Source: Streptomyces sp. SCUT-3 (lineage in GTDB: Bacteria > Actinomycetota > Actinomycetes > Streptomycetales > Streptomycetaceae). Taken from it: a stretch of 64,000 bases of DNA. Below, one piece after another: positions 1-64,000 of this stretch. Location of the stretch: positions 5,466,501-5,530,500 of the forward strand of contig NZ_CP046907.1 of assembly GCF_014083985.1 (NCBI RefSeq). Direction: 5' to 3'. How positions within the stretch are numbered: the first letter of the stretch is position 1; every line of letters begins with the position of its first letter. The notes under the pieces were generated by a model that was not told where the DNA came from, made no database searches, and saw only the letters and a list, made by a program, of their open reading frames with translations. Made by a program: the position numbers and the translations under genes.

Positions 1-66
1 CCCCCCGTGGACGGCGCGATGCTGGACCGCTACATCCGGTACCTGACCGACATCGACTTCCTGTGA
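1..66 (+). CDS. C-terminal end of an unknown protein (5' truncated)
   Basis: An open frame runs in from the left edge and stops with TGA at 64-66. The 21 visible residues (ending RYLTDIDFL) are too few to name a family. The stop lies 7 nt before the ATG of the Aat-like gene, so this is probably an earlier gene of the same co-directional cluster. Codon usage is typical of the neighbours. Its identity needs sequence left of the window. Confidence 0.55.
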   Translation, partial: PPVDGAMLDRYIRYLTDIDFL

Positions 67-73
67 GCCGGAC

Positions 74-820
74 ATGCTGATCGCAAGCCTGCCCCGGCCC
101 AAGTCGGCCTGGGAGTCCCTGGACCTGACAACCGCACCCGCCGAGGGGCCTGTGGCCTTCGGCGACGACCTCCGCCCGCAGAGCCTGCTCAGTGCCTATC
201 GGCAGGGGCTGTACCCCTTCCCCGCCGACACCGTCGAGCAGCGGTTCCTCAACGAGATCGGCCACGAGCCGGACGTGGCGGCCGGACGGGTGAAACTGCT
301 CGCCGGATCCAAGGATCCCTACTCGGTCGCCTGGTGCTCCCCCGACCCGCGGCCGCTCATCCTCGTGGACCGGGCCCGCGTCCAGCGCAGCCTGCGCCGC
401 CTGCTGCGCAGCCGGACCGGCTGGACGACCACCGTCGACGTCTGCTTCGAGCGGGTCGTCTCCCTCTGCCGGGAAGGCCGTTCCGAGAGATGGCTGACCG
501 ACGAGCTGATCGCCGGCCTGTGCAGCCTCCACACCTGCGGATTCGCCCACAGTGTGGAGGTGTGGGACGACGGCCGGCTCGTCGGAGGCACCTTCGGGGT
601 GCGGGTCGGAGCGGTCTTCAGCGCCGACTCGCAGTTCACCCTGAGCAGCGGAGCGGGGAAGGTCGCCGTCGCCGAGCTGACACGGCGCTTCGCCGAGGCC
701 GGCGGTGTGGCCGTCGACGTGCAGCACGACGGCGACCACGCCCGGTTGCTCGGGGCGCGCCCGTCCCCCGGGCGGAGTACCTCGAACTGCTCCGGTCCCC
801 GCGCGGGTCGTCACCTCTGA
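74..820 (+). CDS. leucyl/phenylalanyl-tRNA--protein transferase (Aat) family protein, C-terminus frameshifted
   Basis: Aat enzymes move Leu/Phe from aminoacyl-tRNA to the N-terminus of proteins. Family hallmarks are visible in order: AYRQGLYPFP near residue 44, WCSPDPRPLI near 88, GWTTTVDVCF near 115, and SVEVWDDGRLVGGTFGV followed by FSADSQF in the C-terminal GNAT-like half. After GDHARLLGA the frame leaves the family pattern. One base added around 751-763 restores the usual ending (PVPRAEYLEL) and moves the stop to 862-864. The enzyme sits in a run of tailoring-type genes, not beside clpS/clpA. It may therefore be a pathway transferase using aminoacyl-tRNA; that role is inference. A housekeeping N-end-rule role is the alternative. 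Confidence 0.85.
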   Translation: MLIASLPRPKSAWESLDLTTAPAEGPVAFGDDLRPQSLLSAYRQGLYPFPADTVEQRFLNEIGHEPDVAAGRVKLLAGSKDPYSVAWCSPDPRPLILVDRARVQRSLRRLLRSRTGWTTTVDVCFERVVSLCREGRSERWLTDELIAGLCSLHTCGFAHSVEVWDDGRLVGGTFGVRVGAVFSADSQFTLSSGAGKVAVAELTRRFAEAGGVAVDVQHDGDHARLLGARPSPGRSTSNCSGPRAGRHL

Positions 821-895
821 GCACCGGCCCCCGGCCCGCCCGCCGGCTTGCCGACCGACAGTGACGCGGAACGACAACACGTCAGGAGACCCGCC

Positions 896-1669
896 ATGCC
901 CACCCGTACCGTCGGCACCGAACTGCACGTCGCGAGCCTCGCCGAACGGCCCGATCTCACGTCGGCGATGCTGACGATGGAATCGTCCTGGCCGGCCTAC
1001 ATCCGCCCCGATCCGGTCCTGGTCCACTGGGTCTTCGAGCGGCACGCACACCACCAGCTCGTGGTGTTCGACGACGGGGGCACGGTCGTCGCCCGCGCGG
1101 CCAGTGTGCCGCTCACCTGGGACGGCACCCCGGGCGGCCTGCCCGACACGGGCTGGGACGAGGCACTTCGCCGGTGCATGGACGACACCTACTCCGGCCG
1201 CGAACCCAACACCCTGTGCGCCATGGAGATCGCGGTGGTCCCCGGCCGCAAGGCGCAGAACCTGTCCCGCCGCGCCCTGGACGCCCTCAAGGACCACGGC
1301 CGGCGCATGGGCTACGGGGACATGGTGGCGCCGGTGCGCCCCAGCCTCAAGCACAGCCAACCGCAGCTCTCGATGGACGAGTACGCCCAATGCGTTCGCC
1401 CCGACGGGCTGCCCCAGGACCCCTGGCTGCGCGTGCACGTACGCGCGGGCGGTCAGGTGCTGAAGGTCTGTCCCGTGTCCATGACCATCTCCGGCAGCCT
1501 CGACCAGTGGCGCGGATGGACCGGGCTGCCGTTCGACACCAGCGGCCCCGTCGAGGTGGCCGGGGCCCTGAACCCGGTCGTGGCGGACGTCGAGCACGAC
1601 CACGCCGTCTACATCGAGCCCAACGTCTGGGTCCGGCACCCGCTCACTGGCCGGCCCCAGGACTCCTGA
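896..1669 (+). CDS. GNAT-fold N-acyltransferase-like protein
   Basis: 257 aa, ATG at 896 behind an AGGAGA ribosome site. The middle carries a GNAT-like core: a strand with MEIAVVP near residue 115, then GRKAQNLSRRALDALKDHGRRMGY, which resembles the acetyl-CoA pyrophosphate-loop strand and helix. The flanking N- and C-terminal parts (MESSWPAY, EPNVWVRH) are well formed but I cannot assign them. The gene is sandwiched between the Aat homologue and the O-methyltransferase, all on one strand. Aat is itself a GNAT-fold enzyme, so the two may act in sequence on one substrate, which is inference. No signal peptide or membrane segment is seen. Substrate unknown. Confidence 0.65.
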   Translation: MPTRTVGTELHVASLAERPDLTSAMLTMESSWPAYIRPDPVLVHWVFERHAHHQLVVFDDGGTVVARAASVPLTWDGTPGGLPDTGWDEALRRCMDDTYSGREPNTLCAMEIAVVPGRKAQNLSRRALDALKDHGRRMGYGDMVAPVRPSLKHSQPQLSMDEYAQCVRPDGLPQDPWLRVHVRAGGQVLKVCPVSMTISGSLDQWRGWTGLPFDTSGPVEVAGALNPVVADVEHDHAVYIEPNVWVRHPLTGRPQDS

Positions 1670-1747
1670 ACCACCCGGCACTGCGCACACCCCCGACCCG
1701 GACCGGACCCGGTCCCTTCGACGACCGACCACGGAGGACGAACCCCG

Positions 1748-2800
1748 ATGACTGCAGTTGCGAAGAACCCGGCCGAGAAGATGCGCCTGCGAGCCGCGCT
1801 GATCGAGCGCATCGGCGGCTACATGACCGCTCACTCCATCGGTGTGGCGGCGGAACTGGGCATAGCCGACCTGATGAAGGACGAGGTGCGCGGCAGCGAC
1901 GAGCTGGCGGCGGAGAGCGGGACGCACGAGCCGTCGCTGCGGCGCCTGCTGCGTACGCTGGCGGCGGTCGGGCTCACCACCGAGCCCGAGCCGGGCCGCT
2001 TCGCGTTGACCGACGTCGGAGCCCAGCTGCGCTCCGACTCGCCCGACTCCCTGCGCGCCTTCTCCCGCATGTTCTGCCACCCCATCCTGTTCCGTGCGTG
2101 GCAGGGCCTCGGCCACGCGGTCACCACCGGCGAACGCGCGTTCGACCACGTGTACGGCAAGGACTTCTACAGCTACGTCGCCGACCAGGGCGACGCCAAC
2201 AGGCTGTTCAACGAGGCGATGAGCGAGGAGTCGCGGATCGCGGCCGCACAGCTCGCCGCCGGGTACGACTTCTCCGGCGCCAAGAAGGTGGTGGACCTCG
2301 GAGGGGGCGACGGCACCCTCCTGGCGGCGATCCTGCCGACCCAGCCCCACCTGCAGGGCATCGTGTTCGACAGTCCCAGCGGCGTGGCGGAGGCCCCCGA
2401 CGTCCTCGCGAAGGCGGGCGTCGCGGACCGCTGCGAGGCGCGGTCGGGCGACTTCTTCCGGGACATCCCCTCGGACGGCGACCTCTACATCATCAAGAGC
2501 GTCTTCCAGGACTGGGGGGACGAGGACTCCCTGGCGCTGCTGCGCTCCTGCCGCGCGCAGATGCCGGAATCCGCAACCCTCCTGATCGTGGGTTCCGTTC
2601 TCCCCGAGACGGCTTCCACGGACCAGCCGATCATGTTCTTCACGGACCTGAACATGCTCGTCAACACGGGCGGCCGGGAGCGGACCGAGAGCGAGTTCCG
2701 GGCCATGCTCGACGGGACGGGCTTCACCGTGCGGTCCGTACGGCTCGGCGCCGCCGGCCCGCTGTCCATCATCGAGGCCGTCCCCGCGGTGGCCCGGTGA
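1748..2800 (+). CDS. SAM-dependent O-methyltransferase, acetylserotonin/plant OMT type
   Basis: 350 aa. The N-terminal half is the winged-helix dimerisation domain of this family (AAELGIADLM near residue 37, ESGTHEPSLRRLLRTLAAVG near 57). The C-terminal Rossmann domain has the SAM glycine motif VVDLGGGDG near residue 180, followed by an acidic ribose site and FQDWGDEDSL near 255, where the family usually has the general-base His (HDW). Here that position is Gln, so the catalytic mechanism or the activity may differ. The start has a GGAGG site 11 nt upstream. The stop overlaps the GTG of the next gene (GTGA), which indicates translational coupling. It probably caps a hydroxyl, N-hydroxyl or acid group of the cluster product; the substrate cannot be read from sequence. 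Confidence 0.88.
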   Translation: MTAVAKNPAEKMRLRAALIERIGGYMTAHSIGVAAELGIADLMKDEVRGSDELAAESGTHEPSLRRLLRTLAAVGLTTEPEPGRFALTDVGAQLRSDSPDSLRAFSRMFCHPILFRAWQGLGHAVTTGERAFDHVYGKDFYSYVADQGDANRLFNEAMSEESRIAAAQLAAGYDFSGAKKVVDLGGGDGTLLAAILPTQPHLQGIVFDSPSGVAEAPDVLAKAGVADRCEARSGDFFRDIPSDGDLYIIKSVFQDWGDEDSLALLRSCRAQMPESATLLIVGSVLPETASTDQPIMFFTDLNMLVNTGGRERTESEFRAMLDGTGFTVRSVRLGAAGPLSIIEAVPAVAR

Positions 2801-4599
2801 CGACGCCGGGCTTCGGTGCGGAGCTGTTCCTCGGACGGCTCCGCACCGACCTTCTCGACCGGCTCGCCGGCGTTCCGAGGCACCTCGACGACGAGGAGGA
2901 GCGGTTCCTCGGCCGCCTGAGGGAGTTCTGCGAGAAGAGGGTCGACGGCGACCTCGTCGAGCGGGAGGACCGCATTCCGGACGACGTCGTCGAAGGGCTG
3001 AAGGACATCGGCGCCTTCTGCATCAAGATCCCCCGGGAGTACGGCGGGCTGGGCCTGTCCGGTCTCTGCTACCTCCGGGCGCTGATGATCGTCACCACCG
3101 TCCACTCGGCCCTGGGGGAACTGCTCGCGGCCCACCAGGCCATCGGGCTGCCCCAACCGGTCGCGCTGTTCGGCACCGAGGAGCAGAAGCGCGCCTTCCT
3201 TCCGCGGTGCGTGCGCGAGATCTCGGCCTTCGCGCTCACCGAGCCGGACGTCGGGAACGACCCCTACCGGATGCGCACCACGGCCGTGCCCGACCCGGAG
3301 ACCGGCACCTACACGCTCAACGGCGTGAAGCTGTGGGTGACCAACGGCGTCATCGCGGACCTGCTCATGGTGATGGCCGTGGTGCCGGCGTCGAACGCGG
3401 GACCCGGCGGGACGACAGTGTTCGTGGTGGAGGCCGACTCCCCGGGCGTGACGGTGGAACACCGCAGCTCCTTCCTCGGACTGCGCGGCCTGGAGAACGG
3501 CGTCGTCCGCCTCCACGACGTCGTCGTCCCCGGGGCGAACCGGATCGGCGACGAGGGAGCGGGGCTGGACATCGCCCTCGCGGCGCAGGACACCGGGCGG
3601 CTCTCGCTGCCGGCCGTCTGCGCCGCGGCGGCGAAGTGGAGCCTGAGGGTCGCCCGCCAGTGGGCCGGTGCCCGCGTCCAGTGGGGGCGGCCCATCGGCG
3701 AGCAGGAAGCGGTCGCGGGAAAGCTGGCGTTCATCGCCGCGACGGCGTTCGCGCTGGAAGCGATGGTCGAGACCTCAGGGCGCCTCGCGGACCTGGGCAC
3801 CGACGACACCCGCATGGACGCCGAGCTGGCGAAACTGTTCGCGTCGGAACGGGCATGGCTCGTGGCGGACGAACTCGTGCAGATTCGCGGCGGGCGCGGA
3901 TACGAGACGGCGCGGTCGGCGGCGGCCCGGGGAGAGCGCGGCGTTCCGGCGGAACAGCTCCTCCGCGACCTGAGGGTCGGGCGGATCTTCGACGGCTCCA
4001 CCGAGGCGCTGAGGACGTTCATCGCCTCGGCCGTGGTGGAGAGCCACCGCGCAGGCGGCGGGGCGTTGGCAGCGGGCGACGGCCCCGGTGCGGAAGCAGC
4101 CCGCGGCGACGAGGCGGGCCCGCTGGCCGGACACCGGCGGTTCGCCTCCCGGGCGGCGCGCAGACTGGGCCGGCTGGCCGGTGGGTTCGCGGACCGGCCG
4201 GACACCGAGCTCGGCGACTGCCAGCGCCGTCTGGGCCGGATCGTCGACATCGGGGCCGAGCTGTACGCGATGAGCGTCACGTGTGCCCACGCCGAGGCCC
4301 TGAGGGACCACGGCGACGCACCGGTCCGGCTTGCCGACGCCTTCTGCTCCCAGGCACGGATTCGGGTCGAGGAGATGTTCGAACGACTCACGGCCAACAC
4401 GGACGCGGGTGATCGAGCCCTCGCCCGCCAGGTGCTCGACGACCGCTTCACGTGGTTGGAGGAGGGCATCGTCGACGCTTGCGCCGAGGGCCCCTGGGTC
4501 GCCGAACCGAAGCCGGGGCCGGCGACCGGCCCGAATCTGCGCCGCCGTGTTCCGGCAGGCAAAGCCCCGAACCCGGCCGAGACCAGGAGGGTCCTGTGA
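2797..4599 (+). CDS. acyl-CoA dehydrogenase-like flavoprotein, Asp in place of catalytic Glu
   Basis: 600 aa. Residues 35-420 are an acyl-CoA dehydrogenase fold: N-terminal helices (EYGGLGLS), the FAD/substrate segment FALTEPDVGND, the beta-domain LNGVKLWVTNG, and the C-terminal helices with RGGRGYE. A further helical domain of about 180 residues follows, as in VLCAD/FadE-type members. The active-site loop reads IFDGSTE, putting Asp (residue 399) where these dehydrogenases usually have the catalytic Glu (FEGT). Asp occurs in ACAD10/11-type proteins, and ACAD-fold amine N-hydroxylases also depart from the dehydrogenase active site. Start GTG overlaps the upstream TGA, and the 3' end overlaps the next GTG. 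In this context an oxidation or N-oxygenation step is as plausible as beta-oxidation. Confidence 0.85.
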   Translation: MTTPGFGAELFLGRLRTDLLDRLAGVPRHLDDEEERFLGRLREFCEKRVDGDLVEREDRIPDDVVEGLKDIGAFCIKIPREYGGLGLSGLCYLRALMIVTTVHSALGELLAAHQAIGLPQPVALFGTEEQKRAFLPRCVREISAFALTEPDVGNDPYRMRTTAVPDPETGTYTLNGVKLWVTNGVIADLLMVMAVVPASNAGPGGTTVFVVEADSPGVTVEHRSSFLGLRGLENGVVRLHDVVVPGANRIGDEGAGLDIALAAQDTGRLSLPAVCAAAAKWSLRVARQWAGARVQWGRPIGEQEAVAGKLAFIAATAFALEAMVETSGRLADLGTDDTRMDAELAKLFASERAWLVADELVQIRGGRGYETARSAAARGERGVPAEQLLRDLRVGRIFDGSTEALRTFIASAVVESHRAGGGALAAGDGPGAEAARGDEAGPLAGHRRFASRAARRLGRLAGGFADRPDTELGDCQRRLGRIVDIGAELYAMSVTCAHAEALRDHGDAPVRLADAFCSQARIRVEEMFERLTANTDAGDRALARQVLDDRFTWLEEGIVDACAEGPWVAEPKPGPATGPNLRRRVPAGKAPNPAETRRVL

Positions 4600-5264
4600 A
4601 GGACGACGACATCGCGGACCTGATCAGGTCGGCGCAGCAGGAGCTGGCCGAGCTGCCGGCAGGCAATCGGTTCGTCGATCTGCTGGAGGCGGGAGAACTT
4701 TCCCGGGAGACGCTCGGCGTGCTGGCCAGGGAGCTCTACCGTCTCGTGCGCAGTGATCTGAGCAGCTTCGCCCTGCTCGCCTCCCGATTCCCGTCCCCGC
4801 CGGCCGGTGACCTCTTCCTCACCATGGCGCAGGGGGAGGCGCAGGCGCTTCGGCTGCTCCTCGGTTTCGCGGCGGCACTCGGCATGGACGAGCAGCAGTT
4901 GGCGTCCCACGAGCCGAGGCCGTTCGCGCAGGCCTACCCGGCGTACCTGGCGCAGACCGCGCTCCGCGGCACGCGCAGCGACACGGCCCTCGCGCTGCTG
5001 GCCAACGCCGAGGGATCGGGGCGTCAGTACGCCCGCGTGGCCGGTGCGCTGAGATCCCGGTACGGGTTCGGCGAGGAGTCGGTCGAGCACTTCCTCTTCT
5101 TCGCCGACACACCGCAGGAGCTCCTGGACCTGGCGGTGGAGACGCTGAAGGAGGGGCTCTCCGGGGGCGACGACCCGGCGGACGCCCTGCGGACCGCCCG
5201 CACGGCCCATGCGTACGAGGCCGCGTTCTGGGCCGCTCTCACCGAGGACGCCGATGCCGGCTGA
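4596..5264 (+). CDS. TenA/PqqC-like (haem-oxygenase-fold) protein
   Basis: 222 aa, all-helical composition. Start GTG 4596 overlaps the previous stop and sits behind a perfect AGGAGG. Length and the pattern of long amphipathic helices (ELYRLVRSDLSSFALLASRFP; MAQGEAQALRLLLGFAAALGM; LANAEGSGRQYARVAGAL; VEHFLFFADTP) resemble the TenA / haem-oxygenase-like superfamily. That superfamily includes thiaminases, PqqC and diiron oxidases/N-oxygenases. Two Glu and one His lie at suggestive places (GEAQ, AEGS, VEHF), but I cannot confirm a full diiron ligand set, so the assignment rests on fold-like features and is tentative. The coupled position behind the ACAD-like gene suggests a shared step or a small partner subunit. 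Confidence 0.6.
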   Translation: MKDDDIADLIRSAQQELAELPAGNRFVDLLEAGELSRETLGVLARELYRLVRSDLSSFALLASRFPSPPAGDLFLTMAQGEAQALRLLLGFAAALGMDEQQLASHEPRPFAQAYPAYLAQTALRGTRSDTALALLANAEGSGRQYARVAGALRSRYGFGEESVEHFLFFADTPQELLDLAVETLKEGLSGGDDPADALRTARTAHAYEAAFWAALTEDADAG

Positions 5265-5330
5265 TCCTCCCCGGGATCCCGCACGGCATCGCACCGGATT
5301 TCTGGAACCAGCCAGCTGCAAGGGGTACAC

Positions 5331-6563
5331 ATGATTGCCTTCAGCACGTCTCCCACCACGGCCCTCGACAGTTCGGGCGGCCGGTGCATGTACGAGCAGG
5401 TGGACCGCCTGCGTGAGATGGGGCCCGCCGTCCCCGTCCGGCTGCCCGAAGGAGTCGGGGCCTGGTCGGTGACGCGAGGGGACGTGGTCAGGCGCCTGCT
5501 GACGCACCCGGGCGTCTCCCGGAACCTGAAGAAGAACGTGCCGAGCTACGAGCCGGGCTCCGTTCCCTGGCTGTCCCCGTGGGTGGACGTGGATTCCATG
5601 GCCACCGCCGAGGGCAAGGACCATGCGCGGCTCCGCAAGCTGATCACACCGGCGTTCACCCCCCGGCGCGTCGAGGCGATGCGGTCGCAGGTCGAGGACA
5701 TCGTGACCCGGCTCCTCGACGAGCTGGAGTCACGCTCGGAGAGCGACGGGGCGGTGGACCTGCACGCGGCGTTCTCCTACCGCGTGCCGACCGAGATGAT
5801 CTGCGACCTGTTCGGCGTGCCGGCGGACCAGCGGGCACGGGTGCTGCGCCTGTTCGTCGCCGTCGGGGAGACCGGCGTCAGCGAGGAGGAGTCGCTCGCC
5901 ATCAACAACGACCTGGTCGAGACGATGCGCACGCTCATCGCCACCAAGCGCCAGGATCCGGGCGAGGACCTGACCAGCTTCCTCATCGCCGCCCGCGAGG
6001 AGGGCAACGACCCGCTCACCGAGCACGAGCTGATATCGACGCTGCTCCTGATGCTCGGGGGCGGGAGTACGACGACCATCAACCTCATCGATCACACGGT
6101 GCGCGAACTCCTCGCCCACCCGGAGCAGCTGGAGGCGCTGCGAGCGGCACCGGAACGGTGGGACGAGGCGATCGAGGAGTCCCTGCGGGTCCACTGCCCG
6201 GTCATGCACCTGCCGATGCGGTGGGCCACCGAGGACATCGACCTCGGCGAAGGGGTCGTCATCCGGGCGGGTGATGCGATTCTGATCTGCTACGGGGCCC
6301 ACGGCCGCGACCCCGGCGTCCACGACGACCCGGGCACCTTCGACATCGACCGGGAGGACAAGGACCACATCGCCTTCGGGCTCGGTGCGCACTTCTGCCC
6401 CGGCTCCCATCTCGCACGGCTGGAGGCCCGGGTGGCCCTGCCGGCGCTGTTCGACCGCTTCCCGGAGCTCGAACTCGCCATCGAGCCCGACGAGACCGAG
6501 CACGAGCACACCTTCATCGGCAACGGCCTCACCGCGCTGCCCGTCCTCCTTCGCCGCCCGTAG
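5331..6563 (+). CDS. cytochrome P450 monooxygenase
   Basis: 410 aa, class I bacterial size. The I-helix oxygen-binding region reads LGGGSTTT near residue 245, the K-helix ExxR is ESLR near 283, and the haem loop is FGLGAHFCPG with the cysteine ligand at about residue 356. All essential elements are intact. ATG 5331 has an AAGGGG site. A 66-nt gap separates it from the TenA-like gene, so it can be co-transcribed. No ferredoxin or reductase gene is adjacent, so electrons must come from elsewhere. It ends directly before a perfect 54-bp palindrome, which makes it the likely last gene of the main transcript. It is probably a hydroxylase or oxidative coupling enzyme of the pathway. Confidence 0.95.
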   Translation: MIAFSTSPTTALDSSGGRCMYEQVDRLREMGPAVPVRLPEGVGAWSVTRGDVVRRLLTHPGVSRNLKKNVPSYEPGSVPWLSPWVDVDSMATAEGKDHARLRKLITPAFTPRRVEAMRSQVEDIVTRLLDELESRSESDGAVDLHAAFSYRVPTEMICDLFGVPADQRARVLRLFVAVGETGVSEEESLAINNDLVETMRTLIATKRQDPGEDLTSFLIAAREEGNDPLTEHELISTLLLMLGGGSTTTINLIDHTVRELLAHPEQLEALRAAPERWDEAIEESLRVHCPVMHLPMRWATEDIDLGEGVVIRAGDAILICYGAHGRDPGVHDDPGTFDIDREDKDHIAFGLGAHFCPGSHLARLEARVALPALFDRFPELELAIEPDETEHEHTFIGNGLTALPVLLRRP

Positions 6564-6567
6564 CCCT

Positions 6568-6621
6568 GCGGGTGGACGGGGCCGCCCCCCGCCGCGGCGG
6601 GGGGCGGCCCCGTCCACCCGC
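6568..6621. terminator. perfect 54-bp palindrome, probable strong terminator
   Basis: Two 26-nt arms (6568-6593 and 6596-6621) are exact reverse complements around a central GC. The palindrome starts 5 nt after the P450 stop and ends 20 nt before the PPOX-type gene. There is no T-tract, which is normal for actinomycete terminators. The perfect symmetry means it would work in both directions. Confidence 0.75.
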
Positions 6622-6641
6622 CCGCGAACCCGGAGATCCAG

Positions 6642-7265
6642 ATGCATGACGGTGCCCAGCAACCGCCGCCGCAGGTGACCGCGGCGGAGTTGACCAGCAT
6701 GGCCGACCGGACCGGGCGGCTCCTCGACGGGGCTCGGTACCTGAACCTGGCGACGGTGTCGCCGGGAGGCCGCCCGTGGGTGGCGACGCTGGAGTACGCC
6801 TGGCTCGGTGACCCGCTGCGCTTCCTGTTCGGCTCGGCGGTCGGTTCCCGGCACAGCCGCGACATCGCGTCCTCGCCCCTGGTCGGCGGATCGCTCTTCC
6901 TGGCCGGCAACGGCACCGGCCTGGACGTCGCGGCGGTCGACGGTGCCCAGTTCACCGGGACGTGCTCCGAGGTGGGGGCCCATGACCTGGACCGGTACCG
7001 CCCCGTCTTCTACGAGGCGGTGTTCCCGGACGAGAGGGAGCGCGCGCGGTGGATGCTGCCGAAGTCGTCGCTGCGGGAGCCGGCCGAGCACCGGCTCTAC
7101 CTGGTCGAGGTGGAGCGGTGGTGGCTGATCGACACCCGCACCTGGGAACAGGACAGGGTCGACCGGCGCATGGAGCTGCCGCTCGCGGAACTCGACGCCC
7201 GGGTGGTGTCCACGAAGTCGACCGGCCGCTGTTCCGGCCGCGGTACGCCGTCACGGGGCGACTGA
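6642..7265 (+). CDS. pyridoxamine 5'-phosphate oxidase-like (PPOX) flavin-binding protein
   Basis: 207 aa. The split-barrel pattern of the PPOX superfamily is visible: YLNLATVSPGGRPWVATLEYAW near residues 27-48, RFLFGSAVGSRHSRDI (flavin-binding strand and loop), then a FTGTC strand. The last 15 residues are Gly/Ser/Arg-rich and look unstructured. Such proteins bind FMN, F420 or haem and perform oxidations or reductions; the cofactor cannot be told here. ATG 6642 follows GGAG by 6 nt. It lies beyond the palindrome after the P450, so it may be read at a lower level or from its own promoter. It probably belongs to the same pathway, for example as a reductase or late oxidase. Confidence 0.82.
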   Translation: MHDGAQQPPPQVTAAELTSMADRTGRLLDGARYLNLATVSPGGRPWVATLEYAWLGDPLRFLFGSAVGSRHSRDIASSPLVGGSLFLAGNGTGLDVAAVDGAQFTGTCSEVGAHDLDRYRPVFYEAVFPDERERARWMLPKSSLREPAEHRLYLVEVERWWLIDTRTWEQDRVDRRMELPLAELDARVVSTKSTGRCSGRGTPSRGD

Positions 7266-7282
7266 CCGGCCGCGCGGCCGGT
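7265..7282. terminator. palindrome ACCGGCCGC/GCGGCCGGT between convergent genes
   Basis: An exact 9+9 palindrome begins at the last base of the PPOX stop codon. The genes on both sides converge (PPOX on +, DHA2 exporter on -), so a shared terminator is expected. Further G/C-rich partly symmetric sequence continues to about 7345. Confidence 0.5.
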
Positions 7283-7372
7283 GGCCGGGCCCCGCCGGCC
7301 CGGTCCCGGCCGCGCGGTCCGGTCCGGGACCGGTGGGAGGGCTCGTCCCCGCCGGTCCCGGACCGGCTCCGA

Positions 7373-8761
7373 TCACTCGGAGCGCGGGTTCGGCGTGATG
7401 ACGAACGCCAGGACGGCGGCCACGGCGGCCACGACCGCTCCCGTCGCGAAGCCGCGCGAGAATCCTGCGGCGTCCGTTCCGGCGATGCTCGCCGCGGCCA
7501 TGCTCGACACGACGGCAGCGCCGAGCGAGGCGCCGAATTCGTGGAAGGTGCTGACGATTCCGGACGCCAGGCCGGCCTCGTGCGGCTGGATCTGTCCCAG
7601 CGCCGTGGCGGAGGCGACCACGAAGACGACCCCGGTGCCGGCGGCGGCGACGGCCACGCCGATCACCATGGCCGTGGTTCCGTCCCGGAACGCGGGGACC
7701 GCCATGCCGGCGGCGGCGACGAGGAGCCCGAGGGTTCCCAGCATCCGGGGCCCGGTACGGCCGATCACGCGGCCCGCGGTGTTCGCCCCCGCCATGGTCG
7801 CCAGGGCCACGGGGAGGAAGAGCAGGCCGGTGGTCAGCGCACCGTGCTCGCGGTAGCCCTGGAGGTAGAACGTGCCGAGGAAGAAGACCATGATCATCAG
7901 TGCTGTGGCCACGAGGATCAGCAGGGTTCCGGCCGTCACCGGTCGGCGGACCAGCAGCTTGACGTCCATGAGCGGGCTGGCGGCCGTGCGCTGACGCATC
8001 ACGAAGGCGGCGTAGAGGACTGCCGAGGCCGCGACGAGGGCCGCCGTCGTCAAGGTGGCCCATCCCTGGTCCCCCGCCCTGATCAGGGCATAGGTCAGGG
8101 TTCCGGTGGCTGCCGTCACCAGGACCGCGCCCGGGACGTCGAGCGGGTTCCTGGCGGCCGGGCGCGACTGCGGCGGGAGCTGCGTCCGGAGGGTCAGCAG
8201 CAGCACGAGTCCCACGGGGACGTTGATGTAGAAGACCCACGGCCACCCCGGTCCCGCGGTGAGGAGTCCTCCGAGGAGGACGCCCAGGGCGGCGCCGCTG
8301 CCGCCCAGGGCGGACCAGATCCCGAGCGCCTTGTTCCGCTCGTCGCCCTCGAAGAGGGTGACGATCAGCGCCAGTGCCGCCGGGGAGAGGAACGCTGCGG
8401 AGAGGCCCTGCGTGACACGGGCGCCCAGGAGCATGGGCCCGGAGACGGCGAGGCCCGCGACGAGCGACGAGACGGCGAACAGCAGCAGCCCCACGAGGAC
8501 GAGGCGGCGGGCGCCGAAGAGATCGGCTGCGCGGCCCCCGAGGAGGAGGAGGCCGCCGAAGGTGAGGGTGTAGCCGCTCACCACCCAGGTGAGCGTCTCC
8601 CGCTCCAGGCCGAGATCCGCGCCCATGTGGGGCAGGGCGATGGCCACGACGGTGACGTCCAGGATCAGCATCAGCTGGGCGATGCCGACGAGAGTGAGGA
8701 TCTTCCAGCGTCGTGGTTCGGGACCGTCGGTCGGTCTGGCGGAGGTCAGGTGCTCGGTCAT
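7373..8761 (-). CDS. MFS drug exporter, DHA2 (EmrB/QacA) family
   Basis: 462 aa with 12-14 hydrophobic segments. The first segment ends in DVTVVAIALP, the DHA2 motif D1-type sequence, followed by WVVSGYTLTFGGLLLLGGRAADLFGARR, which contains motif A. Motif C-like glycine-rich helices occur near residue 150. Start ATG 8761 is divergent from a TetR regulator with a 93-nt operator-rich gap. It is a proton-driven exporter, likely for the product of the adjacent cluster or a toxic analogue. This link comes from position and is inference. Confidence 0.92.
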   Translation of the reverse strand: MTEHLTSARPTDGPEPRRWKILTLVGIAQLMLILDVTVVAIALPHMGADLGLERETLTWVVSGYTLTFGGLLLLGGRAADLFGARRLVLVGLLLFAVSSLVAGLAVSGPMLLGARVTQGLSAAFLSPAALALIVTLFEGDERNKALGIWSALGGSGAALGVLLGGLLTAGPGWPWVFYINVPVGLVLLLTLRTQLPPQSRPAARNPLDVPGAVLVTAATGTLTYALIRAGDQGWATLTTAALVAASAVLYAAFVMRQRTAASPLMDVKLLVRRPVTAGTLLILVATALMIMVFFLGTFYLQGYREHGALTTGLLFLPVALATMAGANTAGRVIGRTGPRMLGTLGLLVAAAGMAVPAFRDGTTAMVIGVAVAAAGTGVVFVVASATALGQIQPHEAGLASGIVSTFHEFGASLGAAVVSSMAAASIAGTDAAGFSRGFATGAVVAAVAAVLAFVITPNPRSE

Positions 8762-8781
8762 GGCTTCAAGCCCTTCGAGGA

Positions 8782-8845
8782 CAAGTTGAACAGGCGTGTT
8801 CGAGTTGTGTCGGTTACTGTAACTCATACATGGCTGTTCGACTTG
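8782..8845. promoter_or_regulatory. divergent control region with three copies of TGTTCRASTTG
   Basis: Between the exporter and tetR starts are three 11-bp elements: TGTTCGAGTTG at 8797-8807, TGTTCGACTTG at 8835-8845, and the same element inverted at 8782-8792. The first two form direct repeats 38 bp apart, and 8782-8793 pairs with 8834-8845 with one mismatch. Two smaller palindromes lie inside: GAACA-n4-TGTTC (8788-8801) and GTTACTGTAAC (8813-8823). This is the expected position for TetR binding to control both genes. Confidence 0.6.
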
Positions 8846-8854
8846 AGGAGTCGC

Positions 8855-9463
8855 ATGTCTCGTCCGGCGGTGAAGCCCGCGCGGAGGGCCGATGCCCAGC
8901 ACAACGCGGAGAAGATCCTTGAGGCGGCGGTCACCTGCCTGAGCAGGAATCCGGATGCGAGCGTCAGTGACATCGCGCACGCGGCCGGGGTGGGCCGGGT
9001 GACCCTGTACGGGCATTTCCCGTCCAGGGCCGACCTGATCGAGGCCGCACTGGCGCGGCTCCTCGGCCAGGGGGACGAGGTGCTGGAAAGACTGGACCTC
9101 ACGGGCGATCCGCGGGAGGCGCTGCGGGTGCTGATCGAGTCGAGCTGGCTGCTGATCGCTCAGGCGAGTGCCGTCCTCGAGGCGGCGCAGGCGGTTCTGC
9201 CCCCGGGGCGGCTGCACGACCTCCACGCCAAACCGGAGCAGCGGGTCGGCGACCTGATCGGCCGGGGCCAGGCCGAAGGGGCTTTCCGCCGGGACCTCCC
9301 CGCGAGCTGGCTGGCCGGCGTCATGCACCACATCATCAAGGGGGCGGCGGCGGACGTGGCGGACGGGCGGCTGGACCGGACGGACGCGCCGCGGTTCATC
9401 GCGGAGACGGTCCTGGGCGCCTGCAGGCCCGTGGACGAGGAGCGGGGCCCGGCCGGCCACTGA
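8855..9463 (+). CDS. TetR/AcrR family transcriptional repressor
   Basis: 202 aa. The N-terminal helix-turn-helix is clear: AEKILEAAVTCLSRNPDASVSDIAHAAGVGRVTLYGHFPSRADLIEAAL across residues 14-62. The C-terminal ligand domain is helical and variable. ATG 8855 has GAGGAG 4 nt upstream; a GTG further upstream is less likely. It is divergent from the DHA2 exporter and probably represses it until an effector, perhaps the cluster product, binds. Confidence 0.93.
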   Translation: MSRPAVKPARRADAQHNAEKILEAAVTCLSRNPDASVSDIAHAAGVGRVTLYGHFPSRADLIEAALARLLGQGDEVLERLDLTGDPREALRVLIESSWLLIAQASAVLEAAQAVLPPGRLHDLHAKPEQRVGDLIGRGQAEGAFRRDLPASWLAGVMHHIIKGAAADVADGRLDRTDAPRFIAETVLGACRPVDEERGPAGH

Positions 9464-9595
9464 TACCCGCGATTGCCGGGGAACGCCGCCGGGCCCGGCG
9501 GCGGGCGGGTACGTTCGGTCGCGGCAACGCGTTCCGCGCGGCCGGCGCGGCCGTCGGCCGAGCGGGCCGCCCCTTTCGAAGCCGAGAGACCGAGC

Positions 9596-11329
9596 GTGCT
9601 CACACAACTCCTGCGGACCCGCCTGGGGCCGTACAGAAGATCCCTGGCCCTGCTGGTGCTGCTGCAGTTCCTGCAGACCTGCGCCACTCTCTACCTGCCG
9701 ACCCTGAACGCCGACATCATCGACAACGGTGTCGTGCGGGGGGACACCGGCTACATCCTGTCGTCCGGCGCGCTGATGATCGCCGTCACCGTCGTCCAGG
9801 TGGTGTGCAACACGGGCGCCGTTCATTACGGCGCGCGCACCGCCGCGGCGCTCGGGCGCGACCTGCGGGCCGCCGTCTTCGACCGCGTGCAGTCCTTCTC
9901 GGCGCGCGAGGTCGGCCGCTTCGGGGCGCCGTCGCTGATCACCCGGACCACCAACGACGTCCAGCAGGTGCAGATGCTGGCCCTCATGGCGTTCACCCTC
10001 ATGGTGTCCGCGCCGATCATGTGCGTCGGGGGCATCGTGATGGCCCTCGGCCAGGACGTGCCGCTGTCCGCGGTGCTGCTGGTGGTGGTGCCGGTCCTCG
10101 GTGCCGCGGTCGGCCTGGTCGTGCGGCGGCTGCGGCCGCTGTTCCGCTCCGTGCAGGAGCGGCTCGACACCGTGAACCGGGTGCTGCGCGAGCAGATCAC
10201 CGGCAACCGCGTCATCCGCGCCTTCGTGCGCGACGCCCACGAGGAGGAACGGTTCCGCGGCGCCAACGCCGACCTCACGGACGTCTCCACCAGGGCCGGG
10301 CAGATGCTGGCGCTGATGTTCCCGGTCGTGATGACGGTCGTGAACGTCTCCAGCGTCGCGGTGCTCTGGTTCGGCGCGCACCGCATCGACGACGGCGGCA
10401 TGGAGATCGGCGCGCTCACCGCGTTCCTCGCCTACCTCATGCAGATCGTCATGGCCGTGATGATGGCCACCTTCATGTTCATGATGGTCCCGCGCGCCGA
10501 GGTCTGCGCCGAGCGCATCCAGGAGGTGCTGGACACCGACAGCAGCGTCGTGCCGCCCGCAGACCCCGTGCGGGAGCTGCGCGGCCGCGGCCGCCTGGAG
10601 ATCCGCGGGGCCGGCTTCCGCTACCCGGGCGCCGAGGAGCCCGTGCTGCGCGACGTGGACCTGGTGGCCGGCCCCGGCGAGACGACCGCCGTCATCGGGT
10701 CCACGGGCAGCGGCAAGTCCACGCTGCTGGGCCTGGTGCCCAGGCTGTTCGACGCCACGGACGGCGAGGTGCTGGTGGGCGGCGTGAACGTGCGGGACCT
10801 CGACCCGGCGCTGCTCGCGAGGACCGTGGGCCTCGTCCCGCAGAAGCCGTACCTGTTCTCCGGCACGGTCGCCACGAACCTGCGGTACGGAAACCCGGGG
10901 GCCACGGACGAGGAGCTGTGGCACGCGCTGGAGGTGGCGCAGGCCCGCGACTTCGTCGAACGCCTCGAAGGGGGACTGGACGCGCCGGTCTCCCAGGGAG
11001 GGACGAACGTCTCCGGCGGGCAGCGGCAGCGCCTGGCGATCGCCCGCACCCTGGTGCAGCGGCCCGGGATCTACCTCTTCGACGACTCCTTCTCCGCCCT
11101 GGACTACGCCACGGACGCCGCGCTGCGCGCCGCGCTCGCCCACGAGACCGCGGGGGCCGCGGTCGTCATCGTCGCCCAGCGCGTGTCGACCGTGCGCGAC
11201 GCCGACCGGATCGTGGTGCTGGACGGGGGCCGGGTCGTCGGCACCGGGCGCCACCACGAGCTGATGGAGGACAACGACACCTACCGGGAGATCGTGCTCT
11301 CCCAGCTGACCGAAGCGGAGGCGGCGTGA
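9596..11329 (+). CDS. ABC exporter half-transporter A (degenerate catalytic Walker B)
   Basis: 577 aa from GTG 9596. The frame stays open upstream, but that stretch is Pro/Arg-rich and unlike the family. Six transmembrane helices (about residues 15-300) are followed by a nucleotide-binding domain: Walker A GSTGSGKS, Q-loop VPQKPYLFSG, canonical signature SGGQRQ, and Walker B YLFDDSFSALD. The second Asp replaces the catalytic Glu, as in the degenerate subunit of heterodimeric exporters of the BmrCD/TM287-288 type. Its stop overlaps the start of subunit B. Substrate unknown; lipid or drug export is typical. Confidence 0.92.
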   Translation: MLTQLLRTRLGPYRRSLALLVLLQFLQTCATLYLPTLNADIIDNGVVRGDTGYILSSGALMIAVTVVQVVCNTGAVHYGARTAAALGRDLRAAVFDRVQSFSAREVGRFGAPSLITRTTNDVQQVQMLALMAFTLMVSAPIMCVGGIVMALGQDVPLSAVLLVVVPVLGAAVGLVVRRLRPLFRSVQERLDTVNRVLREQITGNRVIRAFVRDAHEEERFRGANADLTDVSTRAGQMLALMFPVVMTVVNVSSVAVLWFGAHRIDDGGMEIGALTAFLAYLMQIVMAVMMATFMFMMVPRAEVCAERIQEVLDTDSSVVPPADPVRELRGRGRLEIRGAGFRYPGAEEPVLRDVDLVAGPGETTAVIGSTGSGKSTLLGLVPRLFDATDGEVLVGGVNVRDLDPALLARTVGLVPQKPYLFSGTVATNLRYGNPGATDEELWHALEVAQARDFVERLEGGLDAPVSQGGTNVSGGQRQRLAIARTLVQRPGIYLFDDSFSALDYATDAALRAALAHETAGAAVVIVAQRVSTVRDADRIVVLDGGRVVGTGRHHELMEDNDTYREIVLSQLTEAEAA

Positions 11330-13254
11330 TGGCGGGGCCCATGGGACGGCCGGGCCTCGGCGCCCCCGACCAGCGTTCGATGGACTTCAAGGGGTCCGGC
11401 AGGCGGCTGGTCGCGCAGTTCGCGCCCGAGCGGGCCACGCTGTACGGCATGCTCGCCGCCGTCGTGCTCAGCGTCGCGCTCTCCGTCGCCGGGCCCATGG
11501 TCCTGGGCCGGGCGACCGACCTGGTCTTCGCCGGCCTGGTCGGGCAGGAGATGCCCCCGGGGGCGAGCAGGGAACAGGTCCTGGAGTCCATGCGCGGGCG
11601 CGGCGAGACGGACGTCGCGGACATGCTGTCCGGACTGGACTTCACACCCGGCCGGGGCATCGACTTCGGCGCCGTGGGCGCCGTCCTGCTGACCGCGCTG
11701 GCGGCCTTCCTGGTGGCCGGCCTGCTCATGGCGGTCGCCACGCGGCTGTCGAACCGGGCGATCAACCGCACGGTGTTCCGCATGCGCGAGGACCTCCGGG
11801 CCAAGCTGGCGCGGCTGCCCCTGTCGTACTTCGACAAGCGGCAGCGCGGCGAGGTGCTCAGCCGGGCCACCAACGACATCGACAACATCGGCCAGACGCT
11901 GCAGCAGACCCTGGGCCAGCTGGTCAACTCGCTGCTGACGATCGTCGGCGTCCTGGTGATGATGTTCTGGATATCCCCGCTGCTGGCGCTGGTCGCACTG
12001 GTCACCGTGCCGCTGTCGGCGCTGGTGGCCACGCGCGTCGGCAAGCGGGCGCAGCCGCAGTTCGTCCAGCAGTGGAGGACCACCGGCAGGCTCAACGCGC
12101 ACATCGAGGAGATGTACACCGGCCACACGCTGGTGAAGGTCTTCGGACGGCAGGAGGAGTCGGCCGCGGCGTTCGCCGAGCAGAACGAGGCGCTGTACGA
12201 GGCGGGCTTCAAGGCGCAGTTCAACAGCGGCGTCATGCAGCCGCTGATGATGTTCGTCTCCAACCTCAACTACGTGCTGGTGGCGGTCGTCGGCGGGCTG
12301 CGGGTCGCCTCGGGCGCCCTGTCCATCGGCGACGTGCAGGCCTTCATCCAGTACTCGCGGCAGTTCTCGATGCCGCTGACGCAGGTCGCCTCCATGGCGA
12401 ACCTGGTGCAGTCCGGCGTCGCCTCCGCCGAGCGGCTCTTCGAACTGCTCGACGCACAGGAGCAGGACCCCGACCCGGTGCCGGCCGAACGCCCCCGGGA
12501 GCTGCGCGGCCGCGTCGTGCTGGAGAAGGTCTCCTTCCGCTACGACCCGGACAAGCCGCTCCTGGAGGACCTCTCCCTGACGGTCGAGCCCGGGCAGACG
12601 GTCGCCGTCGTCGGTCCCACGGGCGCGGGCAAGACCACCCTGGTCAACCTGCTGATGCGGTTCTACGAGGTCACGGGCGGCCGGATCCTGCTGGACGGCG
12701 TGGACACCGCGAGGATGACGCGCGACGAACTGCGCTCCGGCATCGGCATGGTGCTCCAGGACACCTGGCTGTTCGGCGGGACGATCGCGGAGAACATCGC
12801 CTACGGCGCGCGGGGCGAGGTCACGCGCGAGCAGATCGAGGAGGCCGCGCGGGCCGCCCACGCGGACCACTTCGTCCGCACCCTCCCCGACGGCTACGAC
12901 ACCGTGATCGACGACGAGGGAGCGGGCGTCAGCGCGGGGGAGAAGCAGCTGATCACCATCGCCCGCGCCTTCCTGTCCGACCCGGTGATCCTGGTCCTGG
13001 ACGAGGCGACCAGCTCGGTCGACACCCGCACCGAGGTGCTGATCCAGGAGGCGATGGCCCGGCTCGCCCGGGGCCGTACCAGCTTCGTCATCGCGCACCG
13101 GCTCTCCACGATCCGGCACGCCGACACGATCCTGGTGATGGAGAACGGCTCCATTGTCGAACAGGGCACGCACGAGCAGTTGTTGGCCGCCCAGGGCGCC
13201 TACGCCCGCCTGTACGAGGCGCAGTTCACCCGGGCCGCCACCGAGGCGGGCTGA
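11329..13254 (+). CDS. ABC exporter half-transporter B (intact Walker B, degenerate signature)
   Basis: 641 aa, ATG overlapping the upstream TGA by one base. The N-terminus has an extra periplasmic-type insertion between TM1 and TM2 (GQEMPPGASREQ to GRGIDF, about residues 65-110). The NBD has Walker A GPTGAGKT, Q-loop LQDTWLFGG and Walker B LVLDEATSSVD with the catalytic Glu. The signature is altered to SAGEK. Paired with subunit A this gives one working site (A signature, B Walker motifs) and one dead site, the classic asymmetric design. The TGA lies inside the first unit of a 15-bp tandem repeat. Confidence 0.93.
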   Translation: MAGPMGRPGLGAPDQRSMDFKGSGRRLVAQFAPERATLYGMLAAVVLSVALSVAGPMVLGRATDLVFAGLVGQEMPPGASREQVLESMRGRGETDVADMLSGLDFTPGRGIDFGAVGAVLLTALAAFLVAGLLMAVATRLSNRAINRTVFRMREDLRAKLARLPLSYFDKRQRGEVLSRATNDIDNIGQTLQQTLGQLVNSLLTIVGVLVMMFWISPLLALVALVTVPLSALVATRVGKRAQPQFVQQWRTTGRLNAHIEEMYTGHTLVKVFGRQEESAAAFAEQNEALYEAGFKAQFNSGVMQPLMMFVSNLNYVLVAVVGGLRVASGALSIGDVQAFIQYSRQFSMPLTQVASMANLVQSGVASAERLFELLDAQEQDPDPVPAERPRELRGRVVLEKVSFRYDPDKPLLEDLSLTVEPGQTVAVVGPTGAGKTTLVNLLMRFYEVTGGRILLDGVDTARMTRDELRSGIGMVLQDTWLFGGTIAENIAYGARGEVTREQIEEAARAAHADHFVRTLPDGYDTVIDDEGAGVSAGEKQLITIARAFLSDPVILVLDEATSSVDTRTEVLIQEAMARLARGRTSFVIAHRLSTIRHADTILVMENGSIVEQGTHEQLLAAQGAYARLYEAQFTRAATEAG

Positions 13255-13340
13255 CCGACGACGGGCTGACCGACGACGGGCTGATCGACGACGGGCTGAT
13301 CGACGACGGGCTGACCGGAGGCGGGCCGACCGGCGACGGG
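13251..13340 (+). repeat. 15-bp tandem repeat, six units, starting in the ABC stop codon
   Basis: Units of CTGACCGACGACGGG follow one another at 13251, 13266, 13281, 13296, 13311 and 13326. The first four differ only by C/T; the last two are more diverged. The period is a multiple of three, so a TGA recurs in the same frame in each of the first five units. The array may have grown by slippage, and it gives back-up stops for the ABC gene. Confidence 0.85.
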
Positions 13341-13508
13341 GGCGACGGGGGGCGGACGGGGCCGGGAGCGGGGTGCCGCCGGCAGGACACAGCCGGCGGA
13401 ACCCTCCCCGCCCGCTCTCCGCTCCCCGCTCCGGAGGCGGAGACCGGTCGCGGCGGGGGCGGTCACCCCGTGGGTCTTCCGCGCAGTGCCCCCTGACAGA
13501 CTGGGGCG

Positions 13509-14279
13509 ATGTTACTGCCGCAGGGAGAACTCCCCGAACCCATAAGGGCCGACCCGCCTCCTGCGGCGGGCCGTCCCCTGCTCACCCAGTCCTGGCTGGA
13601 CCTGGCCTTCCTCCACTGGGCCGTGGACCCCGACGCCGTGGCGCGGCTGCTGCCCGCGGGCACGCGGCCGGACACGCTGGACGGCGTCACGTACGTCGGG
13701 CTCGTCGCCTTCCGGATGCACCGCGTCGGTTGGTTCGGCCTCCCCGGCATCCCCTACCTCGGTTCCTTCCCGGAGACCAACGTCCGCCTGTACTCCGTGG
13801 ACGCCCACGGACGGCGCGGCGTGGTCTTCCGCTCCCTCGACGCCTCCCGGCTGATCCCCGTGGTCGTCGGGCGGGCCGCGTTCCGCATCCCCTACGTGTG
13901 GTCGAGGATGGAGGTGCGCCGGGAGGGCGACACGATCACCTACACCAGCCGCCGTCGCTGGCCCGGCCCCCGCGGGGCGCACAGCCGGATCGCGGTGCGG
14001 GTCGGCGACCCGGTCGGGGAGCCGTCCGAGCTCGAGCACTTCCTGACGGCCCGTTGGGGCATGCACACCGCGTTCTTCGACCGCCCGCTGTACCTGCCGA
14101 ACGCGCACCCCCGCTGGCCCCTGCACCGCGCCGAACTCCTCGACTGCGACGAGGACCTCGTGGCCTCGGCGGGCCTGCCCGCGCCGGCCGGGGAGCCGGT
14201 GAGCGTGCTGTACTCCCCGGGGGTCCCGGTCCGGTTCGGACGCCCGCCCCGCAGACCGGGGGGCATCCCCACCCCGTGA
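13509..14279 (+). CDS. DUF2071 (YqjF-like) protein with TTA codon at position 2
   Basis: 256 aa. Family features run along the protein: LLTQSWLDLAFLHWAVDPDAVARLLP near residue 25, then GVTYVGLVAFRM, LGSFPETNVRLYSV and RIPYVWSRMEV. No enzymatic role is established for DUF2071. The second codon is TTA (13512-13514), the codon read by the bldA tRNA in streptomycetes, so translation may depend on development. No in-frame later ATG/GTG lies upstream of the conserved domain, which supports the 13509 start. No clear Shine-Dalgarno precedes it. It is followed by a hairpin and a convergent GNAT gene. Confidence 0.85.
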   Translation: MLLPQGELPEPIRADPPPAAGRPLLTQSWLDLAFLHWAVDPDAVARLLPAGTRPDTLDGVTYVGLVAFRMHRVGWFGLPGIPYLGSFPETNVRLYSVDAHGRRGVVFRSLDASRLIPVVVGRAAFRIPYVWSRMEVRREGDTITYTSRRRWPGPRGAHSRIAVRVGDPVGEPSELEHFLTARWGMHTAFFDRPLYLPNAHPRWPLHRAELLDCDEDLVASAGLPAPAGEPVSVLYSPGVPVRFGRPPRRPGGIPTP

Positions 14280-14313
14280 GCCGGGAGCGCCGTGCGGGCC
14301 GGGCTCCCGGCTC
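14278..14313. terminator. hairpin terminator between convergent genes
   Basis: Perfect 11-bp arms GAGCCGGGAGC (14278-14288) and GCTCCCGGCTC (14303-14313) with a 14-nt loop. The first arm overlaps the DUF2071 stop codon, and the facing GNAT gene ends at 14404. Confidence 0.6.
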
Positions 14314-14403
14314 CCGCGGCAGGGGCACACCGGGCGGCTCCGGCGGACGGACAGCCGGGCGAAGCGGAGCCTGCCGGGGCGGCAGGAGGCCCCGGAACCG
14401 GGT

Positions 14404-15177
14404 TCAGGCGCGGGTGAAGACGTGGAGGGTGCCGACGGGAGTGAAGCCGCGGCGGGCGTACCAGGTGCGGGGCCAGTCGCCGGGGTCGGCGAGGAGGAAG
14501 AACAGGTCGCAGCCCGCGCTCCGGGCGCGGTGCAGGGCCGTGGCGAGGACGGTGTCCGCGTGGCCGCGCCGGGTGTGGGGGTCCGCGGTGACGAGCTCCT
14601 CGATCTGGGCGGTCCCACCGGCCCGGTCCAGGTAGAGGTCGGCCCAGGAGACGACGGTGCCGTCCTCGTCGCGGACGCCGAGGAACTCGACCAGGCCGGC
14701 GCCGCGGAGCCGCGCCGCACGGCGGTCGGTGAGCGCGCGGACCACGGACCCGTCGGCGTCGGGCATCCAGGCGCGGAGCTGCCGCAGGGCGGCGGGGCGC
14801 AGGTCCTCCAGGGGCACGGGCCGCGCGGGCGGACCACCGGGGGCGGGGGCCGGACCGGCGGCGGAGTGCGCCATGACGACCTCGGTGTCGTGGCGGTAGC
14901 CGGCGGCCTCCATGGCGGGCGCGCAGGCGGTGCCCGCGGCGTCGTCGAGGACGGTGATCCGGCGGTGGGGCAGGTGCCCCAGTACGGCCTCGGACAGGGA
15001 CAGCAGTCCGGCGGGGTCGAGGACCCGGGTGACGACGAGCCGGTTGTTGTCGTAGGAGGCCGCGTACCTGCGGTCCAGGACGGCGACGCCGCCGGGAACC
15101 TCCCTCACCTCGTCCGCCTGGCGCCGGGCGAAGGACAGGAGGAAATCCGTGATGCGGGGGAGGAATTCGGCGGGCAC
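14404..15177 (-). CDS. GNAT family N-acetyltransferase
   Basis: 257 aa from GTG 15177. The C-terminal half carries the acetyl-CoA site: QIEELVTADPHTRRGHADTVLATALHRAR (strand plus R-R-G-H pyrophosphate loop, about residues 185-215), then WYARRGFTPVGTLHVF, the usual end of GNAT domains. The N-terminal half (FLLSFARRQADEVREVPGGVAVLD) looks like a degenerate second GNAT repeat. Substrate unknown. It lies downstream of the MFS gene on the same strand with an 83-nt gap. Confidence 0.82.
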   Translation of the reverse strand: MPAEFLPRITDFLLSFARRQADEVREVPGGVAVLDRRYAASYDNNRLVVTRVLDPAGLLSLSEAVLGHLPHRRITVLDDAAGTACAPAMEAAGYRHDTEVVMAHSAAGPAPAPGGPPARPVPLEDLRPAALRQLRAWMPDADGSVVRALTDRRAARLRGAGLVEFLGVRDEDGTVVSWADLYLDRAGGTAQIEELVTADPHTRRGHADTVLATALHRARSAGCDLFFLLADPGDWPRTWYARRGFTPVGTLHVFTRA

Positions 15178-15260
15178 GCGGTGAAGTGTAGGGCGCGCCG
15201 CCCCCTCCGCGGCCCGCACGCCGAACCGGCCGGCGGCGGGCGCGGCCCCGGGGGCCGGGG

Positions 15261-16550
15261 TCAGGGGTGGGGGCGGGGGCGGGTCTCGTACATGCGTACC
15301 GCGACCACCAGGCCGGAGGCGGCGGTCAGGGCGGCCACTGCCCATATCGCGGTGGTCAGGCCGTACAGGTCGGCCAGGAGGCCGGAGAGCAGGGCGCCGA
15401 CGGCGAAGCCGCCGTCGCGCCACAGGCGGTAGACGCCGACGGCCCGGGCGCGCCACGCGGGGTGGGCGACGTCGCCGACGGCGGCGAGGAGGGTGGGGTA
15501 GACCAGGGCGGTGCCCGCGCCGAGCAGGACCTGCGCGGCGGCCCACACGGGGAAGGACGTGCCGGCGGCGACCAGGCCGATGGCGACGGCCTGCAGCAGC
15601 ATGCCCGCCGTGATCAGGTGCTTGCGGCCGACGCGGTCGGACCACCAGCCGGTGAGCATCTGCCCCACCCCCCACACCGCCGGGTAGAGGGCGGCCAGGA
15701 CGCCGATGCGGCCGATCGGCAGGCCGTGGGCGGCGTACAGCAGGGGGAAGATCCCCCAGGCCAGGGCATCGTTGAGGTTGTTGACCATGCCGGCCTGGCT
15801 GGCCGCCGACAACGCCTTGTCGCGGACGCTGGTGATCAGGGCGACCTCGCCGGTGGTCAGCTCGCCGTGGTGCTCGGGGTTGGCCGGGGCGGGGTGGCGG
15901 GCGGCCTCGGCGCGGGCGTGCTCGCGGGTCTCGCGCACGGCGAGGACCGACAGGCCCAGGCCCAGGGCCGTGTAGGCGGCGCCGAGCAGGAACGGTTCGG
16001 GCCGCAGCCCGTAGCGGGCGGCGATCAGGCCGGTGGCCATGGCGGTGGCGGCCACCGCCGCGTACCCGGCGGCCTCGTTGAAGCCCATGGCCAGGCCGCG
16101 CCGTTCGGGACCGACCAGGTCGATCTTCATCACGACGGTGGTGGACCACGACAGGCCCTGGTGGACGCCCAGCAGGACGTTGGCGGCGATCACCCAGCCC
16201 CACGACGGTGCCCAGATCAGCAGGGCGGGCACCGGCAGGGCGACGAGCCACCCGGCGACCAGAACCGGTTTGCGGCCGAAGCGGTCGGAGAGCGTCCCGG
16301 CGAAGAAGTTGGTGACCGCCTTGGTCGCGCCGAAGGCCACGATGTACGTGAGCGCCGCGGTGTAGGCGGACAGGCCGAAGACGCCCTCGGCCAGCAGGGG
16401 CAGCACCGTGCGCTCCTGGCCCAGGGTGCCGCCGACCAGCGCGTTGACCGCGACGAGCAGGGTGAACTGCGCGAGGTTCGCGCGCAGGCCGAGCCTGATC
16501 CCGCCCGGTCCTTCGGCGGCCGGTGCGGTGGTGTCTTCCGGGACGGTCAT
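15261..16550 (-). CDS. MFS transporter
   Basis: 429 aa, 12 predicted membrane segments in two halves joined by a charged loop (ETREHARAEAARHPAPANPEHH, about residues 190-215). Motif A occurs as GTLSDRFGRKPVL in the first half and again as GWWSDRVGRKHLI in the second. Start ATG 16550 is divergent from the ArsR-rhodanese regulator across an 82-nt gap with a dyad. The pairing suggests that its substrate is sensed by that regulator. Substrate is unknown; sulfur compounds, thiols or metals are options given the rhodanese domain (inference). Confidence 0.88.
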   Translation of the reverse strand: MTVPEDTTAPAAEGPGGIRLGLRANLAQFTLLVAVNALVGGTLGQERTVLPLLAEGVFGLSAYTAALTYIVAFGATKAVTNFFAGTLSDRFGRKPVLVAGWLVALPVPALLIWAPSWGWVIAANVLLGVHQGLSWSTTVVMKIDLVGPERRGLAMGFNEAAGYAAVAATAMATGLIAARYGLRPEPFLLGAAYTALGLGLSVLAVRETREHARAEAARHPAPANPEHHGELTTGEVALITSVRDKALSAASQAGMVNNLNDALAWGIFPLLYAAHGLPIGRIGVLAALYPAVWGVGQMLTGWWSDRVGRKHLITAGMLLQAVAIGLVAAGTSFPVWAAAQVLLGAGTALVYPTLLAAVGDVAHPAWRARAVGVYRLWRDGGFAVGALLSGLLADLYGLTTAIWAVAALTAASGLVVAVRMYETRPRPHP

Positions 16551-16607
16551 GGGTTCTCCGAACGTGGGCTCCGGACGGCCGGTCGCGGCGGCGTCCTCTT
16601 GTACGAT

Positions 16608-16630
16608 ATTCCATGGATCCTTGGAGGAAT
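16608..16630. promoter_or_regulatory. dyad between MFS gene and ArsR-rhodanese gene
   Basis: Outer arms ATTCC (16608-16612) and GGAAT (16626-16630) flank an inner near-palindrome TCCATGG-AT-CCTTGGA (16610-16625, one mismatch). It covers the regulator's GGAGGA ribosome site, so binding there would block expression of arsR itself and possibly the divergent MFS gene. Confidence 0.5.
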
Positions 16631-16632
16631 GC

Positions 16633-17304
16633 ATGGGAGACCCCGCCCGCAAGGCAGCCCTGTACGAGACCCTCGCCCGAGCCGGCAAGGCGCTGGCCAA
16701 CGGCAAGCGGCTGGAACTGCTGGACCTGCTCGCCCAGGGCGAGCGCAGCGTCGACGCGCTCGCCAGGGCGGCGGGGCTGGGCCTGACCACCGCCTCCGCC
16801 CACCTGCAGACCCTCCGCCAGGCCGGACTGGTCGCCACCCGCCGCGACGGCGTCCGCGTCCACTACCGCCTCGCCGGGGACGACGTCGCCGCCCTGTACG
16901 CGCTGCTCGGACGGGTCGCCCGCACGCACCTGGCCGAGGCCGGGCCCGCCCGCGCCGCCTACCTCGGCCCCGAGGACACCGACCGCCTCACCCGCGAGGA
17001 ACTCCTGGAGCGGCTGCGGGCCGGCACCGTCACCGTCGTCGACGTCCGCCCCGCCGAGGAGTACGCCGCGGGCCACATCCCCGGCGCGGTCTCCGTTCCC
17101 CTCGACGAGCTCGAGGCCCGCCTCGCCGGCCTTCCGGACGGCGGGGAGATCGTCGCCTACTGCCGCGGCGCGAACTGCGTCCTCGCCCACGACGCGGTCC
17201 GCCTGCTCACCGCCCGCGGGCGCCGCGCACTGCGGCTGGACGACGGCATGCTCGAGTGGCGCCTGGCCGCCCTCCCCGTCGACACCGGCGCCGGGGCGGC
17301 CTGA
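16633..17304 (+). CDS. ArsR-type regulator fused to a rhodanese domain
   Basis: 223 aa. Residues 10-95 are an ArsR winged helix (LANGKRLELLDLLAQGERSVDALARAAGLGLTTASAHLQTLRQAGLV). Residues 120-215 are a rhodanese domain with VVDVRPAEEYAAGHIPGAV and the active-site loop YCRGANCVLAHDAV. The first Cys is the persulfide-accepting residue; the CRGxxC form is typical of these fusions. The likely role is a sensor of sulfane sulfur, thiol or metal stress controlling the divergent MFS gene. ATG 16633 has GGAGGA 4 nt upstream. Confidence 0.9.
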   Translation: MGDPARKAALYETLARAGKALANGKRLELLDLLAQGERSVDALARAAGLGLTTASAHLQTLRQAGLVATRRDGVRVHYRLAGDDVAALYALLGRVARTHLAEAGPARAAYLGPEDTDRLTREELLERLRAGTVTVVDVRPAEEYAAGHIPGAVSVPLDELEARLAGLPDGGEIVAYCRGANCVLAHDAVRLLTARGRRALRLDDGMLEWRLAALPVDTGAGAA

Positions 17305-17336
17305 GACCGGACGGCGGGACCGCGGCGGCCCGGCCC

Positions 17337-18030
17337 GTGCCCGCGAGCAGCATCCGGCGGGCCCGGCTCCGGGCCCTCTTCGACCCGCTTCCCCACCCCG
17401 CCCGGACGGCAGCCCTGGCGCGGTACGCACGCACCCTCGCCCCGGACGACTACCGCACGCTCCACGCCGCCCTCGACTCCGGAAGCCCGGACGACCGGCA
17501 CACCGCCCTCTTCCTCGCCGTCGTCCGGCGCGACCTCGACACCGTCGGCACGGCCCTCGGCGACCCCCTGCTGCGCCGCCGGGCCCTGGCCGCGGCGGCC
17601 CGGCTCCCCGTCCCGGACGGGCCACTGGCCGCAGTGGCGCTGGGCGACGTCCGCTCCGCACGCCACGACACCTACCGGGTGCTCCGCCTGAGCCGCCGCA
17701 CCGCACTCGCCGACCGGCTGCTGCCCCGGGTGCGCGAACGCCACGGCGACGCCGACGCGGTGCGGCTGCTCCCCGCCTGCTCGCCGGAGGCCGCGGCCGA
17801 ACGGCTGCCCCGGCTGGAGGTGCCGGAGGGGGCCCTGCGCAGCCTCGCCCGCACCGCGCCCGCCGCCACGGTGGCCCGGCCGGTGGCGGACCACCCGACC
17901 CGTCCCCGCCGCGCCCGCCACCGGCCGTTCAACCGCCGTGCGCACACGGCGGACCTGGCCGCCGAGCGGGATCCGGAGGCCGGGACCGCGCTCCTCGTCG
18001 ACCCGGGCGACCGAGGAACCTCGGAGTGCG
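17337..18030 (+). pseudogene. truncated helical-repeat (HEAT-like) protein remnant
   Basis: From GTG 17337 the frame encodes Ala/Leu/Arg-rich helices in repeated blocks (RRARLRALFDPLPHPARTAALARYARTL; DDRHTALFLAVVRRDLDTVGTAL; RRRALAAAARLPVPDGPLAAVAL), suggesting an alpha-alpha superhelix. Such actinomycete proteins, as I recall them, are several times longer. Here sense-like sequence fades after about residue 230 and the frame then runs through a terminator hairpin and into the antisense DCC gene until 18317. It is therefore read as a 3'-truncated gene. No start context stands out, and it is 32 nt after the ArsR-rhodanese gene. Function unknown. Confidence 0.5.
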
Positions 18031-18037
18031 GAACGAC

Positions 18038-18067
18038 GTACCCCGCCCGGCACTCCGGGCGGGGTAC
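18038..18067. terminator. strong hairpin, 13-bp stem with 4-nt loop
   Basis: GTACCCCGCCCGG (18038-18050), loop CACT, then the exact reverse complement at 18055-18067. It lies just downstream of the stop of the minus-strand DCC gene and at the end of the truncated plus-strand gene, so it can end transcription from both sides. Confidence 0.85.
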
Positions 18068-18081
18068 CGGCGCAGGACGCC

Positions 18082-18489
18082 TCAGACGCCGGTGCCGATG
18101 CCGGCGCCCGGTCTCCGGTCGGCGGGGAGGGCGCAGGCCGCGGTGCCGCCGGGCATGCGCTCGCGGTTGTCCGCGACGAGCCGGTAGAGGACGTGGGCGG
18201 GCAGGCGCACGGGCGGCAGGGCGAGCAGCGCACCCAGGACGGCCCAGCCCGACCCCGCGCTCAGCAGCAGCTTGGCGACGGCCTGGGCGCCGCCGTACAC
18301 CTTCCCCACCGGGGTGATCCACAGCAGTTCGTGCTCGGCCCGCTCCTGCGTGACGCCCAGTGCGGTCAGGTCCGCGAACTGCCGGGGGACGACCTCGCAG
18401 CGGGGGCGGACGCGCCGCTCGGCGAACCTCACCGAGGAGGTGCAGAAGGAGCAGTCGCCGTCGTAGACGAGCACGGGCCGGTTGCGCAT
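18082..18489 (-). CDS. DCC family (DUF393) thiol-disulfide oxidoreductase-like protein
   Basis: 135 aa from ATG 18489. The N-terminal signature VLVYDGDCSFCTSSVRF contains the D-x-D-C-x-x-C motif of the DCC family, followed by VPRQFADLTALGV and ITPVGKVYGGAQAVAKLL as in other members. An ATG 24 nt further upstream is possible, but the chosen start places the motif at residue 10, as usual. The family has a thioredoxin-like fold; its substrate is not established. It stands alone, ending at a strong hairpin. Confidence 0.85.
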   Translation of the reverse strand: MRNRPVLVYDGDCSFCTSSVRFAERRVRPRCEVVPRQFADLTALGVTQERAEHELLWITPVGKVYGGAQAVAKLLLSAGSGWAVLGALLALPPVRLPAHVLYRLVADNRERMPGGTAACALPADRRPGAGIGTGV

Positions 18490-18659
18490 GCCGCCATCGT
18501 CCCACGGGGACACCGGCCCGGTGCGGTGTTCCCACCGGCCCGCCTGTCGGCCCGCTCGCCGGTCCGCCCGGCCGTCCGAACGCCGGTTCGCCCGGCCGTG
18601 CCGCAGTGCCGTTGCCGTCGGACGGCGGGTGGCCCGTATCCTCCCGGCGGGAGGTGGGG

Positions 18660-19286
18660 ATGCGCGAGACGAGTACCGAACTGCAGCCCAGTGCGCACCA
18701 GTTGAGATACGGGAAGGCCGCCGAGTCGGTCACGCACGTCGCGGCGCCGCTGCTGGCGGGCGGAGCGGTGGCGATGCTGGGGGTCGTGGCCGCGGACGCG
18801 GAGAAGTTCCGCTGGCCGGACCAGGCGCTGCTGCTCCTGGCCGCGGCCGGGGTGCTGCTGGTCGCCTGCGTGCAGTGGGGATTCCGCGCCCGGCCCTACC
18901 TGTACTCGCTGAAGGAGGTCGAGGACTGGCGCGGAGCACCCCTGACAGGGGCGGAACGGGCCGCCCACCTGGAGCAGCAGCGGGAGGACCTCGGACGCTG
19001 GCGGCGCGGCGCGAACCTGGCCGCGGCCTCCTACAACCTGGGCATCGTCGCGCTCGGGGTGGCAGTCGCCCTGCTGCTGGCCCCGCCCCCGCAGCCGGAG
19101 GCCGCGGCCGGACCGGCGTGGCGGTGGGCCGCGTTCGGGATCGTCCTGACCGCGTCCGTGGCCGAACTGCTGTGGACCCTGCTGGAATGGGGGGACGGGG
19201 CGGTACTCCGCCTCGAACAGCACTGGAGACTGCGCCGCGCGCGGAACCGTGCGCGGCGCCCTGCACGGACGGGGGAGCAGCGGTGA
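18660..19286 (+). CDS. integral membrane protein, three to four TM segments
   Basis: 208 aa; ATG 18660 with GGGAGGTGGGG just upstream. Hydrophobic stretches lie at about residues 30-48 and 60-77, then 125-142 and 155-175. Between them is a charged cytosolic loop rich in Glu/Arg (EVEDWRGAPLTGAERAAHLEQQREDLGRW). The C-terminus is strongly basic. No family is recognised. Its stop overlaps the ATG of the next, proline-rich gene, so the two are coupled and may form a complex. Confidence 0.7.
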   Translation: MRETSTELQPSAHQLRYGKAAESVTHVAAPLLAGGAVAMLGVVAADAEKFRWPDQALLLLAAAGVLLVACVQWGFRARPYLYSLKEVEDWRGAPLTGAERAAHLEQQREDLGRWRRGANLAAASYNLGIVALGVAVALLLAPPPQPEAAAGPAWRWAAFGIVLTASVAELLWTLLEWGDGAVLRLEQHWRLRRARNRARRPARTGEQR

Positions 19287-20113
19287 TGAGGCCCGACGAC
19301 CAGCCCGGCACACCCGACGACGAGCCCGGCCGGCCCGGTGGCGGGGGCCCGGAGGACGGGCCGACCGCCCTCGACGGGTCCGTGCCGCCGGCTCCGGGGG
19401 ACGAGGACCGGACGGAGGGCGCCGCGCCCCTTGAGCAGGAGTACGCGGCTGCGCCCCTGCCGCCGCTGTTCATGGACGCGGTCTCCCGGCCGCAGGGGCC
19501 GCCCGTGCCGCCGGTCCGCGAACCCTCCCCCTTCGCCTCCCGGCCGCTACCGCCGCCGCCCCGCGTGCCGTTCCCGCAGCCGGGCGGGATGCCTCCGGCG
19601 CCCCCCGGAGCGTGGGAGCCGTCGTCGGAGTGGGACGCACCGGAATCGCGGCCCGAGGGCGCACCGGCCCGGAGCGCGCCGCCCGCGCCGGGGCCGTACA
19701 CGGTCCCCCCGGTGCCGGTGCCGGTGCCGGTGCCGGTGCCTGTGCCTGTACCGGCACCGGCGGCGGTTCCCGCACAGGAGCCTGCCGTCCCGCCCCGGCG
19801 GGTTTACGGCTGCCCGCTCTGCCTGGCTCCTTGTCCGAGCCTGGGGCAGCGCCTGTTGGGCAGGAGGGGCCGGCACGGTCCCGGGTGCCCGGCCGAAGTC
19901 CTGCCGGTGCGCCTGGTGGTGGGGCTCACCCTGCCGAAGTGGGCGAACTGGTGGCGGACTTCCGCGCCCGCACCCGCGACGGCGGCATCCGCGACGGCGG
20001 CGGTGACGGGCGGCGGGACCCGCGGTGACGCGCGTCGGCCGGACCGTTTGACCTCAACCTTTGTCGAGGTTGAAGACTTCTTTCCGGAGGCACCGGAGCG
20101 GCCGGTGCCCTGA
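19286..20113 (+). CDS. proline-rich low-complexity protein with a Cys/His-containing C-terminal patch
   Basis: 275 aa, ATG overlapping the upstream TGA. Residues 1-170 are Pro/Glu/Gly-rich and probably disordered. They include a run of Val-Pro dipeptides encoded by a 6-bp GTGCCG tandem repeat (about 19713-19752). Then comes an ordered-looking patch with CPLCLAPCP and HGPGCP, four Cys and a His that could bind zinc, and a short hydrophobic stretch (LVVGLTLPKWANWW). The last 30 residues overlap the MerR-type promoter of the next gene, so the annotated end may be read-through. Function unknown; probably acts with the membrane protein before it. Confidence 0.55.
   Translation: MRPDDQPGTPDDEPGRPGGGGPEDGPTALDGSVPPAPGDEDRTEGAAPLEQEYAAAPLPPLFMDAVSRPQGPPVPPVREPSPFASRPLPPPPRVPFPQPGGMPPAPPGAWEPSSEWDAPESRPEGAPARSAPPAPGPYTVPPVPVPVPVPVPVPVPAPAAVPAQEPAVPPRRVYGCPLCLAPCPSLGQRLLGRRGRHGPGCPAEVLPVRLVVGLTLPKWANWWRTSAPAPATAASATAAVTGGGTRGDARRPDRLTSTFVEVEDFFPEAPERPVP
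20048..20078 (+). promoter_or_regulatory. MerR-family-type promoter with 19-bp spacer and dyad
   Basis: A -35 box TTGACC (20048-20053) and a -10-like AAGACT (20073-20078) are 19 bp apart, the over-long spacing typical of promoters activated by MerR-type regulators such as SoxR. A dyad fills the spacer: CCTCAACCT (20052-20060) and AGGTTGAAG (20067-20075) match with one exception. The stretch is much richer in A/T than its surroundings. It lies 55 nt before the quinone-oxidoreductase gene, a class that SoxR controls in streptomycetes. No merR gene is in the window. Confidence 0.65.
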
Positions 20114-20132
20114 GTAACGGGGAGAGGCCGGC

Positions 20133-21100
20133 ATGAGAGCGGTGCGGGTGGAGCGGTTCGGGGGTCCCGAGGTGCTGGTGGCGGGCGAGGTGCCCGACCT
20201 GGCTGCAGGGCCGGGGCAGGTGGTGGTCGGGGTCCGCGCCGCGGACGTCCTGTTCCTCGACGTGCAGGTCCGCCGCGGCCTGTTCGGCGAGCACTTCGCG
20301 GTGCGGCCCCCGTACGTGCCGGGCTGCGCGGTGGCCGGGCGGGTGCTCTCGGTCGGGGAGGGCGTGGACCCCGGGTGGACCGGCCGTCGCGTGGCGGCCA
20401 GGACCGGTGTGCAGGGCGGCTACGCCGAGCAGGCGGTCGTGCCGGCCGGAGAACTGGTCCCGGTGCCGGACGCCCTGGACCTGGACACGGCGGCCGCCCT
20501 CCTGCACGACGGCCCCACCGCCCTGGCCCTGTCCGACAACGCCCGGATCGGCCCGGGCGCCCGGGTGCTGGTCCTGGCCGCGGCCGGCGGAATGGGGGCC
20601 CTGCTGGTGCAGTTGGCGAAGGCGTCCGGGGCGCGGGTCGTCGCGACCGCCCGCGGCAGGCGGAAGCTGGACGCGGCCCTCGCCCTCGGGGCGGACGCCG
20701 CCGTCGACCACTCCGAGCCGGACTGGGCGGACCGGGCGCGGGAGGCGGTCGGCGGCGCGGGGGCGTGGTGTTAGACGGCGTCGGCGGGGAGACCGGCCGG
20801 GCGGCGTTCGAGGTGACGGCGTCCGGCGGCAGGTTCTCCGCGCACGGCGCCCCCGGCGGCGGCTTCACCGCGGTCGACCCGGATGAGGCGGAGAGGCGCG
20901 GGGTGACGGTGACCGGGATCGAGCAGGTGCAGTTCGCGCAGCCGGACGCGCGGCGGCTGGTGGAACGGGCACTGGCCGAGGCCGCGGCGGGCCGGATCAG
21001 GCCGCTGGTCGGGCAGACCTTCCCGCTGGAGCGGGCGGCCGAAGCCCACGCGGTGATGGAGGCGCGCGGCGCCGTAGGCAAGACGCTGCTGCTGCCCTGA
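20133..21100 (+). pseudogene. NADPH:quinone oxidoreductase-type MDR protein, one frameshift
   Basis: Medium-chain dehydrogenase/reductase of the zinc-free quinone reductase type: MRAVRVERFGGPEVL start, VPGCAVAGRVLSVGEGVD near residue 70, and cofactor loop VLVLAAAGGMGALLVQLAKASGARVVATA near residue 148. The first frame stops at 20774 after AREAVGGAG. Adding one base in the G-run at 20759-20763 joins it to VVLDGVGGETGRAAFEV, and the protein then runs to a normal end at 21100 (about 322 aa). Within the repaired frame, 20771-20773 is a TTA codon. The MerR-type promoter upstream suggests induction by redox-cycling compounds. Confidence 0.85.
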
Positions 21101-21254
21101 GGACCCGTCGGACCGCCCGCCCGTCGGACCGCCCGCCCGTCGGCTCGCCCGGACGCCCGCCCAAACACCCGGGTGCCCGGGTGCCCGTCCGGATCCACGT
21201 GCCCGCCGCCGATATTGCGTTGCGGCGGCGGGCCGTGCCCCTGAGACTGTGCCG

Positions 21255-21770
21255 ATGCTGATCCGACGCGAGACCCCCGCCGACATCCCCGCCGTACAGG
21301 CCGTCACCGCGGCGGCATTCGCCGCCCAGGGGGCCCCGGCCCCCGTCGAGGTCGCCCTCCTGGAAGAGCTGCGCACCTGCGACGCCTGGATCCCCGAGCT
21401 GTCGCTCGTGGCCGTCGGCGACTCCGGGGAGGTGGTCGGGCACGTGGTCTGCACCCGCGGGCACGTCGACGGCGCTCCGGCCGTGGGGCTGGGGCCGCTC
21501 AGCGTGCACCCCGCCCACCAGCGCCGCGGCGTCGGCCTCGCGCTCGTCCACACGGTGCTCGGGGCGGCGGACGCACTCGGCGAACCGCTCGTCGTCCTCC
21601 TCGGAAGCCCCGACTACTACGGCCGTTTCGGCTTCCGCCGCAGCACGGAGCACGGAATCACCCCGCCCGACCCCGCCTGGGGCGAGTACTTCCAGGTCCG
21701 GCCCCTGGCCGCCCACGACCCCGCCCTGCGCGGCACCTTCGTCTACTCCGAGCCGTTCGACCGGGTCTGA
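21255..21770 (+). CDS. GNAT family N-acetyltransferase (YhbS-like)
   Basis: 171 aa from ATG 21255; GTG 21249 in the same frame is an alternative. IRRETPADIPAVQAVTAAAF opens a typical GNAT domain, LGPLSVHPAHQRRGVGLALV (residues about 80-99) is the acetyl-CoA motif with Q-R-R-G-V-G, and YYGRFGFRRS closes the core. The pattern matches the COG3153/YhbS group, whose targets are mostly unknown. No Shine-Dalgarno is visible, so a leaderless transcript is possible. Confidence 0.85.
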   Translation: MLIRRETPADIPAVQAVTAAAFAAQGAPAPVEVALLEELRTCDAWIPELSLVAVGDSGEVVGHVVCTRGHVDGAPAVGLGPLSVHPAHQRRGVGLALVHTVLGAADALGEPLVVLLGSPDYYGRFGFRRSTEHGITPPDPAWGEYFQVRPLAAHDPALRGTFVYSEPFDRV

Positions 21771-22188
21771 CCGCGCCCGGCCCCGGACTTCCGCGGTCCG
21801 TTCCCCGCCGCTCCGGTCCGTACGGGTGACGCACGGCCGGCCGACCTTTCGCCACCCGCACGAACAGCGCGGCGGGCGAGACCCCCGCCGCACCCGCCGC
21901 TCCTTCTTCCCCTGCCACCCCGTCACTCCGTCACCCTGCCGCCCTGCCGCTCCCGCCCGTGCTCCCCGGCCGGAGCGCCCGCTTCCGCAGGCCCCGCCGC
22001 TGCGAATGAGACAGGAATGAGCCCGGTGATAGCCGGGCCGCGCAGCATTTCGGCGACCAGCGGCCGGGGGACCCCGCTCCCGCGTCCGGAGCCGGCTGTG
22101 CGGCTTCGGACCGCAGGGCCTGTGCGCCCCCTGCCCCCGTCGGGCGCCCGCCGACGGAACCGCAGGACCACGGCAGAGGGAGCACACC
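21771..22188. other. intergenic region, no gene seen
   Basis: About 420 nt before the Tat-secreted peptidase. It holds a slightly A/T-richer patch with a small hairpin (GCCCGG-n6-CCGGGC around 22022-22039), possibly part of a long 5' leader. No convincing ORF, RNA gene or clear promoter was recognised. The GGCAGAGGGAGCACACC before the ATG supplies the ribosome site of the next gene. Confidence 0.5.
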
Positions 22189-23061
22189 ATGCAGGAGCCG
22201 ACAGGAACGACCGCACCGCAGGAGCCCGCCGGCGGCACGCCCGCGATCAACCGGAGGCTGTTCCTCGGAGGCCTCGGGGCGGTGGCCGCAACCGCCCTGG
22301 CGGCCGGGGCCGGCGCCGGGTCGGCGCGGGCGGCGGACGGGACCGCCTCCACCGCGTCGCTGCCCACCGCCATGCAGGCGCCCTCGGCGATGGCGATGAG
22401 GACCTTCAGCCGGATCGACGGCACCCCGGTCTACTACTGGCGCAGCGACCGCGGCAGCACCGCGCTGCGCGACTGGCAGTGCACCGAGGCGTTCTACGAC
22501 CGGCTGGTGCTGTGGATCCGCGACCTGCGCGAGCTGTCCGCCGACGGCGGCTTCGGCAGCATCGACTTCCTGGTCTCCGCCGGCTTCTACGTCAACCGCA
22601 GCGGCCAGCACGGCGAGGGCACGGCCATGGACCTGGACATGGTCCACTGGGCCGGCGGCAGGCGCTCCTCGCCGCTCGACGGCCACCACGCCGCCGCCGA
22701 CCTCACCCTGCGCCGCCGCTACCTGGCGGTGGACGCGGTCACCCGCAGACGCTTCCGCTACGTGCTCGACGGCTGGTACAACGCCGACCACCACGACCAC
22801 ATCCACGCCGACTTCGCCGGACTGCCCACCCTGTGCGAGAAGGGCTCGTCCAGCGACACCAGGTTCGTCCAGGCCATGTGCAACAACTTCATGGGCGCGG
22901 GCCTGGCGGTGGACGGGGTGTGGGGCTCCAACACCCAGACCTGGTTCAACCGGGCGAAGACCCGCCTGAGCATCGAGGGGGACCCGCACACGGACCTCAC
23001 CGCATGGCGGAACATGCTGGCGCGGATATCCCGGCACGGCTTCAGCGACACGGCGATCTGA
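22189..23061 (+). CDS. Tat-exported M15-type peptidase/extensin-like protein with peptidoglycan-binding segment
   Basis: 290 aa. A twin-arginine signal (INRRLFLGGLGAVAATALAAGA, cleavage likely after ARA near residue 47) marks export by Tat. The core has SGQHGEGTAMDLDMVHW (residues about 140-156) and HHDHIHADF (about 200-208), matching the S-x-H-x-x-G-x-A-x-D and H-x-H zinc-ligand motifs of M15 D-Ala-D-Ala carboxypeptidase/extensin-C proteins. The C-terminal part (GAGLAVDGVWGSNTQTWFNRAK) resembles a peptidoglycan-binding domain 1 repeat. It probably trims or remodels the cell wall. It converges on the AfsR-like regulator 73 nt downstream. Confidence 0.85.
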   Translation: MQEPTGTTAPQEPAGGTPAINRRLFLGGLGAVAATALAAGAGAGSARAADGTASTASLPTAMQAPSAMAMRTFSRIDGTPVYYWRSDRGSTALRDWQCTEAFYDRLVLWIRDLRELSADGGFGSIDFLVSAGFYVNRSGQHGEGTAMDLDMVHWAGGRRSSPLDGHHAAADLTLRRRYLAVDAVTRRRFRYVLDGWYNADHHDHIHADFAGLPTLCEKGSSSDTRFVQAMCNNFMGAGLAVDGVWGSNTQTWFNRAKTRLSIEGDPHTDLTAWRNMLARISRHGFSDTAI

Positions 23062-23133
23062 CCCCGAACCGGGACGGCCCGGGCTCCGGGCGGCGAACCC
23101 GCAGCCCGGCGCCCGGGCCGCCCCCGCAGCGCC

Positions 23134-26100
23134 TCACGCCCCGCCCGGCACCCGCGAACCGCTGCCGCCCGCGCTGCCGCCCGCGCTGCCGCCCGCGAAG
23201 CCGCTCGCGCTGCCGCCCGTGAAGCTGCCCGTGAAGCTGCCCGCGAAGCCTTCCGCGAAGCCTTCCGCGGACCCGCCCGCGAGCAGCCCGCGCACGTGCG
23301 CGGGCAGGCGCAGGCACGCTGCGGGCAGTTCCAGCTCCGCGAGGACGCGCCGGCACGCCGCGGCGTGCCCGTCCGCGGGGCCGTGCTCCCCCGACAGCCG
23401 GTACGCGGCGGCCAGCCGGGCCTCGGCGCGGGCGATCTCGACCGGCGCCCCGTCCTGCGGCACATCGCCAGCGCCTCCTGCAGGGGGCCGTGCGCGTCCC
23501 CCGGCCGTCCGGCGCCGAGCGCGACATCGCCGAGACTGCGCAGGACGTGCGCGGTCCCAGGTCCTCGCGGTGCGCGCGCAGCACGGCCAGGGCGGATTCC
23601 AGCCGGGCCCGGGCCCGCGGCCACTCCTGCCGGGCGATGTCGACCAGGCCCCGCACCCGCTCCACGTGGGCCGTGCCGACCCCGTCCCCGATCGAGGCGG
23701 TGATCCGCCCGGCCTCCTCCAGCAGTTCCTCCGCCCGCAGGGCCTCCGCACGGTCGGCCAGGGCCTCCGCGCAGCGCAGCAGCATCACCACCCTGGTGCG
23801 GTCGGCCGCGGTGTGCCGCTCCAGCGCCTGCCGGTAGTGGTGCACCGCGCCCGCGGCGTCACCGAGGTCGGCCAGCGCGTTGGCCAGACCGGTGAGCGAG
23901 TACACCAGGGCGCGGTCGGACAGCCCCAGCCGCAGGGACTCCCGCACCGAGCCCCGGTACCGCCCGGCCGCCTCGGCCAGCCGGCCCCGCAGGGCGGTCG
24001 CCTTCGCCACCTGCCACGCCGCGTCCGCGACGACCTCCGGGTCCCCCAGGTCGGAGGCCACCGGAGGGCGCGCTCGGCGGCCTCGGCCAGCTCGGCGTAA
24101 CGATCCTGCTGGTACATCGCCCAGCACAGCGCGAAGTACAGCCGCGAGAGCCTGCGGTCGGCGGTGGGCCGGCCCTCCCAGCAGCCGATCGCGGCGCGGA
24201 CGACCGCCTCCCGCTCGCCCTCGCAGTAGCGGATGACCAGGTAGCCGTCGATCTGCAGGGCCAGGTCGGCCGCCAGCTCGGCGTGCCGCAGGCCGGCCGC
24301 CAGGTGCACCGCGGAAACCAGGTTCGCCTGCTCGGCGGCGAACCAGTCCTCGGGGCGCGCGAGCACGGCGGACACCGCACCCGCCGGGGCGTCCCCGGCG
24401 GCCGCCACCGGGTCGAGCACCCCGCCGTGCCCCAGCCGGCCGGCCGCCCGCGAGGCGAGCGCCAGCCAGGTCCGCAGCACCCGTTCGACCGCGGCTCCGC
24501 GCTCGGCCGCGGTGTCCTCGGCCAGCGCCCGCTCGCGGGCGAAGTCGTGCACCAGGTCGTGCAGCCGGAAACGCGGCTGCCCGGCCCGGTCGGCACCGAC
24601 GGGCTCGAGCAGGTGCCGTTCGACCAGCTGGTCCTGGAGCCGTTCGTCCCCGGCGGGGCCGCCGGCCAGCGTGCCGATCACCCAGCCGGGCAAGCTGCGC
24701 GCGTCCACCAGCCCCAGCCTGCGCAGCGCCACCCGCAGCTCGGGCGTCAGCGCCCGGTAGCCCAGCGCGATGCTCGCGCGCACGTCCAGGTCGCCGGCGG
24801 CGAGCTGGTCCAGCCGCAGGCGGTGCTGCGCCAGGCGGTCGCGGAAGCTGCGCACCGTCCAGTCCGGCCGGGAGGCCAGCCGGGCGCCGGCGATGCGCAG
24901 CGCGAGCGGCAGGTACCCGCACAGCCGAGCCACCTCCCCGGTGGCCTCCGGCTCGGCCCCGGTGCGGCCGGCGCCGACCAGCCGGGCCAGCAGCGCGCGG
25001 GCGTCCGCCGGGGCCAGGGTGGAGACCCCGAACGTGCCGGCGGCGGCGACCGCGGTCAGGCGGCGGCGCGAGGTCACCAGCACGGCGCAGTCACCGGTGC
25101 CGGGCAGCAGGGGACGCAGCTGGGACTCGTCGCGGACGTCGTCGAGCACCACCAGCACGCCGCGCCCGGCGAGACGGCTGCGCAGCTCGGCGGCCCGCTC
25201 CTCCGGGTCGGAGGGAACCTCCCGGCCGGGCACCCCCAGGCTCCGCAGGAACCGGGCGGCCGTCTCGTGCGGGTCGGCGGGCGCCTCCCGGGACCCCCGC
25301 ATGTCGGCGTAGAGCTGCCCGCCGGGGAACCAGCCCGCCAACGCGTGCCCGGCGTGCACGGCCAGCGCGGTCTTCCCCGCGCCGCCCGGCCCGGCCAGCA
25401 CCACCACGGGCACGGCCGTGCCGCGCCTGCACAGTGCCGCACGCACGTCCGCCAGCAGTGCGTCCCGGCCGCACAGCACCTCCGGGGCCGGGGGCAGCTG
25501 CCGCGGAACCGGCTCCGCCCGTCGCGGCTCCGCCCGCGGACCCTCCGACGGGGCTCCTCCCCCCCGGCGCCCGGGCCGGGGGAACCGCGGTCCGGGGCCG
25601 CCGGGCCGACGGGAGCGGCCCCCGCGGCCCCGGCTCCCGCGGCGGCCGGGGCCGGGGGTGCGGGGTGCGGTGCAGCCCGCACCACGGTGTCCCCGCCCGG
25701 TCCGCCCGGCACCGGGCCCTGCAGCGCACCCCGCATCGAGCCCGGCACCGGGACCGGCGCCCCCTCGAGGATCCTCCGGTGCAGTTCCCGCAGGTGCGCG
25801 CCGGGCCCGACTCCGAGGTCCTCCTTCAGCCTGCGGTAGGCCTGCCGGTAGCCGGCGAGCGCCTCGGCGCGCCGGTCCAGCGCGGCGAGGGCGGTCATCT
25901 GCCGGCGGTAGAGGTCCTCGCGGTGCGGCTGCCGCTCCAGCCACGGACCCACCTCCTCGAGCACCTGCTCGTAGCGGCCCAGGGCCAGCCGCGCGTCGAG
26001 CAGCGCCTCGACCGTTCGCAGCCGCTCCTCCTCCAGCGCCTGTCGGGCCGCCGCGGCGAACGGCTCCGGGCAGCCGCTGAGCGCCGCACCGCGCCAGTGC

Positions 26101-26489
26101 CCGACGGCGGCGGAGAACAGTTCGGCCGCGCGGCCGAACTCGGCCCTCTCCGCGGCGCCGCGGCCCCGGGCGGTCGCCTCCCGGAAGTCGCCGAGGTCGG
26201 TCGCGTGCTCCCCGGGGTCGAACAGGTAACCGCCGTCGGCGGTCACCAGCAGCCCGTCCGGCCGCTCCTCCCGCAGCCGCCGCCGCAACCGGCTCACCAG
26301 GTTGTACACCTGCGCGCGGGCACTGTCCGGCGGGTCCTGCCACAACAGGTCGACGATGCGGTCGTGGGGGAGCAGTCGGCGGGGGTTGAGGACGAACAGG
26401 GCCAGCAGCGACCGCTCGCGCCCGGCCCGCAGATCCAGCCGTTCGCCGTCGCGCCGGATCTCCACCGGGCCCAGAATCCCGAACCGCAT
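23134..26489 (-). pseudogene. AfsR-type SARP/NB-ARC/TPR regulator, four frameshifts
   Basis: Reading from ATG 26489: MRFGILGPVEIRRDGERLDLRAG and the winged helix (SLLALFVLNPRRLLPHDRIVDLLW), then a bacterial activator domain (SALF/GRYEQVLEEV to AYRRLKEDLGVGPG), form a SARP module of about 250 aa. A Pro-rich linker follows, then an NB-ARC ATPase: Walker A GPGGAGKT, Walker B VLVVLDDV, CAVLVTSRRR, GYLPLALRIAG and an MHD-like LHDLVHDF. TPR-like helices complete it. The frame changes near 25560, 24063, 23553 and 23453; each is repaired by one added base, giving about 1,110 aa. The tail is a Gly/Ser/Phe repeat (23162-23285). AfsR-family proteins activate secondary metabolism after ATP and often kinase signalling. 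If the shifts are sequencing errors, the gene is intact. Confidence 0.88.
23162..23285. repeat. degenerate 12-bp-type tandem repeats in the regulator tail
   Basis: Short units based on CTGCCGCCCGCG / AAGCCTTCCGCG follow one another. On the minus strand they encode repeats such as SAEGF-AEGF and GSFT-GSFT-GGS ending in GGSAGGSGS. The stretch is low complexity and probably a flexible, length-variable tail. Confidence 0.6.
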
Positions 26490-26712
26490 CCCATCCGCCC
26501 CTTCCCGGCCCGCGGGCCGGGCACCGCCCGCGGGCGGCGTCCGGCGCCGGCCCGGCCGCACTCCGCCGGGCCCCCGGCATCGCGGGAACACGGTCCCGGG
26601 CCCCGCGGACCGACCGGTGCCGGCGGCAGCGTCGAGCACCCTACTGGCCGTGGGGCCGGCACACGGTGAATCCGCAACATTTCACCGACCGTTGCTCCGG
26701 GGCGCCGCGCCG

Positions 26713-27267
26713 TCAATGCCCCGTGGCGCCGTCGATCCGCTCGCGCAGCAGGTCGGCATGGCCGTTGTGCCGGGCGTACTCGGCGGTCATGTGCACCAGG
26801 ATGCGTCGCAGCGACACCGGCTTCCCGCTCGCGGCGTGCACACCGGTCAGGTCCAGTGAGGGCGCGTCCGCGACGATCCGGCGGGAGCGGTCGCACTCCG
26901 CGCGCCACACCGCGAAGGCCTGCTCGACGTCGCCGTCCAGGGACTCGAAGTCCTGGTCCGGGTCGTCGTCGGAGTAGTACAGCAGGGGCACGTCCTCGCC
27001 GGCGAACTGGATGCGGAACCACCACCGCTCCGCGCCGGCCAGGTGGCGCAGGAGGCCGTGCAGGCTCAGTCCGGACGGCGGGACCCCCTTGTCGGAGAGC
27101 CGTTCCGCCGGGACGCCCGAGCACTTGAGTTCGAACGTGCGGCGCTGCCATTCGAGGAAGGACGTCAGGACCTCGCGCTCGTCACCGACGAGGGGGAGCG
27201 GGTCCCTGTCGCCGGAGTCCCAGGACGGCGCGTAGTTCTCGGCCGGGATCTCTGTTTTCTCCGTCAC
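26713..27267 (-). CDS. DinB family protein (DUF664)
   Basis: 184 aa. Four-helix pattern of the DinB/YfiT superfamily with the metal-binding histidines in the expected places: LLRHLAGAERWWF near residue 75, and RRILVHMTAEYARHNGHADLLRERIDG near the C-terminus (H-x-x-x-E-x-x-x-H-x-x-H). DUF664 members in actinomycetes are thought to be thiol (mycothiol)-dependent transferases or hydrolases; no substrate can be inferred here. ATG 27267 starts a monocistronic-looking gene between the AfsR-type regulator and the divergent secreted protein. Confidence 0.88.
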   Translation of the reverse strand: MTEKTEIPAENYAPSWDSGDRDPLPLVGDEREVLTSFLEWQRRTFELKCSGVPAERLSDKGVPPSGLSLHGLLRHLAGAERWWFRIQFAGEDVPLLYYSDDDPDQDFESLDGDVEQAFAVWRAECDRSRRIVADAPSLDLTGVHAASGKPVSLRRILVHMTAEYARHNGHADLLRERIDGATGH

Positions 27268-27492
27268 GGCCCGAGTGTGTCAGAGGCCGCTGACACGCCG
27301 TCACGGCCCGGTCCCGCGCTGCCACCGTGACCCGCCCGGGCGAGCGGAGGCGTCCCCTGCGGCGGTCGCCTTTGCGGAGGCACTCGTTCCCGGCAACCCT
27401 GCCCGGGGGTCGGGAGTCCCAGTACGAGCAAAGGGGTTGTCCCACCCGGAACACCGGGTCCGGGCCCCGGGAGCGGCGGGAGGACGAGGTCG

Positions 27493-28185
27493 ATGGGAAC
27501 CACGGCGAGAACCACGGCGAGGAGCGCGACAAGGAGCACGGCGGGAAACGCCGCGGCCTGCCTGATCGGCGTCGGGATGCTCGCCGCGAACCTCGCGGCA
27601 GCCCCGGCCGCGTCGGCAGCCCAGGCAGCCCAGGCAGCCCAGGCAGCCCCGGCAGCCCCGGCAGCCCCGGCGGCCCCGGGCACCGGCGCGGCCGACCGGC
27701 TCCGGGCAGGGGACCGCACTCCGGTCAGGACGGCCGAGAAGGGCTACGCCCTGTTCTGCACGGGGCGCTCCGGGGACGTCTCGGTCGTCGTGGACCTCTA
27801 CCAGAACTCGGCTTTCGGTACGCACGCGAGCCTGTCCGTCGAGACCCCGGACGGCGAGTACGGCGGTGGCTACGGCCCGGAGGAGACCGCGGTGTTCGAC
27901 GGGGGCGCGGTCTCGGCCTCCGTCCCGGTCCGGCGCCTGGACGGCAGCGGCGAACCGGCCGGCAGCGCGACCGTCACCGGCACCTACGAGGAGGCGGGCA
28001 GGCCGGAACGGGTGCGCGAGGTGATCGAGGACCCGGCGGGCCGCTTCGTGATCACCCGGGGCACGAACACGCCGCTCGACGCGACGGCCTCCGTCGAGGT
28101 CCTCGGCAGGACCGTTCCCCTGACCTGCCCGACCGCCTTCGCCTTCGACCTCACGGTGCTGCGCGTCAGCACGACGGGAGGCTGA
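27493..28185 (+). CDS. secreted protein with Ala/Pro repeat linker, function unknown
   Basis: 230 aa. The N-terminus is a Sec-type signal (RSATRSTAGNAAACLIGVGMLAANLAAAPAASA, cleavage about residue 42). A 9-bp tandem repeat (27621-27680) then encodes AQA/APA triplets, a linker that probably varies in length. The mature domain (about 75-230) is beta-rich (SVVVDLYQNSAFGTHASLSVETP) with only two cysteines (LFCTG and LTCPT), likely a disulfide. No family is recognised. An imperfect G/C hairpin follows the stop at about 28197-28233. Confidence 0.7.
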   Translation: MGTTARTTARSATRSTAGNAAACLIGVGMLAANLAAAPAASAAQAAQAAQAAPAAPAAPAAPGTGAADRLRAGDRTPVRTAEKGYALFCTGRSGDVSVVVDLYQNSAFGTHASLSVETPDGEYGGGYGPEETAVFDGGAVSASVPVRRLDGSGEPAGSATVTGTYEEAGRPERVREVIEDPAGRFVITRGTNTPLDATASVEVLGRTVPLTCPTAFAFDLTVLRVSTTGG

Positions 28186-28289
28186 CCGGACCCGCGTCCC
28201 GGCCCGGCCCCGCCCGGGGAACCGGGCGGGACCCGGCGGAGGGCCCGGTCGGGGGACGAGGGCTCGCTCGGGAGATGTCGGCCGGGGGT

Positions 28290-28466
28290 TCAGTCGGGGG
28301 GTTCCTTCGGGATGGGGGACTCCTCGGGCTCGGAGTCCCCGGCGGCCGCCTCCTGCTCCTCCTGTTCCTTGCGCGACGTGCGCGGCACCTCGATGTCGGG
28401 GGCCTCGGGGACGTGGGCGGGCAGGGGCGGGTCGGGGGTGACGGGCTGTTCGTCGTGGTCGCTCAT
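28290..28466 (-). CDS. small acidic proline-rich protein (58 aa) coupled to LysR
   Basis: Its ATG (28466-28464) overlaps the LysR stop (28465-28463) as ATGA, which supports translational coupling. The product starts [21 protein letters not shown], contains RTSRKEQEEQEAAAGD and ends PKEPPD. It is acidic, Pro/Glu-rich and probably disordered, with no signal or membrane segment. No family is recognised. It could be a modulator of the LysR protein, but that is only inferred from the overlap. Confidence 0.6.
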   Translation of the reverse strand: MSDHDEQPVTPDPPLPAHVPEAPDIEVPRTSRKEQEEQEAAAGDSEPEESPIPKEPPD

Positions 28467-29488
28467 ACCGGCGCCCTACCCGGGCCCGGCCGATCGACGC
28501 CCCCGGCGTGCCGGGCCCGCAGGAGACGGGCGTCGGGTTCGGGGAGCCAGGTGCCGGCGGGCCTGGCCAGCCAGCGCCCGTCGGCGGTCAGCCGGTCCAC
28601 GGCGGTGTGCAGCGCGTCGAGGCCGGGGTGGCGCAGGCCGCGCCGCCACACCATGGACACCGGGCTGAGGGGGACCGGGTCGGTGATCGGCAGCCGCACG
28701 GTGCCGGGCATGTCGGGGAAGTCGACGGAGGCCAGCACCGGGTTGCCGTACCGCCGCATGACGCGCACGAACTCCTCGACCCCGACGGCCAGGGGCGCGG
28801 GCGGGACGATGCCGATGCCGCGGCCCTCGAACAGAAGCCGTGCGTAGTCGGTCCACTCCGGCGTCTCCGGGTTGCCCGCCCCCGCGTAGACGGTCTCGCC
28901 GGCGAGCTCGTCCAGGGGGACGGCCGTGCGCCCGGCGAGCCGGTGGTCCTCGCGCAGGATCACGGCCAGCGGCTCGTGGCGGACCGGGCGGTGCTCCAGC
29001 TGGGCGAGGAGCGACGGGGCGAGGCCGGCGACCCGGCCGAAGGAGACGTCGAACCGCCCGGCCAGGATCTCCGCGGCGGCCCCGGTCAGTCCGCTGTGGA
29101 AGCGTGCCACCAGGTCGAGTTCGGGTGCGGCCCGGCGGGCCTCGTCCAGGACCCGGCCCGAGGTGAGACCGGGGCCGAGCACGTCGACGATCAGCGGGCG
29201 GTGCGCGGTCGGCCCGCCACGCACCTCCGCCAGGGCCGCGGCCAGTTCGTCGTGGGCCCGCAGCACCCGGCGCGCGTGGGGCAGCAGCCGCTCGCCCGCC
29301 GCGGTCAGCTCGACCCGGCGGGTGGTGCGCAGGAACAGCTCGGCGCCCACCCGCTCCTCCAGACGCCGGACGTCGCGGCTGAGGGCCTGCTGGGCGACGT
29401 ACGTGCGGGCGGCGGCCCGGGTGAAGTGCAGCTCCTCGGCGACGGCGGCGAAGGCCCGCAGCAGGCGCGGCTCGATGTCGTGCGGCAT
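28463..29488 (-). CDS. LysR family transcriptional regulator
   Basis: 341 aa. The N-terminal winged helix is typical: [66 protein letters not shown] (residues 7-72). The effector domain follows ([26 protein letters not shown]). Start ATG 29488 fits the usual distance to the HTH. It is divergent from an MFS gene with an 83-nt gap containing an A/T-rich patch (TTCAACAACACAACTG, 29496-29511) that may hold the binding site. It probably controls the MFS gene and itself. Confidence 0.93.
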
Positions 29489-29571
29489 CCGCCGATTCAA
29501 CAACACAACTGCGTCAATCGCCGCCGAACAGGTGTTGGACCGGGGGCGGGGCGGCCGGTGAGGGTGGAGCG

Positions 29572-30780
29572 GTGATCTCCTACCGACGACTGTTCTCCGC
29601 ACCGGGAAGCGCCGCGTTCACCGTCGGCAGCGTGACGGCACGCCTGCCGATGTCGATGGCGGGCGTCTCGGTGGTCCTCATGGTCTCCTCCTCGCACGGG
29701 TCCTACGCACTGGCGGGGGCGGTGTCCGCCACCGGGCTGGCCGCCGTCGTCGTGCTCGCCCCGCGGATCGCCCGCCTGGTCGACCGCCGCGGGCAGGCGC
29801 GGGTGGCTGTGCCCGCAGCCGTCGTCTGCGCGGCCTGGTGGGTCGTCCTGGCGCTGTGCACCCGGTACGGGGCGCCGCCGTGGGCGCTGTTCGCCGCGTA
29901 CGCCGCGGCCGGGTGCGGGCCGAACGCCGGGGGCATGGCGCGGGCCCGGTGGGCGCACCTGTACCGCGACGACGCCGCGGCCCGGCACGCGGCGAACTCC
30001 TTCGAGCAGGTCGCCGACGAGGCGTGCTTCGTGCTCGGACCGGTCCTGGCCGTCTTCCTGGCCACGGCCGTGGCGCCGGAGGCGGCCCTGCTCGTCGCGG
30101 CCGCGCTCCTGGTGGCAGGGACGCTCGTCCTCGCCGGGCAGCGGCGCACCGAGCCCCCGCCCGCACCACGGACCGCCGGGCGCCCCGTCCCGCTGCTGCG
30201 CTCCGCGCGGCTGCGCGCCGTCATGGCCGTCTTCGCCTGCACCGGGCTGGTCTTCGGATCCATGGAGGTCGTCACCATCGCCTGGTCCGACGCCGCGGGC
30301 CACCGGTCCGCCGCCGGTGTCCTGCTCGCCCTGAACGCGGCGGGGTCCGCCGTCGCGGGCCTGGCCTTCGGACTGTTCCGGCCTGCGGGGCGTCCGGTGA
30401 ACCGCTTCGTGGCCGGGGTGGCGGCCATGGCCGTGCTGATGACGCTGCCGCTGCTCGCCGGGGACCCGGTGACGCTGGCGGTGTGCCTGTTCGCGGCGGG
30501 GGCGGGGACGGCGCCGACGATGGTCTCCGGCATGACCCTGGTTCAGGAGCTGGCCCCCGCCGGGCGGTTGAACGAGGCCATGACCTGGGCCGTCACCGGC
30601 ATCCTCGCCGGGATCTCCGGCGGCGCGGCCCTGGGCGGCTGGGCGGTCGGCCACCACGGTGCCGGCCGGGCTACCTGGTCCCGGCCGCGGCCGGGACGGC
30701 CGCCCTGCTGACGGCGCTGTGCACGCTGGTGCTGCCGCGGCGGGGCCCGCGGGCCCCGTCCCGCGCCCGGACCCCGGGCG
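29572..30780 (+). pseudogene. MFS transporter with a late frameshift; 3' end uncertain
   Basis: GTG 29572 behind GGGTGGAG. About 12 hydrophobic segments (for example SMAGVSVVLMVSSSHGSYALAGAV, AVFACTGLVFGSMEVVTIAW, VAAMAVLMTLPLLAG), with LAPRIARLVDRRGQARV matching MFS motif A. The frame breaks after GGWAVGHHGAG. One base added at about 30661-30668 restores GYLVPAAAGTAALLTALCTLVLPRRG, the last helix. Beyond that the open frame continues as Pro/Arg-rich sequence into the antisense DUF2630 gene, so the true stop is unclear and may hide another indel. It is similar to sugar/drug efflux MFS carriers; substrate unknown. Confidence 0.75.
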
Positions 30781-30945
30781 GTGCCCGGACCCCGGGCGGT
30801 GCCGGCGGTCCCCGTCCGGGGGCTGCGGCGGGGGCGGGGTTCATGCCCCCGGTGGCCGTGCTGCCGTTCCCGCCCGCCCCGGGCGAGCGGGTGGGCACCG
30901 CCCAGTGGTCCCTCCCGGAGGGGAGGGGCCGCGCCCGGGCGCGCA

Positions 30946-31188
30946 CTACTGCTCGTAGGACTCGACCTCCTCGACCGGCCGCGGGTGCACCTCCGCGGGT
31001 TCGCCGACGACCCCGGCGCGGGCGCGGCGCCTGCGCAGCAGGTCCCAGCACTGGTCGAGCTGTTCCTCCAGGTGCTGCAGCCGGGCCCGCTCCTCCTGGT
31101 CGAGTCCCTTGCCGGGGGCGCGGGCGCGCAGGGCCCGCTCCTGTTCGAGGAGGGCGTCGATGCGCCCGATGATGTCGTCCTCGGCCAT
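30946..31188 (-). CDS. DUF2630 family small protein
   Basis: 80 aa from ATG 31188. The protein is almost all helix: MAEDDIIGRIDALLEQERALRA, then GLDQEERARLQHLEEQLDQCWDLLRRRRA, probably a coiled-coil hairpin as in other DUF2630 members. The tail is acidic (VEEVESYEQ). The open frame upstream of the ATG is not family-like. The family is common in actinobacteria, with no known function. Confidence 0.85.
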   Translation of the reverse strand: MAEDDIIGRIDALLEQERALRARAPGKGLDQEERARLQHLEEQLDQCWDLLRRRRARAGVVGEPAEVHPRPVEEVESYEQ

Positions 31189-31261
31189 GTCCACTCCGCG
31201 GCTTTTCCGACGGTTCCGCGCCGACAGGACTGTTCGTCCGGTGGTGGGTAGCGTGAATTCC

Positions 31262-31807
31262 ATGGAACCACCCCTGTACACCGAACGCCTGGTGGTGCGT
31301 GACTGGACCGTCGGCGACGCGGAGGCGGCCCTGGAGATCTACGGCGTGGAGGAGGTCACGCACTGGCTGACCCCGACCGTGGCGCGGGTCGGGGACCTCG
31401 ACACGATGCGGGCGGTGCTGCGGGCCTGGCAGGAGGCGCAGCCCAGCATGGTGCCCCCGGCCGGCAGGTGGGCCGTGGAGCGCAGGAAGGACGGGCAGGT
31501 GGTCGGCGGGCTGGTCATCCGGCTGCTGCCGCCCTACGAGGAGGACCTGGAGATCGGCTGGCAGCTCAGGCCGGACGCCTGGGGCGAGGGCTACGCCACC
31601 GAGGCCGCGTCCGCGCTGATCCGCTGGGCCTTCGCGCAGGGCGTCGACGAGCTGTTCGCGGTCTCGCGCACCAACAACACCCGGGGCGCGGCCACCGCCC
31701 GCAGGATCGGCATGGAGTGGGTCGGGGAGACCACGAAGTACTACGACACGCGGCTCGACGTCTACCGCATCCGCCCCTCCGACCTGCCCCGACCCGGCCT
31801 GGCCTGA
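31262..31807 (+). CDS. GNAT acetyltransferase, RimJ/RimL type
   Basis: 181 aa from ATG 31262. LYTERLVVRDWTVGDAEAALEIYG is the standard opening of RimJ/RimL-like enzymes. EIGWQLRPDAWGEGYATEAASALIRWAF (residues about 98-125) contains the acetyl-CoA loop, and NTRGAATARRIGMEW with the closing FxG-like strand ends the domain. A TAGCGT box lies about 10 nt before the ATG, consistent with leaderless transcription. Likely substrates are protein N-termini or small amines. Confidence 0.88.
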   Translation: MEPPLYTERLVVRDWTVGDAEAALEIYGVEEVTHWLTPTVARVGDLDTMRAVLRAWQEAQPSMVPPAGRWAVERRKDGQVVGGLVIRLLPPYEEDLEIGWQLRPDAWGEGYATEAASALIRWAFAQGVDELFAVSRTNNTRGAATARRIGMEWVGETTKYYDTRLDVYRIRPSDLPRPGLA

Positions 31808-31995
31808 ACCCGCCCGGCCGGCCGCCCTGCCCGGTCCTGCCCCGCCCCGGCTCGCCCCGCCCCGCCCCGGGGATGCGCCCCGGGCCGGTCTGCGACACTG
31901 GGGGCCGGTCACCGGGGAGGGGCGCGGGTGGGGACGGGAACAGTTCCGGCGGACGCACGGCGGGCGGGCCGGGCACGGCAGGCGCGGTGGGCGCG

Positions 31996-32397
31996 GTGAT
32001 CGTCGTCGACGCCTCCGCGCTGGTGCTCGCCCTCGCCGACAAGGGGCCGCGGGGCGAGGCCGCACGCGCCGAACTGGCCCGCGACGCGGACTGGGCGGCG
32101 CCCGAGCACCTCAAGATCGAGGTCATGCAGTCGCTGCGAGGGCTCTACCTCGCGGGCAGCCTCACCGCGGCCGAGGTGGCCGAGACGGCCGCCCGGCTGG
32201 AGAAGGTGCGTGTGCACAAGGTGGCGACGGAGGAACTGCTCACGCGCGTCTGGGAGTTGAAGGACAACCTCACGCCGGACGACGCCGCCTACGTCGCCAC
32301 CGCCGAGCGGTTCGGCGCCGCGCTGGTCACCGCGGACCTGCGCCTGGCGCGGGCCACCGGGCCCCGCTGCCGGGTGATCCCCATCGCCGCCGCCTGA
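31996..32397 (+). CDS. PIN-domain ribonuclease, VapC-like, without a visible antitoxin
   Basis: 133 aa from GTG 31996 (GTG 31987 also possible). Acidic PIN residues are present: Asp in VIVVDASALV, Glu in LKIEVMQSLR, Asp in LTPDDAAYVATAERF and Asp in VTADLRLAR. These bind Mg2+/Mn2+ for RNA cleavage. A VapB antitoxin gene would normally sit directly upstream. The 188 nt between the GNAT stop and this start encode nothing VapB-like, so this may be an orphan toxin or a housekeeping PIN nuclease. Confidence 0.85.
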   Translation: MIVVDASALVLALADKGPRGEAARAELARDADWAAPEHLKIEVMQSLRGLYLAGSLTAAEVAETAARLEKVRVHKVATEELLTRVWELKDNLTPDDAAYVATAERFGAALVTADLRLARATGPRCRVIPIAAA

Positions 32398-32502
32398 GAC
32401 GGCCCTCCGGGGCACGCGGGGGCCGGGGATCCAAGGGGAGTCACCCCTTCCGGTCGGGGTATGCGCACCGAAGTTTGGTGGATTGCGACCTCGGGAGCAG
32501 CG

Positions 32503-36311
<3,809 letters not shown>

Positions 36312-36341
36312 GCGCCCGCCGGAACGCCGGAACGCGGGAAT

Positions 36342-36389
36342 CCCGGAACGCGGGGAGCGCCCGTTGCCGGGTGCTCCCCGCGTTCCGGG
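36342..36389. terminator. long perfect hairpin between convergent genes
   Basis: Arms of 17 bp (36342-36358 and 36373-36389) are exact reverse complements around a 14-nt loop. The GH13 gene ends 30 nt to the left and the TauE-type gene 28 nt to the right, both pointing inward. A bidirectional terminator is the natural reading. Confidence 0.85.
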
Positions 36390-36416
36390 GTTGCGTGGTC
36401 CTGCCCTCCGGCCGCC

Positions 36417-37310
36417 TCAGCGGGTGAGCTGGGAGGCGCGGGTGTCCTCGGCGGCGGACCGGTCGCCCGCCCGGCGGCGCCGGAGCAGCGCGACGACGCC
36501 TGCGACGGCCGCCAGGGCCGCGACGGCCCAGGTGACGGGGCTGCCGAGCACCGTGTCCCGCACCTGCGCCGGGACCTGCTGGCCGAGGACGAAGACGCCC
36601 ATGACGATCACGAACCAGCCGAAGCCCTTGCGCAGCACTTCCTGCGGGATGCGGCCCGCGACGCGCCCGCCGAGCAGGCTGCCCACGACGGCGGCACCGG
36701 TGACGATCAGCGCCAGTTCCCAGTCGATCTGCACGCTGGACAGGTAGCCGGCCAGGCCCGCGAACGACTTCATCGCGATGACGAGCAGCGAGGTGCCGAC
36801 GGCCACGGTCATCGGCAGGCCGCCCAGCAGGGCGAGGGCCGGCACGACGAGGAAGCCGCCGCCGGCGCCCACCAGGCCGGTGACCAGGCCCACCACGACG
36901 CCGTCGAGGACCACGCGGCCCACCGGCAGTTCGGTGTGGACGTTCTTGGGCCCCTCCTTGCGGCCGCGGATCATCGCGACCGCGGTGGCCACCATCATCA
37001 GGCCGAAGGCGACGAGCAGCACGGTGCCGGGGACGAACTCGGCCAGGCGGCCGCCGATGTAGGCGCCGGCCATGCCGGCGGCGCCGAAGATCAGCCCGGT
37101 GCGCCAGCGGACGCGTCCGGCGCGGGCGTGCGAGACCACGCCGGCCAGGCTGGTGACGCCCACCACGAACAGGGAGGTCGCGATGGCCTGCTTGGCCTCG
37201 ACGCCGGCCAGGTAGACCAGGATCGGGACGGTCAGGATGGAGCCGCCGCCGCCCAGGATGCCCAGGCTGATGCCGATGAGCAGTGAGGCGGCGACGATGA
37301 CCGCGATCAC
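36417..37310 (-). CDS. TauE/SafE (TSUP) family sulfite/sulfur-compound permease
   Basis: 297 aa from GTG 37310, which overlaps the stop of the rhodanese gene (GTGA). Eight hydrophobic helices in two homologous halves show the family's glycine-rich repeats: GISLGILGGGGSILTVPILVYLAGV in the first half and GLVTGLVGAGGGFLVVPALALLGGLPM in the second. The family moves sulfite, thiosulfate or organosulfonates. Coupled to persulfide-handling enzymes, it most likely exports sulfite or thiosulfate made from persulfide. It is the last gene of the operon, ending at a strong hairpin. Confidence 0.92.
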   Translation of the reverse strand: MIAVIVAASLLIGISLGILGGGGSILTVPILVYLAGVEAKQAIATSLFVVGVTSLAGVVSHARAGRVRWRTGLIFGAAGMAGAYIGGRLAEFVPGTVLLVAFGLMMVATAVAMIRGRKEGPKNVHTELPVGRVVLDGVVVGLVTGLVGAGGGFLVVPALALLGGLPMTVAVGTSLLVIAMKSFAGLAGYLSSVQIDWELALIVTGAAVVGSLLGGRVAGRIPQEVLRKGFGWFVIVMGVFVLGQQVPAQVRDTVLGSPVTWAVAALAAVAGVVALLRRRRAGDRSAAEDTRASQLTR

Positions 37311-37897
37311 GAGCGGCCCTTCAGGGACGCCACGACGTCCTGGATGCTGGTGCGCGGACCGCGGTTGTAGGGGAGCTTGGAGAGCATCATGCCCATGCCG
37401 CAGGTGTTGGTGATCGCGGCGAAGACCAGGCCGCCGCCGACGAAGGTGCCGACCAGGTGCAGGCCGGGCACGAAGATGCCGGCGATGCCGGTGGCCAGGA
37501 CGATCGAGCCGGCGACCAGGCGGACCTGGCGCTCCAGGTCCCAGTGGGGCTCGCCGTACTCCAGGGACTGGCCGGCCGAGTCCCAGGCGGTGATGCCGCC
37601 CTCGAGGACCCGCAGGTTGGGCAGGCCCGCCCCGGCCAGGGCCTCCTCGGCGAGGGCCGCGCGGCCGCCGGAGCGGCAGATCAGCACGACCTCCTCGTCG
37701 AGGTGGTTGGCCAGCTCGGCGCGGTGCTCGCGCAGCAGGTTCAGGGGCACGTTGTAGGAGCCGGCGATGTGGGAGGTCTTGAACTCGGCCGGGGTGCGGA
37801 CGTCGATCAGCCGCGGGCCCCTGCCGTCCGCGAGGAGGCGGCCCAGCTCGGACGGGGTCAGGCGGGTGGGGGAGGCGGAACGGGTGTCGGTGCTCAC
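37307..37897 (-). CDS. rhodanese with C-terminal membrane anchor (DUF2892, YgaP-like)
   Basis: 196 aa from GTG 37897. The rhodanese domain (residues 15-110) has RLIDVRTPAEFKTSHIAGSYNVPL and the active-site loop LICRSGGRA with the sulfur-carrying Cys. The C-terminal part holds two membrane helices (VAGSIVLATGIAGIFV; LVGTFVGGGLVFAAITNTCGMGMML), the DUF2892 module found in YgaP. It passes sulfane sulfur between donors such as glutathione/mycothiol persulfide and acceptors at the membrane, beside the TauE exporter to which it is translationally coupled. Confidence 0.93.
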   Translation of the reverse strand: MSTDTRSASPTRLTPSELGRLLADGRGPRLIDVRTPAEFKTSHIAGSYNVPLNLLREHRAELANHLDEEVVLICRSGGRAALAEEALAGAGLPNLRVLEGGITAWDSAGQSLEYGEPHWDLERQVRLVAGSIVLATGIAGIFVPGLHLVGTFVGGGLVFAAITNTCGMGMMLSKLPYNRGPRTSIQDVVASLKGRS

Positions 37898-38001
37898 GGG
37901 GTGCTCCTCGGGCGGGTGCGGGGACCGCCTGCGGGCGGTACCGGGTTCGTCTGGGGTCTGGAGGGGGCGGGGCGGCCGGGTGCCCGGCCGCCCCGGGGGC
38001 G

Positions 38002-39387
38002 TCAGGCCTCGGCGGGCTCGAAGGCCAGGCTCCATGCGCCGTAGCCGCCGAGCAGGTCGGAGACGTCGGTGCGTCCGTCGCGCCGCAGCACCGAGGCCGC
38101 GACGGAGGAACGGTAGCCGCCGGCGCAGTGGACGACGACGGGACGGTCGGCGGGGACCTCGGCCAGGCGGCGGGGCAGCTCGGCCAGCGGGATGTGCAGC
38201 GATCCGGAGACGAAGCCCTCCTCGCGCTCGCCGGCGCCGCGCACGTCGATCACGGCCGGGGGCTGCTCGGAGTCCAGCGCCGCGCGCAGCTCGTCCGCGG
38301 TCAGGCGGGAGGCGCGCTGCATCTCGTCGGGGACGGAGACGAAGGTCTCCTCCGGGGCGCCCAGGTAGCCGCGGACCCGGTCGAAGCCGATCCGGGCGAG
38401 CCGGGTGACGGTCTCCTCCTCCTGGCCCTCGGGGGCCACGACCAGCAGCTCGTCCTGGGGGGTCAGGACGGTGCCGCAGGTCTCGGCGAAGCGGCCGTCG
38501 GCGGGGACGTTGACCGATCCGCGCAGGTGGCCGGCGGCGAACTCCTGCGGGTCGCGGGCGTCGACCACGACGGCGCCGGCGGCGCGCTGCTCGAGGAACT
38601 CGGCGGCGGACAGCGGGCGGGCGGCCGCGGCCGGGTCGAACAGGCCGTGCTCGCGGCGGTTGAGGTCCGCGTCGTAGCCGAAGTAGCCGGGGGCGGAGGG
38701 CTGGCCGGCGGTGACCAGGGCGATGAACTCCTCCTCGCTCATCGGGGCGCAGGCGTAGTTGGTGGCGCGCTGCTGCCCGATGGTGGACTGGCGCTCGGTG
38801 GACAGGTTCTTGCCGCAGGCCGAGCCGGCGCCGTGGGCGGGGAAGACGCGCACCTCGTCCGGCAGGGACATCAGCTTGTTCTGCACGCTGTCGTAGAGCA
38901 TCTTCCCGAGCTCGTCGGCGGTCACGCCGACGGAGGCGAGCAGGTCGGGGCGGCCGACGTCGCCGATGAAGAGCGCGTCGCCGGTCAGCACGCCGTGGGG
39001 CACCGCGTCGTCGGCGTGCTCGCGGACGACGATGCTGATCGACTCGGGCGTGTGCCCGGGGGTCTCCATGATCTCCAGCGTGACGTCGCCGAGGCTGATG
39101 CGCTCGCCGTCGGTCAGGGCGCGGAACTCGTAGTCGGCGTCGGCGCGGCGGCCGTATCCGATCCAGGCTCCGGTGCGGGCGGCCAGCTCCAGGTGGCCGG
39201 CGGCGAAGTCGGCGTGGAAGTGGGTGTTGATGACGCCCTCGATCGTGAACCCGCGCTCCTCGGCGTCCGCGAGGTACTCGGAGACGTCGCGGCGGGGGTC
39301 CACGACGACGGCCTTGCCCGTGGTCTCGTCGGCGATCATGTACGAGGCCTGGGAGAGGCAGTCGAGGTAGTACTGGGCGAAGAACAC
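38002..39387 (-). CDS. persulfide dioxygenase (MBL fold) fused to two rhodanese domains
   Basis: 461 aa from GTG 39387, GGAGG 5 nt upstream. The N-terminal 250 residues are an ETHE1-like metallo-beta-lactamase domain: NTHFHADFAAGHLEL, TPGHTPESISI, TGDALFIGDVGRPDL and FPAHGAGSACGK hold the iron ligands. Two rhodanese domains follow. The first (residues 270-355) has VVDARDPQEFAAGHLRGSVN but no Cys in the loop. The second (370-455) has VIDVRGAGEREEGFV and the loop VVHCAGGYRS with Cys. The enzyme oxidises low-molecular-weight persulfide to sulfite. First gene of a three-gene operon under CsoR/CstR-like palindromes. Confidence 0.93.
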   Translation of the reverse strand: MFFAQYYLDCLSQASYMIADETTGKAVVVDPRRDVSEYLADAEERGFTIEGVINTHFHADFAAGHLELAARTGAWIGYGRRADADYEFRALTDGERISLGDVTLEIMETPGHTPESISIVVREHADDAVPHGVLTGDALFIGDVGRPDLLASVGVTADELGKMLYDSVQNKLMSLPDEVRVFPAHGAGSACGKNLSTERQSTIGQQRATNYACAPMSEEEFIALVTAGQPSAPGYFGYDADLNRREHGLFDPAAAARPLSAAEFLEQRAAGAVVVDARDPQEFAAGHLRGSVNVPADGRFAETCGTVLTPQDELLVVAPEGQEEETVTRLARIGFDRVRGYLGAPEETFVSVPDEMQRASRLTADELRAALDSEQPPAVIDVRGAGEREEGFVSGSLHIPLAELPRRLAEVPADRPVVVHCAGGYRSSVAASVLRRDGRTDVSDLLGGYGAWSLAFEPAEA

Positions 39388-39428
39388 GAAGACCTCCGTG
39401 GTCGTGACAGGTGCCCGGTCGCTGGCCG

Positions 39429-39444
39429 ATACCCCGGGGGGTAT
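39429..39444. promoter_or_regulatory. CsoR/CstR-type operator 1 (ATACCCCGGGGGGTAT)
   Basis: A 7+2+7 perfect palindrome, 42 nt before the persulfide dioxygenase start and just downstream of its predicted -10. Occupation would block transcription. CsoR-family tetramers bind G/C-rich dyads ending in ATAC/GTAT; CstR members sense persulfides. Confidence 0.75.
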
Positions 39445-39455
39445 CTCTTGCTTCG

Positions 39456-39484
39456 AAGGTAGAACTCTTTCGCCGAGATGGCAA
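39456..39484 (-). promoter_or_regulatory. promoter of the persulfide operon
   Basis: On the minus strand, TTGCCA (39484-39479) and TACCTT (39461-39456) are separated by exactly 17 nt, a good sigma-70-like promoter. Operator 2 abuts the -35 box and operator 1 lies 11 nt past the -10 box, so the promoter is bracketed by repressor sites. Confidence 0.65.
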
Positions 39485-39500
39485 ATACCCGGGGGGGTAT
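39485..39500. promoter_or_regulatory. CsoR/CstR-type operator 2 (ATACCCGGGGGGGTAT)
   Basis: A 6+4+6 dyad directly upstream of the -35 box of the persulfide operon, with the same ATACCC/GGGTAT arms as operators 1 and 3 and starting 56 bp from operator 1. Confidence 0.7.
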
Positions 39501-39552
39501 CCGTGGGAACGGTTCCGCGGACCGCCGGAGAACTCGGCCCGATGGGAGAAAA

Positions 39553-39568
39553 ATACCCCAAGGGGTAT
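39553..39568. promoter_or_regulatory. CsoR/CstR-type operator 3 (ATACCCCAAGGGGTAT)
   Basis: A 7+2+7 perfect palindrome 68 bp beyond operator 2. It may aid looping for the sulfur operon or control the divergent universal stress gene that starts 230 nt further right. Confidence 0.7.
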
Positions 39569-39798
39569 GCCCGGCGGAGGTCGCCCCGGCTCCCCCCGCA
39601 CGGTCCGCCCGGACACTCCCCCGCGCGTGCCGCGGCCCCGGGGAAGGCCCCCCGGGGGGCGACCCCCGGGGCCGCCCCCCGGGACCCGCCGCCGCCCGCA
39701 CGGACGGCGCCCCGTGGCCGGACCGCCACCGCGGTGCCACGGTGGTTGGTGCACCGGTTTCCCGGGCAGGCGCGGGACGGAAGCGGGACGGAGAGGTG

Positions 39799-40701
39799 GT
39801 GGAAGCCGTGGGACTCCCCCTGGTGGTGGGCACCGACGGGTCCGAGTTCAGCCTCCAGGCGGTGGACTGGGCGGCGGACGAGGCGGCCCGCCGCCGGGTG
39901 CCGCTGCGCATCGTCTACGCCTCGCTGTGGGAGCGCTACGAGGGGCAGGTGCCGTCCGAGGAGGGGACCGAACCGCTGGAGGGATGGGAGGCCGACCGGA
40001 TCCTGGACACCGCCCTGGAGCGGGCCCGCGCCCGCCGCCCGGGGCTGGAGGTCTCCGGCGAGGTCCTGCCCGACGACGCGGCCGACGTGCTCGCCGACGA
40101 GGGGCGCAACGCCTCGCTCCTGGTCGTCGGCAGCCGCGGACGCGGAGAGCTGGCCGAACTGCTCCTGGGGTCGGTCAGCCTCGCGGTGGCCGCCCGCGCC
40201 GACTGCCCCGTCGTCGTGGTCCGCGGCCCCGTGCCGCCCCCCGGCCCGGGGCGGCCCCGGCAGGACAGGCCCCTGGTGGTCCTCGGGGTGGACGACGCCG
40301 GGGAGAACGCCTCCGCGGTCGCCTTCGCCTTCGAGGAGGCGCAGCTGCGCGGCGCCGAGCTGCTGGCCCTGCACGCCTGGCGCGCCCCGAAGGTCACCCC
40401 GCAGTCCCACCCCCTGATCGCCGGGGACGCGCACGCCGCCCCGGTGCACCACGCCCAGGAGACACTGGCCGACGCGCTGGCCCGCCCCGGCCGCGAGCAC
40501 CCGCGGGTGACGGTCCGCCGGGCCGCCGTGGAGGGCAGCGCCCACAAGGCGCTGCTGGACGCCTCCGAGGGGGCGGAGATGGTCGTGGTGGGCACCCGCA
40601 GGCGCCTGGGCCACTTCGGGCTCCAACTGGGCCGCACCAACCACGCCGTCCTGCACCACGCCCCCTGCCCGGTGGCCGTGGTGCCGCAGGTGCCCCGGTG
40701 A
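39799..40701 (+). CDS. tandem universal stress protein (two USP domains)
   Basis: 300 aa from GTG 39799; GTG codons at 39796 and 39808 are alternatives. Domain 1 (about residues 5-145) starts LPLVVGTDGSEFSLQAVDWA and has the ATP-binding glycine motif GSRGRGELAELLLGSVS. Domain 2 (about 155-300) starts PLVVLGVDDAGENASAVAFA and ends with GTRRRLGHFGLQLGRTNHAVL, a modified G-x2-G-x9-G motif. Such proteins accumulate in hypoxia and stationary phase. The stop overlaps the GTG of the GH65 gene, which ties stress survival to disaccharide phosphorolysis. Confidence 0.93.
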   Translation: MEAVGLPLVVGTDGSEFSLQAVDWAADEAARRRVPLRIVYASLWERYEGQVPSEEGTEPLEGWEADRILDTALERARARRPGLEVSGEVLPDDAADVLADEGRNASLLVVGSRGRGELAELLLGSVSLAVAARADCPVVVVRGPVPPPGPGRPRQDRPLVVLGVDDAGENASAVAFAFEEAQLRGAELLALHAWRAPKVTPQSHPLIAGDAHAAPVHHAQETLADALARPGREHPRVTVRRAAVEGSAHKALLDASEGAEMVVVGTRRRLGHFGLQLGRTNHAVLHHAPCPVAVVPQVPR

Positions 40702-43214
40702 CGGCCGCGGCGCCGCCCGGGGTCCTGCGGAGCCCGCCGGCCCCGGAGTGGACCTGGGAGTACCGCGGGTACGAGCCGGTCGAGGAACGGCTGCGGGAAG
40801 CACTGTGCACCCTGGGCAACGGCTACTTCGCCACCCGCGGCGCGGCCCCGGAGGCCGCCGCCGGCCCGGTCCACTACCCGGGCACCTACGTCGCGGGCTG
40901 CTACGACCGGCTGGTCTCCACCGTCGCGGGACGGCAGGTGGAGAACGAGGACATGGTCAACCTGCCGAACTGGCTGCCCCTGCGCTTCCGCCCCCTGGAA
41001 GGCCCCGGCCCCGCCGGTGCTGCCCCCGCCGACCGCGGCGGTGCGGCCCCCGGCGCCGCGGAACCCGTGGACGCCGGCCGGTGGATCTCGCCCGACGAGC
41101 ACCCCCCGGCCGAGTACCACCAGTGCCTGGACCTGCGCGGGGGGACGCTCACCCGCCGCGCGGTCTTCCCCCTCCCCGGCGGCGGGCGCCTGCTGGTCGA
41201 GCAGTGCCGCCTGGTGCACATGGGCGACCCGCACCTGGCCGCTCTGCGGACCGTCTTCACCGCCCTGGACGGGCCGTGCCGACTGGAGTTCGAGTCCGCC
41301 CTGGACGGGGCCGTCACCAACGCGGGCGTGGAGCGCTACCGCGACCTCGCCGGCGACCACCTCACCGAGGTCCGCACCGGCGCGGCGGACGGGGACGTCC
41401 TGTGGCTGTCCTGCCGCACCCGCTCCTCGCAGACGGTGATCGCTACGGCGGCCCGCACCCGGGTGACCGGCGCCGTCCCCGAGGACCCCCGCGACCTGCT
41501 GGAGGAGCTGAGGGCCGGCCGGCGGGCCGTGCTCCCCCTGGAACCGGGCCGGCCGGTGACCGTGGACAAGACCGTCGCCCTGCACACCTCCCGCGACCCG
41601 GCGATCGGCAGCCCCCTGCGGGCCGCCGTCGACCGGGTGCGGGAGGCGCCCGGGCTCCCCGCCCTCATGGACACCCACCGCGCGTCCTGGGACCGGCTGT
41701 GGCGGCGCGCCGAACTGGCGGTGCCCGGCGAGGCCGGCCGCATCCTGCGGCTGCACCTGTTCCACGTCCTGCAGACCCTCTCGCCGCACACCGCCGAACT
41801 CGACGTGGGCGTGCCGGCCCGGGGACTGCACGGGGAGGCGTACCGCGGCCACGTCTTCTGGGACGAGCTGTTCGTCCTGCCCTACCTGAACCTGCACCTG
41901 CCCGAGGTCTCCCGGGCCCTGCTGGCGTACCGCCACCGCCGGCTGCCCCAGGCGTGCCGGGCCGCGGCCGGGGAGGGCCTGCGCGGCGCCATGTACCCGT
42001 GGCAGAGCGGCAGCGACGGACGGGAGGAGACCCAGGTGCTGCACCTGAACCCCCGCTCGGGCCGCTGGCTGCCCGACCACTCGCGGCTGCAGCACCACGT
42101 CGGCTCCGCCGTGGCGTACAACGTGTGGCAGTACGGCCAGGCCACCGGCGACGCCGAGTTCATGCACACCAAGGGCGCGGAGATCATGGTCCAGGTCGCC
42201 CGGTTCTGGGCCGACCGCGCCACCCACGACCGCGCCGGCGGCACGTACCGCATCCTCGGAGTGGTCGGCCCCGACGAGTACCACGACGCCTACCCGGACG
42301 CGGCCCGCCCGGGACTGGACGACAACGCCTACACCAACGTCACCGCCGCCTGGGTACTGGCCCGCGCAGTGGAACTGGTGCGCCTGCTGCCCGCCCCGCG
42401 CCGCGACGACCTGTTCGACCGCCTCGGCCTGGACCGCTCCGAGCCGCAGCGGTGGGAGGAGGTCTCGCGCGGGCTGCGGGTGCCCTTCCACGACGGGGTG
42501 GTCAGCCAGTTCGAGGGCTACGAGGACCTGGCCGAACTGGACTGGGCCGGCTACCGGGCCCGGTACGGCAGCATCCGCCGCCTGGACCGCATCCTGGAGG
42601 CCGAGGGCGACACGGTCAACCGCTACCGGGCCTCCAAGCAGGCGGACGTGCTCATGCTGGGCTACCTCTTCCCGCCCCGCGAGCTGTCCGCCCTCTTCGC
42701 CCGGCTCGGCCACCGCATGGACGACGACATCTGGCGCCGCACGGTCGAGTACTACCTGCGCCGCACCAGCCACGGCTCGACGCTCAGCAGCCTGGTGCAC
42801 GGCTGGGTGCTGGCCCGGGCCCGGCGCGCCGAGGCGTGGGCGTACATGCAGGAGGCCCTGGTCTCCGACGTCGTCGACATCCAGGGCGGCACCACCCCGG
42901 AGGGCATCCACCTGGGCGCCATGGGCGGCACCCTGGACTTCGTCCAGCGGTGCCTGACCGGACTGGAGACCCGCGGGGACGCCCTGTGGATCGACCCCGT
43001 GCCGGCGCCCCCGCCGTCCCCGGAGCTGCCCCACCCCTCCTACGAGCTGTCCGTGCGCCACCGCGGCCACTGGAACATACGGCTGCACATGGAGGGCGGC
43101 CGGCTCACCGTCACCGTGCCCGCCTCGGAGGAGCCGCCGCTGCGCATCGTGCTCGCCGGACGGCCCGTGACCGTCCGCCCCGGCGAGTCCTGCCGCCTCG
43201 ACCTGCCCGCCTGA
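40698..43214 (+). CDS. glycoside hydrolase family 65 disaccharide phosphorylase (trehalose/maltose/kojibiose type)
   Basis: 838 aa from GTG 40698 (GTGA overlap with the USP). N-terminal beta-sandwich includes ALCTLGNGYFATRGAAPE. The (alpha/alpha)6 barrel includes GHVFWDELFVLPYLNLHLPEVSRALLAYR, the general acid Glu in GVVGPDEYHDAYPD, KQADVLMLGYLF, and the phosphate-site RRTSHGSTLSSLVHG. A C-terminal beta domain ends in IVLAGRPVTV. It likely splits a disaccharide with phosphate to beta-glucose 1-phosphate plus glucose. No beta-phosphoglucomutase gene, the usual partner, is adjacent. The exact substrate cannot be told from sequence. Confidence 0.92.
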   Translation: MTAAAPPGVLRSPPAPEWTWEYRGYEPVEERLREALCTLGNGYFATRGAAPEAAAGPVHYPGTYVAGCYDRLVSTVAGRQVENEDMVNLPNWLPLRFRPLEGPGPAGAAPADRGGAAPGAAEPVDAGRWISPDEHPPAEYHQCLDLRGGTLTRRAVFPLPGGGRLLVEQCRLVHMGDPHLAALRTVFTALDGPCRLEFESALDGAVTNAGVERYRDLAGDHLTEVRTGAADGDVLWLSCRTRSSQTVIATAARTRVTGAVPEDPRDLLEELRAGRRAVLPLEPGRPVTVDKTVALHTSRDPAIGSPLRAAVDRVREAPGLPALMDTHRASWDRLWRRAELAVPGEAGRILRLHLFHVLQTLSPHTAELDVGVPARGLHGEAYRGHVFWDELFVLPYLNLHLPEVSRALLAYRHRRLPQACRAAAGEGLRGAMYPWQSGSDGREETQVLHLNPRSGRWLPDHSRLQHHVGSAVAYNVWQYGQATGDAEFMHTKGAEIMVQVARFWADRATHDRAGGTYRILGVVGPDEYHDAYPDAARPGLDDNAYTNVTAAWVLARAVELVRLLPAPRRDDLFDRLGLDRSEPQRWEEVSRGLRVPFHDGVVSQFEGYEDLAELDWAGYRARYGSIRRLDRILEAEGDTVNRYRASKQADVLMLGYLFPPRELSALFARLGHRMDDDIWRRTVEYYLRRTSHGSTLSSLVHGWVLARARRAEAWAYMQEALVSDVVDIQGGTTPEGIHLGAMGGTLDFVQRCLTGLETRGDALWIDPVPAPPPSPELPHPSYELSVRHRGHWNIRLHMEGGRLTVTVPASEEPPLRIVLAGRPVTVRPGESCRLDLPA

Positions 43215-43241
43215 CCCCCGATCCCGAACCCGAACCCGTCC

Positions 43242-43271
43242 GGGTCCCGGCCCCGCCGGGGCCCGGGACCC
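43242..43271. terminator. bulged hairpin between GH65 and PPDK genes
   Basis: GGGTCCCGGCCCC pairs with GGGGCCCGGGACCC across a 3-nt loop, leaving one extra C. It may attenuate or end the GH65 transcript before ppdK, which starts 55 nt later with its own ribosome site (GGAAGGAG). Confidence 0.45.
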
Positions 43272-43326
43272 ACAGCACGCAGCACGTCCCCCCGCGTCCC
43301 GCGCGGACCCCGGAAGGAGACCGGCC

Positions 43327-48788
<5,462 letters not shown>

Positions 48789-48875
48789 CCGGGGTACGGC
48801 CGGGACACGGCCGGGCGCGACCGGACACGGCCGGGCACGACGGTGCGTGACCGGACGGAGCGGGACGGCCACGGA

Positions 48876-48893
48876 CAGGGACCAACGGCCCTG
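48876..48893. promoter_or_regulatory. candidate hypoxia/dormancy regulator box (CAGGGACCAACGGCCCTG)
   Basis: An imperfect palindrome 124 nt before the CBS-BON gene. Its core GGGACCAACGGCCCTG recurs with one change upstream of the flavodoxin operon (53071-53086, opposite strand). The GGGAC...GCCC shape recalls DosR/DevR-type boxes, as expected for OsdR-like response regulators. Confidence 0.55.
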
Positions 48894-49016
48894 CCCGTGC
48901 GTACCGGGGGGCCCTGGGCGCGGCCGCGCGGCACAGGCCATCCTGGGCCCGGACCCTCCGCCCGGGCGGTGCGCGGCAGGGAACACGGAAGCGGGAGCAG
49001 GAAGGGGACGCGGGGC

Positions 49017-49679
49017 ATGCGGCACCGGACCGTCGGGGACGTCATGAGTTCCGCAGTGGTGGGGGTGCAGCGGGGGACCCTCTTCAAGGAGATCGTCCAG
49101 GTGCTGCACGAGCACGACGTCACCGCCGTGCCCGTCCTCGACGGCCGGGGCCGCCCGGTGGGCGTGGTCTCCGAGGCCGACCTGCTGCGCAAGCCCTCCG
49201 GCCGGGCGGCCGGGACGGGCCTGCCGCCCTCCCCCCGCGAGGACCCGTCGGAGCTGGCCAAGGTCGAGGCGACCACGGCGGAGGGCCTGATGACCAGCCC
49301 GGCGGTGTGCGCCCGGCCCGGGTGGAGCGTCGTCGAGGCGGCCGGGGTGATGGAGAGGCACCGCGTCAAACGGCTGCCCGTGGTGGACGACGCCGGCCGG
49401 CTGGTCGGGATCGTCAGCCGCAGGGACCTGCTGACGGTGTTCCTGCGCCGGGACCGGGCGATCACCGAGGAGATCGTGGAGGAGGTGCTGGTGCGCACCA
49501 TGGGGCAGCGGCCCTCCGCGGTGAGTGTGCACACCCAGCACGGGCAGGTGGTCCTCAGCGGCTCCGTCGACCGCAGGAGCGCCGTGGACGACCTGGTGCG
49601 CCTGTGCCTGGGCGTGGACGGGGTGGTCAGTGTCGACCACCGGCTCGCGTACGACAGCGACGACACCGTCGTGCGGTAG
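49017..49679 (+). CDS. CBS-pair protein with C-terminal BON domain
   Basis: 220 aa from ATG 49017. CBS 1 (VGDVMSSAVVGVQRGTLFKEIVQVLHEHDVTAVPVLDGRGRPVGVVSEADLL) and CBS 2 (GLMTSPAVCARPGWSVVEAAGVMERHRVKRLPVVDDAGRLVGIVSRRDLL) form an adenosyl-nucleotide sensor. Residues about 150-215 are a BON domain (SVHTQHGQVVLSGSVDRRSAVDDLVRLCLGVDGVVSVDHRL). This combination is typical of actinobacterial hypoxia regulons; the partner is unknown. It is a paralogue of the minus-strand gene at 51746-52432. Confidence 0.92.
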   Translation: MRHRTVGDVMSSAVVGVQRGTLFKEIVQVLHEHDVTAVPVLDGRGRPVGVVSEADLLRKPSGRAAGTGLPPSPREDPSELAKVEATTAEGLMTSPAVCARPGWSVVEAAGVMERHRVKRLPVVDDAGRLVGIVSRRDLLTVFLRRDRAITEEIVEEVLVRTMGQRPSAVSVHTQHGQVVLSGSVDRRSAVDDLVRLCLGVDGVVSVDHRLAYDSDDTVVR

Positions 49680-49736
49680 CCGCGGGGAAGGGCGGGTGCC
49701 GTCCCGGCCCCGCCCGAGGGACGAAAGGGGCACGGC

Positions 49737-50384
49737 ATGCCCGCACGCAATCCGGGGGACGTCGGCCGCCGGGCGGCGGCCCGCCGCCGGCAGCTGGGCC
49801 TGACCCGGGAGGAGGTGGCCCGGCGGGCCGGCATGGCCCCCGGCTACCTCCAGTACCTGGAGGAGCAGCCGGCCGACCCGGGCACGAGCGGGCTTACCCG
49901 GCTCGCCGGGGCGCTGGGCACCACTGTGGCCGCGCTCCACGGCGGCGGCAGGGACCTACCGCCGGGGACGGCCCGCGCCGCCCGGGGCCCGCGGCTGGTG
50001 GAGCTGACGCCGCAGGAGTGCCGGGAGCGGCTGTCCACCCACGGCGTGGGCCGGGTCGTCGTGACGACCCCGGCCGGGACGGCGGTCGTGCCGGTCAACT
50101 ACTCGATGGTCGAGGGCGCCGTGGTCTACCGCACCGCCCCGCACGCGGTGCCCGCCGCGGCCGCCGGCACCGAGGCGGTCTTCGAGGTCGACCACATCGA
50201 CGAGGCCCTCGGCCGGGGGTGGAGCGTGCTGGTCACCGGCCCGGCCCGCGAGGTGACGGACGCGGCCGAGGCCCGGCGGCTGGAGGAACGGGCCCGCAGC
50301 GAGCCGTGGGCGGGAGGGGACCGCCCGATGTGGGTGCTCATCGACCCCGAGCGCGTCACCGGCCGCCTCGTCGAGGCCGGCTGA
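49737..50384 (+). CDS. XRE-type helix-turn-helix fused to a PPOX split-barrel domain
   Basis: 215 aa; AAAGGGGC precedes ATG 49737. Residues 8-65 are a Cro/C1-type HTH (RRQLGLTREEVARRAGMAPGYLQYLEEQPADPGTSGLTRLAGALGTTVAALHG). Residues 85-212 are a PPOX-like flavin-binding domain (LSTHGVGRVVVTTPAGTAVVPVNYSMVEGAVVYRT, GWSVLVTGPAREV). The fusion could be a flavin- or nitroreduction-linked regulator. It is on the same strand 57 nt after the CBS-BON gene and probably co-transcribed. Confidence 0.9.
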   Translation: MPARNPGDVGRRAAARRRQLGLTREEVARRAGMAPGYLQYLEEQPADPGTSGLTRLAGALGTTVAALHGGGRDLPPGTARAARGPRLVELTPQECRERLSTHGVGRVVVTTPAGTAVVPVNYSMVEGAVVYRTAPHAVPAAAAGTEAVFEVDHIDEALGRGWSVLVTGPAREVTDAAEARRLEERARSEPWAGGDRPMWVLIDPERVTGRLVEAG

Positions 50385-50718
50385 CCGCGACGGAGCACGG
50401 GCCCGGACGTGCGCCGACCCGGCCCCCCGGGACTGCTCGTGCCCGGACGGCCCGGGCCCGGAGGGCCGGGGCACGGCGTCCGCCCGGGCCCGGCGGGCCG
50501 GGGGCACGGCGTCCGCCCGGGCCCGGCGGGCCCGCACTCCTTCCCCGGACCGCGGCCGGGCACTCCGGGCGCCACCGGGCATCACCGGAAGGGACGGCAG
50601 CCGCTGCGCTTCCGCCGCTGCGGGCGCAGGCTGGACCTGCGGGGGACGCCGCGGCCCGCGGGCCGTCCGGCACCCGGAGAACCGCCGCCCCCGCCTCCAC
50701 CAGCGGAAGGAACCCGAG
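50385..50718. other. intergenic region with G/C-rich duplication, no gene seen
   Basis: About 330 nt. It contains a tandem duplication (listed separately) and a string of GGGCCCGG blocks that could form hairpins. The last 30 nt supply the GGAAGGAAC ribosome site of the alcohol dehydrogenase. No credible ORF was found. Confidence 0.5.
50468..50532. repeat. 32-nt exact tandem duplication, 33-bp period
   Basis: 50468-50499 and 50501-50532 are identical (beginning GGGGCACGGCGTCCGCCC). It lies between the HTH-PPOX and alcohol dehydrogenase genes and includes inverted GGGCCC-type halves, so it may form a terminator-like structure. Confidence 0.75.
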
Positions 50719-51807
50719 ATGAAAGCCTTCGTCTACCACGGGCCGGGCGAGGCCGCCTGGGAGGACGTACCGGACCCGGACCTCGAGGAGCCGGGCGACG
50801 TGGTCGTCCGTGTCGACACCACCACCATCTGCGGCACCGACCTGCACATCCTCAAGGGCGACGTGCCGGACGTGCGCCCCGGCACCGTCCTGGGCCACGA
50901 GGCCGTCGGCGAGGTCGTCGAGGCCGGGGGCGACGTCCGCTCGGTGCGCCCCGGCGACCGGGTGCTGGTCTCGTGCGTCACCGCCTGCGGGCGTTGCCGC
51001 TACTGCCGCGAGGCCGCCTACGGGCAGTGCCTGGGCGGCGGGGGGTGGATCCTCGGCCACAACATCAACGGCACCCAGGCGGAGTTCGTGCGCCTGCCGT
51101 ACGCGGACATGTCCGTCCACCCGCTGCCGGGCGCGATCACCGGGGAGGAGGCGGTCCTGCTGTCGGACATCCTCCCCACCGCCTACGAGGTCGGTGTGCT
51201 CAACGGCCGGATCGGGCCCGGCGACACCGTGGTGGTGGTCGGCGTCGGCCCCATCGGGCTGGCGGCGATCGTCACCGCCCGGCTGTTCTCGCCCGGCCGG
51301 ATCATCGCCGTCGACAAGGCCCCCGCCCGCCTGGAGACGGCCAAACGGCTCGGCGCGGACGTGGTGGCCGACGCCGCGGAGGACCCGGAGCAACTGGTGT
51401 CGGAACTGACCGACGGACTGGGCGCGGACGTGGTGATCGAGGCGGTCGGCGTCCCCGAGACCTTCGAGGCGTGCACCCGCATGGTGCGCCCCGGCGGCCA
51501 CGTGGCGAACATCGGCGTGCACGGCAGGCCGGTGACCCTGCACCTGGAGCAGTTGTGGGACAGGAACCTGACCCTCACCACGGGCCTGGTCGACACCTTC
51601 TCCACGCCGACCCTGCTGGGCATGCTGACCGCGGGCCGCCTGCCGGCCTCGGAGCTGGTCACGCACAGCTTCGGGCTCCACGACATGGAGGAGGCCTACG
51701 ACATCTTCTCCCGCCCGGCCGACACCGGTGCGATGAAGGTGGTGCTCAACCGCCACCAGGAACCGCGGGCCGTGGAGCCGGTGGCGGGGCGGCCGGCAGC
51801 GGGCTGA
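50719..51807 (+). CDS. zinc-dependent alcohol dehydrogenase, MDR family
   Basis: 362 aa. Catalytic zinc ligands appear as Cys in TTICGTDLHIL and His/Glu in GHEAVGEVVEAGG. The structural zinc lobe has CVTACGRCRYCREAAYGQC (four Cys). The Rossmann loop is VVVVGVGPIGLAAIV near residue 170. It oxidises or reduces alcohols/aldehydes with NAD(P). Its last 62 nt overlap the 3' end of the convergent CBS-BON gene. Such enzymes recur in hypoxia/dormancy blocks, perhaps for redox balance. Confidence 0.93.
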   Translation: MKAFVYHGPGEAAWEDVPDPDLEEPGDVVVRVDTTTICGTDLHILKGDVPDVRPGTVLGHEAVGEVVEAGGDVRSVRPGDRVLVSCVTACGRCRYCREAAYGQCLGGGGWILGHNINGTQAEFVRLPYADMSVHPLPGAITGEEAVLLSDILPTAYEVGVLNGRIGPGDTVVVVGVGPIGLAAIVTARLFSPGRIIAVDKAPARLETAKRLGADVVADAAEDPEQLVSELTDGLGADVVIEAVGVPETFEACTRMVRPGGHVANIGVHGRPVTLHLEQLWDRNLTLTTGLVDTFSTPTLLGMLTAGRLPASELVTHSFGLHDMEEAYDIFSRPADTGAMKVVLNRHQEPRAVEPVAGRPAAG

Positions 51808-52432
51808 GTTCGCACTCGAACCCCACCGCGCCCTCGACGGAGCGCACCATCCGGGCGGCCACCGGGATCAGTGAGGTGTCCGGTATCCGCCCGGAGAGCG
51901 TCACCACGCCCGCCTCCACCGTCACGTCCACGCGGCAGGGGGCGGGGAAGAGGCGGGCGACGACCTCGTCGGCGACCTCCCGCGCGATCTCCTCGTCGGG
52001 GCGCAGGAACACCTTCAGCAGGTCGCAGCGGCTGATCACCCCCTTCAGCCGGCCCTGCGCGTCGACCACGGGGAGCCGCTTGACCCGGTGGTGCGCCATG
52101 ATCCGCGCGGCCTGCGGCAGCGTGGCGTCCGGGCGCACGGTGACGGCCGGCGTCGTCATCAGCTCCTCCGCGGTGACGGCGCCGCTCTTGAGCATCTCGT
52201 CCCGGTAGCGCATCTGCTCCAGCCGGGACGGCTCGGTGTCCCGGTACTCCTCCTTGGGCAGCATGTCCGCCTCGGAGACCACGCCGACCACGCGGCCGTC
52301 GTCCTCCACCACCGGCATCGCGCTGACCTTCCAGCGGACGGACGCCTGCACGATCTCCTTGAACGGCGCCGTCCTGCGGACCGCGACGACCGTGCGGGTC
52401 ATCACGTCGCCCACCGTGCGCATCCTGCTCAC
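51746..52432 (-). CDS. second CBS-pair/BON protein
   Basis: 228 aa from GTG 52432, which overlaps the flavodoxin stop (GTGA). CBS 1 (VGDVMTRTVVAVRRTAPFKEIVQASVRWKVSAMPVVEDDGRVVGVVSEADML), CBS 2 (LMTTPAVTVRPDATLPQAARIMAHHRVKRLPVVDAQGRLKGVISRCDLL) and a BON domain (VDVTVEAGVVTLSGRIPDTSLIPVAARMVRSVEGAVGFECEL) match the paralogue at 49017. The last residues are Pro-rich and lie antisense to the alcohol dehydrogenase end. Coupling to flavodoxin suggests a role in the same stress response. Confidence 0.92.
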   Translation of the reverse strand: MSRMRTVGDVMTRTVVAVRRTAPFKEIVQASVRWKVSAMPVVEDDGRVVGVVSEADMLPKEEYRDTEPSRLEQMRYRDEMLKSGAVTAEELMTTPAVTVRPDATLPQAARIMAHHRVKRLPVVDAQGRLKGVISRCDLLKVFLRPDEEIAREVADEVVARLFPAPCRVDVTVEAGVVTLSGRIPDTSLIPVAARMVRSVEGAVGFECELSPLPAAPPPAPRPAVPGGG

Positions 52433-52998
52433 GAGGCCCTCCTGCCGTGGTCCGCCGGCCGCGCCGGGCCGGCCGTGCGGGTGCCGGTCGTGCGGGTGCC
52501 GGCCGGCAGGCTCCGGGCGATGTCCTGCGCCCAGTCGTCGATCTCCGGCCAGTTGCGGAAGTCGCCGTAGCGGCCGTGCATCATCCGGTAGGCCAGCCGG
52601 CCGGCCCCGGGGAGGTGCTCCTTGAGCAGGGCCCCGGCGAACGTGCGGTGCTCCCGGGGACGCAGCTCCTCCCGCCACCGGGAGACCTCCCTCGGCTCGG
52701 GGGAGTGCGCCTCGAACCAGCCGCCGACGACCCTGGCCAGCCCCACGCTGAACAGCCACACGGGGCGTTCGGTCAGCAGGGCCCGGTTGCGCCCGACGAA
52801 GCGCGAGGCGTCCGGCAGCCACGCGTTCGCGTGGACGGCGCTGCCGAGCACGAAGGCGTCGTAGACGCCGGCGTCCCCGACGTCGGCCACGGGTCGGGCC
52901 TCCGCCGCGATCCCCGTCTCGGCGAGCACGAGCGCGACGCGCTCGGCGATGCCCCGGGTGGAGCCGTGCTCGCTCGCATAACCGACCAGTACCAGCAT
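52429..52998 (-). CDS. flavodoxin domain protein
   Basis: 189 aa from ATG 52998, GGAGGTGG 5 nt upstream. MLVLVGYASEHGSTRGIAERVALVLAETG is the FMN phosphate loop, DAFVLGSAVHANAWLPDASRFV the second FMN loop, and VWLFSVGLARV the third strand. It resembles the menaquinone-dependent protoporphyrinogen oxidase-like (HemG) flavodoxins. The C-terminal 25 residues are Thr/Arg/Pro-rich. It is the first gene of a two-gene operon with a dormancy-type box 73 nt upstream. Confidence 0.92.
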   Translation of the reverse strand: MLVLVGYASEHGSTRGIAERVALVLAETGIAAEARPVADVGDAGVYDAFVLGSAVHANAWLPDASRFVGRNRALLTERPVWLFSVGLARVVGGWFEAHSPEPREVSRWREELRPREHRTFAGALLKEHLPGAGRLAYRMMHGRYGDFRNWPEIDDWAQDIARSLPAGTRTTGTRTAGPARPADHGRRAS

Positions 52999-53070
52999 CT
53001 CGCCACCTCCGGCGCTGAGCTCCGGCTCCCCGTCCCTGTCTCCAGGGTCCGCCCGCGGCGCGGTTCCGGC

Positions 53071-53086
53071 CAGGGGCGTTGGTCCC
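53071..53086 (-). promoter_or_regulatory. candidate dormancy regulator box upstream of flavodoxin operon
   Basis: On the minus strand this reads GGGACCAACGCCCCTG, matching the site at 48878-48893 in 15 of 16 bases. Both face genes of the same functional block and lie at promoter distance, supporting a shared response regulator. Confidence 0.6.
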
Positions 53087-53336
53087 CGGGCCGGCGGCCG
53101 AAGGGCACGGCGGGGGAGAGGCGCGGACGCGGAGGGGCCCGGCGCGCGGGAGGCGGGCGGGCGGGGCCGGGGGGAGCGGCCTGGGGCCGGGGTCGTCTCC
53201 CCCCACGGAAACGACCCCGGCCCGGCCGGCCACCGACCGCCCGTCGGTGCCCGGCCCGTGCCGCTCCGGCCTGCGCCCGCGGGCGGAGGACCCGGCGGGC
53301 GCGGAGCGGCTCTTGACCAGTACAGCGGCGGCCCCT

Positions 53337-53373
53337 CCGAAAGTGTCACACCCCGCGGCGGTGACACTTTCGG
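53337..53373. repeat. perfect 13-bp inverted repeat with 11-nt spacer
   Basis: CCGAAAGTGTCAC (53337-53349) and GTGACACTTTCGG (53361-53373) flank ACCCCGCGGCG. The arms are far less G/C-rich than the surroundings, so chance is unlikely. It may be an operator for a dimeric regulator, a terminator, or part of a small element. Confidence 0.7.
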
Positions 53374-53659
53374 GACGCCCTTCGCTGAGACGAATGAACG
53401 GGCCGCCACCCGTTCGGGGCGGCTGGGGAAGGCCGCCCGCACCGCAGCCGTCCGGGTCCGCCCCTCCGGCAGGACCGGGGCGGCCGCGGTTCCCCCGCCG
53501 GGCCGGGCGCGCGGACGGCGGAGCGGGGACGGGGGGCCGGACGGGGCGGGGAAGCAGCGCTGACGAAGAGCGCCGGCCCCGGCCGGCCCCGCACCCGGCA
53601 GGGCCCGCACCCGGCAGGTCCCCCGGGGGCGGCCCCGGGACCGCCCGGCACACCCCGGC

Positions 53660-53713
53660 GGACCAGCGCGCGCCGACGGACCTGCGCGCGCCGGTGGACC
53701 TGCGCGCGTCGGT
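53660..53713. repeat. three 18-bp tandem units downstream of the cNMP-binding gene
   Basis: Units of GGACCTGCGCGCGCCGGT start at 53660, 53678 and 53696 with one to three changes each, ending 16 nt before the stop of the minus-strand gene. No coding role is apparent. Confidence 0.75.
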
Positions 53714-53729
53714 GGACCCGTGCCCCGGG

Positions 53730-54158
53730 TCAGACGCCCTGGAGGCGGGCGCGGGCCGCCTTCAGCCGGTGCCCGATCACCTCGGCGACGGCGAGCACCA
53801 GGGAGTGGCCCAGTACCGGGTCCTCCCTGCACATCCGCTGCACGGCGTCGGCGTCGAACTCCAGGGCCCGCACCGGGCTGAGCGCCTCGGCCCCCTGGTG
53901 CCAGGTGCGGGGCGGGAACAGCCAGGACCAGCCGAGCAGCTCGCCGGGCCCGATGGTCTCCATCGTCGCGGCCCGGCGCCCGGGCACGTGCATGTCAAGG
54001 GTCACCGAGCCGGTGCGGATCACCCAGAAGCGGTCGGCCGTGCCGCCCTCCTCGAAGATCCGGGTCCCGGCGGGGAAGGACACCTCCTTGGCGAGCTCCA
54101 TGAGTCTGGCACGGTGCTCGGCCGACAGCCTCGCCATCAGTTTCGCTTGGGAGTTCAC
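53730..54158 (-). CDS. stand-alone cyclic-nucleotide-binding domain protein
   Basis: 142 aa from GTG 54158, GGAGG 7 nt upstream. It shows a cNMP-binding beta-barrel: VSFPAGTRIFEEGGTADRFWVIRTGSVTLDMHVPGRRAATMETIGPGELLGWSWLF, then helix C (AEVIGHRLKAARARLQGV), where the protein ends. The usual PGE(L)-x-R-(S/T)A phosphate cassette is changed (GPGELLGWSWLF, no Arg), so ligand binding may differ from cAMP. There is no C-terminal HTH, unlike Crp/FNR regulators. Proteins of this type recur in actinobacterial stress regions. Confidence 0.9.
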   Translation of the reverse strand: MNSQAKLMARLSAEHRARLMELAKEVSFPAGTRIFEEGGTADRFWVIRTGSVTLDMHVPGRRAATMETIGPGELLGWSWLFPPRTWHQGAEALSPVRALEFDADAVQRMCREDPVLGHSLVLAVAEVIGHRLKAARARLQGV

Positions 54159-54371
54159 CGGTCTGCCTCCTTCGGCGCCGCGGTCACGACGCGGAACGCC
54201 GCGCGGCACCGCCGCGGTACCGCGCGGCGGCACCTGCACGTCCCCGGCGCGCGGCCCGGTGCACGGGGGTGCCGCGGTTCCACTGTGCGCCGCGCCGGAG
54301 GCGCCGGTCGAGAGTCCGAAAGTCCCTGTTCCCGGGAACACCGGACCCGCCGGAGGACGGGCCGGAGGAGC

Positions 54372-54419
54372 GGCCGCCCGGACGGGCCCGGGCGGCCGGC
54401 CCTCGTGCACCCGGAGGAG
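54372..54419. repeat. 48-nt direct repeat copy 1 (3' flank of the hydrolase gene)
   Basis: This stretch, ending at the hydrolase stop codon, matches the 3' flank of paaK at 55303-55350 with about eight mismatches (both begin GGCCGCCCGGACGG and share CCGGCCCTCGTG). The duplicated 3' flanks suggest a copied terminator. Confidence 0.6.
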
Positions 54420-55145
54420 TCAATCCGTTACGGGCAGGCACTCGGCGAGCAGGCCGACGACGTCGCGCCAGGCCCGCTGCGCGTGCAGTGGGTGGTGGCC
54501 GACGCCGGGGACCACGGCGTGGTCGACCGGCGGGTGGTGGAAGGCGTGCAGGGCCCCGCCGTAGACCACGAGGCGCCAGTCGACGCCCGCGGCCTGCATC
54601 TCGGCGGTGAACGCGTCCCGTTGCGCGGGCGGCATGATCGGGTCCTCCGACCCGACCCCGGCCCACACGGGGCAGCGGATGCGCGCCGCCTCGCCCGGCC
54701 GGCCCGTGGTCAGGGCGTTGACCGTCCCGATTGCGCGCAGGTCGACGCCGTGGCGTCCGAGCTCCAGCGCGATCGCGCCCCCGGTGCCGTAGCCGACGGC
54801 GGCGATCCGGTCGGGGTCGGCCCGCGGCTCGGCACGCAGCACGCCGAGCGCCGCGCAGCCGATGTCCCGCATCCGGTCGGGGTCGGCGAGCAGCGGCATG
54901 CAACGGGCCAGCATCTCCTCGGGGTCGTCCAGGCAGCGCCCGCCGTGGAGGTCGAAGGCCAGCGCCACGTATCCCAGTTCGGCCAGGGCGTCGGCCCGGC
55001 GGCGCTCGACGTCGCCGAGCCCCGGCCCCTCGGGCCCGATCAGGACCGCGGGCCGGCGGCCGGCACCGGCGGGGAGCGCGAGGTGCCCGATCATCGTGAG
55101 GCCGTCGGCCGGATATTCGACCGTACGCGTCGTGAACGTCGTCAT
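54420..55145 (-). CDS. dienelactone hydrolase family alpha/beta-hydrolase lacking the usual nucleophile
   Basis: 241 aa from ATG 55145. Fold features are clear: RPAVLIGPEGPGLGDVERRRADALAELGYVALAFDLHG, then the elbow AAVGYGTGG, VWAGVGSEDPIMP (acid), and VVYGGALHAFHHPPVDH (catalytic His). In the family the elbow is G-x-C/S-x-G-G; here the nucleophile position is Gly. Asp and His remain. The protein could be a non-hydrolytic or differently acting member. It lies downstream of paaK on the same strand but 200 nt away. Confidence 0.85.
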   Translation of the reverse strand: MTTFTTRTVEYPADGLTMIGHLALPAGAGRRPAVLIGPEGPGLGDVERRRADALAELGYVALAFDLHGGRCLDDPEEMLARCMPLLADPDRMRDIGCAALGVLRAEPRADPDRIAAVGYGTGGAIALELGRHGVDLRAIGTVNALTTGRPGEAARIRCPVWAGVGSEDPIMPPAQRDAFTAEMQAAGVDWRLVVYGGALHAFHHPPVDHAVVPGVGHHPLHAQRAWRDVVGLLAECLPVTD

Positions 55146-55302
55146 GGGACCGGACCGTAGTGATCGCCGGGACCGGCCGGGCCGGTCTTCGCCGTCGGCG
55201 GAACAGCGCGGGCGCGGGCCGGGGCGCGGGCGCCGTGGAAGGTTCCGGTTCCGGCGGGGCACGTCGGCGCCGGTGCGGCCGGGCCGCTCCGGCGGCACGG
55301 CC

Positions 55303-55350
55303 GGCCGCCCGGACGGACCCGGACGACCGGCCCTCGTGTCCCCGGGGGCG
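55303..55350. repeat. 48-nt direct repeat copy 2 (3' flank of paaK)
   Basis: The partner of 54372-54419, ending just before the paaK stop codon. Shared blocks are GGCCGCCCGGACGG, CCCGG and CCGGCCCTCGTG. Confidence 0.6.
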
Positions 55351-55351
55351 G

Positions 55352-56767
55352 TCAGTGGTTCCGCTCGTCGACCACGCGGCGGATCTTGCCGACCGAGCGC
55401 TCCAGCGTCTCCGGCTCGACGATCTCCACCTCCACGCTCACCCCGACGCCGTCCTTGACCTCCGAGGCGATCGCGGCGGCCGCGGCCGCGCGCTGCTCGG
55501 GGGAGGTGCCGGGACGGGCCTCGGCGCGCACCGTCATGTGGTCCATGCGGCCGCGGCGGGACAGGCGCAGCTGGAAGTGCGGGGCGACGCCCCCGGTGCG
55601 CAGCACGACCTCCTCGATCTGGGTGGGGAAGACGTTCACGCCGCGCAGGATGATCATGTCGTCGCACCGGCCGGTGACCTTGGCCATCCGGCGGAACGCC
55701 GGGCGGGCGGTGCCGGGCAGCAGCCGGGTCAGGTCGCGGGTGCGGTAGCGGATCACCGGCACGGCCTCCTTGGTGAGGGAGGTGAACACCAGTTCGCCCT
55801 CCTCGCCCCCGGCCAGGACCCGGTCGGTGAACGGGTCCACGACCTCGGGGAGGAAGTGGTCCTCCCAGATGTGCAGGCCGTCCTTGGTCTCGACGCACTC
55901 CTGCGCCACGCCGGGGCCGATCACCTCGGACAGGCCGTAGATGTCCACGGCGTGGATGCCCGCCCGCTCCTCGATCTCCCGGCGCATCTCCTCGGTCCAC
56001 GGCTCCGCCCCGAAGACGCCGATCCGCAGGGAGGTGCTGCGCGGATCGACGCCCCGGCGCTCGAACTCGTCGAGGAGGGTCAGCATGTAGGAGGGGGTGA
56101 TCATGATGATCTCGGGGCGGAAGTCCTGGATGACCTGCACCTGGCGGGCCGTCATGCCGCCGGACGCGGGGATCACGGTGCACCCGAGCCGCTCGGCCCC
56201 GTAGTGGGCCCCCAGGCCGCCGGTGAACAGCCCGTACCCGTAGGAGACGTGGACCTTGTGACCGGGACGGGCGCCGGCCGCCCGGAGGGAGCGGGCGACC
56301 ACGTCGGCCCACGTCGACAGGTCGTTGTCGGTGTAGCCGACCACAGTGGGGCGTCCGGTGGTCCCGCTGGACGCGTGCAGCCGGCGCACCTGCTCCGGGG
56401 GCACGGCGAACATCCCGAAGGGGTAGTTGTCCCGCAGGTCCGCCTTGGTGGTGAAGGGGAAGCGGGCCAGGTCCTCCAGGGTGCGGCAGTCCTCGGGGCG
56501 CACACCGGCGGCGTCGAAGCCGCGCCGGTAGAACTCCACGTTCGCGTAGGCGTGCGCCAGCGTCGCCCGCAGGCGGCGCAGTTGGAGCGCCCGCAGCTCC
56601 TCGACGCTCATCCGCTCCGCCGGGTCCTGCTCGGAGTGCGGGGGCGGGGCCGCGGCGGGGAGCGGGGCGGGGAGGGCGTCCGGCGCCGCTCCGGCCGCTC
56701 CGGCCGGGCCGGCCCCGGTGTCCGCTCCGGCTCCGACCCCGGTTCCGATCCCGGCGGGATGCGTCAT
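55352..56767 (-). CDS. paaK: phenylacetate--CoA ligase
   Basis: 471 aa from ATG 56767 with AAGGAGG 10 nt upstream. A low-complexity Gly/Ala/Pro leader of about 45 residues precedes the enzyme. Adenylate-forming motifs: LHASSGTTGRPTVVGYT (P-loop), SYGYGLFTGGLGAHYGAERLG, GAEPWTEEMRREIE, DIYGLSEVIGPGVA, then RDLTRLLPG and C-terminal DDMIILRGVNVFPTQIEE with SVGKIRRV carrying the catalytic Lys. It activates phenylacetate (or an analogue) with ATP and CoA as the entry to the phenylacetyl-CoA pathway. It is divergent from a 3-hydroxyacyl-CoA dehydrogenase gene over a PaaR-like operator. No paaABCDE oxygenase genes are in the window. Confidence 0.93.
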   Translation of the reverse strand: MTHPAGIGTGVGAGADTGAGPAGAAGAAPDALPAPLPAAAPPPHSEQDPAERMSVEELRALQLRRLRATLAHAYANVEFYRRGFDAAGVRPEDCRTLEDLARFPFTTKADLRDNYPFGMFAVPPEQVRRLHASSGTTGRPTVVGYTDNDLSTWADVVARSLRAAGARPGHKVHVSYGYGLFTGGLGAHYGAERLGCTVIPASGGMTARQVQVIQDFRPEIIMITPSYMLTLLDEFERRGVDPRSTSLRIGVFGAEPWTEEMRREIEERAGIHAVDIYGLSEVIGPGVAQECVETKDGLHIWEDHFLPEVVDPFTDRVLAGGEEGELVFTSLTKEAVPVIRYRTRDLTRLLPGTARPAFRRMAKVTGRCDDMIILRGVNVFPTQIEEVVLRTGGVAPHFQLRLSRRGRMDHMTVRAEARPGTSPEQRAAAAAAIASEVKDGVGVSVEVEIVEPETLERSVGKIRRVVDERNH

Positions 56768-56787
56768 GCCCTTCAGCCTCCTTGTGA

Positions 56788-56809
56788 ACCGACCGATCAT
56801 TCGGTTAGC
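56788..56809. promoter_or_regulatory. PaaR/TetR-like operator between paaK and the paaH-like gene
   Basis: ACCGACCGATCATTCGGTTAGC fits the palindromic PaaR (TetR family) consensus I recall from corynebacteria (ACTnACCG-n6-CGGTnAGT) with few changes. It also contains AACCGA/TCGGTT arms. It lies 20 nt before the paaK ATG, covering its likely promoter, and 180 nt before the divergent gene. Confidence 0.6.
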
Positions 56810-56991
56810 TGTGTCCGGCAAGTAATCCAGTCCGCACAGCACCTGTCAAGGGAACGGGCGCGACGGGAAGCACCAGGTCCGGTGCCCCCGCACGCCGTTC
56901 CCGCCCCGGCGCGGAGCCGACCGGGGCAGGGCGATACCGGCTGGGCCCGCAGCACCGGACACCGTCGCCGGCAGACCGAGGAGAGCAGATC

Positions 56992-57846
<855 letters not shown>

Positions 57847-57969
57847 CCGGGGGCGCGCCGGCCCTCCCGTTCCGGGAACCGCCCCGGCCCGCGGGGCGTC
57901 CCACACTGCGTGCACCCGCGGTCCGCGGGCAGGGCACGCACGTGGAGCACGGAGAGGCGGGGGCGCGCG

Positions 57970-58236
57970 GTGAGCATCGTCGGCTGGATCGTCCTGGGGC
58001 TCGTGGCCGGGATCGTCGCCAAGGTCCTGCTGCCGGGCAAGGACCCCGGAGGGCTCGTGGGCACCACCCTGACCGGGGTGGTCGGGGCGTTCGTCGGGGG
58101 GTGGACGTCCGACCGGTTCCTCGACCGGCCGGTCGAGGCCGGGTTCTTCGACCCGGCCACCTGGGTGGCCGCCGTCGCGGGCTCCCTGGTCCTGCTGATC
58201 GCCTACCGCCTCCTGTTCGGCCACTCGCGGCGCTGA
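57970..58236 (+). CDS. GlsB/YeaQ/YmgE family stress-response membrane protein
   Basis: 88 aa from GTG 57970. Three hydrophobic helices (GWIVLGLVAGIVAKVLL; LTGVVGAFVGGWTS; WVAAVAGSLVLLIAYRLLF) and the conserved GLVAGIVAK and GTTLTGVVGAFVGG motifs mark this small transglycosylase-associated family, often induced by osmotic or envelope stress. It stands alone 124 nt after the dehydrogenase gene, with GCACGGAGAGGCG as a possible ribosome region. Confidence 0.9.
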   Translation: MSIVGWIVLGLVAGIVAKVLLPGKDPGGLVGTTLTGVVGAFVGGWTSDRFLDRPVEAGFFDPATWVAAVAGSLVLLIAYRLLFGHSRR

Positions 58237-58287
58237 ACCGCGCGCAGGCCGGGGCGGACCCGGTTTCGCGGTGCGCGGCGCGTCGGG

Positions 58288-58305
58288 ACGGGGAACGGAC
58301 CCCGT
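58288..58305. promoter_or_regulatory. dyad ACGGGG-n6-CCCCGT upstream of osmC
   Basis: Six-base perfect arms around AACGGA, 50 nt before the OsmC start. The spacing and GGGGAACGGACCCC core distantly resemble the GGGACC...GGCCC boxes further left. It could be an operator or a leader hairpin. Confidence 0.4.
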
Positions 58306-58355
58306 GCGGTCGGATCATGTGAGGAAGCGCAACCGACATGCAGGAGGTAACCACC

Positions 58356-58781
58356 GTGGCCACCACGCGTACCGCCCACACGGTCTGGGACGGCAGCCTT
58401 TTCGAGGGAAGCGGCGTCGTCACCTTCGACTCGTCGGGGATCGGCGAGCACCCGGTCTCCTGGCCCGCCCGCGCGGAGGAGCCCAACGGGAAGACCAGCC
58501 CCGAGGAGCTCATCGCAGCCGCGCACTCCAGCTGCTTCTCCATGGCGCTGTCCAACGGCCTCGCCAAGGCGGGCACGCCGCCGACCCGGCTCAACACCCG
58601 GGCCGACGTCACCTTCCAGCCGGGGACCGGCATCACCGGCATCCACATCACGGTGGAGGGCCAGGTCCCGGGCATGGACGAGGCCGACTTCGTCAAGGCC
58701 GCCGAGGACGCCAAGGCCAACTGCCCGGTCAGCCAGGCCCTCTCCGGAACGACGATCACCCTGACGGCCTCCCTGGCCTGA
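58356..58781 (+). CDS. OsmC family peroxiredoxin
   Basis: 141 aa. GTG 58356 is chosen over ATG 58338 because AGGAGG (58342-58347) lies between them, 8 nt before the GTG. TRTAHTVWDGSLFEGSGVVTF opens the family. The two redox cysteines appear as IAAAHSSCFSMALS (about residue 62) and DAKANCPVSQAL (about 125). OsmC/Ohr proteins reduce organic hydroperoxides using lipoylated or thiol partners. It sits among stress genes with no coupled neighbour. A 12-bp-stem hairpin follows. Confidence 0.93.
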   Translation: MATTRTAHTVWDGSLFEGSGVVTFDSSGIGEHPVSWPARAEEPNGKTSPEELIAAAHSSCFSMALSNGLAKAGTPPTRLNTRADVTFQPGTGITGIHITVEGQVPGMDEADFVKAAEDAKANCPVSQALSGTTITLTASLA

Positions 58782-58804
58782 CCGGGGCGTCCGCGCCGGA
58801 CAGC

Positions 58805-58836
58805 ACCGCCCGCCCGCCCGTCCGCGGGCGGGCGGT
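58805..58836. terminator. hairpin after osmC, 12-bp stem
   Basis: ACCGCCCGCCCG (58805-58816) and CGGGCGGGCGGT (58825-58836) pair perfectly around 8 nt, 24 nt after the OsmC stop. The rest of the gap to 59084 is G/C-rich with no gene seen. Confidence 0.7.
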
Positions 58837-59084
58837 CCCCGTTCCGGGCATCGCCCGCCCCGCCCGCCCCGCCCGCGTCCGTCCACCCTCCGGACCCCGG
58901 ATGTCGGCCCGCTCTCCACCTGCGCCACCCCTGCCGTTTCCCGCGCGGGTGACGGAACGCGGGAGCGTGGCGCTGTAGAGAACGGGCGGGCAGGCCCCCG
59001 CCCCGGGACCCACGCCCGGGACCCCGCCGCGCGGCGCCCGGGCCGGCGTGCCCGGCGGACCGTGCGACGGTTTGGAGGAAGGCC

Positions 59085-59498
59085 ATGCACTTAGGGAGCA
59101 CGCCCACCGCGAGCACCGCGCCCCGTTGGGCCGAGGACATCGTGGACGTGGCGCGCGAGGGGGCGCGGTCGGAACTGGACTACTCGGTGGCGAGCCTGCG
59201 GTACGTGGACCGCGTCCTGGGCGAGATCCGCGACCAGAACCCGCCCGAGGGCCTGATGGACTCGATGCTGGTCGAGTTCGGCTGCTACCTGGGGGAGGTG
59301 CTCGTCCGGTGCGCGGGCGCGACCTGGGTCGACCTGGACGAGGGGCAGCGGGCCGGATTCGGCCGGGGGCTGGGGCTGCGCACCCCGGACGGGCGGCTGT
59401 GGGACCCGATCGGCGCGGTCGTCTCGTGGTTCGCCCGCAGGTCGGGGCAGTCGGCCCAGGCGTTCGTCCGTACGGCCTCGGTGGTCGCGCACCGCTGA
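59085..59498 (+). CDS. hypothetical protein with TTA codon at position 3
   Basis: 137 aa, ATG 59085 behind GGAGG. The third codon is TTA (59091-59093), so translation may need the bldA tRNA. The body is mixed helix/strand: WAEDIVDVAREGARSELDYSVASLRYVDRVLGEIR, then EFGCYLGEVLVRCAGATWVDLD, WDPIGAVVSWFARR and FVRTASVVA. I have a sense of similar actinomycete proteins but cannot name a family. It could be an immunity or stress accessory protein; this is speculation. Confidence 0.75.
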   Translation: MHLGSTPTASTAPRWAEDIVDVAREGARSELDYSVASLRYVDRVLGEIRDQNPPEGLMDSMLVEFGCYLGEVLVRCAGATWVDLDEGQRAGFGRGLGLRTPDGRLWDPIGAVVSWFARRSGQSAQAFVRTASVVAHR

Positions 59499-59593
59499 AC
59501 CGGCCGGGCGGGGAGCAGGGCCCCCTCGCGCCTCCTCCGCCGTGGCCGCGGAATGATCGTCGGCTCGGCGGAACGCCTGATGCACGCTCCGTG

Positions 59594-60238
59594 ATGGTGC
59601 AGTATGTGGGCGTGCATGGGGCAAACAGACACTCGGGCGCACAACTACCACCGGAAGAGGAGGGACTGGCCGCAGCGGTGGAGGAGGCGCGGGCAGGGGA
59701 CGAACTCGCCTTCCGCAGGGTCTACCGGATCGTCCACCCCCGGCTGCTCGCCTACGTGAGAACGCTGGTGGGCGGGCCGGACGCGGAGGACGTCACCTCC
59801 GAGGCGTGGCTGCAGATCGCCCGGGACCTGCACCGGTTCCGCGGGGACGCCGACGGGTTCCGCGGCTGGACCGCGCGCATAGCCCGCAACCGGGCCCTGG
59901 ACCACCTCAGGCAGGTGGGCCGCTCGCCGCTGCCGGGCGGCGACGAGTCCGACCTGCTGGAGATGGCCGACGGCACGGACACCGCGGACGAGGCACTGGA
60001 CGCCCTGGCGACCACCGACGTGGTGGCACTGATCGCCGAACTCCCCCGGGACCAGGCCGAGGCCGTGCTGCTGCGGGTGGTGGTCGGCCTGGACGCCACC
60101 AGCACGGCCCGGGTGCTCGGCAAGAGGTCGGGGGCGGTGCGGATGGCCGCGCACCGGGGCCTGAAACGGCTCGCCGGGCGGTTGGAGGCGCGGTGGCCGC
60201 GGACCGCGGGGACACGAACCGTGAAGGACGACTCATGA
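59594..60238 (+). CDS. ECF-type RNA polymerase sigma factor
   Basis: 214 aa from ATG 59594; GTG 59591 and later GTGs are alternatives. Region 2 is ELAFRRVYRIVHPRLLAYVRTLVGGPDAEDVTSEAWLQIARDLHRFRGDADGFRGWTARIARNRALDHLRQVGR. Region 4 is IAELPRDQAEAVLLRVVVGLDATSTARVLGKRSGAVRMAAHRGLKRL. The linker is acidic. Its stop overlaps the ATG of a membrane protein that looks like its anti-sigma partner. It probably directs a small stress or envelope regulon; target promoters are not known. Confidence 0.93.
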   Translation: MVQYVGVHGANRHSGAQLPPEEEGLAAAVEEARAGDELAFRRVYRIVHPRLLAYVRTLVGGPDAEDVTSEAWLQIARDLHRFRGDADGFRGWTARIARNRALDHLRQVGRSPLPGGDESDLLEMADGTDTADEALDALATTDVVALIAELPRDQAEAVLLRVVVGLDATSTARVLGKRSGAVRMAAHRGLKRLAGRLEARWPRTAGTRTVKDDS

Positions 60239-61356
60239 ACGGTGTGCACGGAGCGGGCCCGGACGCCGGGCAGGAACCCTCCCGGGAGGGCCGGCTGAGC
60301 GAGGAGACCGCCGAGCGGCTCCTGCGCGGCGACCCGGTGGACACCTCCGATCCGGTGGTGCGGGAACTGGCCGCCCTGCTGGGAGCGGCCCGGCAGGCCG
60401 CGTCCGGACCGGACCGGGCGCCGGGCTGCGGGGAGCCGCTGCCGGGCGAGGAGGCCGCCGTCGCCGCCTTCCGCGCGGCACGCACCGGCGCGGACGGCGC
60501 AGGCGCCCTGCGGGGGCTCCGCACGGTCCGGGGAGCCGTCGTCGCCGCCGTCGCGGCCCTGGCCTTCGGCGGAGTGGCGATCGCGGCGGGCACCGGACTC
60601 ATCCCCACGCCCTTCGGCGACGGCGGGCCCGACCGGCCCGCCTCCACCCCCACCGCGAGCGCCGGCCCCACCGGCGGGCCGGCCTCCTCCACGCCCGACG
60701 GCGCCCACTCCACCGAGGTCACGGGAGGGGGAGAGGACGGCGGCAGCGGGAAGGGAGCGGAGCCGGACGACGGGACGGACGACGGGGCGGACGACGGGAA
60801 GGACGGGGCGCCGGGGGCCGGTGAGGACGGCACCGACGCCGAAACCGCCGTCCTCGTCGGCATGTGCCGCGCGCTGGAGGCTTCCGCCGGCGGCTCCGGC
60901 GAGGGGGCGCCCTCCGGGGAGAAGGCCGAGAGGGCGCTGACCGAGGCCGCCGGAGGAAAGGACGTCGCGTCGTTCTGCGACGGCCTGCTGGAGGCGGAGG
61001 AGCGCGGCGGACCCGGCGCCCCGGCGGGCAACGGCGGAGCCGCGGCCGGAGCATCCGGCGGGCGGGGCTCCGCCGGGCAGGGCCCCGGCGGGGCTTCGGA
61101 GGGCTCGGGCGCGGCCGGCGCCGCCGCCGGTTCGGGGTCCTCCGGGACGTCCGGGGCTTCGGGCGCCGCGGGGTCCTCGGGAACCTCCGGTGCTTCGGGC
61201 TCCTCGGGCAACAGCAGCGGCGGGAGCGGCAGCAGCGGGAGCGGCGGGGCGGAGCGGGGCGGCGGCAGTGGCGCCGGAGGCAGGGACGGCGGGAGTGCCG
61301 CCGGAGCCTCCGGCGGCGGAAGTGCCGCGGGCGGCCCCGGAGCTTCCGCGGGTTGA
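60235..61356 (+). CDS. single-pass membrane protein, likely anti-sigma partner, Gly/Ser-rich tail
   Basis: 373 aa, ATGA overlap with the sigma gene. The cytoplasmic part (1-100) contains LSEETAERLLRGDPVDTSDPVVRELAALLGAARQAA, a helical segment where anti-sigma domains usually lie, but no ZAS zinc motif (H-x3-C-x2-C). One membrane helix follows (VAAVAALAFGGVAIAAGTGL, about 103-122). The outside part has Asp/Gly-rich stretches, one small domain with two cysteines (VGMCRALEAS, ASFCDGLLEAEE) and a long Gly/Ser/Ala repeat tail. Coupling and topology support anti-sigma function; the binding mode is unclear. Confidence 0.8.
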   Translation: MNGVHGAGPDAGQEPSREGRLSEETAERLLRGDPVDTSDPVVRELAALLGAARQAASGPDRAPGCGEPLPGEEAAVAAFRAARTGADGAGALRGLRTVRGAVVAAVAALAFGGVAIAAGTGLIPTPFGDGGPDRPASTPTASAGPTGGPASSTPDGAHSTEVTGGGEDGGSGKGAEPDDGTDDGADDGKDGAPGAGEDGTDAETAVLVGMCRALEASAGGSGEGAPSGEKAERALTEAAGGKDVASFCDGLLEAEERGGPGAPAGNGGAAAGASGGRGSAGQGPGGASEGSGAAGAAAGSGSSGTSGASGAAGSSGTSGASGSSGNSSGGSGSSGSGGAERGGGSGAGGRDGGSAAGASGGGSAAGGPGASAG

Positions 61357-61673
61357 CGGGGACGCGGCCCGCGATGCGCGGCGCGGGGCGGGGCCGGGGT
61401 GCGCGGGGCGGGGCCGGGGTGCGGGACTGCGGTTCGGGGGCCGCAGGCCGCGCTGCCCGGTGCGCGTCAATGTGAGTACGGCCGATTCACCCTCTCCTGG
61501 AGCGAGTTGATTCGTTGTCAGGAACTGCGGGGGAGTTGAGGGCGCAGGCTTCGATTGATCATTAGGTTAGGCTACCCTTACCAACTGCGTTCTCCGTTCG
61601 TGACGCTGCGCATCCGTGTCCGTACGTAACGTTCCGTGCGCGAACCCTCCGTATCACTACCGAAGGGCCTGCC
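61357..61673. other. intergenic region upstream of siderophore genes
   Basis: The first part contains a 20-bp exact tandem duplication (GCGCGGGGCGGGGCCGGGGT at 61381-61400 and 61401-61420). After about 61465 base composition drops sharply in G/C, marking a promoter region with the iron box listed separately. No gene was seen. Confidence 0.65.
61562..61580. promoter_or_regulatory. iron box (DmdR/IdeR/DtxR-type operator)
   Basis: TTAGGTTAGGCTACCCTTA matches the 19-bp consensus TTAGGTTAGGCTAACCTAA at 17 positions. It lies 94 nt before the aminotransferase ATG in an A/T-rich stretch. Iron-bound DmdR-type repressor would shut off the siderophore operon when iron is plentiful. Confidence 0.92.
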
Positions 61674-63113
61674 ATGCCGACGCCGCCCGCCGAACTCCGC
61701 GAGACCGGCGCCCCCGCACCCGTACCGGGCGAACCCGTACCGGGCGAACCAGCGCCCCGCGGCGAGGCACTGCGCGACCGCCTCCTGGCGCGCCAGGCGC
61801 GGCGCGAGTCCTCCGCCCGCACCTACGCCCGCACCCTCCCCGTCGTCCCCGTGCGGGCCGAGGGGGCCGTGGTCACCGGGGCCGACGGGCGCAGCTACCT
61901 CGACTGCCTCTCCGGCGCGGGCACCCTCGCGCTGGGGCACAACCACCCGCGGGTCGTCGCCGCGCTCCGCGAGGTCATCGACTCCGGAGCCCCCCTCCAC
62001 ACCCTCGACATGATCACCCCGGAGAAGGACGCCTTCACCGGGGAACTGCTGGGCCGCCTTCCCGGGACCCTGCGCGACGACGCCCGGCTGCACTTCTGCG
62101 GACCCGCCGGCACGGACGCCGTCGAGGCCGCCCTCAAACTCGCCCAGGACGCCACCGGGCGGCGCGGGGTCGTCGCCTTCACCGGCGCCTACCACGGCAT
62201 GACGCTGGGAGCCTCCGCGGTCTCCGGCCCGCGCAGGATGCGCGACACGCCCGGAGCGGACGCGGTACCGGTCACCCGGCTGCCCTACCCCTACGACTAC
62301 CGCTGCCCGTTCGGCGTCGGCTCCCGGCAGTCCGCCCGGCTGTCGGCCGCACTGCTGGAGAGCCTGATCACCGACCCCGGCAGCGGCGTCGCCCCGCCGG
62401 CCGCGGTGATCCTGGAGGTAGTCCAGGGCGAGGGCGGAGTGGTCGAGGGCCCCGACGCCTGGCTGCGCGAGGTCCGCAGGATCACCGCCGAGCACGGCAT
62501 TGTGCTGATCGTCGACGAGGTGCAGACGGGCGTCGGCCGCACCGGCCGCTTCTGGGCGTGCGAGCGGGCCGGTGTCACCCCCGACGTCCTCGTCGCCTCC
62601 AAGGCCGTCGGCGGCGGACTTCCGCTCGCCCTGATCGCCTACCGGCCCGCGCTCGACACCTGGCGGCCGGGCCGGCACACCGGGACCTTCCGCGGCAACA
62701 CCCTCGCCATGGCGGCCGGCCGGGTCACCCTGCGCACGGTCGCCGAGGAACAGCTCGCCCTGCGGGCCGAGGCACTGGGGGAACGCATCCGCGCCGGCCT
62801 GCGTCGGATCGGGGCCGGGCGGCCGTCGTTCGGCGACGTCCGCGGCAGGGGGCTGATGATCGGCGTCGAACTGGTCGACCCGGACGGCCCTCCCGACCGC
62901 CTCGGCACCCCGCCCGGCGACCCCGCCCTGGCGGCCGCGCTGCGCGCCGCCTGCCTGGAGGAGGGACTCATGCTCGAACTGGGCGGCCGGGACGACACCG
63001 TGCTGCGCCTGCTGCCTCCCCTGGTGCTCACCGACGACCAGGCGGACTCGGTCCTGGAACGGATCGAGGCCGCACTGCGCCGCACCGACACCGCCGGAGG
63101 GACCACCGCATGA
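61674..63113 (+). CDS. dat: L-2,4-diaminobutyrate:2-oxoglutarate aminotransferase
   Basis: 479 aa. A leader with duplicated PVPGEP units precedes a class III PLP aminotransferase: DCLSGAGTLALGHNHPRVV, FCGPAGTDAVEAALKLAQDATGR (GTDA PLP-phosphate loop), FTGAYHGMTLGASAVSG, VILEVVQGEGG, VDEVQTGVGRTG, and the PLP Lys in VASKAVGGGLPLA, then HTGTFRGNTLAMAAG. This matches the DABA aminotransferase/EctB group. It makes diaminobutyrate from aspartate semialdehyde and glutamate. The following decarboxylase and the iron box place it in siderophore synthesis rather than ectoine synthesis. ATG overlap with the next gene shows coupling. Confidence 0.93.
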   Translation: MPTPPAELRETGAPAPVPGEPVPGEPAPRGEALRDRLLARQARRESSARTYARTLPVVPVRAEGAVVTGADGRSYLDCLSGAGTLALGHNHPRVVAALREVIDSGAPLHTLDMITPEKDAFTGELLGRLPGTLRDDARLHFCGPAGTDAVEAALKLAQDATGRRGVVAFTGAYHGMTLGASAVSGPRRMRDTPGADAVPVTRLPYPYDYRCPFGVGSRQSARLSAALLESLITDPGSGVAPPAAVILEVVQGEGGVVEGPDAWLREVRRITAEHGIVLIVDEVQTGVGRTGRFWACERAGVTPDVLVASKAVGGGLPLALIAYRPALDTWRPGRHTGTFRGNTLAMAAGRVTLRTVAEEQLALRAEALGERIRAGLRRIGAGRPSFGDVRGRGLMIGVELVDPDGPPDRLGTPPGDPALAAALRAACLEEGLMLELGGRDDTVLRLLPPLVLTDDQADSVLERIEAALRRTDTAGGTTA

Positions 63114-64000
63114 CCGCCGACCCGGGCAGCACCGCGCCCGCCGCCGGCATCGGTACCGGCACCGATGCCGCCCCCGCCGCTACCGGCACCGCCCCCACCG
63201 CGACCGCCGCCGCCACCGCCCTAGCCGGGGGCGTGCGGGGCCCCGAGGCGCTGCGGCCCCTGACCGGCACCGTGCTCGACGCGCTGGCCCGGGGCGCGGC
63301 GGACCGGGAGGGGCCGCTGCCCGCGGGCGGGCCCGCCGCGGTGACGGAACGCGTCCGGGCGGCGTGCGCCCCGTTCCTCCCCGAGCACGGCACCGGGGCC
63401 GACGAGGCTCTGCGCACCCTGGTGCACACCGTCGCCGAGGGCGCCGCGGACCCGGCCGACCCCGCCTGCGTCGCCCACCTGCACTGCCCGCCGCTGGCCG
63501 TGGCCGCCGCGGCCGACCTGGCGGCCTCCGCGCTCAACCCCTCGATGGACTCGTGGGACCAGGCGCCGGCCGCGGCGGTGGTGGAGGAGGAGACCGCCGC
63601 CGCCCTGGCCGCCCTGGTCCACCCCGGCCGCCCCGACCCCGACGCGCTGATCACCAGCGGCGGGACCGAGTCCAACCTCGTCGCCCTGCTGCTCGCCAGG
63701 GAACGGGCCCGGGCGGCGGGCGCCCGCACCGTCCAGGTGCTGTGCGGGACCAACGCCCACCACAGTGTGCGCCGCGCCGCCTGGCTGCTGGGCCTGCCCG
63801 ACCCGGTCACCGTCGGCTGCCGGTCCGGGCGGATGCTGCCCGACGCACTGGACCGGGCGCTGGCCGGGGTCCGCGGCCCCGCACTGGTGGTCGCCACCGC
63901 CGGCACCACCGACGAGGGCCTGATCGATCCCCTGCCCGAGATCGCGCGGACCGCCGCCGCCCGCGGCGCCGAACTGCACGTCGACGCCGCCTACGGGGGC
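63110..64000 (+). CDS. ddc: L-2,4-diaminobutyrate decarboxylase-type PLP enzyme (3' truncated by window)
   Basis: ATG 63110 overlaps the aminotransferase TGA (ATGA). The frame is open to the window end (297 codons). An Ala/Thr/Gly low-complexity leader of about 40 residues precedes a group II decarboxylase: CVAHLHCPPLAVAAAADLAASALNPSMDSWDQAPAAAVVEEE, then LITSGGTESNLVALLLARERA, VVATAGTTDEGLIDPL and LHVDAAYGG with the PLP Asp. The PLP Lys lies beyond the edge. With Dat it would give 1,3-diaminopropane, a building block of schizokinen- or rhizobactin-type hydroxamate siderophores. Confidence 0.9.
   Translation, partial: MTADPGSTAPAAGIGTGTDAAPAATGTAPTATAAATALAGGVRGPEALRPLTGTVLDALARGAADREGPLPAGGPAAVTERVRAACAPFLPEHGTGADEALRTLVHTVAEGAADPADPACVAHLHCPPLAVAAAADLAASALNPSMDSWDQAPAAAVVEEETAAALAALVHPGRPDPDALITSGGTESNLVALLLARERARAAGARTVQVLCGTNAHHSVRRAAWLLGLPDPVTVGCRSGRMLPDALDRALAGVRGPALVVATAGTTDEGLIDPLPEIARTAAARGAELHVDAAYGG

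Follow-up and report, generated by a model that had tools for sequence, protein, structure and literature searches.

The window analysed here, a stretch of DNA of 64,000 nucleotides, almost certainly begins inside a livipeptin-type, tRNA-dependent biosynthetic gene cluster, and the full account of such a cluster, comprising tRNA-dependent assembly, reductive release, tailoring and export, is considered very probable. The cluster is of an already described kind, to which the conserved set of tailoring genes reported below is a useful addition. Upstream genome sequence revealed that the window edge cuts the cluster, and that an NRPS gene lies directly upstream of the gene for an Aat (L/F-transferase) homologue. 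The genes at this end of the window are as follows:

1 to 66, + strand: 3' end of a C-less NRPS gene (A-PCP-thioester reductase) that starts about 3 kb upstream, at C1:5463523 (L002:15523-18566)
74 to 820, + strand: Aat/L-F transferase homologue, a tRNA-utilizing enzyme (tRUE) (PF03588, E 1e-40)
896 to 1669, + strand: GNAT-fold protein in the position of the livipeptin 'N-acyltransferase', nearest to CurA-type GNATL domains
1748 to 2800, + strand: SAM methyltransferase of the O-methyltransferase family (PF00891/PF08100)
2797 to 4599, + strand: acyl-CoA-dehydrogenase-like (ACAD) flavoprotein with a C-terminal extension (PF02770/02771/00441)
4596 to 5264, + strand: TenA/haem-oxygenase-fold protein that lacks the ligand motif of diiron oxidases (PF03070)
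5331 to 6563, + strand: cytochrome P450 (PF00067)
6642 to 7265, + strand: PPOX-like (PNPOx_N) protein (PF01243, E 2.6e-7), kept in 8 of 9 relatives
7373 to 8761, - strand: predicted MFS exporter, with orthologues adjoining the cluster in L020 (79%) and L017 (65%)
8855 to 9463, + strand: regulator of the TetR family, transcribed divergently from the MFS gene, with orthologues adjoining the cluster in L020 (73%) and L017 (51%)

The Aat, methyltransferase, ACAD, TenA-fold, P450 and PPOX genes, all called by Pfam, are tightly packed on the same strand, with the ACAD gene overlapping the methyltransferase gene at 2797-2800 and being overlapped in turn by the TenA-fold gene. All members of the seven-gene co-directional run described in the original prediction were present, although the GNAT-fold protein gave only a sub-threshold Pfam match (E 0.03) and is backed instead by its predicted fold. 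The exporters and TetR gene that had been placed nearby were also found: downstream of the run lie the MFS and TetR genes, transcribed divergently, together with ABC transporters. The MFS exporter gene probably belongs to the cluster.

The domain make-up of the upstream NRPS was read on the intact relative L016, and consists of AMP-binding, PP-binding and NAD_binding_4 domains (Pfam), without a condensation domain. The L016 Streptomyces and S. achromogenes NRRL B-2120 are among the strains whose cluster is intact. The NRPS of the window strain was 79% identical to that of L016 over the C-terminal 787 amino acids, and an NRPS gene was found in 10 of the 10 best relatives. Motif alignment gave an A-domain pocket of D-T-E-D-I/V-G-A-I-T for the livipeptin-type loci, with acidic residues at the 239 and 278 positions. 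As read by this alignment, the acidic pair fits a basic residue but does not prove arginine; loading of arginine onto the carrier is moderately likely.

The NRPS reading frame is broken at C1:5464200-5464212, and a frame shift near window positions 755-770 removes the family C-terminus from the Aat homologue, such that its own C-terminus (..GARPSPGRSTSN..) is unlike that of all ten relatives (consensus like ..GARPVPR..YL.LL..), with the family sequence resuming in the +1 frame. Such single-base frame breaks could signify ongoing decay of the cluster in the window strain, both genes having been inactivated. However, the remaining cluster genes have intact frames, and both breaks are likely to be assembly indels, because other NRPS genes in the same assembly are similarly broken (for example C1:2770823-2771356/2771344-2772528 and C1:2778739-2779890/2779884-2780408). 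Decay of the cluster is considered quite unlikely.

Phylogenetic analysis with IQ-TREE placed the NRPS-associated Aats, including that of the window, in a single clade of 31 rows (support 100/98), within which the livipeptin-type Aats, again including that of the window, formed a clade of 12 rows (support 100/99). All NRPS-associated Aats carry Asp at the position of E. coli Glu156, whereas Aats without an NRPS neighbour keep Glu, with one exception (L027). At the position of E. coli Met158, Gln is present in the window Aat and in all other livipeptin-type rows except L025. Relative to the housekeeping E. coli enzyme (2z3k/2dps), the window Aat belongs to the same family (PF03588) and keeps the Asp186, Gln188 and Trp111 positions, but in addition to the Glu156 to Asp and Met158 to Gln replacements it has Thr at the Met144 position, Val at the Ile185 position, and approximately 30 extra residues between the GLYPF and AWCSPDPR motifs. 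As a direct sequence marker, the Asp and Gln pocket residues set natural-product Aats apart from those of the N-end rule, and they offer a way to test donor selectivity.

That the Aat homologue might be a housekeeping N-end-rule enzyme, situated beside unrelated genes by chance, would be in keeping with its being the sole Aat of the genome. This half of the refuting condition named in the original prediction was borne out, yet the other half, grouping with housekeeping enzymes, was not, the tree separating the window Aat from the housekeeping rows with a support of 100/98. Nor is sole-copy status evidence for a housekeeping role, because 319 of 395 sampled genomes of the host's family have no Aat match. 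The window Aat also scored 107 bits against an equivalog cut-off of 143.55 bits for TIGR00667, of which some bits may have been lost to the C-terminal frame break, and in other genera, too, its counterparts lie in synteny beside NRPS and tailoring genes. With the tree, the residue pattern and synteny all contrary, the housekeeping reading was dropped, its probability being practically negligible. For a plasmid-borne livipeptin homologue, such as the SLP3 copy of S. lividans, a tblastn search of a plasmid collection with the Aat yielded only matches below 60%, those listed being from other phyla.

The original prediction had instead envisaged a pathway free of NRPS and PKS enzymes, with a small aminoacyl or N-oxygenated amide as the product of the Aat homologue, in the manner of valanimycin or pacidamycin biosynthesis. 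The Aat family does use aminoacyl-tRNA, and no NRPS is visible among the neighbouring genes inside the window; against this, the adjacent gene, through which the window edge runs, is itself an NRPS gene that recurs in the relatives, and the TenA-fold protein is without the diiron-oxidase motif, leaving an N-oxygenated product with no specific support. This pathway was dropped once the sequence upstream of the window had been read, and is now regarded as highly improbable. The broader claim, that an Aat-family and presumably aminoacyl-tRNA-dependent enzyme lies at the core of a biosynthetic cluster, agrees with both synteny and the tree.

Besides that of the window, nine loci from six actinomycete genera keep the NRPS, Aat, GNAT, methyltransferase, ACAD and TenA-fold genes, and the P450 is, like the PPOX gene, kept in eight of these nine. 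The genes do, as had been proposed for checking, stay together, and the set persists in relatives despite inversions and relocations. Judged from these sequences, its linkage is not a matter of chance, because it recurs in loci of six genera. Neither GNAT nor TenA alone was retained as a cluster marker, given that both families have many relatives elsewhere: outside the cluster, 184 of 390 genomes had relatives of the GNAT and 142 of 390 had weaker TenA relatives.

A second and commoner group of loci, found in the Streptomycetaceae and mostly originating from group g14, comprises the NRPS and Aat only; Kitasatospora and Streptacidiphilus members of this type have been reported (PMC10548850). 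These loci share the NRPS architecture, a nearly identical A-domain pocket, an Aat of approximately 50% identity and Asp at the Glu156 position with the livipeptin-type loci, but keep Met at the 158 position, and their NRPS and Aat are often fused. No GNAT, methyltransferase, ACAD, TenA or PPOX gene was present near the NRPS+Aat-only loci examined. A weak P450 match (33%) was observed near one locus of this group, L157.

The predicted structure of the GNAT-fold protein clearly adopts a GNAT fold, and is closest to CurA (2ree; Z 21.2, compared with Z 16 for the best N-acetyltransferase); CurA was also the only match in a PDB sequence search (E 9.6e-6). The protein is thus more like a loading domain of the CurA type than an N-acetyltransferase, while occupying the third-core-gene position of the livipeptin N-acyltransferase. 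Among the other tailoring proteins, the catalytic-His position of the methyltransferase is Gln (FQDW) and the catalytic-Glu position of the ACAD is Asp (FDGS), each in 10 of 10 aligned sequences. The ACAD matches VLCAD/ACAD9 and, over nearly its full length, EpxF, although an EpxF-type (epoxyketone) function was not adopted because there is no PKS. The TenA-fold protein (model pLDDT 93; TM 0.80 to CADD) shares its fold with haem-oxygenase-like diiron oxidases of the CADD, BesC and UndA type. The H-x3-D-x2-H and E-x6-H ligands, which we take to be the metal-binding pattern expected of such oxidases, were absent from all 10 aligned sequences, giving no support to a role as N-oxygenase. The best PDB sequence match of the P450 was CYP154A1.

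In the proposed pathway, the A domain would load a basic amino acid, most likely arginine, onto the PCP, and the tRUE would replace a condensation domain by transferring an aminoacyl group from aminoacyl-tRNA to the amine of the carrier-bound residue. The GNAT-fold protein may then cap the new N-terminus or supply an acyl group, after which the reductase domain would release the dipeptide as an aldehyde. All four steps have been put forward for livipeptin itself, backed by genetic and RNase experiments in S. lividans and E. coli (PMC10548850). The ACAD, methyltransferase, TenA-fold protein, P450 and PPOX protein would tailor the dipeptide, a step that we infer solely from their conservation, and the MFS protein would export the product.

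The conserved extra tailoring genes suggest that the product goes beyond the simple protease inhibitor put forward to date; a derivative with heavier tailoring is accordingly considered likely, and a simple N-acetyl-Leu/Phe-argininal unlikely. More tentatively, the fixed set of tailoring proteins (CurA-like GNAT, methyltransferase lacking the His, ACAD with Asp, TenA-fold protein without metal ligands, P450 and PPOX) may lead to a new, heavily modified scaffold and, jointly, the Asp156/Gln158 pocket of the Aat may select an aminoacyl-tRNA other than Leu or Phe. It is also conceivable, if rather doubtful, that the aldehyde undergoes cyclisation or oxidation (pyrazinone- or carbinolamine-type) and that the oxidoreductases act on the ring, the product then not being a peptide-aldehyde protease inhibitor. 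Arg/Leu pyrazinones are known from Streptomyces. Five conserved tailoring proteins, none of them encoded near the NRPS+Aat-only loci examined, hint at chemistry that goes further than capping a dipeptide aldehyde. Against this, the published three-gene reconstitution yields protease-inhibitory fractions (PMC10548850). Should the extra conserved genes belong to the pathway, the product of that reconstitution is an intermediate, and the complete gene set indicates which strains and additional enzymes to use for obtaining the real livipeptin product. A literature search for the end product returned the livipeptin paper alone as relevant, and matched no named compound.

Among known systems, VlmA (valanimycin) and PacB (pacidamycin) resemble the present case in their aminoacyl-tRNA-dependent formation of amides or esters in natural products, though neither is known to be an Aat (PF03588) family enzyme. 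The GNAT-like loading domains of CurA, GphF and SxtA have the closest fold to the cluster GNATs, in which the CurA Arg387 and His389 positions are invariant; by contrast, the cluster GNAT is a stand-alone protein with no PKS, and the Thr355 position is Val or Leu. Thr355 and His389 form the catalytic dyad of CurA, and a T355V mutation drastically lowered decarboxylation (PMC3701320); in the cluster GNATs this dyad is incomplete, only the His being kept.

The closest counterpart comes from Streptomyces lividans 66, namely its livipeptin cluster (Sli0883-0887, MIBiG BGC0001168), for which a mutant, reconstitution in E. coli and RNase evidence have been described, protease-inhibitor activity being obtained only from three-gene combinations and the inhibitor being abolished by RNase (PMC10548850). 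It runs from a C-less NRPS gene through those for an L/F-transferase, an N-acyltransferase and an O-methyltransferase to one for a butyryl-CoA dehydrogenase (PMC10548850), and the first five genes of the window cluster follow the same order, with the GNAT-fold protein in the N-acyltransferase position and the ACAD in that of the butyryl-CoA dehydrogenase, such that the cluster can no longer be called undescribed. The A domain of livipeptin was predicted to be specific for Arg, with which the pocket found here is compatible, and an Actinopolyspora cluster was placed in the livipeptin branch (PMC10548850); our set also has an Actinopolyspora member, L019, which is another Actinopolyspora. The probable orthology to Sli0883-0887 is judged from gene order and this Actinopolyspora link. 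The main text of PMC10548850 does not mention the TenA-fold, P450, PPOX and transporter genes, which are conserved members of the cluster described here.

All the genes named in the original prediction were located in the window, on the same strand and tightly packed, and a Pfam search of the window proteins gave strong support for the L/F-transferase homologue (Aat; PF03588), the O-methyltransferase, the acyl-CoA-dehydrogenase-like flavoprotein (ACAD) and the P450, with moderate support for the TenA/haem-oxygenase-fold protein (TenA) and PPOX. The accompanying claim that the cluster lacks an NRPS was not upheld. In 19.5 kb of sequence spanning the window start and the DNA upstream of it, window bases 1-66 proved to be the 3' end of a condensation-less NRPS gene lying directly upstream, which begins approximately 3 kb earlier (C1:5463523, contig coordinates) and was overlooked because the window edge cuts it. 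Pfam assigns AMP-binding, PP-binding and thioester reductase (NAD_binding_4) domains, but no condensation domain, to its intact relative in another Streptomyces (L016). The SCUT-3 gene (L002:15523-18566, on a stretch including DNA upstream of the window) has a TTA at codon 8, such that bldA control is possible; among nine relatives, only L019 (Actinopolyspora) and L022 have a TTA codon anywhere in the NRPS. The NRPS start is separated from a P450 gene further upstream by ~2.1 kb (L002:13425-15522) in which no convincing ORF was recognized and which is partly AT-richer than its surroundings.

In this assembly, the NRPS reading frame breaks at C1:5464200-5464212 and that of the Aat shifts near window positions 755-770. 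Decay of the cluster could produce such breaks, but assembly indels are the likelier cause, since similar splits occur in other NRPS genes of the SCUT-3 genome. Another NRPS region of the assembly (C1:2770823-2792234) is fragmented into several reading frames, suggesting frequent assembly indels or decay.

Searches of the genome collection with the Aat retrieved ten close loci (56-79% identity), all with an NRPS directly upstream and the GNAT gene downstream of Aat. The O-methyltransferase, ACAD and TenA genes were also kept in nine of the ten, and P450 and PPOX in eight of those nine; in L024 neither of the latter was found within the stretch examined. L025 (Nocardiopsis) is a short contig. 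The nine fuller loci originated from Streptomyces, Actinoplanes, Actinopolyspora, Micromonospora, Actinophytocola and Saccharothrix. The arrangement of the genes varied, with P450 placed upstream of the NRPS in L017, ACAD, PPOX and P450 inverted in L021, and PPOX inverted in L020 and L023; this shuffling with constant membership argues for a shared function. Orthologues of the MFS/TetR pair adjoining the window cluster flank the cluster in L017 and L020, and in several other loci the cluster itself includes an MFS gene that is more distantly related. In L020 (Micromonospora), genes for a 2OG-Fe(II) oxygenase and a 3-hydroxyacyl-CoA dehydrogenase (4764-5732 and 15637-16518) adjoin the cluster genes, possibly representing lineage-specific tailoring.

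Sampling of the family and class yielded 31 Aat neighbourhoods, in which a commoner type consisted of a condensation-less NRPS and an Aat (~50% identical) alone, with no GNAT, O-methyltransferase, ACAD, TenA or PPOX gene nearby. In a third set (L167, L168, L173, L179-L181), more remote Aats (36-44%) adjoin NRPS loci of other kinds, some with several A domains; these are possible further Aat-NRPS partnerships. In an IQ-TREE phylogeny of 67 Aats, those associated with an NRPS formed a single clade (31 rows, support 100/98), within which the Aats of the type described for the livipeptin cluster of Streptomyces lividans, including that of the window, formed one nested clade (12 rows, 100/99); the 36 Aats without an NRPS neighbour lay on the opposite side of the tree. 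The residue aligned with E. coli Glu156 is Asp in all NRPS-associated Aats, the third set included, and Glu in those lacking an NRPS, except L027. The Met158 position is Gln in the livipeptin-type branch (Met in L025) and Met in the NRPS-and-Aat-only group. We take both positions to belong to the amino-acid pocket of the E. coli Aat structure, hence the Leu/Phe assumption of the published livipeptin scheme deserves to be tested. Another livipeptin-type Aat, in L153 (G731; 9818-10489, 68% identical, Asp/Gln pocket), adjoins Vsr-like and Dcm-like genes; no NRPS lies within ~9 kb, nor is an orthologous one present in the complete genome, so that this Aat is an orphan tRNA-utilizing enzyme.

The methyltransferase has Gln (FQDW) where we would expect the catalytic His, and the ACAD has Asp (FDGS) at what we take to be the usual catalytic Glu position, each in 10/10 aligned sequences. 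The TenA model (pLDDT 93) is closest in structure to CADD (TM 0.80), and the metal-ligand pattern was absent from its alignment, as in the relatives checked outside cluster loci. The GNAT protein gave no significant Pfam match, and its predicted model adopts a GNAT fold (mean pLDDT 82.5). The model is closer to CurA-type loading domains (Z 21.2) than to the best N-acetyltransferase (16.1), and CurA was the sole PDB sequence match. Positions equivalent to CurA Arg387 and His389 are invariant in the aligned cluster GNATs, whilst that of Thr355 is Val or Leu; the roles of these residues in CurA have been described (PMC3701320). Given this closeness to loading domains and the altered Thr355 position, the label ‘N-acetyltransferase’ is an assumption. 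The SCUT-3 genome encodes a second, CurA-like GNAT copy (50% identical, C1:5985363-5986118), and of 390 genomes sampled from the family, 184 encode CurA-like GNAT proteins.

In E. coli, Sli0883 (A-PCP-R), Sli0884 (L/F transferase) and Sli0885 (N-acyltransferase) were jointly needed and sufficient for a protease-inhibitory fraction, which was abolished by RNase and missing from an S. lividans Sli0883-5 mutant; the next two genes, Sli0886 and Sli0887, code for an O-methyltransferase and a butyryl-CoA dehydrogenase, respectively (PMC10548850). Motif alignment gave an A-domain pocket of D-T-E-D-I-G-A-I-T, the acidic pair of which, judged from sequence, would be compatible with a basic residue; Arg was predicted for the livipeptin A domain (PMC10548850). 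Biosynthesis may begin with loading of Arg to give Arg-S-PCP, to which an aminoacyl group would be transferred from tRNA, with N-capping, reductive release, tailoring and export presumably following in that order. The locus is a real cluster, though of a kind already known, the new elements being the NRPS, the wider set of conserved genes, the division into two groups, a residue marker in Aat and the doubt over the assumed role of the GNAT; the window cluster reproduces the Sli0883-0887 gene order of the S. lividans livipeptin cluster.
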